Shown here: positions 1-43,485 of the stretch, one piece after another | Position numbering within the stretch: the stretch's first letter is position 1 | How the letters are laid out: the number at the start of each line of letters is the position of its first letter | Source: Streptomyces sp. | Lineage (GTDB): Bacteria > Actinomycetota > Actinomycetes > Streptomycetales > Streptomycetaceae | Length of the DNA stretch: 43,485 nucleotides | Reading direction: 5' to 3' | NCBI RefSeq assembly: GCF_031178505.1 | Contig: NZ_JAPSIW010000005.1 | Location: 1-43,485, forward strand | Made by a program: the position numbers and the translations under genes | The notes under the pieces: model-generated | What the model was told of the DNA's origin: nothing | Databases searched by the model: none | The model's input: the letters and a program-made list of their open reading frames with translations, nothing else

Positions 1-1
1 G

Positions 2-115
2 TGGCAGCGGCTCACCGCGGGAGCCTTCGTGGCGGCGTTCGTCCCGCTGCTCGTCTTCTTCGCCCTCCGGCGGCACTTCGCACGGGGACTGCTCGCCGGA
101 TCGGTCAAGGGATGA
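2..115 (+). CDS. Carbohydrate ABC transporter permease, C-terminal end (partial)
   Basis: Only the last 37 codons are in the window. Frame 2 reads WQRLTAGAFVAAFVPLLVFF followed by ALRRHFARGLLAGSVKG and a stop. This matches the last transmembrane helix and the RxFxxGLxxGSVKG tail typical of MalG-type (MalFGK2-like) sugar ABC permeases, which form the membrane channel for an imported sugar. The TGA stop at 113-115 overlaps the ATG of the following LuxR-type regulator (ATGA), so the two are probably translated from one transcript. That suggests the regulator belongs with an uptake operon upstream of the window. Substrate cannot be inferred from this tail. Confidence 0.75.
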   Translation, partial: WQRLTAGAFVAAFVPLLVFFALRRHFARGLLAGSVKG

Positions 116-2871
116 GCCCCGGCCGGCACGAGGGGGAAGGCAGGGCGGTGCCCGGGAGCGCGGCGCTGAGCCGGCCCGGGCTGCGGGGCCGCGAAGCCGA
201 GCTGGAGCGGCTGCGCGCCCTGGTCGACGCGGTGCGCGATGGCGAGGGAGGAGCGATCGCGCTGCTCCTGGGCGAGCCCGGGATCGGGAAGACCGTACTG
301 CTGCAGGAGACCGTCTCGATCGCGCGGGCGCACGGGTTCCACGTCAGCCACGGACGCGCCGAGGAACTGCACGAGCTGGCACCGCTGGCCTCGCTGGCCT
401 CCGGCCTCCTGCACGGCGACCCGCCGCTGCTGTCGAGCACGGATTTCGCGGACCTCGCGGGCCACCACGACCAGCGCGTCTGGCTCGTCGAACGACTGGC
501 CCAGCTGATCGAGGAGCGCTCGGCGGACGCGCCCGTACTGATCGCGGTCGACGACGTCCAATGGGCCGACCCGCTGAGCCGGTTCGCCCTGAGCGTCATG
601 CCGGCACGGCTGCTCAGCTCCCCGGTCCTCTGGCTGCTCACGGGCAGGAACGACCCGGAACTGTACGGGCAGGGGACACGGACGACGACCCTCCCCCTCC
701 GGCCGCTGTCCGGCACGGCCCTGGCCGAGTTGGCACGGGACGTCCTCGGCGGGAACGTGCCGACGCGGATCGCGGAACTCCTCGACGGGGCGGGAGGCAA
801 CCCCTTCCTCGCGGCCGAGATGCTCACGGGCGTCGCGGCGTCGGGCGCGGACACGACGGAGCGGCTGATCCTCGGTGTACGCGACCGGCTGGCCGATCTC
901 CGGCCGGACACCCTCCACTTTCTGCGGATCGGCTCGGTCCTCGGCCGCGCGTTCTCGCTCGCGGACGCCGCCGCCCTGTGCGGCCGGCCCGCATCCGGCC
1001 TCAGCGCCGAAGTGGGCGAGGCGATCACGGCAGCCCTCCTCCACGACGACGGCGAACGTCTCCTGTTCCGCCACGACCTGCTCCGTCAGGCGGTGTACGC
1101 CGATCTCGTCCCCTCCGTACGCCGGGCGCTGCACCGCGAGGCCGCGAGCCGGCTCGTCGCGGCGGGCCGGAGCTCGACCGACGCGGTCCCGCATCTGCTG
1201 AAGAGCGCCGAACCCGGCGACCGGGAGGCGATCGCGCTGCTCGGCACGGCTGCCGCGGACGTGATCGCCGTGATGCCCGACCTCGCGGCCGACCTGGCCG
1301 TACGTGCCCTGGAACTCGTACCGCCCCATGCGCCCATGGTCTTCGACGTGGGGGAACGGGCCGTCGTCGCGCTGACCCGCGCGGGCCGGTACATCCAGGC
1401 ACGGGACACCGGGGACATGCTGCTCGCCCGGCAGCCGCCCCTGGACGTCTTCGCCCGCCTGCAGTCCGTGCTCGGCGACACGCTGTGGCACCTCGACGAC
1501 GTCCACGAGCTGACCCGCCGCTCGACGGCGGCGCTGGCAGCCGTCACCGACCCGGTGATCCGCGCCCGGCTCACCGCCCGGCAGGCCCTCGCCCGGTCCC
1601 GCGGGCGCGACCTCGGGGCCGCTCGCGAGACCGGCGAACGGGCGCTCGCCGAGGCGAAGCGGTCCGGCGACAGGGAGGCCCGTGTCCTCGCGCTGTGGGG
1701 TCTCGGCGAGATCGCCCTCAACGCGGGCGACTGCGCCGCCGCCGCGGAACACCACACGGCGCTGAGCGTGTTCGACACGGCCTTCCTGCCCGAGGAGGCC
1801 GTCGCCCGCATCCACCTGGACGACTTCGACACCGTACGGCGACTGCTCCGGACGGCGGGCGACGCGCCCCTGCGCCCCGCCATGCTGATCTGGGCGCAGG
1901 GAACCCTGAACATGGGGCTCGGCCGGCTCGACGACGCGGACGCCGACTTCGTCACCGCCGAGCGGCTCGAAGTGGACCTCCACGTGCCCGGCAACCTGGT
2001 CAACATCCGCGTCAACCGCGGCATCCTCGCGATGCTGCGCGGCGACCGCGAAGCCGCGTTGGAACACCTGGACGTCGTGCGGGCGGCCGTGGCCGAGCGG
2101 CCGAACACGGGCAACCACGCCACGCACCAGTACTTCGAGGCCGTCGTCGCCGAAGCCGGAGGCGACCACGCGGCGGCGGCCGAACTGGTCCGGTCCGTGC
2201 AGCGCGACCATCCCTTCTTCCGCTGGCGGCTCCTGCGCCCCCATGTCATCCAGGCCGTGCGGATCGCCCTGCGCGGCGGGGACCGGGAGCTGGCCGAGGG
2301 CCTCGCGGCCCAGGCGGCGGAGCACGCCGTCCGCAACCCTTCCGTGCCGACCGCACAGGGGACGGCCGCCCACGTGGCCGGCCTGGTGAACGCCGACCAC
2401 GGGCTCCTGGAGCGGTCGGTCCGCGTGCTGCTCACCGGCCCTAGGCCGCTGCCCCTCGCCGCCGCTTCCGCCGACCTCGGGCGCGCGCTTCTCGCGGCCG
2501 GCGACTCCGCTGCGGCACCCGCCCTGACCAGGGCGCACGACCTCTACGCCCGGGCGGGGGCCGACGCCGAGGCAGAGCGGGTGCGGGCCGACCTAAAGCG
2601 GGCCACGAGCCACTCCGGCCGACGCACCGGAGGCCCCCGGCCGCGCCTCGGCCAGGGCTGGGAGGCGCTCACGGCCTCGGAACGCAAGGTGGCCCGGCTG
2701 ATCGCAGCAGGCCACACCAACCGGTCGGCCGCGGAGGTCCTCGTCGTCTCGCCGCACACGGTCAACACCCATCTGGCGTCGATCTTCCGCAAGCTCTCGG
2801 TGCGCTCGCGGGTCCACCTGGCCCGGCTCGTGCTCGCGGAGGACGACGCCGGAACAGACACCGGCGGCTGA
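112..2871 (+). CDS. LAL-type LuxR family transcriptional regulator (AAA ATPase + HTH)
   Basis: A 919-aa cytoplasmic DNA-binding regulator of the LAL (MalT-like) class. An intact Walker A GEPGIGKT lies at about residues 54-61 and Walker B (VLIAVDDVQWAD) near 142-152. A long helical TPR-like middle follows, and a C-terminal LuxR HTH (LTASERKVARL ... VSPHTVNTHLASIFRKL) occupies about the last 65 residues. Such proteins bind ATP and an inducer to activate target promoters. I chose ATG 112 because it overlaps the stop of the upstream ABC permease (ATGA); the frame is open further upstream, but that part is the permease gene in another frame. About 130 bp separate it from the hydrolase/monooxygenase genes downstream, which are plausible targets, although the permease coupling equally suggests sugar uptake. 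Family assignment is secure; the target is inference. Confidence 0.93.
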   Translation: MSPGRHEGEGRAVPGSAALSRPGLRGREAELERLRALVDAVRDGEGGAIALLLGEPGIGKTVLLQETVSIARAHGFHVSHGRAEELHELAPLASLASGLLHGDPPLLSSTDFADLAGHHDQRVWLVERLAQLIEERSADAPVLIAVDDVQWADPLSRFALSVMPARLLSSPVLWLLTGRNDPELYGQGTRTTTLPLRPLSGTALAELARDVLGGNVPTRIAELLDGAGGNPFLAAEMLTGVAASGADTTERLILGVRDRLADLRPDTLHFLRIGSVLGRAFSLADAAALCGRPASGLSAEVGEAITAALLHDDGERLLFRHDLLRQAVYADLVPSVRRALHREAASRLVAAGRSSTDAVPHLLKSAEPGDREAIALLGTAAADVIAVMPDLAADLAVRALELVPPHAPMVFDVGERAVVALTRAGRYIQARDTGDMLLARQPPLDVFARLQSVLGDTLWHLDDVHELTRRSTAALAAVTDPVIRARLTARQALARSRGRDLGAARETGERALAEAKRSGDREARVLALWGLGEIALNAGDCAAAAEHHTALSVFDTAFLPEEAVARIHLDDFDTVRRLLRTAGDAPLRPAMLIWAQGTLNMGLGRLDDADADFVTAERLEVDLHVPGNLVNIRVNRGILAMLRGDREAALEHLDVVRAAVAERPNTGNHATHQYFEAVVAEAGGDHAAAAELVRSVQRDHPFFRWRLLRPHVIQAVRIALRGGDRELAEGLAAQAAEHAVRNPSVPTAQGTAAHVAGLVNADHGLLERSVRVLLTGPRPLPLAAASADLGRALLAAGDSAAAPALTRAHDLYARAGADAEAERVRADLKRATSHSGRRTGGPRPRLGQGWEALTASERKVARLIAAGHTNRSAAEVLVVSPHTVNTHLASIFRKLSVRSRVHLARLVLAEDDAGTDTGG

Positions 2872-2945
2872 GTGACCTCGGCGTCCCCGTGCAAGGTGTG
2901 GTGCGCGGTACGGCAACAGGAGGTGCGGGAGCGGTCCTAGCGTGA

Positions 2946-3842
<897 letters not shown>

Positions 3843-3880
3843 CGCCCCCGTTGAGACGAACCCAGGAGAGCAGACACCCC

Positions 3881-4966
3881 ATGCAGTTCGGCATCTTCAC
3901 CGTCGGTGACGTGACCATCGACCCCACCGACGGTCGCACCCCGTCGGAACACGAGCGCATCAAGGCGATGGTCGCCATCGCCCTCAAGGCGGAGGAGGTC
4001 GGCCTCGACGTCTTCGCGACGGGCGAGCACCACAACCCGCCGTTCGTCCCGTCGTCGCCGACGACCATGCTCGGCCACATCGCCGCCCGCACCGAGAAAC
4101 TGATCCTTTCCACGTCCACGACGCTGATCACCACCAACGACCCGGTGAAGATCGCCGAGGACTACGCGATGCTCCAGCACCTGGCCGACGGCCGGGTCGA
4201 CCTCATGCTGGGGCGTGGCAACACCGGTCCGGTCTACCCGTGGTTCGGACAGGACATCCGCCGGGGCCTCGACCTCGCCAAGGAGAACTACGCGCTGCTG
4301 CGCCGGCTGTGGCGCGAGGACGTCGTGGACTGGGAGGGCACGTTCCGTACGCCGCTCCAGTCCTTCACGTCGACACCCCGGCCCCTGGACGGCGTCCCGC
4401 CCTTCGTCTGGCACGGATCCATCAGGTCCCCCGAGATGGCGGAGCAGGCCGCCTTCTACGGCGACGGCTTCTTCCACAACAACATCTTCTGGCCGGCCGA
4501 CCACACCAGGCGCATGGTGCAGCTCTACCGGCGCCGGTTCGCGCACCACGGCCACGGCCGGCATCAGGACGCCGTCGTCGGCCTAGGCGGACAGGTCTTC
4601 ATGCGCAAGAACTCCCAGGACGCCGTGAACGAGTTCCGTCCCTACTTCGACAACGCTCCCGTGTACGGTCACGGCCCGTCGCTGGAGGACTTCACCGAGC
4701 AGACCCCGCTGACGGTGGGCTCTCCCCAGCAGGTCATCGAGCGGACCCTGTCGTTCCGGGAGAGCGTCGGCGACTATCAGCGCCAGCTGTTCCTGATGGA
4801 CCACGCGGGCCTGCCCCTGAAGACCGTCCTCGAACAGCTGGACATCCTCGGCGAAGAGGTCGTGCCCGTGCTGCGGAGGGAATTCGCCGAGGGCCGGCCG
4901 GCCGAAGTGCCGGCGGCTCCCACACACGCGTCACTGCGAGCCGTCCAGGAGGTGTCCGCCGCATGA
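3881..4966 (+). CDS. LLM class flavin-dependent oxidoreductase, CE1758-type
   Basis: A 361-aa luciferase-like (bacterial bilin-less TIM-barrel) flavin monooxygenase. N-terminal MQFGIFTVGD, the EHHNPPFVPSSP strand and the RVDLMLGRGNTGPVYPWFG stretch are hallmarks of the LLM superfamily. They resemble the FMN-dependent CE1758 family, which travels with a dedicated FMN reductase. It would use reduced FMN and O2 to oxidise an organic substrate in the cytoplasm. ATG 3881 is chosen because CCAGGAGAG lies 9-10 bases upstream and the protein then starts exactly at the first barrel strand; the frame remains open upstream into the previous gene. Its TGA overlaps the ATG of the reductase gene (ATGA), implying coupled production of monooxygenase and flavin supplier. 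Substrate not predictable from sequence. Confidence 0.93.
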   Translation: MQFGIFTVGDVTIDPTDGRTPSEHERIKAMVAIALKAEEVGLDVFATGEHHNPPFVPSSPTTMLGHIAARTEKLILSTSTTLITTNDPVKIAEDYAMLQHLADGRVDLMLGRGNTGPVYPWFGQDIRRGLDLAKENYALLRRLWREDVVDWEGTFRTPLQSFTSTPRPLDGVPPFVWHGSIRSPEMAEQAAFYGDGFFHNNIFWPADHTRRMVQLYRRRFAHHGHGRHQDAVVGLGGQVFMRKNSQDAVNEFRPYFDNAPVYGHGPSLEDFTEQTPLTVGSPQQVIERTLSFRESVGDYQRQLFLMDHAGLPLKTVLEQLDILGEEVVPVLRREFAEGRPAEVPAAPTHASLRAVQEVSAA

Positions 4967-5577
4967 AGCTGACCGTCGTCTCCGCGGGGCTGAGCACCCC
5001 CTCCTCCACCCGCCTGCTCGCGGACCGACTGGCCGAGGCGGCCCGCGACGAACTCGCCGCCCGGGGGCAGGCGCCGTCGACCGACGTCGTGGAGTTGCGG
5101 GAACTGGCCGGCGACATCGCCGACCACCTCGTGACCGGTTTTCCGCCGCCGCGGCTGAGCGCCGCGATCGACACGGTGACGACGGCCGACGGCCTGATCG
5201 TGGTGACCCCCGTGTTCGCGGCTTCCTACAGCGGTCTCTTCAAGTCCTTCTTCGACGTGATCGATCCGGACGCCCTCTCCGGGAAGCCGGTCCTGACCGC
5301 GGCGACGGGCGGCACCGCCCGCCACTCCCTGGTCCTCGAGCACGCCGTGCGCCCGCTCTTCGCCTATCTCCGCGCCGTGGTCGTGCCCACCGCCGTGTTC
5401 GCGGCCTCCGAGGACTGGGGCTCGGGCGGAGACGAGTACACCCACGGCCTGTCCGGCCGCGTCCACCGGGCGGGCGACGAGCTCGCCACGCTCATGGCGG
5501 CGCGCCCGGCCGGCGCGGAGCCCGAGGACGACGTCACCGTGCTCGAAAGGCAACTCGCCGACCTGCGCTTGGACTGA
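4963..5577 (+). CDS. NADPH-dependent FMN reductase, CE1759-type partner of LLM monooxygenase
   Basis: A 204-aa flavodoxin-fold FMN reductase. It begins MKLTVVSAGLSTPSSTRLLA, the phosphate-binding loop of the NADPH-dependent FMN reductase family, and contains the flavin-contact stretch VVTPVFAASYSGLFKSFFD. It would reduce FMN with NAD(P)H and pass it to the adjacent luciferase-like enzyme. The ATG at 4963 overlaps the monooxygenase stop by four bases and is preceded by CCAGGAGG within that gene, a strong coupling signal. Paired LLM plus dedicated reductase (CE1758/CE1759 duo) is a known arrangement in Actinobacteria. No sign of decay. Confidence 0.92.
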   Translation: MKLTVVSAGLSTPSSTRLLADRLAEAARDELAARGQAPSTDVVELRELAGDIADHLVTGFPPPRLSAAIDTVTTADGLIVVTPVFAASYSGLFKSFFDVIDPDALSGKPVLTAATGGTARHSLVLEHAVRPLFAYLRAVVVPTAVFAASEDWGSGGDEYTHGLSGRVHRAGDELATLMAARPAGAEPEDDVTVLERQLADLRLD

Positions 5578-5648
5578 GACGGGCCCTTGGCCGGGTGCCG
5601 GGCCACGGCGCCAGTGGTGGGCTTGCATGGTTCATACTGTTCCGCCGT

Positions 5649-8492
5649 ATGAGCGTGAACCGAGTGAGGACGAGGACCGTGCCCGGCGACCTCGAGCGTG
5701 TACGGGCTCCCCTCCACGGCAGGGACGCCGAACTGGCGTTCATCGAGGCGCGGCTCGACGCGCTCGACCGGGGCGAAGGCGGGATCATCCGCGTCGAGGG
5801 CCCCGTCGGCATCGGCAGGTCCAGGGTCCTCGCGGAGGCCGCGGCAGCCGCGCGGCGGCGCGGAACGAGGGTGTTCGAGGGAGCGGCGGCCCCCGGCGAA
5901 CCGTTCGTGCCGCTCGGCCCGCTCCTCGACGGTCTGCTCTCCGGCGAGGAACCGCTGTCGGGCGCCGTCCGCCTCAGGGACCTCGCCACGACACCCGGCC
6001 GGCGCTTCTGGCTGCTCCAGGAACTGGGGGACCGCTTGAGGGAGACGGCCCGGAACGGCCCCCTGCTCGTCGTCCTCGACGACCTCCAGTGGTGCGACGA
6101 CCTGACCCTTCTCACCTTCAACACCCTCGCGGCCGGACTCTCCTCGCACGCCATCCTGTGGCTGGTCGCCGTGCGCGGTGGCAGCGTGCCGTCGGGAGTG
6201 CGCACGACCCTGGACAGGATCCGGCGGGCGGGCGCACACGAGCTGGCGCTGGGAACGCTCGACGAGCGGGCGGCCGCGGGGATCACCGAGGACGTCCTCG
6301 GCGCCGCTCCCGGCCCGGACGTCCTCCGCGTCGTCCGCCGCGCCGAAGGGGTCCCGCAGCTGCTGGTCGAGCTGCTCGGCCCGCTGCGGGAGGTGGTGAC
6401 GATCGAGAACGGCACGGCCAGGCTGTCGGCCGGACCCCCCGCCCCACGGGAGCTCCCCTCGGTCGTGCGCCGCCTCGACCAGCTGTCCGACGAGGCACGG
6501 GAGCTGGTCGAGGCGGTGGCAGCCGTGGGCGGCCCGGTCACCATCGCGCTGCTGGCCGACCTGCTCGGCAGGTCCTCGGCGGGGCTCATCACCGCGGTGC
6601 GGGAATCCCTCGATGCCGATCTGCTCGCCGAAGACGGCGACCACCTAGCCTTCCGCCACGACCTGATCCGCGAGGCCGTGGAAGTCGGCCTCCCCCTGGC
6701 CCTGCGAAGAACCGGGCACGACCGGGCCGCCGAGCCGCCGCCGGAGAGCGTGGCCTTCCCTGTCGGGCGTCCCGGGCCGTCGGCCGGAAGAGCGGGGCCG
6801 GAAGACGCGACGGAGGCCTGCCGGCTGCGCACCGAGGCGGCGGAACTCGCGGCCACCGCTCCGGGACGTGCCGCGGAACGGAGCCTCAAGGCCCTCGAAC
6901 TCACCACCGCGGACGCCCCGGAGCGACCGCGGATCGTCGCCGAGACGATCCCGCTGCTCTGGCAGACGGGCCGGGCCGCCCCAGCGCGTGAGTTGGGAGC
7001 CGCCACACTGGCGGCCGGCGGTCTCGGACCGGAGGACGAGGCGCGCATACGCCTCGCCCTGGCACGCCTCGCCGTACCGTTCGACTTCTCCGAGGCGATC
7101 CGGCAGGCTCGGGCGGGGGCGGCCTTGCCCGGGACCCCCGTGGACGTCAGGGGACGGCTGCTCGCCATGCTCGCCGTGGGCCTGTCGATGTCGGGCGAGC
7201 ACGCGGCGGCCGAGCAGGCCGCCGCGCAGGCGTGGGAGACCGCGGCGGCAGCGGGGGACCGGTCCGCCGAGGCCACGCTGACGACGGTCCGCTCGGCCGC
7301 GAGTTTCCACCACATGGACTTGACCGAGGCGTTCCGGCAGGCCGAGCGGGCCGCCGCGCTGGCCGACGCCCTGGGCGTAAGCACCTCGCTGTGGGTCCCC
7401 GAGGCCTTGTGGCACGCTCTCCTGTCGAACACCACCGGACGCTCGGCGCAGGCGCTCGCCGCCGCGGAGGATGGCATCCGGATCACCGGGGAGCAGGGCC
7501 GGACGGCGGCCACCCGTATGTGGCTCATGACCCGTTCCCGCATCCTTCTGGAGGCCGGACGGCTGGCGGACGCCCGGGCGGACGCCGAAGCCGCGTCCGC
7601 GACGGCCGACGATCCCGGCCCCGGCAACCTCGCCGATGTCACGCTCCGGTACGTGATGATGCGCGTCGCCCTCCACACCGGCGACCGGGGGACCGCACGG
7701 GTGTACGCGGCGCAGGCGCGGCGCATGCGGAGCGACGACGCGCCCGTCGTCCGGCACTTCGGCTCCTGGATGCTGGCGCTGATGGCCGACTTCGAAGGCC
7801 GGCCCGACCGTGCCATGGCCGAACTCGACGAGACGATGACGTCACCCGCCGCGGACCGACCGGCCTACGCCGGCCTGGTCGACCCCGCCGACGCCCCGGT
7901 CCTCGTCCGCCTTGCGCTGCGTGCCGGCGCGCACGAACGGGCCGCGCAGGCAGTGACCCTGGCCGAGCGCATGGCCGCGCTCAACCCCGGCCTCACGCTG
8001 CTCGCCGCCACCGCCGCGCACGCCCGCGGGCTCCTGGACAACGACCTCGCCCCTCTCGTACGCGCCGTCCGGCTGTACGAGGACTGCCCCCGGCCGTTGG
8101 CCCGGGCGTCGGCACTGGAGGACGCCGGACGCAAGCTGGCGGCCACCCGCAGGTCCGAAGCGGTGCCGTACTTCGAGGCGGCCCTCGCGCTCTACGCGCG
8201 AGCGGGCGCCGAGCGGGACGTCGCACGCGTCCGCCGGCGCCTTCGGGCGGCCGGTGTCCGCCGCCGGCCCTCGACGGCCGGGCTCTCCGGCACGTGGCCC
8301 GAGCTGACAGCCGCGGAGATACGGGTGGTACGGCTCGTGGTCCGCGGGCTGACCAACCAACAGGTGGCCGAGCACCTCTCCCTCTCGCCGCACACGGTGG
8401 GTTCGCACCTGCGCCGGGCCTTCACCAAGCTCGACATCACCTCGCGCGTGGCGCTGACCCGGCTTGTGAAGAAGCGTGACAGCGGAGAGTAG
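5649..8492 (+). CDS. LAL-type LuxR family regulator with degenerate Walker A
   Basis: A 947-aa protein with the same layout as the regulator at 112-2871: N-terminal AAA-type ATPase, long TPR-like helical middle, and a C-terminal LuxR HTH (LTAAEIRVVRLVVRGLTNQQ ... LSPHTVGSHLRRAFTKL). Its P-loop reads GPVGIGRSR, so the invariant Walker A lysine is arginine (residue 57). Walker B (LLVVLDDLQWCDD, about residue 138 on) is kept. ATP hydrolysis may therefore be weak or lost, with nucleotide-independent or altered signalling. ATG 5649 has little Shine-Dalgarno; GTG 5679, preceded by GAGGACGAGG, is a good alternative start and would shorten the protein by ten residues. It follows the monooxygenase/reductase pair by about 70 bp and may control it. 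Confidence 0.9.
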   Translation: MSVNRVRTRTVPGDLERVRAPLHGRDAELAFIEARLDALDRGEGGIIRVEGPVGIGRSRVLAEAAAAARRRGTRVFEGAAAPGEPFVPLGPLLDGLLSGEEPLSGAVRLRDLATTPGRRFWLLQELGDRLRETARNGPLLVVLDDLQWCDDLTLLTFNTLAAGLSSHAILWLVAVRGGSVPSGVRTTLDRIRRAGAHELALGTLDERAAAGITEDVLGAAPGPDVLRVVRRAEGVPQLLVELLGPLREVVTIENGTARLSAGPPAPRELPSVVRRLDQLSDEARELVEAVAAVGGPVTIALLADLLGRSSAGLITAVRESLDADLLAEDGDHLAFRHDLIREAVEVGLPLALRRTGHDRAAEPPPESVAFPVGRPGPSAGRAGPEDATEACRLRTEAAELAATAPGRAAERSLKALELTTADAPERPRIVAETIPLLWQTGRAAPARELGAATLAAGGLGPEDEARIRLALARLAVPFDFSEAIRQARAGAALPGTPVDVRGRLLAMLAVGLSMSGEHAAAEQAAAQAWETAAAAGDRSAEATLTTVRSAASFHHMDLTEAFRQAERAAALADALGVSTSLWVPEALWHALLSNTTGRSAQALAAAEDGIRITGEQGRTAATRMWLMTRSRILLEAGRLADARADAEAASATADDPGPGNLADVTLRYVMMRVALHTGDRGTARVYAAQARRMRSDDAPVVRHFGSWMLALMADFEGRPDRAMAELDETMTSPAADRPAYAGLVDPADAPVLVRLALRAGAHERAAQAVTLAERMAALNPGLTLLAATAAHARGLLDNDLAPLVRAVRLYEDCPRPLARASALEDAGRKLAATRRSEAVPYFEAALALYARAGAERDVARVRRRLRAAGVRRRPSTAGLSGTWPELTAAEIRVVRLVVRGLTNQQVAEHLSLSPHTVGSHLRRAFTKLDITSRVALTRLVKKRDSGE

Positions 8493-8630
8493 TCGCTTCG
8501 TATCCCCTGCGGGCGTCATGACAATGCACGATTCGTGTGATGTGCCGACGCCGTCGCTTTCCTCAGACTGGTCAAGAGCCGCGGACATGGAGTAGCCCGC
8601 GGGGAACGTTGGTCGAGAGAGGAACAGCAC

Positions 8631-9878
8631 ATGACCGCAAGGCTCCAGCGAGCCCGCCCGGGAAGCCCTGAGCTCCAGGCGCTCGTCGACGAGCTCGCGG
8701 AACGGCTCGGCCGGTCCGTCGCCGTCGACGACCCGCTGGTCCGCATGGTCTGCACGAGCCGCCACTTCGGCGACGAGGACCGGGTCCGCATCGGCACCCT
8801 GTTGCAGGGCCGCGCCGACAACGCGGCCATCCGGTACGTCCTCGCCCAGGGCGTGACCCAGTGGTCCCGGGCCGGATTCATCGACGGCCGCGACGACCTC
8901 GGACTGCTGCCCCGCTACGTGGTGCCCCTGCGCGAGCGCGGGCATCTCCTCGGACTGCTCATGGTGGTCGTGCCCGAAAAGACGCTCACGGAGGACGAGA
9001 CACGTGCCATCGCCCGATCCGCGGACGCCATGGCTGCCCAGATGCACGGAGAGCACATCGCCGGCGACACCCGGAAGGCCGACGAGCGGGACCTCGTCCT
9101 CGAACTCGTCGGCACCGACGCCGCCGCCCGTACCACCGCACGGCGGCGGGGCAAGGAGCTCGGACTGCTCGGAGCGGCCGAGCACGTCATGGTCACCATC
9201 GTCCGGCTGAGCTGCGCGACGGAGCTCGTGCGGCAGTGCGAGGCGGCCCTGTGGGGAGCTCTGGAGGGGTTCCGGCAGACGCGTTCGGCCCAGGGCCTCA
9301 TCGCGGTCGACAAGGAGCGGGCGACACTGCTCCAGCTGCGCGACCACCCACCCGGCCAGGACGAGGTCACCGCTCAGTCCGCCCGCATTCTGGACGAACT
9401 CCGCACCTTCCTCGGCCCCTCGGCGGACGCCGTGATCGGCGTCGGCGGCCGGCACGCCGGCCTGGACGACGCCTGGACGTCGTACGAGCAGGCGCTCGTG
9501 GCGGCACGCGCGGCGCGCCGGCTGCCCACCCTGAAGAGCGCCGGTGACTGGGAGCTGCTCGGGGAGTTCGCGGTGCTGCTCCAGCTCCCCGAGCACGCCT
9601 TGAACGCTTCCTTGATCCCGAAGCCGCTCCGTGTCCTGAGTGGCACTCATGGCGGCGACCGCCTGCGGGACACCCTGCGCTGCTTCCTCGAACACGCGGG
9701 ATCGATACCCCGGACCGCGGACGCGCTGGGAATCCATCGCACCTCGCTCTACTACCGCCTGCGCCAGATCCAGGAGATCACCGGACTCGACCTCGACGAA
9801 GGCGCCCACCGGCTCACGCTGCACTTCGGCCTCAGGATCGAGGAACTCCTCGCCCCGGGCGCCGACGGGGCGGTCTGA
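8631..9878 (+). CDS. PucR/CdaR-type transcriptional regulator
   Basis: A 415-aa regulator. The first ~130 residues form a GAF/PucR-like sensory region, with VPLRERGHLLGLLMVV resembling the end of a GAF fold. The middle resembles the GGDEF-like insert of this family (SADAVIGVGGRHAGLDDAW, SYEQALVAARAARRL). The C-terminal ~60 residues carry the typical PucR HTH (LRDTLRCFLEHAGSIPRTAD ... HRTSLYYRLRQIQEITGLDL). Such proteins activate catabolic or secondary-metabolism genes in response to a small ligand. GAGAGGAAC precedes ATG 8631. The 138 bp between the LAL gene and this one carries no ORF and probably its promoter. The next gene is an alpha/beta hydrolase about 150 bp downstream, a likely target. 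Confidence 0.9.
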   Translation: MTARLQRARPGSPELQALVDELAERLGRSVAVDDPLVRMVCTSRHFGDEDRVRIGTLLQGRADNAAIRYVLAQGVTQWSRAGFIDGRDDLGLLPRYVVPLRERGHLLGLLMVVVPEKTLTEDETRAIARSADAMAAQMHGEHIAGDTRKADERDLVLELVGTDAAARTTARRRGKELGLLGAAEHVMVTIVRLSCATELVRQCEAALWGALEGFRQTRSAQGLIAVDKERATLLQLRDHPPGQDEVTAQSARILDELRTFLGPSADAVIGVGGRHAGLDDAWTSYEQALVAARAARRLPTLKSAGDWELLGEFAVLLQLPEHALNASLIPKPLRVLSGTHGGDRLRDTLRCFLEHAGSIPRTADALGIHRTSLYYRLRQIQEITGLDLDEGAHRLTLHFGLRIEELLAPGADGAV

Positions 9879-10030
9879 CCACGGACGCGCTCCGGCGACG
9901 CGGCTTCGACAAAGCGAGAAGGATTCACGCCTCGATTCCTACAGCTCGCGGTGGTGCGGGCGGCCTGCCCCATTCGATGATGTGCGAGACGGGCGGTACC
10001 GATGTGCCGCCTCTGACCAGGGGAGAGGTC

Positions 10031-10882
10031 ATGAAGGAACTGATCACGACGGACGGCGCACGGCTCGCGTACCAGGACACCGGCGGCGCGGGCGTCCCGC
10101 TGGTGATGCTGCACGGCTGGGGGCAGACGCAGGCGATGTTCCGCCACCAGGTCGAGGGGCTGGCGCCCGGCCGCCGCGTCGTCACCGTCGACCTTCGCGG
10201 CCACGGGAAGTCCGGCAAGCCGCGGCACGGCTACCGCATCGCCCGGCTCTCCCGTGATGTGTCCGAACTCGTCGAACATCTCGGTCTCGACCGTTTCGAC
10301 GCCCTGGGCTGGTCCATGGGTGTCTCGGTGTGGTGGAGCTTCGTCGACCAGTGCGGGACCGGACGGATCCGGCGCTTCGTCGCCGTCGACCAGCCCGCGG
10401 CGGTCGCCGCCGTGCCCTGGACGACCGAGCGGGAACAGCGGGACTCCGGTGCCATCTTCGATGTGTCGGGGTTGTTGTACCTGTGCGCGTCCCTCGCGGG
10501 GGCGGAGGGCGACACGGTCCGCGCCGAATTCGTGCGCGGCATGTTCTCCGGCGAGCCCGACCCCGAGGTGCTCGCCTTCGTCGACGAGGAGATCCGGTCG
10601 ACACCCGCCTACGCGGGCGTACCGCTGCTGTTCGACCACTGCGCGCAGGACTGGCGCGACGTGCTTCCCCGGATCGACGTGCCGACTCTGGTGATCGGAT
10701 GCGAGGGAAGCCATGTGCACCCCGATTCCCAGCGCTTCGTCGCCGAGCGGATTCCCGGCGCACGCCTGCACGTCTTCACCACCGACGTGGCGAGCTCGCA
10801 CTTCCCCTTCCTGGAGAACCCGCCGGCCTTCAATGCCGTGCTGGAGAAGTTCCTGGCTGAGGAGACGGCGAACGGGGTGTGA
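10031..10882 (+). CDS. Alpha/beta fold hydrolase
   Basis: A 283-aa cytoplasmic hydrolase. It shows the HGWGQTQAMF oxyanion loop, DLRGHGKSGKP, nucleophile elbow GWSMG (Ser95) and a C-terminal histidine in SSHFPFLENP (His257). The acid strand reads LVIGCEGSHVHPDS, where the usual Asp is not obvious and a Glu may serve. The overall pattern resembles haloalkane dehalogenase/chloroperoxidase-like esterases. ATG 10031 is preferred to the in-frame ATG at 9977 because CAGGGGAGAG lies just upstream and the protein then begins at its first beta strand. Its stop is followed closely by an AraC-family gene, whose possible GTG at 10879 would overlap it, so the two may be co-transcribed. Substrate unknown. 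Confidence 0.88.
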   Translation: MKELITTDGARLAYQDTGGAGVPLVMLHGWGQTQAMFRHQVEGLAPGRRVVTVDLRGHGKSGKPRHGYRIARLSRDVSELVEHLGLDRFDALGWSMGVSVWWSFVDQCGTGRIRRFVAVDQPAAVAAVPWTTEREQRDSGAIFDVSGLLYLCASLAGAEGDTVRAEFVRGMFSGEPDPEVLAFVDEEIRSTPAYAGVPLLFDHCAQDWRDVLPRIDVPTLVIGCEGSHVHPDSQRFVAERIPGARLHVFTTDVASSHFPFLENPPAFNAVLEKFLAEETANGV

Positions 10883-10929
10883 TTCCGCCCTTCGCCCGCA
10901 CGCGCCACGCACCTACGGCTAGGACCCCC

Positions 10930-11835
10930 ATGACCCTCACACTGATGTCTCGTGTGCCCGAACGGACGCCCCGACAAGCGCCCGATCCCGCCTCGCCCTC
11001 CCCCCGCTCGGGGTGGCTGGTCCAGATGCTCTCCGAGATGCCGGAGACGAACGACCGGAACCATGTCTACCTCGGCGTCCATGTCCGAGGGCCCGTCACC
11101 GTAGTCCACGGGCGTACCGAGACCCTGCTGGAGCCGAACGACCTGGTCTTCTGCGACCCGGTGCGACAGCACCTGCTGCGGTTCGGCGAGGACTGCCGGA
11201 TGATCTTCTTCCGGGTGCCCCGCTGCTATCTGGGCGTCACGGAGCCGGAACTGAACCGGGTGCTCGGTGTACCCGTACGCGGCGGGGAGGGGATCGGGGC
11301 GCTGGCGTCCGACTTCCTGACCGCGCTCGCCGCCAAGGCCGAGTTCCGCCGGTCCACGATCGGCGACCGGCGTGCCCGGACGGCCGTGCACCTCCTCTCC
11401 GTTCTGGTGATGGAGCTCCTCGAAGCGGACACGACGGGCGAGGCCGAGGACGCCTCCGGGGCCGGCAACGAGATGCTGTCCCGTATCCACGGCTACATCG
11501 AAGAACATCTGATGGACCCGGACCTCTCACCGGAGTCGATCGCACGCGCCCACCACATCTCCGTCCGGTACCTGCAGAAACTCTTCCAGAACGACGGCAG
11601 CACGGTGAGCCACTGGGTGCGGCGGCGCAGGCTCGAGTTCTGCCGGCTCGAACTGGGACGCTCCAACCGGAGGATCACCATGGCGGCGGTGGCACACCGC
11701 TGGGGCTTCAGCAGCCCCTCGCACTTCAGCCGCACGTTCCGCGGGGCCTACGGCATGAGTCCCAGCGAATGGCAGGCGCTGGCGACCTCGGCCTTCACGA
11801 CACCTGCCGGCGCCCAGGACGAGCGAAGGCTCTGA
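10930..11835 (+). CDS. AraC family transcriptional regulator
   Basis: A 301-aa regulator. The N-terminal half resembles the AraC-binding-like beta domain (YLGVHVRGPVTVVHGRTETL, EPNDLVFCDPVRQHLLRF). The C-terminal ~100 residues have two helix-turn-helices (LSPESIARAHHISVRYLQKL and ITMAAVAHRWGFSSPSHFSR followed by FRGAYGMSPSEW), the classic AraC/XylS signature. ATG 10930 has TAGGACC upstream; an in-frame GTG at 10879 overlapping the previous stop is possible. It sits between two hydrolase genes and is probably their regulator. It belongs to the NphR/FeaR-like group by general look, but the inducer is not predictable. Confidence 0.92.
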   Translation: MTLTLMSRVPERTPRQAPDPASPSPRSGWLVQMLSEMPETNDRNHVYLGVHVRGPVTVVHGRTETLLEPNDLVFCDPVRQHLLRFGEDCRMIFFRVPRCYLGVTEPELNRVLGVPVRGGEGIGALASDFLTALAAKAEFRRSTIGDRRARTAVHLLSVLVMELLEADTTGEAEDASGAGNEMLSRIHGYIEEHLMDPDLSPESIARAHHISVRYLQKLFQNDGSTVSHWVRRRRLEFCRLELGRSNRRITMAAVAHRWGFSSPSHFSRTFRGAYGMSPSEWQALATSAFTTPAGAQDERRL

Positions 11836-11883
11836 GGCGTGACGACGCCCCACACCTGGCCCGACACCGAGAAGAGAACTCGC

Positions 11884-12597
11884 ATGACCAACCCCACCGT
11901 CGTCCTCGTGCACGGTGCCTTCACCGACGCGACAGGCTGGATAGGCGTCATCTCGGAACTGCGGCACAGCGGTATCGCGGTGATCGCCCCGTCGAATCCG
12001 CTCCGGGGCCTGACGTCGGACGCCGCCTACCTCGCCTCCGTCCTGGCTCAGGTCGAAGGCCCCGCCGTACTCGTCGGCCACTCGTACGGCGGTGCGCTGA
12101 TCACCGTGGCCGGCGCCGCGGAGAACGTGGTGGGGCTCGTATACGTGGCCGCTTACGTGCCCCACGAGGGGGAGAGCCTCGGCCAGCTCCAGGAGGGCTT
12201 TCCCGAGTCCCCGCTGACGGCAAGCCTGAAGGCGTGGACCTATCCGCTCCTCGACGGCGACTCCGGAGTAGAGGTCACCATCGAGGAATCGGCCTTTCCC
12301 TCCGTGTTCGCGGCGGACGTGCCCGAGAGCGTCGCCGCCGTCCTGGCAGCGGCCCAACGCCCGCTCGCCACGGCCGCCTTCACGGAGACCGCGTCCGCGG
12401 CGGCGTGGCGGACCAAACCGTCCTGGGCCCTGGTGACCGGGGCGGACCGCACGATCAGCCCCGAGGTCCAGCGCTTCGGCGCCGCACGGGCCGGCGCCGT
12501 AGTCGTCGAACTTCCGGACGCCTCGCACGCCGTCGCCCTCTCTGAGCCCACCCGGGTCGCCGACCTGATCAGGGACGCGGTATGCGCGACGAGCTGA
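11884..12597 (+). CDS. Alpha/beta hydrolase (methyl-esterase MES/HNL-like fold)
   Basis: A 237-aa hydrolase beginning TVVLVHGAFTDATGW, with nucleophile elbow GHSYGG (Ser67), acid Asp188 in TGADRTISPE and base His215 in DASHAVALSEP, so a complete triad. This compact architecture is the AB_hydrolase_6 / salicylate-esterase-like class often annotated as 'alpha/beta hydrolase' in Streptomyces. ATG 11884 begins the protein directly at the first strand; GAGAAGAGAA is a weak ribosome site and an upstream in-frame GTG at 11839 is less likely. It lies 48 bp after the AraC gene and ends the intact plus-strand block. Everything beyond it for 2.6 kb is decayed sequence. Confidence 0.88.
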   Translation: MTNPTVVLVHGAFTDATGWIGVISELRHSGIAVIAPSNPLRGLTSDAAYLASVLAQVEGPAVLVGHSYGGALITVAGAAENVVGLVYVAAYVPHEGESLGQLQEGFPESPLTASLKAWTYPLLDGDSGVEVTIEESAFPSVFAADVPESVAAVLAAAQRPLATAAFTETASAAAWRTKPSWALVTGADRTISPEVQRFGAARAGAVVVELPDASHAVALSEPTRVADLIRDAVCATS

Positions 12598-12640
12598 CGG
12601 CTGAAGCGGTCCGCCCGGCCCCCCTCCGTGATCGGCGAGT

Positions 12641-13225
12641 GCGGTGCCGACGACACCCCAGCTCCGGGACAAGCTGCCGGTGGTGCGGGCCCGCGGCTGG
12701 CGGGCGCTGACCCGCTGGCCCGGCTCCTACCTCCTGGTGGCGCGCAGCGGCAGCCCCCTGGTGGTGATCGGCGATCTGGCCGGGCAGCATCCGGTGTACT
12801 ACCGCACCGACGGATCCGGCATCTGGTGGGCGACCGCCGCGTCCGCGCTCGCCGCGTGGACGGGACCTCGGTCGACGTGACCGCGCTCGCCGCCCGTCTC
12901 GCCTGCGGCCAGCCCGACGTGCTCTCCAGCCGCAGCCTGTTCCGCGAGGTGACGCGGGTGCCGGGTGGGCATCTGCTGCTGCTTGGCCCGGACGGGGCAC
13001 GCGTCGAGCGCTACGAGCCGACCGCATACGCCGGCGTCGACCTGCATCAGCAGGGCCCGGTAGTGCGGTCGCGCTCACCGAGGCGGTCGCCCCCCGGCTC
13101 GACGGCCATGCGGTCAGCGCCGATCTCGCGGGGCTGTACTCCACTACCCGGGCGTGCCTGGCCTCCCAGCGCGGACCGCGCGGCCATCCGCACCCGCGGC
13201 GGACAGGTGGACGGCGTCATTTCCC
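12641..13225 (+). pseudogene. Lasso-peptide cyclase (asparagine synthetase-like) fragment, frameshifted
   Basis: Translation in frame 2 from ~12641 gives LTRWPGSYLLVARSGSPLVV and IGDLAGQHPVYYRTDG. It switches to frame 1 near 12860 (VDVTALAARLACGQPDVLSS, REVTRVPGGHLLLLGPDG), then to a third frame near 13070 (LTEAVAPRLDGHAVSADLAG). This is the N-terminal glutamine-amidotransferase-like half and the start of the ATP-pyrophosphatase domain of lasso-peptide (class II isopeptide-forming) cyclases, where the PP-loop should read SGGLDST. Here it is eroded to AGLYSTT. At least two frameshifts, a damaged PP-loop and truncation by a transposase piece at ~13226 make it non-functional. No precursor, protease or transporter gene is left nearby. 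Confidence 0.7.
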
Positions 13226-13531
13226 CACAGCCATCACGGGGCTCAGTACGGGTCGAAGGCGTTCGCCGACGCCCGCTGCCGCGCCGGAATCCGCCGGTCC
13301 ATGGGAGCGGTCGGCACCTCCGCGGACAACGCCGCCGCGGAGTGGTTCCTCGCCTCACTCAAACGGGAGATCCTGCCCGGCCGGCACGGCTGGCCGACCG
13401 CAAGAGCCGTCCGGCTCGCCGTCTTCCGCTGGCTCGGCTTCGACAACCACCGGCGCGGGCACTCCACGATCGGCTACCTCGCACCGGTCGCCTTCGAACA
13501 GAGATCAATTACGCTGGCCATCACCGCATGA
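13226..13531 (+). pseudogene. IS3-family transposase (orfB) C-terminal fragment
   Basis: Frame 2 encodes HSHHGAQYGSKAFADARCRA ... MGAVGTSADNAAAEWFLASL ... FDNHRRGHSTIGYLAPVAFE, the C-terminal third of an IS3-type DDE integrase. The second catalytic aspartate (normally HSDHGAQY) is histidine, and the 5' two thirds are missing. The final glutamate-bearing helix (DNAAAEWF) remains. It abuts the lasso cyclase fragment directly, so an insertion followed by deletion probably ended that gene. Confidence 0.8.
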
Positions 13532-13554
13532 CAACCGGTGTCCACGATCAAGGT

Positions 13555-13665
13555 GGAAGTCCCCCACCGGCCGCCACCCTTCCGCTGCACACACGCAGCG
13601 GGGGCGAGACACTGCTGGGGGTGCTCCACCTGCCAGCAGGACCCGGCCCGCACCCTGGGCGGCGG
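13555..13665 (+). pseudogene. Alpha/beta hydrolase N-terminal fragment
   Basis: Frame 1 reads LPLHTRSGGETLLGVLHLPA followed by GPGPHPG, which resembles the first beta strands of a dienelactone-hydrolase/peptidase S9-like protein just before its oxyanion motif. It then switches abruptly into IS5 transposase sequence. Too short to be active; the assignment rests on this one stretch. Confidence 0.4.
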
Positions 13666-13668
13666 TCA

Positions 13669-13737
13669 GAGGTCACCATCGTATGGGCCGACCACGCCTA
13701 CGACGGACCTTTGGTCACCTGGGCCTGCGCAGTCTTG
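13669..13737 (+). pseudogene. IS5-family transposase fragment
   Basis: EVTIVWADHAYDGPLVTWA matches the region around the second catalytic Asp of IS5-type DDE transposases (normally VWADSAYAG). Only about 23 codons remain, fused to a hydrolase fragment on the left and to unassignable sequence on the right. Confidence 0.55.
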
Positions 13738-13877
13738 TCACCCCGGCCGATCAAAGGGGCATCCTGCGCCGCCGGAACCAGTCCGGCCAGCTGCGCTTCG
13801 TCTACGGTCTCGGCCGGCGATCACGTCTGTCAACAGACGCTCGACCGGGAGCTGGCATAACCGCGGACCTGACCTGC

Positions 13878-14153
13878 TCACAGCCCCCAGCGCGCGCGGT
13901 GCCGGGCCGCGAATTCCTCCGCGTACTGCTGCGGGTACGAGCTCTGGGTGTCCGTAAGTTCGAGGACCTCGTCGTCGGCGACGTAGAAGAGACCACGTCC
14001 GATCCTGAACTGGCCGTCGGTGACCGGCGCGTAGACCTGCCATCCGCGGTCCACCCGGTCGGCCACGAGGCCAGCGGCCCGGTAGTCGGGGCTGTCCAGG
14101 TCGTGGGCGAGCATGTGACGCCGCACGATCATCCCGACGAGCAGCGCACTCAC
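13878..14153 (-). CDS. Hypothetical protein, probably 5'-truncated
   Basis: A short protein with well-behaved codon use (G/C third positions throughout). Its core is HMLAHDLDSPDYRAAGLVAD, then RVDRGWQVYAPVTDGQFRIG and RGLFYVADDEVLELTDTQSS. I do not recognise the family; the short beta-rich, acidic character is reminiscent of small immunity-type proteins, but that is only impression. GTG 14153 is the first reasonable start, with a poor ribosome site. Sequence to its 5' side (14154-14255) is open but low-complexity and belongs to a junction with LanB debris, so the true N-terminus may be lost. Confidence 0.5.
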   Translation of the reverse strand: MSALLVGMIVRRHMLAHDLDSPDYRAAGLVADRVDRGWQVYAPVTDGQFRIGRGLFYVADDEVLELTDTQSSYPQQYAEEFAARHRARWGL

Positions 14154-14229
14154 CCTGTGCGGGCGACCACGGCGATGAACCAGCTCACCGGGGTCACCGA
14201 ATGCAACCTTGCAGCCCATCCGCGGCCGG

Positions 14230-14411
14230 ACTGCAAGGTCGTCCTGCCCCGTCACGTCGCCGATGAGGCGAGTCGCGCCCTGGACGCGACCAGCCGTATC
14301 ACGCCGTACCCGAACGGCTCTCCGGCATGGCGTGACTGCCTCACCCGCTTCCTGGAGCGCTACAGCATGGGCACCGTCGCACCGGTGTGTGAGCTCGGCG
14401 AACTGGCGTGA
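14230..14411 (+). pseudogene. Lantibiotic dehydratase (LanB-like) fragment
   Basis: Frame 3 gives VVLPRHVADEASRALDATSR, ITPYPNGSPAWRDCLTRFLE and RYSMGTVAPVCELGELA before a TGA. The pattern PYPxGxPxWRxxxxRFLERYGxGxxVPV is characteristic of the N-terminal glutamylation domain of LanB dehydratases, which dehydrate Ser/Thr in class I lanthipeptide precursors. About 60 codons of a roughly 1000-residue enzyme remain. A LanC-like fragment follows directly, supporting the identification. Confidence 0.6.
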
Positions 14412-14412
14412 C

Positions 14413-14657
14413 GTTCACCGCATCCTCGCCGGGACGGGCCCGTTAACAGACGGCGCGGACGCCACCCTCTGCCTCGGGGCCCCTGCGATAACCTTCGTCC
14501 TGCACCTGGCTGCCGACGGCACCGACCGGTACGTCGGCGCACTGCACACCCTCGACGGCGTTGTGGCCTCGCACACTCAGCAGCGCCTCGCCGCCGGCGC
14601 ACGCACGCATCGATGCGGGCCGCCGGGCGACGTTCGCCGAGTACGACCTCTTCCGAG
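14413..14657 (+). pseudogene. Lanthionine synthetase C-like (LanC) fragment, frameshifted
   Basis: Frame 1 reads VHRILAGTGPLTDGADATLC, LGAPAITFVLHLAADGTDRY, VGALHTLDGVVASHTQQRLA. Near 14600 the homology continues in frame 2 as HARIDAGRRATFAEYDLF. This is the N-terminal part of the LanC alpha/alpha barrel, where an (M)CHGxAG-type loop and an EYDLxxGxxG stretch are normal. The catalytic Zn-binding Cys/His of the C-terminal half are absent. Together with the LanB fragment it marks a former class I lanthipeptide locus. Confidence 0.65.
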
Positions 14658-14851
14658 TCACTTCCCGGATGGCGGGTCGGCCACGCTCCACTGGAACCGA
14701 ATGGGCTTCACCCTCCGCCAACAAGCTGCCTGGTCCCTTGCGGCGCGGGAGGCCGTCCTCGGCCAATATTCCGATCTGAGAACCGCGCCCCGCCGACGCT
14801 AACGCCCCTGGCGACCCGACCAGGACACAGGAGAGAGGGCATGCCATGACC

Positions 14852-14990
14852 ACCCCTTCACAGCCCGGGCCGAGGTCAGGTCGTGCGCGCGGCCCGGCGT
14901 CGCGCGGGAGAACCACGAAGGGGTGCCGTCCGGACGTGCGACGACCTGGACGTTCATGACTATCCGTGGCCATGATGAGCATCGACTGAG
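14852..14990 (-). pseudogene. IS5-family (DDE_Tnp_4-like) transposase fragment
   Basis: The minus strand reads MNVQVVARPDGTPSWFSRAT then PGRAHDLTSARAVKG. This is the strand containing the first catalytic Asp region of IS5/HARBI-type transposases (normally NVQVIAxPDGxxLWxSxxxPGxxHDLTAAR). About 45 codons remain. Nothing recognisable lies between it and the minus-strand gene ending at 15245. Confidence 0.6.
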
Positions 14991-15244
14991 ACGAGGACCA
15001 CGCCTTGCCGTGATGCATCCCACGCACGGCCCTCAGCGCTCACTGAGTCGGCTGCGGACGCCGCTGCTCGAAGCGGCGGGGACGTGCGGCTCGCCGAGCG
15101 CGCTGTGTCTTCGCCATGGCGGGGGCGGCAGCTCGTTGTCCAGCAAGCAGGCCACCCCCTGCCACGGTCGGTCTTTCACACGGCCTTGCCACGGTTGAGG
15201 CGGCTGGCAGGCCGTGTTTGCGTTTCCCCTGACGAAGCGATGCC

Positions 15245-16795
15245 CTAATCCCTGACCTTGAGGAAGCGCATCCGGGTTGCGCCGTTGCTGTCGGTGCCAC
15301 CGGCCTCGGCGTTGGTGATCTTGCCGCCGGTGAGGACGAACATCAGGTGCAGGCGGACCGTCCGGGGGCCGGAGGCGAGCGTGTACTCGGTCATGATGTG
15401 TGTGGTCCCGCCTTGCTGCTCCTGCCTCTCTGCGTTGATCGCCGCGATCTGGGTGTAGCTCGTCAGGAGGGTGTTTGTGGTTTCGTCCCTGAGCCAGCCG
15501 ACGATGTAGCCGCTGCCACCGGTGGCAGAGCCGAGCGCGTAGCGTACATCGCTGTCGATGTGGTAGACCCCGGCTTCCGGGAGCACGATGTCGGACTCGG
15601 GGATCGGCACGTCGTTACCGGCCCGGGCCAGGAGGTTGGCGTGCTGCCGCTCGGAGTTGAGGAACGCGCTCACCGGGGTGAGTCGGGCGCCGACCTTCCA
15701 CCTTTCGGGGCAGCCGGGCGCCCCGGTGACGTCGATGTCCACCGACCGTTGGATGCTGATGTTACCGCCGGGAGCGATGCCCGTCAGGTCGATCCGCGGC
15801 ACGAGCAGTCCACCGGTCGTGTTCCGTGCGGCATTGCACGGGGAGGGGTCCAGAGCAGGCGTGTCGGGCGCGTACAGACACCCGTCGCTCCCCCGGGTGA
15901 GGGCGTTGCCCCGGTCGGTGGAGACGCACGGAGGGCAGGCGGTGGCGCATCCGTCCTGGCAGGAGGGGACCGGAACGACCGGCGGGACCGGAGCGTAGGG
16001 GGTCGAGCCGTCGAGGGTGTCGGTCGTGCAGGTGACTGCGCCCTCACAGTTACGGCAGGTCGTACGGAAGAACAGCCTGCCGCAGCCCGGGGTGGATGCC
16101 TGGACGGTGAGGACGAAGCTGTCGACGGTCCACTGCTTGGGGCCGACGTGGCAGGTGTCGTCGTTGCCCGTTTCCAGGTTGAGCTCGACGACGACCTTTC
16201 CCGCGAGGACGTCCGCGAGAGGCACGGTGGTCGGTGGGATGACGCCGTTGCCGTCACCGCCCGCCGGCAGATCGGGTGGTCCCAGAAGATCGGTGCGGAT
16301 CGGGGTCGTGCCGTTCCACAGGGCGAAGCGGCCGTAGAGCTGGCAGGCTGTGTTCCTGCCGTCGTTGTGGACATGGACCGAGGCGCCGATCGTGACGCTG
16401 GTGGGTTTGCCGCGCAGGGACGCGGGGTCGATGTGCACGACACCGGCAAGCCAGGTGTGCTGGCCGTTGTGCGTCCCGTCGTCGGCCGGGAACGTGCCCG
16501 TGCCGCTGTTCAGAATGGTCTGGGCAACGACAGGGTCCAGGGCGGCACGAGTGTTGGCGATGGTGTAGTACGGCGTCGGGTCGGTGCTGGTCGCAGTAGC
16601 TGTGACCCGGTACGCCGCGGAGTCGCGCAGCGGGGTCGTCTCGCAGTGCTCGCATGGCTTGGAGCCGGGACAGGCAACAGGGGAACAGGCCGGCCTGGAG
16701 GGCTGGCAGTCGCTGATAGCGGGGGGACAGGCTGGCTTGGGGGGCTGGCAGTCGCTGATGGTGATGGGAGACTGCCCGCAGCCGCATCCGTTCAT
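15245..16795 (-). CDS. Cys-rich protein with C1q-like C-terminal region, function unknown
   Basis: A 516-aa protein starting MNGCGCGQSPITISDC at ATG 16795, with AGGAG seven bases upstream. The frame is open further 5' but without a ribosome site. The N-terminus repeats SDCQPPKPACPP / SDCQPSRPACSP. The middle (~residues 60-230) is beta-rich (HTWLAGVVHIDPASLRGKPT, VVVELNLETGNDDTCHVGPK), followed by a second Cys cluster (CRNCEGAVTC, CQDGCATACPPC). The last ~130 residues (PESDIVLPEAGVYHIDSDVR, VRLHLMFVLTGGKI) resemble the C1q/TNF-like jelly roll seen in phage-fibre and surface proteins. I count about 22 cysteines. No signal peptide or membrane segment is evident. It is an intact minus-strand gene among debris, with neighbours giving no functional hint. 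A structural appendage or surface-display role is a guess. Confidence 0.85.
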   Translation of the reverse strand: MNGCGCGQSPITISDCQPPKPACPPAISDCQPSRPACSPVACPGSKPCEHCETTPLRDSAAYRVTATATSTDPTPYYTIANTRAALDPVVAQTILNSGTGTFPADDGTHNGQHTWLAGVVHIDPASLRGKPTSVTIGASVHVHNDGRNTACQLYGRFALWNGTTPIRTDLLGPPDLPAGGDGNGVIPPTTVPLADVLAGKVVVELNLETGNDDTCHVGPKQWTVDSFVLTVQASTPGCGRLFFRTTCRNCEGAVTCTTDTLDGSTPYAPVPPVVPVPSCQDGCATACPPCVSTDRGNALTRGSDGCLYAPDTPALDPSPCNAARNTTGGLLVPRIDLTGIAPGGNISIQRSVDIDVTGAPGCPERWKVGARLTPVSAFLNSERQHANLLARAGNDVPIPESDIVLPEAGVYHIDSDVRYALGSATGGSGYIVGWLRDETTNTLLTSYTQIAAINAERQEQQGGTTHIMTEYTLASGPRTVRLHLMFVLTGGKITNAEAGGTDSNGATRMRFLKVRD

Positions 16796-17408
16796 GGGCC
16801 AACTCCTGGTGTGAGGTGGGGCGGTGGCGGTGAGGGGGTGTGCGCCTTGCCGTTGTGACGCGGTCGGGACAGGGGAAGGTGGTGTGCCGGCTCGTCGGCC
16901 CGGAACGGATGAAGGTTGAGCTGTGAAAGCCGTAATGAGGGATACCGGCGGATCTGAGCCGGCTGCGTAACCGAGGAGTAGGTCGAAAACCCTCTGGTGG
17001 GCTGCTGGCCCGGTCGTGGCTGACATGACGTCGATCGTCATCCAGCTAGGTGTTCCCGCAGCAGCCGGTCATGTCCGTGTGTGGGACAAGAAGGAGCCGT
17101 GCCGGCCCCTCGTCGTGATTCTGCTACTGCTACTGCTACCGGTGCTGGGCGAACTGCGTCGAACGCTCCGGGCATTGGGATACCCGACGATCAGTCACCT
17201 GTCATTTTTGTCGCTGTGCTTAATGTACTATCCCGTGATCTGTCAGGCGTTACACCGTTAGAGTGAATAATTTAAATGTCTAGTATGACAGTCGCACTTC
17301 ACCGATCTGATTTGATGTCCATGCAGGGCCGACGGCCTGGGGAGTTGTGGATACGGGGTGGGACGAATGAGCGCACGAGGGTCCTCAACGGGCTGGCCTG
17401 ACGCAGTA
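16796..17408. other. Intergenic region, partly AT-rich, no gene supported
   Basis: This stretch is upstream of the Cys-rich gene. Around 17190-17295 the base composition drops well below the surroundings (runs such as TGAATAATTTAAATGTCTAG). It could hold promoter or attachment sequence from a former mobile element. An 81-codon plus-strand ORF at 17016-17261 contains a hydrophobic run but has no ribosome site or convincing codon bias, so I do not call it. Confidence 0.4.
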
Positions 17409-17572
17409 GCTGCTGCGATGCGCCCGCAGGCATGCCGATGAAGTTCGCGCCGTCGTTCGCGCCTACGTCTTCGAAAACCTCGGCGCTCACGATGGCATAC
17501 TGATCGTCTATGAGACGGAGTTCCTGAAGAAGGGCTGGAGGCTTGGCGGGCGTGGAGCGGCAGTTAGCCTCT
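17409..17572 (+). pseudogene. IS701-family transposase fragment
   Basis: Forward translation gives LLRCARRHADEVRAVVRAYV and FENLGAHDGILIVYETEFLK KG. After a one-base shift it continues LAGVERQLA. This matches the first catalytic-Asp region of IS701 transposases (normally DAVLVIDETGFLKKGxxSAGVQRQYSG). The catalytic Asp of IDETG is Tyr here, an in-frame TAG lies just upstream, and both ends are missing. Confidence 0.6.
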
Positions 17573-17689
17573 TCCAACCTCATCAGGCTGAGACGTGGTG
17601 GAGGACCAGGACGGCCTTCATGATGTCGGTGATCCGGTTGGTGCCACAGCGGGGGTTTCCGTAGCAGGCGCCAGCCCTTCAGGGTGCAT

Positions 17690-18008
17690 GGCCGGGCGGC
17701 AGTCGACGACCACGGCCGTCCCGTCGTCGCGACGGGCGAACTAGTCCGGCGTGTGCGAGACCGCCCGCCCTTTCGCCGCTGACCAGAACAACCAGAACGG
17801 CTGCGAGGAGATGCCCACCACCGCCGGGTCGAAGTCCAGCAGCATGACGTGGTCGCGCTCCAACCAGGAGTCGTACCCGACATGCCCGACCGTCGTCGCC
17901 GACCACCACAAGCCCGGCAGGTTGTGCTCCCGGCGGTACGACGCGAAGGCGCGTACGGAAGGGGCGTGCTCGAACGGCACCGCCCGGACCTCCGGCAGGG
18001 GGGCGCCT
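17690..18008 (-). pseudogene. TnsA-like endonuclease domain protein with internal stop
   Basis: The minus strand encodes VPFEHAPSVRAFASYRREHN, LPGLWWSATTVGHVGYDSWL, ERDHVMLLDFDPAVVGISSQ and PFWLFWSAAKGRAVSHTPD. A TAG stop follows, and the reading continues FARRDDGTAVVVDCRPA. The family normally reads HAPDYFARR at this point, so a Tyr codon became TAG (forward-strand CTA at 17742-17744). The fold is the TnsA-type nuclease seen in many Streptomyces proteins called TnsA-like heteromeric transposase endonuclease subunit. It acts on DNA ends and keeps the ERD/LDFDP acidic residues. Beyond CRPA homology is lost. The N-terminus is cut where it meets the oppositely oriented relaxase fragment. Confidence 0.7.
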
Positions 18009-18012
18009 CACA

Positions 18013-19270
18013 CCCGATGGCCGTCAACGAGACGGTGATCGCACTGCTGCGCCCGAAGCCGAACATGGCCAGGGTCGCCGTCGACCCGCCGTATGTCCAG
18101 GCCGCCGCCGACGGACCGGACGGGATCGGAACGATCGCCTCGTACTGGACCGAGGTCCCTCTGCCCGCGACCGGCACGTGGAACACGCCGGGCAGGGGCG
18201 GCGCCCAGGCCGACCTTGTTCTGACAGCCCCGCAGGACCGGGCGCCGCTGCTGTTCACCGAGGTCGACAACTGCCACGAGACCGCGGAGCAGATCGCCGC
18301 CAAGCTGGAGAAGTACGGCCGCTTCTTCCGGCGGAAGGGGAAGGACACCGACGGCCGTGAGCGCCCGATGTGGCGCACCCGCTGGAGCGCTCCGGCCACC
18401 TGGGCCGCCGACGCGACGTCCCGCCCCTGCTGCTGGTGTTCAACCGGATCGGCGAGCGCAACCCCAACCGCACCTTCCCGTGCCTGATGGAGGTGACCCG
18501 TCACCTGTGGCAGGGGCAGCGGCGGAAGGGCTTCGACGTCTACGACGGATGTATCCCGATCATCGCGACCGGATTGAGGAACCTCAGCGAGCACGGCCCG
18601 ACCGGGCCGGTGTTCCTCCCCTTTGGCCGCGACCGCATGGAGCCTCTGTGGGAGGCGGTCGGCAACCCCCGCCGTGAGGCCGCCGAAGCTCGCGCCCGGA
18701 AAGAGACCGCGCGTGCTCAAAAGGAGTACCAGGCAAAGGTGGAGCGCGCGACGCAGGAGCAGGCGGCGAAGCAGGCAGCCGAACGGGAGGCGCGCCGTCC
18801 CGTGTGCGCCGGCTGCGGGGCGAAGTTCACCGACGAATGGTGGAGGACGGCTCAGGCGACGGACCGGGGCACCCCGAAGGACTCCCACCCGCACCTGTGC
18901 GACGGCTGCCAACACAAGGCCGCCGCCCTCGCGAGCGCAGTCCCCACGTCCAGCAGGCAGGAGGAGTACCAGGAGCCGCTCCCTGGATGGGCGGAGCGTC
19001 GGGAGTTCATGTGCTACCCCCGTCGTCCGCGCTGCACCGAATGGAGAGCGGCGTGTACCGACGAGCGGTGGCAGGCGGTGGAGCGCACCGGCTGGGGCAG
19101 CCTTCTCATGGAGGTCCGCCCGACGCTGTGCAGGTACTGCGACCAGCCGTACGTCACCGACGTCCAGCAAGTCTGGGCGGACGAGCCCCGGCACGAAGGG
19201 CGGGGCCAGGCCGTGCCAGAACAGAAGGCCGGCGGCACCTGGCTCTCCCCGCTTCCGCGGCTCAAGTCCG
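18013..19270 (+). pseudogene. Replication-relaxation family protein, 5'-truncated and frameshifted
   Basis: Frame 2 carries MAVNETVIALLRPKPNMARV, GIGTIASYWTEVPLPATGTW, QADLVLTAPQDRAPLLFTEV, DNCHETAEQIAAKLEKYGRF to MWRTRW. Near 18380-18415 it moves to frame 1 (VPPLLLVFNRIGERNPNRTF, VTRHLWQGQRRKGFDVYDGC). These are the conserved core strands of the replication-relaxation (Streptomyces mobile-element relaxase-like) family, which help transfer or replicate integrative elements. The C-terminal half (~18700-19150) is a charged coiled-coil (QEQAAKQAAEREARR) followed by zinc-ribbon-like pairs CAGC, CDGC and CRYC. The N-terminal third is missing. The frame stays open to 19458, but after ~19270 it reads through a terminator. 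Confidence 0.65.
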
Positions 19271-19278
19271 GACGGAGA

Positions 19279-19313
19279 CCACGGCCGGGCAGGTCCGTCC
19301 TGCCCGGCCGTGG
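19279..19313. terminator. Perfect 15-bp stem-loop, probable bidirectional terminator
   Basis: Left arm CCACGGCCGGGCAGG (19279-19293), five-base loop, right arm CCTGCCCGGCCGTGG (19299-19313). It sits four bases after the stop of the small minus-strand gene at 19317 and just past the relaxase coding homology on the plus strand, so it may serve convergent transcripts. There is no U-tract, as is usual for Streptomyces terminators. Confidence 0.75.
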
Positions 19314-19316
19314 CGG

Positions 19317-19503
19317 CTACTCCCAGGGTCGTGGTAGCGCGTGCCACAGGGCTCTGAGCCAGTCGGGCGGGTATTTGTCCACCAGCCGGTCGGTGATGGC
19401 ACGGGCGGCATCCTGGCCTATCGCGGCGGTCAAACCGGCACCCACGGCGGGCTGCTGAGGGGTCAGGCGGCTGGACGGGCGCGGGAACGTTGTCCCGGGT
19501 CAT
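19317..19503 (-). pseudogene. Small hypothetical protein, frameshifted
   Basis: ATG 19503 follows AAGGGAG and encodes MTRDNVPAPVQPP. The sensible continuation is in the next frame: RLTPQQPAVGAGLTAAIGQD, AARAITDRLVDKYPPDWLRA, LWHALPRPWE, stop. The distance from ATG to stop (187 bases) is not a multiple of three, confirming one frameshift near 19465. The terminator hairpin lies immediately beyond the stop. Its ATG overlaps the stop of the ORF upstream (TCATGA). No family recognised. Confidence 0.45.
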
Positions 19504-19796
19504 GATGCTGCTCCCTTGAGCAGGGGGATCGAGGACAGCGGCCACCTGTGGTGGTGTCGTCCGCGTGAGGGTGGTGCGCGCCTCGCGGTCGGCGGTCCTG
19601 CTGCGGCTCTCTGCCTGAGAGCGTCCCTGTGGGGTTTCGGCCCGGCCCGGGGGGTGTTCCGCGTAGCGGCGATCGGCGCGGATGTTGCCCCGGGCGTCTG
19701 GCGGGTGAACATCGGTACTGCCTCCGGCGTGAGTTCGACAGGGCGGGCGGGACAGTGACAGGGCTCAGGTGCTTGCGTCTCGTCCTCCTTGGGCAC
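19500..19796 (-). CDS. Hypothetical protein (98 aa), doubtful
   Basis: GTG 19796 opens VPKEDETQAPEPCHCPARPV ELTPEAVPMFTRQTPGATSA, which has coding-like composition. The second half turns Arg/Pro/His-rich and may be out of frame. Its TGA overlaps the ATG of the small gene at 19503, which suggests these two were once an operon. GGGAG lies 11 bases before the start. Low confidence that the full length is real. Confidence 0.3.
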   Translation of the reverse strand: MPKEDETQAPEPCHCPARPVELTPEAVPMFTRQTPGATSAPIAATRNTPRAGPKPHRDALRQRAAAGPPTARRAPPSRGRHHHRWPLSSIPLLKGAAS

Positions 19797-19873
19797 GGCT
19801 TCTTCACTCCCTGGAGCCGGAAGCCGGGACCCGGACAGCAGCGGCCGGGAAGAAAGATCCCCGGGGCACGACG

Positions 19874-19899
19874 AAGGCCCGGACGCGGGTCCGGGCCTT
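19874..19899. terminator. 11-bp stem-loop terminator
   Basis: AAGGCCCGGAC, a four-base GCGG loop, then GTCCGGGCCTT is a perfect inverted repeat. It lies 60 bases beyond the stop of the minus-strand gene at 19959 and fits that gene's terminator. Confidence 0.7.
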
Positions 19900-19958
19900 G
19901 CTCTGTCGAAAGGGGTCTAGCGTGTCGATTGCCAGTAAGGGAGTCGGTGACCTTCCGT

Positions 19959-20252
19959 CTACTCGCGCTCCTGCCGGGAGCGGTTGGCGACCCAGTCCGG
20001 ATCGCGTACGGGCGCCGTCGGCTCTGTGGTGGTGGCCGGGGCGCGCATGATGCGCCAGCTGGTGCGCGGCGCGGTGACGACGTGGACCAGGACGACGACG
20101 GCCTGCCGCCCTGCGCCGCCCTGGACCCACGCCCCGGTGGAGTGGCGGACCTGGTCGGCCGCCCAGTCGCCCGCACGCTGCCAGGGGCGCAGCTGTCCGA
20201 GCAGATAGCCGGTCGCGAGCGCGGCGGCCGCGCTGACGACGACGGTCATCAT
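19959..20252 (-). CDS. Small membrane protein, 5' end replaced by IS5 sequence
   Basis: About 97 residues. It has an N-terminal hydrophobic helix (MMTVVVSAAAALATGYLLGQ), then LRPWQRAGDWAADQVRHSTG, a second hydrophobic stretch (RQAVVVLVHVVTAPRTSW) and a polar tail. I have seen this layout in small Streptomyces proteins linked to integrative elements, but I know no function. Upstream the frame runs without a stop into the first codons of an IS5 transposase (GRPRVEDRQVI|LMMTVVV), with the junction near 20257. The original start and promoter are probably gone; no Shine-Dalgarno precedes ATG 20252 or 20249. Confidence 0.5.
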   Translation of the reverse strand: MMTVVVSAAAALATGYLLGQLRPWQRAGDWAADQVRHSTGAWVQGGAGRQAVVVLVHVVTAPRTSWRIMRAPATTTEPTAPVRDPDWVANRSRQERE

Positions 20253-20406
20253 CAGGATGACCTGCCGGTCCTCCACTCGCGGACGGCCTGTCGCGGCCCG
20301 CGGTATGAGTGGAGCGAGCAACTCCCACTCCCGGTCGGTGAGTTCATGGCGGCGTATCGCCCCACCATGATCCACCAACTAGATGGTTTTTGAAGACGGA
20401 CCCTAG
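20253..20406 (-). mobile_element. IS5-family element, left-end remnant with terminal repeat
   Basis: The minus strand starts at CTAG (20403-20406) with GGGTCCGTCTTCAAAAACC, the usual end of IS1647/IS112-like IS5 elements that insert at CTAG. It then encodes VDHGGAIRRHELTDREWELL and APLIPRAATGRPRVEDRQVI, the transposase N-terminus. The remaining ~700 bp of the element are missing; sequence switches to the small membrane protein gene. Confidence 0.7.
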
Positions 20407-20783
20407 TCGCGCGCCTGCAGCCCACCTTCGATGAGACAGATCAGCGTGACCGTCATCGGCCTTGCCCGGCCCGCGCCCAGCTTGGGAACGCCGAGCTCCC
20501 GGATAAGGCGGCCCGCCCGTTCTCGACGTCGCGGGGGGACGGCCTTGCCGAGCGCGAGCACGGCCAGGACGTCACTGGACGTCCCGCGTCCCACGTGCGT
20601 GTCCTCGCTATACAGCGCGCTTCGGAACAACCGGACGGAGTGGGCGGCCCTGCTCTTCCCGCATTTGAAGCGGTCTCCCGATGGCACAACCGTGACTCTG
20701 GTTTCAAGAGGGCGGTTCAGGTCGTTGTGATCAGATGTGGTCACTGTCTGCGGAACGGTCTCCTTCGCACACTTCTCCCGCAT
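20407..20783 (-). CDS. Hypothetical protein, 3' end at IS5 junction
   Basis: ATG 20783 is preceded by TGAGGAG, a good ribosome site. The C-terminal half has strong third-position G/C (SSDVLAVLALGKAVPPRRRE, RAGRLIRELGVPKLGAGRAR, PMTVTLICLIEGG), suggesting genuine coding. The N-terminal half is less biased. The stop TAG (20403-20405) lies within the CTAG at the IS5 end, so the protein may have been cut there. No family recognised. Confidence 0.4.
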
Positions 20784-20925
20784 AGGCTCCTCAAGCGGAC
20801 GGGTTGTTCCATATCCCCTGTCCGGTGTTTTAGCTGCTCAAGGGATGTTTCCTGTCAGGCTGGACGGCCATGTGCAACAGCCGGTGCGAGGGGAGCGCCC
20901 TACCGAACTGGAGGGGGAAATCCAC

Positions 20926-21225
20926 ATGCCTGACGTCGATCTCGGACTTGCGACCGACTGGGACGAGGGCGAGACCCACGGCCGCGTCAAGCTGGTGCCG
21001 AACCGGGCCTACCCCGGCTCACCGAAGAAGGACGTGGCGATCACCTCGCCGCACAGCGTCGAGATCGAGCTGAACTCGGACTTCTCCAGCTCGCAGGAAG
21101 CGGACAAGGTCTACTTCACCACGCACTACGGCAGCACGAAGAAGGTCATCGCCGTGCTCGATTCCAACGGCAACCTGAGCATCGCCGGGAAGCTCCTCAC
21201 GGACCAGAAGAACCTGCAGTTCTAG
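20926..21225 (+). CDS. Small acidic hypothetical protein (99 aa)
   Basis: ATG 20926 follows GGAGGGGGAAA, a strong ribosome site. The product has a beta-rich pattern: MPDVDLGLATDWDEGETHGR, VKLVPNRAYPGSPKKDVAIT, SPHSVEIELNSDFSSSQEAD, KVYFTTHYGSTKKVIAVLDS, NGNLSIAGKLLTDQKNLQF. It has no signal peptide, no cysteines and a hydrophilic surface. The ending (DSNGNLSIAGKL) resembles the tail of phage or head-fibre beta-prism proteins, but this is weak. Codon use fits Streptomyces. It stands alone between decayed segments. I recall similar small proteins in Streptomyces without known role. Confidence 0.75.
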   Translation: MPDVDLGLATDWDEGETHGRVKLVPNRAYPGSPKKDVAITSPHSVEIELNSDFSSSQEADKVYFTTHYGSTKKVIAVLDSNGNLSIAGKLLTDQKNLQF

Positions 21226-21369
21226 TTTTCGTTCCGACGGCGCGCAACGGCCGGGCAGCACGGCGGTGATGCCGTGCAGTCCGGCCTGCTCGCGCTTGAG
21301 GGGTACGGCTTCGAGGAGCCGGCCCCGCCGACCCCCGTGCACGGGGGTCGGCGGACACGACGGAGTCAC

Positions 21370-21850
21370 TCAGTTGAGAGCGGTCCGCTGGCTGCGCAGA
21401 CCGAACGGGTTGGTCTCCATCCGCTCCAGGATGACCAGGTCTCGGACTGTCCGATCAGCGTGTACCGGCCGTGCGAGGCGGGCCTGCTGCCCGGCCCGTG
21501 CGTCCCCATCCCCTCCAGGCGGGCGCGGTGCTGCACCACGAACGCCTCCAGGCGCTCGATGTACCCCTCGCGTTTCTCGGCGACGTGCCGCGCTCAGAGC
21601 GACGTCCAGGAAGTCACCGCCGTCCGCGTTCTACGGCCGCCAGGATGTCCTTCGCCTCCAGCGGCGGCACCGAGACCGGGGCCGGGACGGGATCTTTTAC
21701 CGGAGTCTCCTGCGGGGTGGGGGAGGCGGGTTGCTGGAGGTGGACGAGCAGCATGGCGCTGGAGGCGGCGCGCCCGTGCTGCATCCGGGCGCTGGTATCG
21801 GCGACGCGCAGAGGTAGAGGGCGACGTCGCGGACGCCGGTGAAGCAACCG
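21370..21850 (-). pseudogene. Hypothetical protein, multiply frameshifted
   Basis: Minus-strand pieces line up in order. They are MQHGRAASSAMLLVHLQQPA, VSVPPLEAKDILAAVERGRR, then after a shift REKREGYIERLEAFVVQHRA and RLEGMGTHGPGS, then after another shift DLVILERMETNPFGLRSQRT ALN and a stop at 21370. Each has good codon bias and the C-terminus is helical. It appears to be a formerly complete Streptomyces protein of unknown function. The further upstream piece RFKDGCFTGVRDVALYLCAS (~21800-21860) may be its N-terminus. Confidence 0.45.
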
Positions 21851-21983
21851 TCCTTGAAACGCCCGCCAGAAGTGTCCGGGGCGGCTCTCGGAGCTCCAGG
21901 TGCAATCCCCGGCCACCACCCCGGCGTCCGAGGGACAGCGGGTGCAGGGGCCCAGTGTCTTAACGCCGTGGTACTCATCTCCC

Positions 21984-22418
21984 ATGAACCAGTTCCGCGA
22001 CTTCAACCTCAAGCTGCTCGTCATCGAGGAGCTCATGTACTGCCCCGAGCCGCTCCTCCCGGTCTACGACCTGCCCGCTCGGCTGGCCGAACAGGGGATC
22101 GGCGACCCCGCGTCCCATGTCCTGGAGAACAGCTTCCACACCGAGGTGCTGCCCGAGTCCCGGGCCCATTTCGAGGCCCTGGAGATCCCGGCGGAGCTGC
22201 TCGCCGACGTCGAAAAACTGTGCTTCGACGCCGGGGCGGAAGTCTTCCGGCACTGCGCTCCCGCCTGGGACGGCGAGGACGACCTGTTCGACGTTCGCTC
22301 GCTCGACGACCTCGCCCTGCTGCCCAACCTACAGGAGGTCACCTTCGTAGAGGACGGCGTTCTGGCCGTGCCGAACGCGGCCAAGATCTTCGCCGCGCGC
22401 GGCATCGACACCGAATGA
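21984..22418 (+). CDS. DUF6892-like protein
   Basis: A 144-aa soluble acidic protein: FRDFNLKLLVIEELMYCPEP at the N-terminus, AHFEALEIPAELLADVEKLC in the middle and CAPAWDGEDDLFDVRSLDDL then ALLPNLQEVTFVEDGVLAVP at the end. The FNLKLxVIxxLMY start and WDGEDDLFDVxSxxDLxxxPNL block match what I remember of the DUF6892 family, which is often found near polymorphic-toxin loci as a possible immunity-type protein. The role is inference. ATG 21984 has a poor ribosome site. It is an intact gene flanked by a decayed gene and an IS481 remnant. Confidence 0.75.
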   Translation: MNQFRDFNLKLLVIEELMYCPEPLLPVYDLPARLAEQGIGDPASHVLENSFHTEVLPESRAHFEALEIPAELLADVEKLCFDAGAEVFRHCAPAWDGEDDLFDVRSLDDLALLPNLQEVTFVEDGVLAVPNAAKIFAARGIDTE

Positions 22419-22639
22419 GCCCTGTCACTTCGGCAGCGCTGAATGAATCTCGAAGCCCAGCCCAGCCCCGCTACTCCGCGGGAGCCTGACTTCGTCATGC
22501 TGCTGAAGATCGGTGCCTGGACACGAATGTGCAGAACCTGGTGGATCTGCGGGGCCCCGCCACGGCCTTGAAGTGAGCCGCGTGGCCGGACGCGCGTCGT
22601 GCGGTCGGGAAGGGCGCTATGCCATGCCTGTTACGACCA

Positions 22640-23586
22640 CCGCGTCCCGATCGCGGACAACTGCTCCATCCGCTCTGGGGACAGTGTCGCGGTTCGGCTG
22701 CGCTGGTTCCCGATCCAGGCCCCAGTGGCCCGCTGCGTGGTCGAGGACCGCTGGCGGCTGCGGCGGGCCGCCGAACGCTTCCAGGTCTCACCCACCACGG
22801 CCAAGCGCTACCGGCAGTTCGGCGAAGCCGGGATGTCCGACCGTTCCTCCCGCCCGCCCACAAGCCCGCGCCGGACACCGACCCGCACCGAACGCCGGAT
22901 CATCAAGGTCCGGGTCCTGCGCAGATGGGGACCGGCCCGCATCGCACACCTGCTCGGCCTGGTGCCCTCCACCGTTCACCGAGTACTGACCCGCTACCGG
23001 CCGGCCCGCTACGAACGCGAACGGCCCGGCGAACTCGTGCATGTGGACATCAAGAAACTCGGCAACATCCCCCGACGGCGGCGGACACAAAGCCCTGGGC
23101 CGCCAGGCGGGCCGCAAGACCCGCAACAACGCCGGCTACAGCTACATCCACACCGCCGTCGAGGACCACTCCCGCCGCGCCTACAGCGAGATCCACACCG
23201 ACGAGAAGGAGAAGAGGGACACAGCGACCGGCTTCTGGCAGCGGGCCCACGCCTACTTCACCGACGCGGGCATCACCATCGAACGCGTCCTGACGGACAA
23301 CGGCAGCTGCCATCGCTCCCGCACCTGGCGCGATGTCCTGGCAGCGGCCGGGATCACTCACAAGCGGACCCGGCCCTACCGGCCCCAGACCAACGGCAGG
23401 GTCGAACGCCTCAACCGCGCCCTGCTCGACGAATCGGCCTACACCCGCCCCTACCAGTCAGAGCAGGAACGACGCGACGCCTTCCCGCACTGGCTGCACA
23501 CCTACAATCACCACCGTGGAGACATCCCGCTCGCAGGCAAACCACCCGCCAGTCGCGTCCCCAACCTCACAGGGCAATACAGCTAG
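22640..23586 (+). pseudogene. IS481-family transposase, frameshifted
   Basis: Frame 3 carries VARCVVEDRWRLRRAAERFQ, VSPTTAKRYRQFGEAGMSDR, VRVLRRWGPARIAHLLGLVP and ERPGELVHVDIKKLGNIP. Near 23070 the reading moves to frame 1: DGGGHKALGRQAGRKTRNNA, YIHTAVEDHSRRAYSEIHTD, ITIERVLTDNGSCHRSRTWR, RPYRPQTNGRVERLNRALLD. The DDE residues are present (HVDIKK, LTDNGS, the Glu in NGRVERLNR). The N-terminal HTH domain seems to lack about four residues (the usual TTAxRWADRYR is TTAKRYR). The single frameshift and poor 5' end make it inactive. Confidence 0.8.
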
Positions 23587-23781
23587 CCCGCGCGGTCCTT
23601 GAGGAAGACGCCCACCCGGTACCCCTGGTTGACCAGACGCAGCATCGCTCTTACCAATGGTGCTCCCGCTGCTGACCGTTGTGGCTTGTTGTATTCGAAC
23701 GAATACCTAGCGTGCTTGCCCGTGTGAATCAGGGGCAGTCCTTGAAGCGTTCCGAAGTCACATGGAAGGACGCTTGGTTAC

Positions 23782-24900
23782 ATGGCTCACCGCAAGGTGT
23801 ATCTCGCCGTCGGCCGGACCCGCACCCGGATCTACCGCTTCGACCCCATCGACGGTGACACCCGTGTCGTCGAGAACGTGCGGCCCTACGAGGCCGGCTA
23901 CACCGCCATGGGGGCGCAGTACCGCGGCGACGACACCGAGCCCCTGCTGCTGGCGGTGAGTCGCAACAAGCTCATCACCATCGACGTGGCGGCCGGCACT
24001 CTGAAGGAACACGTCATCGACGGGCTGCCCGACGGGCCCTGGTTCGACGGCGACATGGATCCCGACGGCAAGACTCTTTTCGCCGTCAGCAACCCCGGCA
24101 CACCCAGCTACGCCATCGACGTGGCAGTCGGCAAGGCCACCCCCCGCAACGCACCGGGAGGCGGCCGGTGGGACGACTTCGCCTACCACCCCACGAACGG
24201 GCGACTGTACTCAGTGGAGGGCGACAACGGCGACCTGCTGCTCATCGACCCGAGCCGCCAGCCCATGAAGACCGTCCTCAAGCAGGGTGTCTTCCCGCCC
24301 GCGCAAGCCAGCACCGCGGCAGGCTCCCGCAAGGCATACTCGGCCACCTTCTTCGACCAGGACGGCAACTTCTACGCCGTCGACTCCGCCGGCAACGTCA
24401 ACCACCTCGACCTGACCACGGAGACGATCCCCGACCACTCGCAGCGCATCGGACGGGGCAGGGTGCCCGTCGGCAACTTGGAGATCATGAACGGCGCCGG
24501 GAGCATCACCCCTCTGCCCGTCCCGCCCAGTTACGACGAGATCACCGTGACGAAGAAGTTCAACCGGACATGGGAGAACAGCGAGCCCCGGGGCCGGGTC
24601 TACAGCTTCGACCTCACGCTCACCGCCATTGGCAAGGACAGCGGCACGGCGGAGGACGTCAGGAAGTTCCGCATCTCCTTCGACCTGCCGACGGTCAAGG
24701 CCGCGAAAGCCGAAGCATCCGGCGTGGAGGTCATCGCCCAGGATGGCAAGGCATACCTGGACTCGGTGGGCGACCAGTTCCTCGCTGCCGGCACGTCCCG
24801 GCCCATCACCGTGCTGATCATCGTGCCGGGCGACCCGGCTCGCCTGCCCCAGGAATACCCCCTCGACGGCCTCAGGGCCACCCGTCTGCCCAGCCACTGA
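23782..24900 (+). CDS. Beta-propeller-like protein (DUF6923-type)
   Basis: A 372-aa protein without signal peptide. Residues 1-245 have repeating strand patterns ending in DP or DL turns (RIYRFDPIDGDTRVVENVRP, DGDMDPDGKTLFAVSNPGTP, DDFAYHPTNGRLYSVEGDNG, YSATFFDQDGNFYAVDSAGN), as in DUF6923-type beta propellers. Residues ~255-372 (SYDEITVTKKFNRTWENSEP, AGTSRPITVLIIVPGDPARL) look like a beta-sandwich domain. ATG 23782 has GGAAGGA about 12 bases upstream. The gene stands alone; the 190 bp before it contain no ORF and probably its promoter. DUF6923 proteins are usually secreted, so the missing signal peptide is odd. No catalytic motif seen. Confidence 0.8.
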   Translation: MAHRKVYLAVGRTRTRIYRFDPIDGDTRVVENVRPYEAGYTAMGAQYRGDDTEPLLLAVSRNKLITIDVAAGTLKEHVIDGLPDGPWFDGDMDPDGKTLFAVSNPGTPSYAIDVAVGKATPRNAPGGGRWDDFAYHPTNGRLYSVEGDNGDLLLIDPSRQPMKTVLKQGVFPPAQASTAAGSRKAYSATFFDQDGNFYAVDSAGNVNHLDLTTETIPDHSQRIGRGRVPVGNLEIMNGAGSITPLPVPPSYDEITVTKKFNRTWENSEPRGRVYSFDLTLTAIGKDSGTAEDVRKFRISFDLPTVKAAKAEASGVEVIAQDGKAYLDSVGDQFLAAGTSRPITVLIIVPGDPARLPQEYPLDGLRATRLPSH

Positions 24901-25227
24901 CACGACACCAGAGACACCTCCCCACAAGGCGCGCACCCACTGCGCAGGGCGGCGCCTCACTCGCGCGCAGCCGCCCCCTCGCAGTGGCCGGCGGCCACCG
25001 AAGCGGCGTCAACACCACCGGATCCGTAAGCGCGGACACCAGATCACCCACGGGCTGCCGAGCGCATCGCGTCGCAGCCGGTGCAAGCTGCCCCACCATG
25101 TGCCCGAGCCGCCATCTGTGCCCGCACCTGCGTCACACCGCCCGGACGGAGTGCGCCGCCCCAGTACACCCACACCGGTATGTCAACCCCGAACACCCGC
25201 CTCTCCAGTCCAGCCCCAGCTCAGCGC
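24901..25227. other. Intergenic region without recognised gene
   Basis: No ORF with ribosome site or convincing codon bias was found between the propeller gene and the hairpin upstream of the cupin gene. It probably contains the cupin promoter; I could not pick one reliably. Confidence 0.4.
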
Positions 25228-25275
25228 GCTGTGTGTATGGGTGCCGCGCCGAGCCGCGGCACCCATACACACAGC
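25228..25275 (+). promoter_or_regulatory. Perfect 21-bp-arm hairpin in the cupin 5' leader
   Basis: The arms at 25228-25248 and 25255-25275 are exact reverse complements around a six-base loop (CCGAGC). They contain TGTGTATGGGTGCC and GGCACCCATACACA. The structure ends 16 bases before the AAAGGAGG ribosome site of the cupin gene at 25307. A short CATACACAC copy recurs at 25282-25290, between hairpin and ribosome site. It may be an attenuator, a translation-control hairpin, an mRNA stabiliser or a long operator; the sequence alone does not decide. Confidence 0.7.
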
Positions 25276-25306
25276 GGCACACATACACACAAAGGAGGCC
25301 CCACTG

Positions 25307-26224
25307 ATGAGCCTGACCGCCGCCCAGACGCCCGCCGGACAACCGGAATACGGCGATGCACAGTACCCCTTCCACATCACCAAAGAAGAAGAACGGCAGC
25401 TGCGTATCAGGGGTGCCGAGGCCGCCCCGTCCCTCGTGATCGGGCAGGCCACGTCCTTCGACGAGTACGCCCGCCAGCTGATGATCCCCCCGGCCGTCAT
25501 GGACCTCGCGCGCAAGGCCGAGGACCTGCGCCTGTCGGCGTGGGAGATCGAGGCGATGCGCAAACACCTCGCCCCCGCCACCGCACCCGGCGAGAAGGTG
25601 GGACTGCTGCGCCAGATCATGGTGGAGAAGTACAACCACGACAAGACTCACCCGCCGTACATCCGCGTCGCCTGCACCGGCCGGGGCGACTACGACCACC
25701 TGGCCGCCGAACACGGGCACCTCCACCCCGACGACCACCCCAAGGGCGACATCGGCTCACCCGTAGTCCTGGAGATCTGGCCCGCCCAGCACTACTCGCC
25801 CATCCACTCCCACGGCCACACCACCGGCATCGTCTTCTGCCTCGCCGGCCAGCTCGACGTCATGGTCTACGAGCACCTCGACTGGGACGCACGCAAACTC
25901 GGCCTGCTGACCCTCACCCCCGGCCAGTGCGCCTGGCTGTCCAGGGACAACTACGCCGTGCACCGGGTGTACTGCCCGATGGACGGTGGCGGCGGCACCA
26001 CCGGCCCAGGCTACATGAACGCCTCCGCCGACTTCGGCGCCAGCTTCCACGTCTACCTCAACCCGGAGCAGACCGCCGTCGAGGACCAGGACGGTGACAG
26101 CTACAGCCGTGACGCCTTCAACTACATCGACGAGGAGTCCAAGGAGCAGAGCCCCTTCGCCACCGAGTCCGACCTCTCTTGGGCCATCCTGCGCCGGGTC
26201 CTGGCCAACACCCCACTGACCTGA
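25307..26224 (+). CDS. Cupin / cysteine dioxygenase-like metalloenzyme
   Basis: A 305-aa protein. ATG 25307 follows AAAGGAGG, an optimal ribosome site. The metal-binding cupin motif is SPIHSHGHTTGIVFCLAG (two His), and the third His is in DNYAVHRVYC. This gives the 3-His iron site of thiol dioxygenases (cysteine dioxygenase family), which oxidise a thiol to a sulfinate with O2 in the cytoplasm. A cysteine (VFCLAG) sits where animal CDO places its crosslinking Cys. The N-terminal ~120 residues form a helical extension beyond the usual ~200-residue enzyme (SFDEYARQLMIPPAVMDLAR, WEIEAMRKHLAPATAPGEKV). The C-terminus contains YLNPEQTAVEDQDGDSYSRD. The gene is monocistronic and led by the hairpin at 25228. 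The exact thiol substrate is not predictable. Confidence 0.8.
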   Translation: MSLTAAQTPAGQPEYGDAQYPFHITKEEERQLRIRGAEAAPSLVIGQATSFDEYARQLMIPPAVMDLARKAEDLRLSAWEIEAMRKHLAPATAPGEKVGLLRQIMVEKYNHDKTHPPYIRVACTGRGDYDHLAAEHGHLHPDDHPKGDIGSPVVLEIWPAQHYSPIHSHGHTTGIVFCLAGQLDVMVYEHLDWDARKLGLLTLTPGQCAWLSRDNYAVHRVYCPMDGGGGTTGPGYMNASADFGASFHVYLNPEQTAVEDQDGDSYSRDAFNYIDEESKEQSPFATESDLSWAILRRVLANTPLT

Positions 26225-26276
26225 GTCCAGCGAGGACGCCACCCCCCTCTGGCGCGGCTTCGCGGACGGAGAGGAT

Positions 26277-26771
26277 TCGGGACTGTAAACCGTTCGGTGT
26301 AACTCCCGATCATGGAGGATGCATCGACGGCCAGTGAGAACGTGGCCGAGCGGGATGCTGCCGAGTCCGCGGCGGTTGGGTCGGCGAAGACCGTGGATGA
26401 CCAGCTGATCGACGAGCTGGTGAGCCGGGCCCGGGCCGAGGAAGTGCAGCTGAGCGGCGAGGGCGGTCTGTTGCAGCAGCTGACCAAGTTACTGCTGGAG
26501 TCCGCCCTGGAGGGCGAGATCACCGACCACTTCGGCTATGACAAGCACGATCCGGCGGGCAGGAATGACGGCAACTCCCGCAAGGGCACACGTTCCAAGA
26601 CCGTGCTGACCGATGTCGGCCCGGTGGAGATCGTCGTGCCCCACGACCGCGACGGCTCCTTCGAGCCGAAGATCGTCAAGAAGCGGCAGAAGGGCCTGAC
26701 AGGCGTCGAGGAGATGGTCATCTCGCTGGCCGCGAAGGGCCTGACCGCCGGCGAGGTGCAGGCCCACCGTT
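26277..26771 (+). mobile_element. IS256-family element, left part only
   Basis: The left end carries GGACTGTAAACCGTTCGGTG (26280-26299), typical of IS256 termini in Streptomyces. A transposase starting at ATG 26312 has LLQQLTKLLLESALEGEITD, HFGYDKHDPAGRNDGNSRKG, TVLTDVGPVEIVVPHDRDGS and FEPKIVKKRQKGLTGVEEMV, ending in AAKGLTAGEVQAH. At ~26771 homology stops. About 150 of roughly 410 residues remain and all catalytic Asp/Glu residues are lost. The frame runs on to a stop at 26822 in unrelated sequence. Confidence 0.8.
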
Positions 26772-27825
26772 CGGTGATATATCCGGCGCGCTCGACTTCG
26801 CCTCCCTCACCGAAAAGATCATGAGAGGCGATGCGTAGGGGGCATCCACGGCGAAGGTCGGATACTGGTGCGAATCGGTACGGAAGCGGTGTGCGGCGCA
26901 GCGGCGGCAGCGGGTGCCGCCCCTGCCGTCCCAGCCGCGTCACCCGCGCGTCGAGGTCGGAGCACACCGCTCTCGGCTCCACCTCGAACACGCCGATGAG
27001 CGCGCACCGGTCGCTAGCAGTGGCGGCGAAGTGGTGGAGGCCGGTGTGCGTTCACCGCCACCCAAGTACGTGGCGAGTTCGTCTTCGGCGATTCCGCAAC
27101 TTGAGGCGCCGAAGCAAGCCGTGACGGGAAAGCGACCGCGCAGGCGTGGGACCGGCTGCACCTGCGGCTGACCCCTCGGGCGGCTTGGCTGTCGGTCTTC
27201 TGCGGGACGGTGTAGTGGATTCCCCGTCGCAGGTACCCGAGGACGGGGCTGTTGCTGTGGCCTTGTCGGCCGCGAGGATGTCCGGTGCGTAGTCACCCCG
27301 GGCCGTGTCTAGGCACTCGAATCTTCTACGGGACCAACTTGCAGCGGGTTGCCGGCCGCCCGCCTGCCTCGGAGTGACGATCAAGGACGGTGGACTGCGG
27401 TGGCCGTCCGGGCTCAGGTAGTCGCTCGTTTCCCTGCGGCGAGGTCTGCGGTCGCGGGATGCTGGTGCGGCGAGGCTCGTGGAGGCGGCGGTCAAGAGCC
27501 GTCTGCCTGGCGGCCGCCCAGCCCCTGCGGCAGCGGGTTTCGCGCCGCAGAGCGATGGTGGTGGCTGTCGGCAGTCACCACCATCTGCACGTCACCTCCC
27601 CGATTCCCTTCCTGCCGTGTCCATTCGGGGGGTGTTCCGCGCGAGACACGCAGAGCGCCCTACGACCGGTGTGGACGACCAGGGCGCGAGGCAGCCGTCG
27701 CGGCGTGGCGGTGGCCGTTGCAGGCCGCAGGCCACGAAATGCGTACGATGATTCGTGCATTGGTTGACGCGTGTGCTTCCGGGGCAGCACCCTGACAGGT
27801 GCCGCGGGACCAGGAGGAGACGGCC
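26772..27825. other. Non-coding or decayed stretch
   Basis: Many overlapping open frames exist because of GC content, but none has a ribosome site plus sustained codon bias or a recognisable motif. A short piece just after the IS256 break, GDISGALDFASLTEKIMRGD A then stop (26768-26838), is coding-like and may be the 3' end of an unknown deleted gene. I see nothing else to annotate. Confidence 0.4.
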
Positions 27826-28263
27826 ATGGTGGATACGGCGAGCCCAGCAATGTGCATGCCCCTGGCTCATTCCGCTGCCCCCTGGACGTCCAAGGCCGCC
27901 GGCACGACGCCAGGGGAGCAAACGCGCAGGATCCTGTACGGCGAACTCGACATCGACTCCGTCACCCGCCTCCAGCCCGACCTCTTCCACGTCCTCCTGC
28001 ACTCCGCAGCAGGCCTCGACCTGGACCTAGGCGCCGTCACCTTCAGCGACTGCTCCGGAGTCAACCTCCTGCTGCGCCTGCACCGGCAGGCCACACAGCA
28101 GGGCAAGACTCTCGTCATCAGCGCGATGAGCCCGGCGATGGAACGTATCCTCGACCTGACCGGCACCCGCATCCTGCTGGCTTCGCAGACGGCTGTGCCT
28201 CGTTCGGGCCGGCGTCCACCTGACCAGCCCTGGTCAGGTGAGGACCTCTCTCGACGGGCATAG
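27826..28263 (+). CDS. STAS domain protein, anti-sigma factor antagonist-like
   Basis: A 145-aa cytoplasmic protein. ATG 27826 follows AGGAGGAGA. Residues ~36-125 form a STAS fold: ILYGELDIDSVTRLQPDLFH, GLDLDLGAVTFSDCSGVNLL, LRLHRQATQQGKTLVISAMS, MERILDLTGTRILL. The phosphorylation loop is DCSG instead of the usual DSSG; the phosphorylatable Ser is kept. Such proteins bind anti-sigma kinases and free a sigma factor when unphosphorylated. No anti-sigma kinase gene lies next to it, common for orphan Streptomyces STAS genes. The last 20 residues (PRSGRRPPDQPWSG) are disordered and overlap a palindrome. Confidence 0.85.
   Translation: MVDTASPAMCMPLAHSAAPWTSKAAGTTPGEQTRRILYGELDIDSVTRLQPDLFHVLLHSAAGLDLDLGAVTFSDCSGVNLLLRLHRQATQQGKTLVISAMSPAMERILDLTGTRILLASQTAVPRSGRRPPDQPWSGEDLSRRA
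28217..28240. repeat. 11-bp inverted repeat inside the end of the STAS gene
   Basis: CACCTGACCAG, two bases (CC), CTGGTCAGGTG. It is a perfect palindrome 23 bases before the stop codon. It may be part of a terminator or a protein-binding site. Confidence 0.5.
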
Positions 28264-28792
28264 CGAACACCTTGCTCCTGCACCGTCTCGCCCTGCGCTG
28301 GCGGGGTTGTACTGCTAGGGGGCGGGCTGGCCGTACTACCCGCCCGGGGGTTTGTGCACCGGGGAGGGGTGCCCGCCTTCCTTGGGATTGTGCTCGCAGC
28401 CACAGGAAGGAACAGGATCGAGGCCGCTCTGCACAAGGTCTCGTGCTGGTGGCGAAGCGTTCCGACGCGCCGAAGTCGTCCGGCGTCTCACCCGCCCGCA
28501 CCTGGCAGCCCAGATCGCCAGCGACGTTCCGTGGCTTCCGGCACCCAGCCCGATACCGCACGTGCCCGCGACCTGGGACCTCGACCATCGCGCTCCACGA
28601 CCACGGCGCCCGCATCAACAAGCTCTCTGAGGCCGAAGTCCACGCCCCCGAACACGCTCTGGTCGCGCCTTCCGCCGGCCCGACGAGGGGCCAGGAGATC
28701 CCCGCTCCGTCAACTCCAGGAGGCGGCGGCCCGGTGTGGCCGTGCAGGTGTACTCGTGCAGGAGCGGCATGTCGTTTCCCGGCTAGTCGGTG
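28264..28792. other. No gene supported
   Basis: Several long frames are open but none combines a start signal, codon bias and a motif. The piece RRAEVVRRLTRPHLAAQIAS DVPWLPAPSPIPHVP (~28465-28575) is the most protein-like and may be debris of an unknown gene. Confidence 0.35.
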
Positions 28793-29560
28793 ATCTTCAC
28801 GTAGAAGGGGTCGCCGTCAAGAAAGCGATTCCGTGTGTACATCTTGTTGATCCGTTTCCCGCCTGCACCGTTGTCCCTGCCATCGATGAGGCGGACGGAG
28901 AAGCCGTTGTCGCCCTTGGTGGACCCTCCCTTGTGGAGGCGCAGGGGTACTCATCGCTTTCCAGGCCGCTGCCGGTGTAGTTGCCCCAGACCTTCTTGCA
29001 CTCGCTGATGGACTTGGCCCGGTTCTCGTCCTGCTTGTCTTTGTCGACCAGTCGGTGCAGGGGCTTCTTCTCGCCGGGCACACTCTTGCCGACGAAGGAA
29101 GGGAAGGTCCGTTCAGGGCGCTTTTGGGCGTCATAGATCTGCAGGGCGCTCCCCTTGACTTCGGGATCCTTCCTGCTCATCGTCAGATGGAAGCGGGCCT
29201 CGGGTGAAGGCGGCGCCTTTGTGTTTGCCCGCTATCTGCCCGGCGTAGTCGAAGCGCGCGTTGGAGCGGTAGGCGCCGACTCCGTCGGGATAGGGGGTGG
29301 CGTGGGGGAGTCCACGCTCAGATCCATCGTGATCAGAGCGTCCACGCGCTGATCGTCTTTCGGGTCGAAGGCGCCCTTGTCGGGTGAGGTGTAGGTGAGC
29401 GTCCATTGTGGATCGCGGTCCCACACGCCCTGCAGTTCGTCCCGGCTGGTGGTCTGCGGTGTCTTCACCTTCGCGTCGGGGCCGCTGGTTCCGGCGTTGA
29501 TGGTGTGCGAGTAGTGCTGGCCGACGCGCCACTTGGTGGCATCCTCAGACGGGATGGGGT
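28793..29560 (-). pseudogene. NucA/NucB-type deoxyribonuclease domain protein, frameshifted and truncated
   Basis: Minus-strand pieces in order. First WRVGQHYSHTINAGTSGPDA and TLTYTSPDKGAFDPKDDQRV; after a shift near 29285, VGAYRSNARFDYAGQIAGKH; after a shift near 29208, MSRKDPEVKGSALQIYDAQK and ISECKKVWGNYTGSGLESDE YP. After a one-base loss near 28922 come STKGDNGFSVRLIDGRDNGA, INKMYTRNRFLDGDPFYVKI TD and stop. The C-terminus is the NucA/NucB DNase fold (CDEYPxAS, then FSVRxIDGxDN). It is a secreted or toxin-tail nuclease family common in Streptomyces. The N-terminus is replaced by an IS21 istB fragment at ~29565. Three frameshifts make it dead. Confidence 0.7.
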
Positions 29561-29567
29561 GCACGCA

Positions 29568-29844
29568 AATGGAGCTGGACCGCAGGGGCGCTGAGCTGCT
29601 GTTCCAGGTGCTGACGGAGCGTGAGGAGAAGAACAGCGTCGCCATCGCCTCGAACGAAAGTTTCAGCGGCTGGACCAAAACGTTCACCGGCCCCCGGCTC
29701 TGCGCGGCCATCGTCGACCGGCTCACCTTCGGCGGCAACCTCATCCAAACCGGCGCCGAATCCTACCGCCTGGTGCCCTCACCCAGGCCCGGGCCGCCTC
29801 ACGGGCAGCTACCGCAGGCTGACGTCATACGTGGCCCTTCTTGA
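29568..29844 (+). pseudogene. istB: IS21 helper ATPase IstB, C-terminal fragment
   Basis: Reads MELDRRGAELLFQVLTEREE, KNSVAIASNESFSGWTKTFT, GPRLCAAIVDRLTFGGNLIQ, TGAESYRLVPS. This is the C-terminal third of IS21-type IstB proteins, after the Walker B strand. The P-loop part is missing. It replaced the 5' end of the NucA/NucB gene and is similar to the istB at the right edge of the window. Confidence 0.8.
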
Positions 29845-29993
29845 ACAGGTGCGGCCATCATCACGGCACCGAGGAAGGGATCCGGCCTCGGAGGCGAACC
29901 ATGCCCACTTGGCCTGAACTCCCTGCTCTGGACGGCACAGATCGGCTGGGGAATTGCTTGGCCCGTGCTCGACGGAGAGATCATCATGTGGGA

Positions 29994-30530
29994 ATGTCTG
30001 AGAACCGATCCACTGTGGCACCGACTGTGGTGCGGCTCGCCCAGTACACGAAGGCGGACCAGGAGGAGATCCTCGGCAACAGCGATGATCCCTTCGGTGT
30101 CGCCTGGACCGGTCTGACCTGGATGCCGAAAGAAAACCACTTCGGCATCCGGCACCACGGCCGCCTCGTGGCACATGCCGGCCTGCTGCGACTGCCTGTT
30201 GCGATCGGTGACGCCGAGACAGAGGTGGTGGGCGTCGGCGGGGTGGCCGTCTCACCCGGCATGCAAGGTCAGGGCCTCGCTCGCCTTGTCGTCACAGCTG
30301 CCCTGGAGCATGCCCGAACGATGGGTCCTCAACACGCACTCCTCTTCTGCCGGCCTCCCCTCGTGTCGCTCTACCAGCGCCTCGGATGGCACCCGCTCGA
30401 TAAGGACGTACTCGTCGAACAACCCGGAGGCCGCCTCGTGACCATGCCGCTGCGGACCATGGTGACGCCCCTGTGCGACGATGCCCGGTGGTCATCAGGG
30501 CCGGTACGGCTGTTCTCACTCCCCATGTGA
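29994..30530 (+). CDS. GNAT family N-acetyltransferase
   Basis: A 178-aa cytoplasmic acyltransferase. The acetyl-CoA binding motif is VVGVGGVAVSPGMQGQGLAR, with GMQGQG matching Q/RxxGxG/A. It is followed by the helix LARLVVTAALEHARTMGPQH and the C-terminal YQRLGWHPLDKDV, the usual YxxLGF/W element. It transfers an acetyl group to an amine, but the substrate is unknown. ATG 29994 is chosen; an in-frame GTG at 29988, with GGAGAG nine bases upstream, is an equally good start. The gene is intact and flanked by IS debris on the left and a convergent DUF4259 gene on the right. Confidence 0.85.
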   Translation: MSENRSTVAPTVVRLAQYTKADQEEILGNSDDPFGVAWTGLTWMPKENHFGIRHHGRLVAHAGLLRLPVAIGDAETEVVGVGGVAVSPGMQGQGLARLVVTAALEHARTMGPQHALLFCRPPLVSLYQRLGWHPLDKDVLVEQPGGRLVTMPLRTMVTPLCDDARWSSGPVRLFSLPM

Positions 30531-30681
30531 CGGGCCCCTTCAGCAAGAGCCGCGCAGCGCGGCGACACAGGGCTCGCCCATCTCGCGCCGGTGTCAGTTC
30601 TCACCAACATTCTCCGGCTCTGCGATCGACAAGCGCTGCCCAGACTCGGGTTCTGGCTCGCCTTCCGTGACGTGGTCACGA

Positions 30682-31098
30682 TTACTGACCAGTGGGTTCT
30701 TCGAGTGCCTGGAAGATCCGTTGCACTTCCTGATGCCACTGGTCGGCGTCGGTACTGTCCACCCACCCCGTCGCCATTTCTGATCCGGCCTGACGTACCC
30801 GGTCCAGTGCGAGCCTGGCCGACGCGCGGAGTGCCGCCGGTAGTTTGGGAAGCGGTTCCCTCGGGTCGTCCTTTGGATCCATCGCGATGGGGTTGTCCGG
30901 GATGGTGCTGGCGACGAGGGCACCAGCAGCAACGGCCTCGGTGCCGTCTCCGCCACCGACGCGTGCTCCTGAGCTGGTGACTCGTTGGAATGCCTGCTCA
31001 AGCACGTCGATGACCAGTTGGTGGGTGAGTTCCTCAAGTTCATCGACGAAGTCTGCGGCGAGGTCGCTGTCGACCGGGCCGGTTCCCCACGTTCCCAT
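30682..31098 (-). CDS. DUF4259 domain protein
   Basis: A 138-aa protein starting MGTWGTGPVDSDLAADFVDE, the hallmark of DUF4259 (MGTWGxGxFDNDxAxDFxxxL). It continues TEAVAAGALVASTIPDNP and LPKLPAALRASARLALDRVR. ATG 31098 is preceded by CCAGGAG at six bases. The family is small, cytoplasmic and often next to toxin or immunity genes; function is not established. Its promoter region is interrupted ~50 bp upstream by the ISL3 remnant, so expression may be altered. Confidence 0.85.
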   Translation of the reverse strand: MGTWGTGPVDSDLAADFVDELEELTHQLVIDVLEQAFQRVTSSGARVGGGDGTEAVAAGALVASTIPDNPIAMDPKDDPREPLPKLPAALRASARLALDRVRQAGSEMATGWVDSTDADQWHQEVQRIFQALEEPTGQ

Positions 31099-31174
31099 GC
31101 ATGGCTCCTGGTATGGCTGTCTCGGATGGAGGCGGGATTCCAGGCGCCTCTGACATAGGTCATGGGGCGAGGAG

Positions 31175-31905
31175 GACTCGCTTGCAGTGCGAAGCCGGCA
31201 CGTCCGAACATCTGGCGCTTGAGCATCTTGATCCGGTTGACGTGTCCTTCGACGACTCCGGAGTTCCAGGGCAAGGTGAGTCCGGCGATGACGGCGTCGC
31301 GGTCTCGGTCGATGCCTTCCGCGAGAGTGTGGAGGCTGGGCAGGTCGTCCTGGCGGACGGCGTCGAGCCATTGCGGGAGTCGTTCGCCCTGGCACTCGGT
31401 GAGCATCCGGGCGAAGGACCGGACGTGATCGATCAGGGCGTCGAGTTCGGGGCAGTCGGCCAGGACGGCCTTGAGCTGGAGCTGTCCGATCTCGGTGAGG
31501 GATTCCGGGCGGCTGAGGATCCACCCGGTCACCACGCCGGGTGCCGGCGGCTGTGCGGTGACCGGAGAGGTGCGCTTCTTCCTGATGTAGGCGCTGACAA
31601 TGCCGTAACTGCCCCGGTAGCCGAGCGGAGTGATCTCCTCCCACAGTTTCCAGGCGTTGGCGCAGCCCTCGTCCCAGCGCTCGTCCAGGTAGGGCTTGTA
31701 CTCGTCCAGGGCGGAGGTCCGGTTGTGCTGCCACTGCCCGCGGAAGAGGTCTTCCGGCCTGGCCGTGTCGGCGAGGCTCTTGACGGTGCGATGGGTGATG
31801 TGGAGCCGACGCCCGATGGAGCGGTGGCTGTGGCCGGCTTCCAGCAGGGCGTGGACGGTGGCGTGTCCGGCCCGGATGCGTTTGGCGAACGGGCCTTGAC
31901 CCCTG
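31175..31905 (-). pseudogene. ISL3-family transposase, N-terminally truncated
   Basis: The minus strand carries RIRAGHATVHALLEAGHSHR, RLHITHRTVKSLADTARPED, KPYLDERWDEGCANAWKLWE, TPLGYRGSYGIVSAYIRKKR and LTLPWNSGVVEGHVNRIKML, then KRQMFGRAGFAL. This is the middle HTH and C-terminal part of an ISL3 transposase (typically SNGVTEGRVNxIKxLKRQMYGRAxFxLLRxR). The N-terminal zinc-binding and first DDE part is replaced by an IS3 element at ~31891-31905. The ending is also diverged. Confidence 0.8.
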
Positions 31906-31961
31906 ACCTTGGACACACGAGACACTGGAGCCTGGGTTTTGAGAACGGACATCTCGTGGTC

Positions 31962-32261
31962 ATGAAGAACTGTCCGCCGCAGTTCCAGGCGGACGCGGTC
32001 GCGCTGTACCAGTCGCGGCCGGAGGCGACGATCCGGCAGGTTGCCGCCGATCTGGGAATCAACCCCGAGACCTTGCGCAACTGGGTCCGGGCGGCTGGCG
32101 TGAGCCGGCTGCGGGGACGCCGGGCGGAGGTGCCCACCGAGCCGCCGACGCCGTTGGAGGCGGAGAACGCCGCTCTGCGCATGAAGGTCCGTGAGCTGGA
32201 GGAAGAACGCGAGATCCTGCGCAAGGCGGCCGAGTATCTCGCCGGGGAGACACGCTGGTGA
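31962..32261 (+). CDS. IS3 family transposase OrfA
   Basis: A 99-aa DNA-binding protein of an IS3 element. It has MKNCPPQFQADAVALYQSRP, then the HTH EATIRQVAADLGINPETLRN WVRAAG. A leucine-zipper-like helix follows: LEAENAALRMKVRELEEERE ILRKAAEYLAGETRW. It ends with TGA overlapping the GTG of orfB (GTGA), which lies in the -1 frame. In active elements a -1 ribosomal frameshift makes the OrfAB transposase. OrfA itself looks intact. Confidence 0.88.
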   Translation: MKNCPPQFQADAVALYQSRPEATIRQVAADLGINPETLRNWVRAAGVSRLRGRRAEVPTEPPTPLEAENAALRMKVRELEEEREILRKAAEYLAGETRW

Positions 32262-33157
32262 ACCGCTTCCAGTTCGTCGCCGACCACCAGCGCCGCTACG
32301 GCGTGAAGCGGCTGTGCGCCGTCCTGGGCATCGCTCGTTCCAGCTTCTACTGCTGGCGTCGGACCGCGGAGGACCGGGCCGCCCGCCAGGCCGCCGACAT
32401 CCGTCTCGCCACCCGGATACGGGCCGTGCACCACGAATCGAGTGGCACCTACGGCGTCCCCAGGATCACCGCCGAACTCCGAGAGAGGGGCGAGCGCATC
32501 AACCACAAGCGGATCGTCCGGGTGATGCGGAGCATCGGCCTGGCAAGGCGTGCGGCTGCGGCGCAGGCACCGCACCACGACCGCGGACCCGGCCGCAGCG
32601 AAGGCCCCGGACCTGATCGGCCGCGCTTCACCGCAAGTGAGCCGAACACGAAGTACGTAGGCGATATCGCCTATCTCCCGCTGAAGCGCGGCAGGTTCCT
32701 CTACCTGGCCACCGTGATCGACCTCGCCTCGCGCCGTCTGACCGACTGGGCGATCGCGGATCACATGCGCACCGATCTCGTCACCGACGCCCTGGCCGCC
32801 GCCGAACGCACCCGCGGCAGCCTCACCGGGGCGGTCATGCACACCGACCACGGGGCCCAGTACACCAGCCGGGCCTTCGCCGCTGCCTGACGTCAGGTCG
32901 GCATCCGCCAGTCGATGAGCGCGATCGGCTCCAGTGCGGACAACGCACTCGCCGAGTCCTTCAACGCGACCTTCACACGCGAGACGCTCCAGGGCCGCAA
33001 GCACTGGTCCAGCGAGCGCGATGCCCCCCTCGAAACCTTCGGCTGGCTGCACCGCTACAACACCTGACGCCGTCACTCCTGCCTCGGACAACGCAGTCCT
33101 ATCGCCCACGAAGCAGCGCCCCGGACAACACCAACTACGCTGACCCCAGCCGCATAA
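32258..33157 (+). pseudogene. IS3 family transposase OrfB with two in-frame TGA codons
   Basis: Starts VNRFQFVADHQRRYGVKRLC. It has DDE residues in NTKYVGDIAYLPL, MHTDHGAQYTSRAF and DNALAESFNATFTRETLQGR. A TGA at 32888-32890 replaces the Cys normally following SRAFAAA, and a second TGA at 33065-33067 replaces an Arg in RYNTxRRHS. Reading past both gives a normal C-terminus ending at TAA 33155-33157. Between ~32545 and ~32630 the usual RLRRRHRTTTADPAAAKAPD appears in another frame, so two compensating indels also lie there. The element cannot make an active transposase by itself. Confidence 0.8.
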
Positions 33158-33185
33158 CCCGCGTCCAAGACCCGGGTCAAGGCCC

Positions 33186-33600
33186 TTCGCCGTGTTGTGA
33201 AGTCCTACACGCAGTACGGCCGGTTACCCCGGGGCCGGTTCGAGCTGCCGGGCGAGGCGGTGGAGTTCGTCGCCCGGCAGGTACGGGTGCCCGCGTCCGA
33301 GCTGGACGGGTATGAGTGGAGCGGGCTGATGCACGCCAACACCAAGCTCCTCCAGGACATCCTCGCCGAGAAGAAATGGCAGAAGAAGCTCACCGACGCC
33401 GACCGGCGGCCCTGCCCTCGCTGTTCTGGACGCACGTGAATCCGTACGGCCGGTTCGAACTGAACATAAATTCCCACTTGGACCTCGTCGCCGCCGTGGC
33501 GGCTTCGGCGTCCGGCCCGCGCAGTGGCGAGCCGGCCACAGCCCCGGCCCGACGAGCAGCCGGACGGCGCCGAAGCGGGTTCCTGGGCCGGTACCTGTTC
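33186..33600 (+). pseudogene. Tn3-family transposase remnant with internal deletion
   Basis: Frame 2 begins with a DUF4158-like N-terminal segment, KSYTQYGRLPRGRFELPGEA VEFVARQVRVPASELDGYEW SG. It passes directly to the extreme C-terminal segment HANTKLLQDILAEKKWQKKL TDADRR. After a frameshift near 33405 it reads ALPSLFWTHVNPYGRFELNI. In a ~1000-residue Tn3 TnpA these pieces are some 800 residues apart, so a large internal deletion joined them. The catalytic core is absent. Confidence 0.7.
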
Positions 33601-33789
33601 AACATCACTGCCAGCGGTCCGGACCAGGGCCTGCGGCCCTTCCGTGATCCGGACGCGCCCGAGGACGGTGACGAGGAGGAGTGGCCCCGGTCAGCCCCGT
33701 AGCGAAGACGGCTGCCCCCCGAGTGCGTAGGGCGGGCCGCGGGCGAAGAGGATGAGCGGGTGAGGGAAACGTGGCTGGGAGCGAGCCGG

Positions 33790-34314
33790 TCAGGGAGTTC
33801 GTCCCTCTGGGACGTGGGGGGAGCGCGGTGTCACCGCGTCCTGTTCCGTGAGGTGCCTGTCCATGGTGGTGTTCAGGTCGGCCATGAACGCTTCGACCTG
33901 TTCCAGGAACCGGGGCGGGTAGTGCGACATCGCGCCGTCGAGGCGGTGGGCGAGCGGGCCGAAGAACTCGTCCGCCCGTTCCTGGATGTGCCCGCCGCTG
34001 CGCAGTGTGACGATGCGCCGGTCGGAGTGCTCGCGGGCTCGCGTGATGTGCCCGGCCGCTTCGAGGCGGTTCAGCAGCGCGGTGGTGGCGCCCGTGGACA
34101 GGGAGATCCGCTCGCTCAGCCGCGCCGGCGACAGCGGGGCACCGCGCTCCTCGGCGGCGGCGATCTCCAGGACCGCGGTCGCGTCCGTGGAGTGCAGGCC
34201 CAGCCAGGCGGCGAAGCGCCGACTGAGCTCGGCGTAGTGGCCGCCGTAGATCCTCAGCGACTCCATCAGCCGCTCCCGCTGCTCCGCGACACCGTCGCGC
34301 ACTGCTTCCTCCAC
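33790..34314 (-). CDS. MarR family transcriptional regulator
   Basis: A ~174-aa winged-helix repressor. It has ELSRRFAAWLGLHSTDATAV, the recognition region LSERISLSTGATTALLNRLE and the wing HITRAREHSDRRIVTLRSGG. The C-terminal dimer helix contains FLEQVEAFMADLNTTMDRHL. GTG 34314 gives the usual MarR length; GTG 34338 or TTG 34368 are longer in-frame alternatives (AGGAGAG lies between them). It is divergent from an MFS efflux gene, with a near-perfect palindrome over the efflux promoter. It most likely represses the exporter and is released by its drug substrate. Confidence 0.9.
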   Translation of the reverse strand: MEEAVRDGVAEQRERLMESLRIYGGHYAELSRRFAAWLGLHSTDATAVLEIAAAEERGAPLSPARLSERISLSTGATTALLNRLEAAGHITRAREHSDRRIVTLRSGGHIQERADEFFGPLAHRLDGAMSHYPPRFLEQVEAFMADLNTTMDRHLTEQDAVTPRSPHVPEGRTP

Positions 34315-34361
34315 GCCTTCGCCCTTCTCTCCTGTCACGCGGTCCGCGCTGCCACTCCGCT

Positions 34362-34390
34362 TTGACAACCTACCGCCACCACTTTACCTT
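34362..34390 (+). promoter_or_regulatory. Promoter of the MFS efflux gene
   Basis: TTGACA at 34362-34367, a 17-base spacer and TACCTT at 34385-34390 fit the major (HrdB-type) sigma consensus in Streptomyces (TTGACN, TANNNT). A transcript would start near 34397. The -10 lies inside the left arm of the palindrome, consistent with repression by the divergent MarR protein. Confidence 0.65.
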
Positions 34391-34419
34391 CATGGTGGAA
34401 TTGCTTCACCATGGAGGTA
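34385..34419. promoter_or_regulatory. Probable MarR operator palindrome
   Basis: TACCTTCATGGTG (34385-34397), nine bases, CACCATGGAGGTA (34407-34419); 12 of 13 positions pair. It covers the -10, the presumed start point and the GGAGGT ribosome site of the efflux gene. A bound repressor would block transcription, and an RNA hairpin could also mask the ribosome site. Confidence 0.7.
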
Positions 34420-34425
34420 TCTGGA

Positions 34426-35928
34426 ATGCGTGATCCGTCCCCCACCCCCGAGGAGACAACCGAGCCCTACCGGTGGCGGTGGCTGATCCTGACGGTGATG
34501 ATCGTCGCGGAGATCATGGATCTCCTGGACGCCTCGATCGTCAACGTCGCCGGACCGGACCTGGAGAAATCCCTCGGTGCCGACTCGGTCGGACTGCAGT
34601 GGGTGATCGGCGGCTACGCCCTCACCCTGGGCGCCGGGCTCGTCCTCGGTGGCCGCCTCGGCGACCGCTACGGCCGGCGCCGGATGTTCCTGATCGGACT
34701 CGCCACCTTCACCGCGGCCTCCCTGCTGTGCGCGATCGCGCCGAACATCGAGTCGCTGATCGCCTTCCGCCTGCTGCAGGGCACTGCCGGAGCGATGCTG
34801 CTGCCCCAGGGCCTGGGCCTGCTGCGGGAGAACTTCTCCGGCCCCGAGCTCACCAAGGTCTTCGCGATCTTCGGCCCCGTCCTCGGCCTGGGCGGCATCA
34901 TCGGCCCGGTCTTGGGCGGTTTCCTCATCGAGGGCGACTTCTTCGGTCTGGGCTGGCGGTCGGTGTTCCTGGTCAACCTGCCCATCGGCATCGCGGCGCT
35001 GGTCGTCGCCGCGGAGTTCGTGCCCAGGAAGGCGGGCGACCGCACGGTTCGGGTGGACATGGCCGGCGCCGCTCTGATCGTGGCGTCCTGCGCCCTGCTG
35101 GTGCTGCCGCTCAATCAGGGGCAGGAAGAGGGCTGGCCACTGTGGACATGGCTGTCCATGGCCGCCTCGGTGATCGGTCTCGCTCTCTTCGCCCTCCAGC
35201 AGCGCCGCACGGCCGCCGCAGGCCGCGAGCCGCTGGTGACCCCGGGCCTGCTGCGCAAGCCCGCCTTCACCGTCGGCCTCGGCGGCATCACCCTGTTCTT
35301 CGGCGGGCTCATCGGCACCCAGCTCGTGCTGACCCTGTTCCTCCAGATCGGCCAGCACTTCACCGCCGGTGACGCGGGGCTGGGCAATCTGCCCCTCGCC
35401 GTGGGAACCGCGATCGGCGGCGCCATCAGCGGCGCGTTCCTCGCCGACAAGATAGGCCGCAAGGTGCTCCAGATCGGACCACTGGTCCAGCTGGCCGGCG
35501 CGGCCGTGCTGTGGTTCGAGCTCCACGGCCTCAACGAAGCCTCGTTCTCGATCTGGGACATCGTCCCCGGCACGACGGTGGCGGGCATCGGCGCCGGCAT
35601 GGTGATCGCCGCCCTGTTCAGCTTCATCCTGGCCGCGGTCGACGACGACGAGATCGGATCCGCCTCCGGCGTCCTGTCGGCGGTCCAGGCGGTCGGCGGC
35701 TCCATCGGCGTCGCGGTCTTCGGCTCGGTGTTCTTCGCCCAGGCCAAGACCGGTGACTTCAGCGGCGGCTTCCACCACGCGCTGATCGTCCAGGCGTGCC
35801 TGCTGGGGGCCTTCTTCGCAATCACCTTCCTGCTGCCCAAGAAGAGCCGCCCCGAAGAAGAGCAGCACGGCGTCACCCCCGAGACGACCGCCGACGGCTC
35901 CGGCGCCAAGCAGCACCTCGCCATCTGA
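34426..35928 (+). CDS. MFS transporter, DHA2 (EmrB/QacA) drug efflux family
   Basis: A 500-aa polytopic membrane protein with about 14 hydrophobic segments. Motif A is GGRLGDRYGRRRMFLIG, the DHA2 D1 motif is MDLLDASIVNVAGPDL, and motif C-like GPVLGLGGIIGPVLGG is in TM5. It would export cationic or hydrophobic drugs using the proton gradient. ATG 34426 lies seven bases after GGAGGT; the in-frame ATG at 34411 sits inside the operator before the ribosome site and is rejected. It is divergent from its probable repressor. The downstream 30 bp then enter IS5 debris, so the gene is monocistronic. Confidence 0.93.
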   Translation: MRDPSPTPEETTEPYRWRWLILTVMIVAEIMDLLDASIVNVAGPDLEKSLGADSVGLQWVIGGYALTLGAGLVLGGRLGDRYGRRRMFLIGLATFTAASLLCAIAPNIESLIAFRLLQGTAGAMLLPQGLGLLRENFSGPELTKVFAIFGPVLGLGGIIGPVLGGFLIEGDFFGLGWRSVFLVNLPIGIAALVVAAEFVPRKAGDRTVRVDMAGAALIVASCALLVLPLNQGQEEGWPLWTWLSMAASVIGLALFALQQRRTAAAGREPLVTPGLLRKPAFTVGLGGITLFFGGLIGTQLVLTLFLQIGQHFTAGDAGLGNLPLAVGTAIGGAISGAFLADKIGRKVLQIGPLVQLAGAAVLWFELHGLNEASFSIWDIVPGTTVAGIGAGMVIAALFSFILAAVDDDEIGSASGVLSAVQAVGGSIGVAVFGSVFFAQAKTGDFSGGFHHALIVQACLLGAFFAITFLLPKKSRPEEEQHGVTPETTADGSGAKQHLAI

Positions 35929-35961
35929 GCCCCGGCCGGGGACGCGCACGACAAGGGAGCC

Positions 35962-36316
35962 CGGGGCCAACGTCCTACGCAACCGCGAAAGCCTGGGCCG
36001 ACACCGGCTACCGCACCAGAGCCATCGAACACGGCGCCCGCCTCGGCATCGACGTGGAAGTCGTCCAACGCGAACCCGGAACCAAAGGCTTCAAGGTGAT
36101 CCCGCGACGCTGGGTGGTCGAGCGGACCTTCGGCTGGCTCATGCGCCATCGCCGCCTCGCCCGTGACTACGAAACCCACCCTCATCGATCCGAAGCCATG
36201 ATCCACGTCGCCATGATCGACCTCATAAGCAGACGCCTCACCCGAGAATCCACCCCGAACTGGCGCGACACCTGGACCTCGAACCAAACAACCCTGCCGG
36301 GACAAAACGCTCTTTT
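35962..36316 (+). pseudogene. IS5-family transposase, C-terminal fragment
   Basis: Reads AKAWADTGYRTRAIEHGARL, GIDVEVVQREPGTKGFKVIP, RRWVVERTFGWLMRHRRLAR, DYETHPHRSEAMIHVAMIDL. This is the final DDE Glu region (WVVERTFGWL) of IS5-type transposases. The first half is absent. The right end of the element (CCGGGACAAAACGCTCTTTT, ~36298-36317) abuts and truncates the regulator on the minus strand. Confidence 0.8.
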
Positions 36317-36317
36317 A

Positions 36318-37170
36318 GGGCGCGGGAGCGGCGTTCGATGCTGGGCAGCTCCTTGAGCGAGATGGAACGGGCGGCGGCGAGCGCTGCCAGGGGGGGCCGG
36401 CGTAGTTCTCGGCGGAGATGCGGCGGAGCTGCACGGTGAGCGGGCTGAAACCTCGCCGTGGTCGCGCAACAGCGTTCCCCTCCGAGGTCCTTGGCGATGC
36501 CCGCGGCCTCGTCGGTCAGCTGCCGCATCCCATCCTTGTCGCCCCGCCGCGCCACGGTGTAGGTGGCGGATTGGATGAGCAGTCCACGCGCGGCGGCGCC
36601 AGCTCGCCCAGTGTCGCGCAGGTCGGGGTGGTCGGCGGCGGACAGTGCGATCGACAGGGCCTCGTCACGCCATCCCGCTCCTCGTGCGAGGACGGCGAGT
36701 TGGCGGGCGGACTCGGCGACCGCGAGGATGTCGCCGCCGGCCTTGGCCAACTGGCGGGCAGGGTCGACGGCCGTCCAGCCGAGCTGCTGCTCGTCCATCT
36801 TGATGAGCATGCGGGTGGCCAGCAGGTAGCTCTTGGCCAGGAGCTGGCAGTTTTGGGTTTCGCCGCGGCTGCCGGAAAGCGCGTGTCCGGAGCGGATTAG
36901 CCGGGGCAGCCGGACGGCGAGGGAGGCATAACGGCAGGCGTCGAGGTCGGCGAGCGTATGGGCGAAGTCCGCATCGGCGTCACGGCCGATGACGGGTCGG
37001 GGGCGTTGCCGAGGCCGAGCATCGCATCCCGGATGCGGGCGACGAGCAGCTCGCCGGGAAGAGCCTCCTCCGCCGCCATGGCGGTCTTGTTTCCCAGGAG
37101 TGATGAGCCAGCGGCGGCCGTCGGCAGGCACGACGGCCCCCGCGGTGTGCGCCATGGCGATGCTGTTCAT
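36318..37170 (-). pseudogene. XRE-associated TPR-type regulator, frameshifted and truncated
   Basis: The minus strand from ATG 37170 reads MNSIAMAHTAGAVVPADGRR. The homology moves frame near 37075 (MAAEEALPGELLVARIRDAM) and again near 36985 to FAHTLADLDACRYASLAVRL, LLATRMLIKMDEQQLGWTAV, ESARQLAVLARGAGWRDEAL, RGLLIQSATYTVARRGDKDG. A further shift occurs near 36475, ending SIERRSRAL at the IS5 junction. This is the C-terminal TPR half typical of Streptomyces XRE-family regulators. No HTH is visible at the N-terminus, and at least three frameshifts disable it. Confidence 0.6.
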
Positions 37171-37187
37171 CTGACGTCGCACACGCC

Positions 37188-37220
37188 GAGAGGCCGGGCC
37201 CGCCAGGGACCCGGCCTCTC
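37188..37220 (-). terminator. Terminator after the RHS/immunity operon
   Basis: GAGAGGCCGGG (37188-37198), an 11-base loop, CCCGGCCTCTC (37210-37220). The perfect stem lies 15 bases after the stop of the minus-strand gene ending at 37235, so it fits as the operon terminator. Confidence 0.75.
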
Positions 37221-37234
37221 AGAAGGTGCCACTC

Positions 37235-37543
37235 CTACCAGTAGGTGCGGGTGACCGCGTCAGGCAGCCGCCCCTGCCGCTCCTTCTCCATGAAGAGCAC
37301 CGCCGCGATCTTCAGGAAAGCGGTCCGGACTCCCGGGTCCGGGTCGGGGTTCTGCACATTCCCGACCCTCTTGTCGAGCAGCGTGTCACCGAGAGGATCT
37401 CCCGCCGCCGTACAAGGACGAGCGATCACCCCTTCCGGGTCGATCAGGATGTTCCCGGTGATCCCCTCCACGGTCGTCCACGCGTAGACGCCCGCTCCGG
37501 TGTCCAGGGAAGCGATCATTTTGCAGCTGAAGGATGCTGTCAT
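37235..37543 (-). CDS. Putative immunity protein for the upstream RHS toxin
   Basis: A 102-aa soluble protein: MTASFSCKMIASLDTGAGVY, AWTTVEGITGNILIDPEGVI, LLDKRVGNVQNPDPDPGVRT, AFLKIAAVLFMEKERQGRLP. Its ATG shares one base with the RHS stop (TGATG), so it is translated by re-initiation after the RHS protein. Small soluble proteins encoded directly after an RHS tail are normally immunity proteins that bind the toxin domain. I do not recognise a named family. The terminator at 37188 ends the operon. Coding quality is good throughout. Confidence 0.75.
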   Translation of the reverse strand: MTASFSCKMIASLDTGAGVYAWTTVEGITGNILIDPEGVIARPCTAAGDPLGDTLLDKRVGNVQNPDPDPGVRTAFLKIAAVLFMEKERQGRLPDAVTRTYW

Positions 37544-40500
37544 CACCGGAACCCTATCCCGTCGGCCGCGGGCGCGTTCTCGTCCCAGACATGGCCCGCG
37601 TCCAGGGTCGCCTTGTGAGCCCGGCGGTAGTTCTGATCGCCGTGCTCCCGCATCCAGCTGGACTCGTACAACTCGTGGGCCAGCAGGTCGAAGTCGCTGG
37701 GGTGCGGGTTTCCGTCCTGGAGCCGTTCCCAGGCCCTGGCGATATAGGGGTTGGAGTGGAACCGCTGCACGCCGTCGTCGAGTTGGTGCGTCTCGATGAA
37801 CAGGTGCCGGTAGATCTGGTTGATGTCGGCGGCAGAGTAGCCGTGCGACGCGGCGGACTGGGCTACCCGGTCGAGCCGGGCGTCGGCGCGGATCGCGTCG
37901 TAGGCGTGGTCCGCCCACTCCATCCAGAAGTCTGTCTCGCTGTGGGGCCTGCGGAAGGACGTGCCGCCGGACTGGAGATCCGGCTCCGTGGCGACGGCGG
38001 TCCGCCGCCACCCCGTGAGGCCGCCGACACCGGAGAGGACGAGCTGCTGGACGAGTTCGTCGGCGGTGTCGGAGTACAGGTCGGCGAGGGCGTCGCAGCC
38101 CTGCTGGCGGAGCATGTTCTCGGCGCGGTAGAGCCGGTACGCGGGACGGACGGGCAGGTACTTGTCGACGAACCCGCCCGCGCCGCCGTTCTCGCCGGTG
38201 GCGGCGTCTTTCATGTCCTTGAGGAACACGAACGGCGACTTGGCGACGTCGACGAAGGCGTCCTTGAAGATGCCCGCGGCCTCGCCGACGCTGTCGACCC
38301 GGTCGTTGTCGGGGTCGTCCGGGGACAGACCGCTGGGGTCGGTGAGGGCGCTCGGCACGTTGTCGGCGTAGGCGTACGCGGAGACGTAGGGCGCCGTCAG
38401 ATCCCGGGCGGCCGGGTCGGGTCGGGTGAAGCGCCCTGTGGTGGTGTCGTACTGGCGGGCGTGCAGGTCGAGGTTGCCGGTGGTGGGTTCGTGCCGGGCA
38501 CCGGTGTACCCCGGGGTGCTCGCGGGCGCGCCGCCGGTGGCGGTGGCGAGGACACGGGTGCCGAACGAGTCATAGGACCAGCGCTGGTGCAGGGTGCCGG
38601 TGCCGGACGTGACGTCGACCGGGGAGCCCTGGGTGTCGTGGTGGTAGAAGAAGAGCGCCCCGGTGCCGTTCTTGGTGGCGATGGGCTGGCCTATGGGGTC
38701 GTAGCGGTAGGACTGCTGGATCTTCCAGTCGCTGTCGTACTCCGTGGCCAGGAGCGGCAGCGGCGCGTTCGGGTCCCACTGGGTGCGGGAGGTGACCACG
38801 GCGCCCTTGCGGGTGGTGACCTGGTTGCCGCTCGCGTCGTGGTCGTAGCTGTACGCGGTGCCGCCGACGGTAGCGGCGGAGATCTGTCCGGCCAGGTCGT
38901 AGGTGTAGGTGTCGGCGCCCGCCTTGGTGCGGTTGCCCTCGGCGTCGTGCTCGTAGCCGGTGGTCGTGGTGCCGGTGGTGGTGGAGGTGAGCTGGTCGGC
39001 GTCGTCGTAGGCGTAGCCGGTGGAGGCCCCGCCGAGGGTGGAGGTCAGCCGGTTGCCGACCTTGTCGTAGGTGTAGGTGGTGGCGCGGGCGGCGGGGCAT
39101 CCGGCCGCCCAGGGCTGGGGCGCGCAGCCGGAGGCGAGCCGTCCGGCCGCGTCGTAGGTGAGGTCGTAGCCGCCGGTGCCGATACCGGCCCGGGTGACGT
39201 CGACGCGCTCGGGCAGGCCCGCGTCGGACAGCGTCAGGGAGGTCTTGGTGACGGTGGTGTCCGACTTGGCGGAGGTGACGGCGGTCAGGCGTCCGGCCCG
39301 GTCGTAGCTGCGGCTCTCGGTCTGGGTGTTCGGCAGCGCCGACTTGGCCAGCCGGTTCGCCGGGTCCCAGGTGTACGTGGTGGTCTTGCCGTCGGCGGCC
39401 AGGGTCTCGGTGCGGCCGTCGTCGTCGTACGTGTACGTGAGGGTGTTGCCGTCGGAGTACTTGCGGGTGAGCAGCTGCCCGGCGTCGTCGTAGGTGTAGC
39501 CGAAGCCGCGGGTCTTGGTGAGACGGCCGACGGGGTCGTAGCCGAAGTCCTCGGACATCTTGGCGTTCGTGCGGGCGGTGAGCTGCCCGGCGTCGTCGTA
39601 ACCGAAGGTCGCGTCGGGGGTGCCGTCCGAGTAGTCGGTCTTGGTGAGCAGGCCGCGCGGGTCGTAGCTGTAGGCGGTGGTGCCGCGCGGGGTGGTCCTC
39701 TCGGCGACGTGCCCCTCCGCGTCGTAGGCGTAGGACGTCTTCCGCTTCAGCGGGTCGGTGACCGAGGTGCGGCGGTGCGCCGCGTCGTAGCCGTAGGCGG
39801 TGACGTGACCGTTCGCGTCGGTGCGCTCGGTGAGGTTGCCGAGCTTGTCGTAGCCGTAGCCGGTGATCGCGCCGCCGGGGGCGGTGACCTTGGTGAGCTG
39901 GTCCAGGTCGTCGTAGCCGTAGGCGGTGGTGCGGCCGTCGGCATCCTTGCGCTCGACGACCTTGTTGAGGGCGTCGTACGCGGTGGTGGTGACGCCGCCG
40001 AGAGGGTCGGTGACCTTGGTGGGGTTGCCCGCCTCGTCGTAACCGTAGGTGGTCGTGTACTGGTCGGGGTCGGCGCCGGTGGCGTTGCCGCGCGGGTCGA
40101 CCGATGTGGCGCGGCGGCCGTCGCCGTCGTAGGTCCAGGTCGACTTGTGACCGAGCGGCGAGGTGCGGCCGGTCAGGTTGCCGTCGAGGTCGTAGGCGTA
40201 GGTCGTGGTCCTGCGGAGTTGGTCGGTGCTGCTGCTGAGGCGGTTGTTCTTGTCGTAGACGGCGGTGGTCGACTTGCCCGCGGCGTCCGTTGTCTTGACG
40301 ACGTTGTTGTTGGCGTCGTAGCCGTAGCCGGTGGTGTGGCCCAGCGGGTCGGTGACCACGGACGGCCGGTTGATCGCGTCGTACGTCGTCTTCGTCTTCG
40401 CGCCGGTGGGGCCGGTGGTCAGCGTCAGGTTGCCGGCCGCGTCGTATTCGTATGTCGTGGTGTAGGCGGCCGGGTCGGCGCCGGAGACGTTGCCGCGCGC

Positions 40501-41427
40501 CGAGACACTGGTGAGAAGACGGCCCGCCTTGTCGTACGTGTAGGTGGTCTTCCCGCCCTCGGCGTCGGTGCGCGACGCGAGGCGTCCGCTGGGGTCGTAG
40601 GCGCGGGTGAGGCTCTTGCCCGCCTGGTCGGTGGTGCGGGTCAGGTTCCCGGCGTCGTCGTGGCCGAGGGTGGCGGTGTCGCCCGCCGGGTTGCGCACCG
40701 ACGAGAGCTGCTCGGCGCCGTTGTACTCGTAGGCCGTCGTGCGGCCGAGCGCGTCCTTGGCCGTGCTGAGCAGGCCGCGGCCGTCGTAGGTGTACGTCGT
40801 GGTGTACGCGTCCGGGTCGGCACCGGAGACGTTGCCGCGCGGGTCGGTCCTGGTCAGGACGCGGCCCGCCTTGTCGTGCGTGAACGTCGTCTTCTCGCCG
40901 AGGGGCGTGGTGACCGACGTCCGGTTGCCCGCGGAGTCGTAGCCGTACGTGGTGACCTTGCCGCGCGGGCTGGTCACCGTCTCCAGCTGACCGAACCCGG
41001 TGTACTTGTAGAGGGTCTTGCCGCCCGTCGGGTCCGTCGCCGACGTAAGCCGGTTCGCGGTGTATCCGTAGATCGTCTTGTGGCCGCGGCCGTCGGTGTG
41101 GCTGGTGAGGTTGCCTGCGGTGTCGTAGCCCCAGCTCTCCTTGTAGCCGAGCGCGGCCGGGGAGGTGCGGGTCTCCATCCGGCCCGCGCCGTCGTACGTC
41201 ATCTCGGTGGTGTTGCCGCGCTGGTCGGTGATGGCGCTGGGGCGCAGCTTGCGGTCGTAGTCGTAGGTGATGCTCTTGCCGTACGGGTCGACCGTCTTCA
41301 TCAGGACGTTCGCCGCGTACACGTCGGTCCACACACCGCCGTCGGGCGCGGTGGTGTGGGACTCGCCGCTCTTGCCGTCCCAGGTGAACGTGGTGGTCTT
41401 GCCGCGCTGGTCGGTCTGCGACTTCAC
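37543..41427 (-). CDS. RHS/YD-repeat protein, C-terminal part with toxin tail (frameshifted from its N-terminus)
   Basis: About 1,294 residues, with in-frame coding continuing back to ~41508. Dozens of YD repeats (GYDSAGNRTSVTTPLGEKTT, TYDKAGRLLTSVSARGNVSG) build the RHS cocoon. The RHS-associated core follows: ARQYDTTTGRFTRPDPAARD, SAYAYADNVPSALTDPSGLS. The variable tail (~270 residues) ends in INQIYRHLFIETHQLDDG, FDLLAHELYESSWMREHGDQ and NYRRAHKATLDAGHVWDENA. Its conserved His/Glu pairs (HLFIETH, AHELYE, RRAHKAT) suggest a metal-dependent toxin, unnamed by me. The signal peptide is on the upstream part. One frameshift near 41508 separates the two, so the GTG at 41427 is probably not a natural start. 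The likely immunity gene follows with a TGATG overlap. Confidence 0.85.
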   Translation of the reverse strand: MKSQTDQRGKTTTFTWDGKSGESHTTAPDGGVWTDVYAANVLMKTVDPYGKSITYDYDRKLRPSAITDQRGNTTEMTYDGAGRMETRTSPAALGYKESWGYDTAGNLTSHTDGRGHKTIYGYTANRLTSATDPTGGKTLYKYTGFGQLETVTSPRGKVTTYGYDSAGNRTSVTTPLGEKTTFTHDKAGRVLTRTDPRGNVSGADPDAYTTTYTYDGRGLLSTAKDALGRTTAYEYNGAEQLSSVRNPAGDTATLGHDDAGNLTRTTDQAGKSLTRAYDPSGRLASRTDAEGGKTTYTYDKAGRLLTSVSARGNVSGADPAAYTTTYEYDAAGNLTLTTGPTGAKTKTTYDAINRPSVVTDPLGHTTGYGYDANNNVVKTTDAAGKSTTAVYDKNNRLSSSTDQLRRTTTYAYDLDGNLTGRTSPLGHKSTWTYDGDGRRATSVDPRGNATGADPDQYTTTYGYDEAGNPTKVTDPLGGVTTTAYDALNKVVERKDADGRTTAYGYDDLDQLTKVTAPGGAITGYGYDKLGNLTERTDANGHVTAYGYDAAHRRTSVTDPLKRKTSYAYDAEGHVAERTTPRGTTAYSYDPRGLLTKTDYSDGTPDATFGYDDAGQLTARTNAKMSEDFGYDPVGRLTKTRGFGYTYDDAGQLLTRKYSDGNTLTYTYDDDGRTETLAADGKTTTYTWDPANRLAKSALPNTQTESRSYDRAGRLTAVTSAKSDTTVTKTSLTLSDAGLPERVDVTRAGIGTGGYDLTYDAAGRLASGCAPQPWAAGCPAARATTYTYDKVGNRLTSTLGGASTGYAYDDADQLTSTTTGTTTTGYEHDAEGNRTKAGADTYTYDLAGQISAATVGGTAYSYDHDASGNQVTTRKGAVVTSRTQWDPNAPLPLLATEYDSDWKIQQSYRYDPIGQPIATKNGTGALFFYHHDTQGSPVDVTSGTGTLHQRWSYDSFGTRVLATATGGAPASTPGYTGARHEPTTGNLDLHARQYDTTTGRFTRPDPAARDLTAPYVSAYAYADNVPSALTDPSGLSPDDPDNDRVDSVGEAAGIFKDAFVDVAKSPFVFLKDMKDAATGENGGAGGFVDKYLPVRPAYRLYRAENMLRQQGCDALADLYSDTADELVQQLVLSGVGGLTGWRRTAVATEPDLQSGGTSFRRPHSETDFWMEWADHAYDAIRADARLDRVAQSAASHGYSAADINQIYRHLFIETHQLDDGVQRFHSNPYIARAWERLQDGNPHPSDFDLLAHELYESSWMREHGDQNYRRAHKATLDAGHVWDENAPAADGIGFR

Positions 41428-41458
41428 GCGGCCCGCGCTGTCGTAGACGTTCTTGACC

Positions 41459-42916
41459 TCACCGCCCGCGGGGTCGGTGTAGGATTTCAGGCGCTTGTCC
41501 GTGTCGTAGGTACGCGTACGAGGACCTGCGGCCCGCCGGGTCGGTGACCGAGGTCAGCAAGCCGCCGGTGTAGCCGTACGAGACCGACGTGCCGTCAGGC
41601 AGCCTCACCTCGGACAGCAGGCCGCCGGTGCCGGGCGTGAAGGTGGTGGTGCGGCCGCCCGCGTCCTTGACGGAGGCGAGCTTGCCCGAGGCGTAGGTCA
41701 GGCTGAGGCCCTTGCCCGCCGCGCCGACAACGGAGGTCAGCAGACCGCCGCTGTCGAAGGTGCGCGCGGTGTGGTCGGGCGTGGTGACCGTGTATGTGCC
41801 GGCGCCCTCGACCAGCTTGGCCGCCGAGCCCGCGGGGGCGGTGTACGTGCCGTCGCTCGCCTGCGTGAACACGAACGACGCCCCGTCCCCCGTCCGGTAC
41901 GTCGCCTTGCCCGTCGCGAGGGTGAGCCGCGCGTCGAAGGGTGTCGTCCAGCCGCGCCCGAGGAGGCCGGTGGCGGTCACGTCGGAGCGGTAGGTGCGCT
42001 CCAGCGTCAGCGGTACGCCGGGCCCCGTCAGGGAGGCGTCGGTGAGCTGCTCGTAGAACACGCCGGTCGCCGTGTTGACGGGGTCTGCGCGGTGGGCCTG
42101 GGCGTAGCAGGTGCAGATGCCCGCGGCCGCGCCCGGGATGCCGGGCGTGTAGAACGCCTCCACCAGCGGCGACTTGGTGCCGCCCGGGCTTGAGGAGCCG
42201 TCGGAGCTGTTGAGGAAGACCCAGGCGTAGTACTTCTTGCCGTCCTGAAGGATGCCGCCCAGCTGGCTGCCCGCCCACCAGAAGCACTGGTCGGTCGGGT
42301 AGGAGTTGCTCGACCACCAGTCGTAGCACCAGGCGCCGGAGTCGGGGGTGTCCCCCTGGGGGTTGTCCGTGGCCTTCTTGATCTCCTTCTGGACGATGGG
42401 CTTGCCCGCCTCGTCCATCACGTAGAGCCACAGGCCGCTGTACGTCGATCCCCGCTTCGGCAGCTTCACCTGCCCGCCGATCGACAGCATGCCGGGGTAG
42501 GCGCTCGCCCAGGCCGACACCGAGGTCGGGTTCCCGGGCGCCGCCACGAGCCGCCGGGCGGGCGCCTCGGCGGCGGGGCCGCGATCGATGCCCTGTTTGC
42601 CGCGCACCGGTTCGGGGAGGCGGTGAGGTGTGCCACCCTTGGCCGTCCGCTCGGGGGCGTTCATGTAGGCCCGCATGGGCGACACTTGGTGCCGCTTCTT
42701 CGTGAGCTGAGCGCGGCGCTCGGCCAGTGTCATGGCCTTGGGCGGGTCGGGCAGGTCTTCCGCCGTACGCGGCTCGACCTGGGCGACGCCCGCCGCGGAC
42801 GCGGCGTCGGACCGGTCAGGGAACACCGCCCAGGAGGGGGCGGCGTTCGCCGTCGAGAGAAGGACGAAGGCCAGGAAGGCCAGGACGAGTCTTCGCGCTT
42901 GTGAGCGCATGGTCAT
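41459..42916 (-). CDS. RHS protein, N-terminal part with signal peptide and DUF6531 (frameshifted)
   Basis: About 485 residues from ATG 42916. The start is a Sec signal peptide (MTMRSQARRLVLAFLAFVLL, cleavage after ANAAPSWA). ATG 42910 is an alternative; an upstream TTG at 42964 would spoil the signal. An Ala/Pro linker and a secreted domain with paired Trp/Cys follow (AWCYDWWSSNSYPTDQCFWW). Then comes the DUF6531 segment DPVNTATGVFYEQLTDASLT and PLTLERTYRSDVTATGLLGR, which caps RHS cocoons, and the first YD repeats. Around 41506-41512 the frame is lost: TACGCGTAC is followed by CTACGAC, so the RHS reading SYAY..YDTDKRL continues in another frame. The intact protein would be about 1,800 aa. 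Confidence 0.85.
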   Translation of the reverse strand: MTMRSQARRLVLAFLAFVLLSTANAAPSWAVFPDRSDAASAAGVAQVEPRTAEDLPDPPKAMTLAERRAQLTKKRHQVSPMRAYMNAPERTAKGGTPHRLPEPVRGKQGIDRGPAAEAPARRLVAAPGNPTSVSAWASAYPGMLSIGGQVKLPKRGSTYSGLWLYVMDEAGKPIVQKEIKKATDNPQGDTPDSGAWCYDWWSSNSYPTDQCFWWAGSQLGGILQDGKKYYAWVFLNSSDGSSSPGGTKSPLVEAFYTPGIPGAAAGICTCYAQAHRADPVNTATGVFYEQLTDASLTGPGVPLTLERTYRSDVTATGLLGRGWTTPFDARLTLATGKATYRTGDGASFVFTQASDGTYTAPAGSAAKLVEGAGTYTVTTPDHTARTFDSGGLLTSVVGAAGKGLSLTYASGKLASVKDAGGRTTTFTPGTGGLLSEVRLPDGTSVSYGYTGGLLTSVTDPAGRRSSYAYLRHGQAPEILHRPRGR

Positions 42917-43070
42917 CACCTGTGAGGCAGCAGTGGACAGAGCCTCGGTGATGTTGGTCCGCAAACCGTTCGCACTAACGCGCGAGAACGGGTTCGGCCG
43001 GATGTCGACGGCGGGTCGGAGAGGGCGAAGGGGGAACGTTTCTGCTCGGGGAGCCGAGCTCCGGAGAGCC

Positions 43071-43271
43071 TGGGGTCAACTTGGCGTGAACACAACTGCC
43101 CGGTGGGGCCGGGGCGTGTGATGCCGAGGGGGCGGCGCAAGCTTGCCCGCTACTTGGGTGCGGACGAGGCTTTGTGGGACGAGCGTTTCGTGCACTACCT
43201 GCATGATGATCCAGGCGAACGAGGCACAATGTGGCTGCGTTTGGTGCCTGCCTCGTTCACCGCGACGGATC
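43071..43271 (-). mobile_element. IS21-type element end (non-coding)
   Basis: TGGGGTCAACTTGGCGTGAA begins at 43071 and resembles the outer end of Streptomyces IS21 elements. From here to the istB stop at 43272 is the usual terminal region, with spaced imperfect repeats and no gene. A 63-codon plus-strand ORF at 43103 looks incidental. Confidence 0.5.
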
Positions 43272-43485
43272 TCAGTTACTCCGTTGCGCCGTGATGGTGG
43301 ATTTCGTGTCGTTGTTCTGCTGCGCCTTGGTGCGGGCCAGGCGGTAGGACTCGGTTCCGGTCTCGATAATGGTGGCGTTGAACGTGAGGCGGTCAACGAT
43401 CGCTGCGCAGAGCCGTGGGTCGGTAAAGGTCCGTCTCCAGCCGGTGAACGCCTCGTTGGAAGCGATCGCGATGCTGTTCTTTTCC
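43272..43485 (-). CDS. istB: IS21 helper ATPase IstB, C-terminal part (runs off window)
   Basis: The minus strand reads EKNSIAIASNEAFTGWRRTF, TDPRLCAAIVDRLTFNATII, ETGTESYRLARTKAQQNNDT, KSTITAQRSN and stop. This is the C-terminal third of the IS21 AAA+ helper that, with IstA, drives transposition. The P-loop part lies beyond the right edge. No damage is seen in the visible part, so this may be a live element, unlike the fragment at 29568. Confidence 0.88.
   Translation of the reverse strand, partial: EKNSIAIASNEAFTGWRRTFTDPRLCAAIVDRLTFNATIIETGTESYRLARTKAQQNNDTKSTITAQRSN

What the first reader, a model, noticed from the sequence alone, without database searches (positions are those of the whole stretch)
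37235..37650. TGATG-coupled partner gene directly after an RHS toxin tail
The RHS stop and the next ATG share one base, and the 102-aa product plus a terminator close the operon. This is the classic place for a specific immunity protein, yet I recognise neither the partner nor the toxin family. It may be an undescribed effector/immunity pair.
Basis: partly seen in the sequence, partly recalled or inferred. Interest (0 to 1): 0.6.

Follow-up and report, generated by a model that had tools for sequence, protein, structure and literature searches.

The report
Unlisted antibacterial toxin tail with immunity partner
The end of a large secreted Streptomyces protein looks like an interchangeable antibacterial toxin that travels with the small gene behind it, most likely its antidote; relatives of the toxin, each with a small gene behind it, sit on other delivery proteins and on phage head proteins, and no curated family describes either part.

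Summary
In detail: on the minus strand the RHS gene's TGA shares one base with the ATG of a 102-aa gene (37543-37235). The last ~150 residues of the RHS protein form a helical domain with conserved H66, D103, H109-E110-x-x-E113 and H129. The window's tail and partner match no Pfam, NCBIfam, PHROGs or PADLOC family, and the tail model has no Foldseek match. In 31 of 31 loci fetched by the tail alone, a partner-profile match follows directly. Tail relatives sit on RHS, T7SS-type, hemagglutinin and phage minor-head proteins. The partner follows the tail, not the stem: 4 of 4 stem places with this tail have it; of 13 with other tips, one keeps a remnant. In two phage contigs tail plus partner are 94% identical over 715 bp on dissimilar carriers. 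In 295 genus genomes 16 of 17 close tail loci have the partner, yet 22 of 38 partner places lack the tail, as expected of immunity genes but also a weak point. Best reading: an RHS polymorphic toxin with its immunity protein, a new family of a known kind. Toxicity, neutralisation, chemistry and fold novelty are untested. The window's RHS gene has a frame break near 41,500, so this copy may be inactive.

The parts
37235..37543 (-). Partner gene, 102 aa (P0001), predicted immunity protein: beta-rich with one long helix
   Evidence: partner-profile match directly behind the tail in 31 of 31 loci; AlphaFold2 pLDDT 85.6, pTM 0.74
37541..37545 (-). TGATG junction: RHS stop and partner start share one base
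37543..38001 (-). Variable C-terminal tail of the RHS protein (P0004, 152 aa plus stop), predicted toxin domain
   Evidence: Relatives on RHS, T7SS-type, hemagglutinin and phage head proteins; AlphaFold2 pLDDT 88.4, pTM 0.80
37999..38370 (-). RHS stem (pre-toxin region ending GVGGLTGWRRT) shared with proteins that carry other tips
   Evidence: 19 places in 17 of 295 genomes: 4 carry this tail, 13 other tips, 2 no readable tip
37543..41427 (-). RHS/YD-repeat ORF with RHS core, from its first GTG
   Evidence: 24 RHS_repeat stretches; TIGR03696 RHS core; translation
41459..42964 (-). N-terminal part of the same RHS gene in another frame, with a signal-peptide-like start (by eye); frame break near 41,500
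37186..37222 (-). 16-bp GC hairpin after the partner; possible terminator without T-run

Best explanation
This is the business end of an RHS polymorphic toxin system. A signal peptide and YD-repeat shell export and carry a swappable C-terminal domain into neighbouring bacteria. That domain is a mostly helical enzyme without a curated family, whose conserved H66, D103, HExxE (109-113) and H129 suggest a hydrolytic, probably metal-assisted, active site. The 102-aa gene coupled to its 3' end makes the cognate immunity protein, which binds the tail and protects the producer and its kin. Shown by sequence: tail-partner linkage, partner tied to tail rather than stem, cassette exchange in phages, stem polymorphism, use of several carriers. 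Inferred: export, toxicity, neutralisation by binding, catalysis and substrate.
For: Partner-profile match directly behind the tail in 31 of 31 loci fetched by the tail. 16 of 17 close tail loci in the genus set have an adjacent partner; the exception, G168, is truncated. Stem places: 4 of 4 with this tail have the partner; of 13 with other tips none has the tail and 1 has a partner remnant. In phage contigs L142 and L144 tail plus partner are 94.4% identical over 715 bp with no DNA similarity upstream; without the tail the carriers show no significant protein similarity, best E 0.58. Carriers: RHS, T7SS_signal, WXG100_2, PT-TG, Fil_haemagg_2, Phage_Mu_F or minor head. Partner more divergent than tail in 351 of 351 pairs; distances correlate, r 0.845, 0 of 5000 permutations as high. 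Damaged tails with readable partners: L054, L055, L099, L113. Eight invariant residues in 20 diverse members, among them H66, H109, E110, E113.
Against: No activity data. 22 of 38 partner places lack an adjacent tail, and 11 of the 14 looked at show no toxin nearby. Tails are acidic (pI 4.6-5.6), unlike typical nuclease toxins (recalled). The window's RHS frame is broken. Homology of the short (77-aa) and Lachnospiraceae partners to P0001 is not shown: leave-cluster-out fails; the phage/Firmicutes partner profile gives probability 25. Correlated distances can come from shared descent.
Confidence: 0.85

Rival explanations
1. The tail is a toxin, but the partner is a chaperone, export adaptor or expression regulator of the tail rather than its neutraliser.
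For: Small genes beside effectors can be adaptors (recalled). Partner-profile match behind the tail in 31 of 31 loci.
Against: An adaptor for delivery should follow the carrier; the partner is absent behind 12 of 13 other tips on the same stem, the 13th being a remnant, and goes with the tail onto dissimilar phage carriers. It persists without the tail and diverges faster than it. A tail-specific chaperone is not excluded.
Confidence: 0.08
2. The tail is a non-toxic or decayed structural cap of the RHS protein, and the pair is a remnant without antagonistic role.
For: The RHS frame is broken in this window. Degenerate copies lacking the HE motif exist in large actinobacterial ORFs.
Against: The tail is open with its motif intact here and in the 29 aligned members. 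Relatives sit on several different delivery platforms, and tail plus partner are exchanged together.
Confidence: 0.05
3. The tail is a divergent member of an already catalogued toxin family (for example Ntox28 or Ntox15 of the 2012 survey) that the profiles miss.
For: The survey table lists helical families with H/E/D signatures, e.g. Ntox28 [DN]HxxE.
Against: No polymorphic-toxin family among the Pfam models listed at E<=1 for 29 members; the HExxE spacing differs from the listed signatures (by eye). That those Ntox models are in this Pfam copy is recalled.
Confidence: 0.2

Closest known systems
RHS/WapA-type polymorphic toxin with cognate immunity (survey PMC3482391: abstract, section 29, two of seven parts of section 5, passages)
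   Same: YD repeats, RHS core, variable C-terminal tip, small gene directly behind, tip domain shared among delivery systems
   Different: Tip and partner of the window match no model in Pfam, NCBIfam, PHROGs or PADLOC
MuF polymorphic toxins of temperate phages (PMC5576092: passages and section 7)
   Same: A related tail ends phage minor-head proteins, one with a Pfam Phage_Mu_F match, and a small gene follows
   Different: The window protein is an RHS protein; the paper leaves many C-terminal extensions unassigned, and its supplementary tables were not read
Orphan immunity genes left after effector replacement (V. cholerae T6SS, PMC5361080: abstract and outline)
   Same: Old immunity gene retained downstream of a new effector, as the remnant at L110/L137
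   Different: Streptomyces RHS locus, not T6SS
Ntox28 and other helical toxins of the 2012 survey
   Same: Helical, conserved H and acidic residues
   Different: Different motif spacing by eye; no Pfam toxin match

Membership tests
RHS polymorphic toxin system | YD/RHS repeats and RHS core before the tail | tested here: met
   RHS_repeat E 3.7e-134, 24 stretches; Rhs_assc_core 53.4 bits against cut-off 32.5
RHS polymorphic toxin system | Secretion signal on an uninterrupted gene | tested here: inconclusive
   Signal-like N-terminus by eye in the window and four relatives, no predictor run; the window frame is broken
RHS polymorphic toxin system | Same stem carries different C-terminal tips | tested here: met
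   Of 19 stem places 13 carry other tips, 4 this one, 2 no readable tip
RHS polymorphic toxin system | Specific small gene directly downstream of the tip | tested here: met
   31 of 31 loci; 4 of 4 stem places with this tail
RHS polymorphic toxin system | Tip domain shared with other delivery systems | tested here: met
   T7SS_signal, WXG100_2, PT-TG, Fil_haemagg_2 and Phage_Mu_F carriers of relatives
RHS polymorphic toxin system | Tip is toxic and partner neutralises it | not testable with these tools
   Needs expression experiments
Known toxin domain families in Pfam/NCBIfam (Ntox, Tox-REase and so on) | Curated profile match of the tail | tested here: not met
   Pfam, 29 members: no toxin family listed, best E 0.0044 to HTH_28; NCBIfam, 13 members: best E 0.06. 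PHROGs and PADLOC: none for P0004, but phrog_2494 'minor head protein' reaches into the tail of two phage relatives
Known toxin folds (BECR, HNH, REase) | Same fold in solved structures | tested here: inconclusive
   No Foldseek match at E<=0.001; best VIA Z 2.9, rmsd 5.3, 81 aligned
Known immunity families | Curated profile match of the partner | tested here: not met
   29 partners scanned: Pfam best E 0.012, NCBIfam best E 0.037, one member each
MuF toxin family | N-terminal MuF domain on the carrier | tested here: not met
   The window carrier matches RHS repeats, not MuF; MuF or minor-head matches only on phage relatives

The most novel reading that the evidence does not exclude
The tail founds an undescribed toxin superfamily with its own fold and an H...D...HExxE...H active site. 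It is used as an interchangeable warhead by RHS, T7SS-type, hemagglutinin and phage-head carriers across Actinomycetota, Bacillota and Pseudomonadota, together with coevolving partners. Its chemistry may be new among antibacterial toxins.
Probability: 0.45. Interest if true: 0.68.

Novelty: new member of a known kind. Interest (0 to 1): 0.52.

Why it matters
A toxin-immunity family without a curated description, shared by bacterial competition proteins and phage heads, would let annotators name many 'hypothetical' tails and small genes. Its conserved HExxE site makes the mechanism directly testable. The phage contigs show a tail-plus-antidote unit moving between carrier genes with sharp boundaries.

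Tried and rejected
Curated families: weak hits to AAA_lid_3, HTH_28, DUF5333 and engineered TPR proteins are short and inconsistent; treated as chance. Fold searches of tail (PDB, VIA second look, BFVD) and partner (best VIA Z 4.6) gave nothing usable; the VIA look tests only Foldseek's own list, so it does not show a new fold. The SM1 phage MuF toxin was read as a candidate relative; by eye its tail is a different domain. A nuclease was my first guess; the acidic tails weaken it. Literature searches showed no paper that I recognised as describing this domain. The library is open-access only, supplements were not read, and I opened six papers (abstracts or parts), so absence from print is not shown.

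Counting notes. The 31 loci are all that one search returned, including damaged ones (L048, L054, L055, L059); one search looked only for one conserved peptide pattern, so they are not a full census. 26 of the 31 contributed to the partner profile, so 31 of 31 is partly by construction; the leave-cluster-out test (E below 1e-9) holds for the 19 loci with ~100-aa partners and fails for the seven tested loci with short or Lachnospiraceae partners. In some searches only the 12 or 16 best first-look candidates per genome were scored, so counts may be low. 'Close' tail loci (17) exclude six distant relatives (L081-L086) and count G030 and G181 once though each gave two rows. Adjacency of the 38 partner places was read by eye; three of the 22 without tail have E above 0.001. 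Tip types on the stem were sorted by eye. No intact tail with a broken partner was noticed, but this was not counted systematically. In one search the Rhizobium protein was translated in a wrong frame; it was scanned in the right frame. The carrier of L144 was not scanned for families.

Full report
Check of the observation. On the minus strand the RHS frame ends TTC CGG TGA at 37543; the following ATG uses the same A, and the 102-aa frame runs to 37235. A 16-bp GC hairpin follows at about 37222-37186 (z -5.35), without a T-run and unlisted by the terminator scan. Four relatives (L029-L032) are open in one frame of 1783-1788 codons and align to both ORFs at 79-89% identity. This may be a real mutation or an error in a draft of 1072 contigs; I leave it open.

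The tail. Pfam and NCBIfam recognise the repeats and the RHS core but nothing convincing in the last 275 residues. The tail is found in 16 of 295 genus genomes with a single sequence, in 23 of 295 with a profile (six of these are distant relatives), in 3 of 396 genomes across the phylum, the window's own included, and at 31 loci of a species-level genome collection, mostly Streptomyces but also Kutzneria, Actinoplanes relatives, Micromonospora and a Lachnospiraceae MAG. It also appears on four plasmids: a disrupted copy in Streptomyces sp. KN37, Priestia, Rhizobium, and a copy split by a stop in Ligilactobacillus. A phage-derived query finds it in 17 phage records, 16 of Streptococcus and one of Staphylococcus phages. 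Profile comparison of the bacterial and phage tails gives E 5e-24 over 131 columns. Across 20 diverse members Y34, H66, F81, G97, H109, E110, E113 and Y125 are invariant, with H72, D103 and H129 among those nearly so. PHROGs has no model for P0004, but phrog_2494 (minor head protein) covers much of the tail of two phage relatives without calling it a toxin. The AlphaFold2 model is confident (pLDDT 88.4; residues 1-16 below 50) and mostly helical with one hairpin. Foldseek finds no solved or viral structure at E<=0.001. Whether the conserved residues meet in space was not measured.

The partner. In 31 of 31 loci fetched through the tail, a partner-profile match lies on the same strand directly behind it; elsewhere in those loci one weak reverse-strand hit was seen, E 0.004. 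With the locus's own cluster left out of the profile, the 19 loci with ~100-aa partners are still recovered at E below 1e-9, so these are one family. The seven tested loci with 77-aa or Lachnospiraceae partners are not recovered, so their homology is only suggested by similar layout; the phage/Firmicutes partner profile compares at probability 25. The 29 partners scanned match nothing convincing in Pfam or NCBIfam. The model is a beta sheet with one long helix, pLDDT 85.6.

One exchange unit. The window's stem region is found at 19 places in 17 of 295 genomes. Four carry this tail and all four have the partner. Thirteen end in other domains, at least six types by eye; none has the tail, and one (L137) keeps a partner remnant further downstream. 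Two have no readable tip. So the partner goes with the tail and not with the stem. Conversely, relatives of the tail sit on proteins with T7SS_signal, WXG100_2, RHS with or without T7SS_signal, PT-TG, hemagglutinin and, in phages, minor-head or Phage_Mu_F domains; of nine carriers scanned, two (L034, L082) gave no convincing carrier domain. In viral contigs L142 and L144 the stretch of tail plus partner is 94.4% identical over 715 bp and ends at the partner's stop, with no DNA similarity upstream. A protein alignment that includes the tail runs about 67 residues further upstream, but with the tail removed the carriers show no significant similarity, best E 0.58. The partner is more divergent than the tail in 351 of 351 pairs among 27 loci, and the two distance sets correlate (r 0.845, 0 of 5000 permutations as high); shared ancestry can produce part of that.

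Asymmetry. In the genus set 16 of 17 close tail loci have an adjacent partner (the exception, G168, is truncated), but 22 of 38 partner places have no adjacent tail. I looked at 14 of those 22. One has a decayed tail upstream (L099, profile E 0.0019), one is the remnant behind another tip (L110/L137), one lies by eye among T7SS-type genes without the toxin (L093), and 11 show no recognised toxin upstream. Elsewhere L054, L055 and the KN37 plasmid (L113; partner 70.6% identical over all 102 residues) show damaged tails with readable partners. This is what retained immunity looks like; similar retention after effector replacement is described for V. cholerae (PMC5361080, abstract).

Mechanism. 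Most likely: secretion by signal peptide, carriage by the YD shell, delivery of the tail into a competitor, enzymatic damage, and neutralisation of the tail by the partner in the producer. Linkage, exchange and shared use by several carriers are shown by sequence; export and everything after it is inference from the polymorphic-toxin literature (PMC3482391, abstract, section 29 and parts of section 5; PMC5576092, passages and section 7). An HExxE motif with further His and Asp suggests a metal-assisted hydrolase; acidic tails (pI 4.6-5.6) make a nucleic-acid target less certain. I give about 0.85 to toxin plus immunity and about 0.4 to a metal-dependent hydrolase.

Membership and novelty. The locus meets the sequence features of an RHS polymorphic toxin that I could test, apart from an uninterrupted secreted gene in this window. 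The tail is not a member of any Pfam or NCBIfam toxin family by single-sequence scan. It is therefore filed as a new family within a known kind of system. Whether the fold is new, and whether the domain has been described outside the literature searched, remain open.

Noticed in passing
window 41340-41560: The RHS gene is split between two reading frames near 41,500, while four relatives are open throughout; real mutation or assembly error undecided.
   Followed up: partly
L061, L062, L063 (genomes G343, G522): Two matches in one open frame of about 12,000 codons (G343), and one in another genome, are copies of the tail domain whose HE motif is lost.
   Followed up: partly
L081-L086: Distant relatives of the tail end Streptomyces open frames of about 820-1180 codons; L082, the one scanned, matches no Pfam domain; an HE..E motif is kept. 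Partners there were not examined.
   Followed up: no
L127-L137, L140, L141: The window-type RHS stem carries at least six other tip types by eye (some papain-like or nucleotidyltransferase-like), a ready catalogue of Streptomyces toxin tips.
   Followed up: partly
L142 and L144 (IMG/VR contigs): Tail plus partner, 94% identical over 715 bp, on two dissimilar carrier proteins with sharp boundaries.
   Followed up: yes
P0004 residues 10-14 and equivalents in A2: A short QSGG/QTGG-like motif stands near the start of the tail in 21 of 29 aligned members, possibly the linker or cassette boundary.
   Followed up: no
L115 after 4363: The Rhizobium hemagglutinin with this tail is followed by an unannotated ORF of roughly 100 codons, a candidate immunity gene without clear similarity to P0001 by eye.
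   Followed up: no
window 30594-33100 and 35796-36356: By eye, several transposase-like ORFs, some broken, lie near the RHS locus.
   Followed up: no
window 33790-35928: By eye, a MarR-like regulator (minus) and a 505-aa MFS transporter-like gene (plus) stand divergently beside the RHS locus.
   Followed up: no
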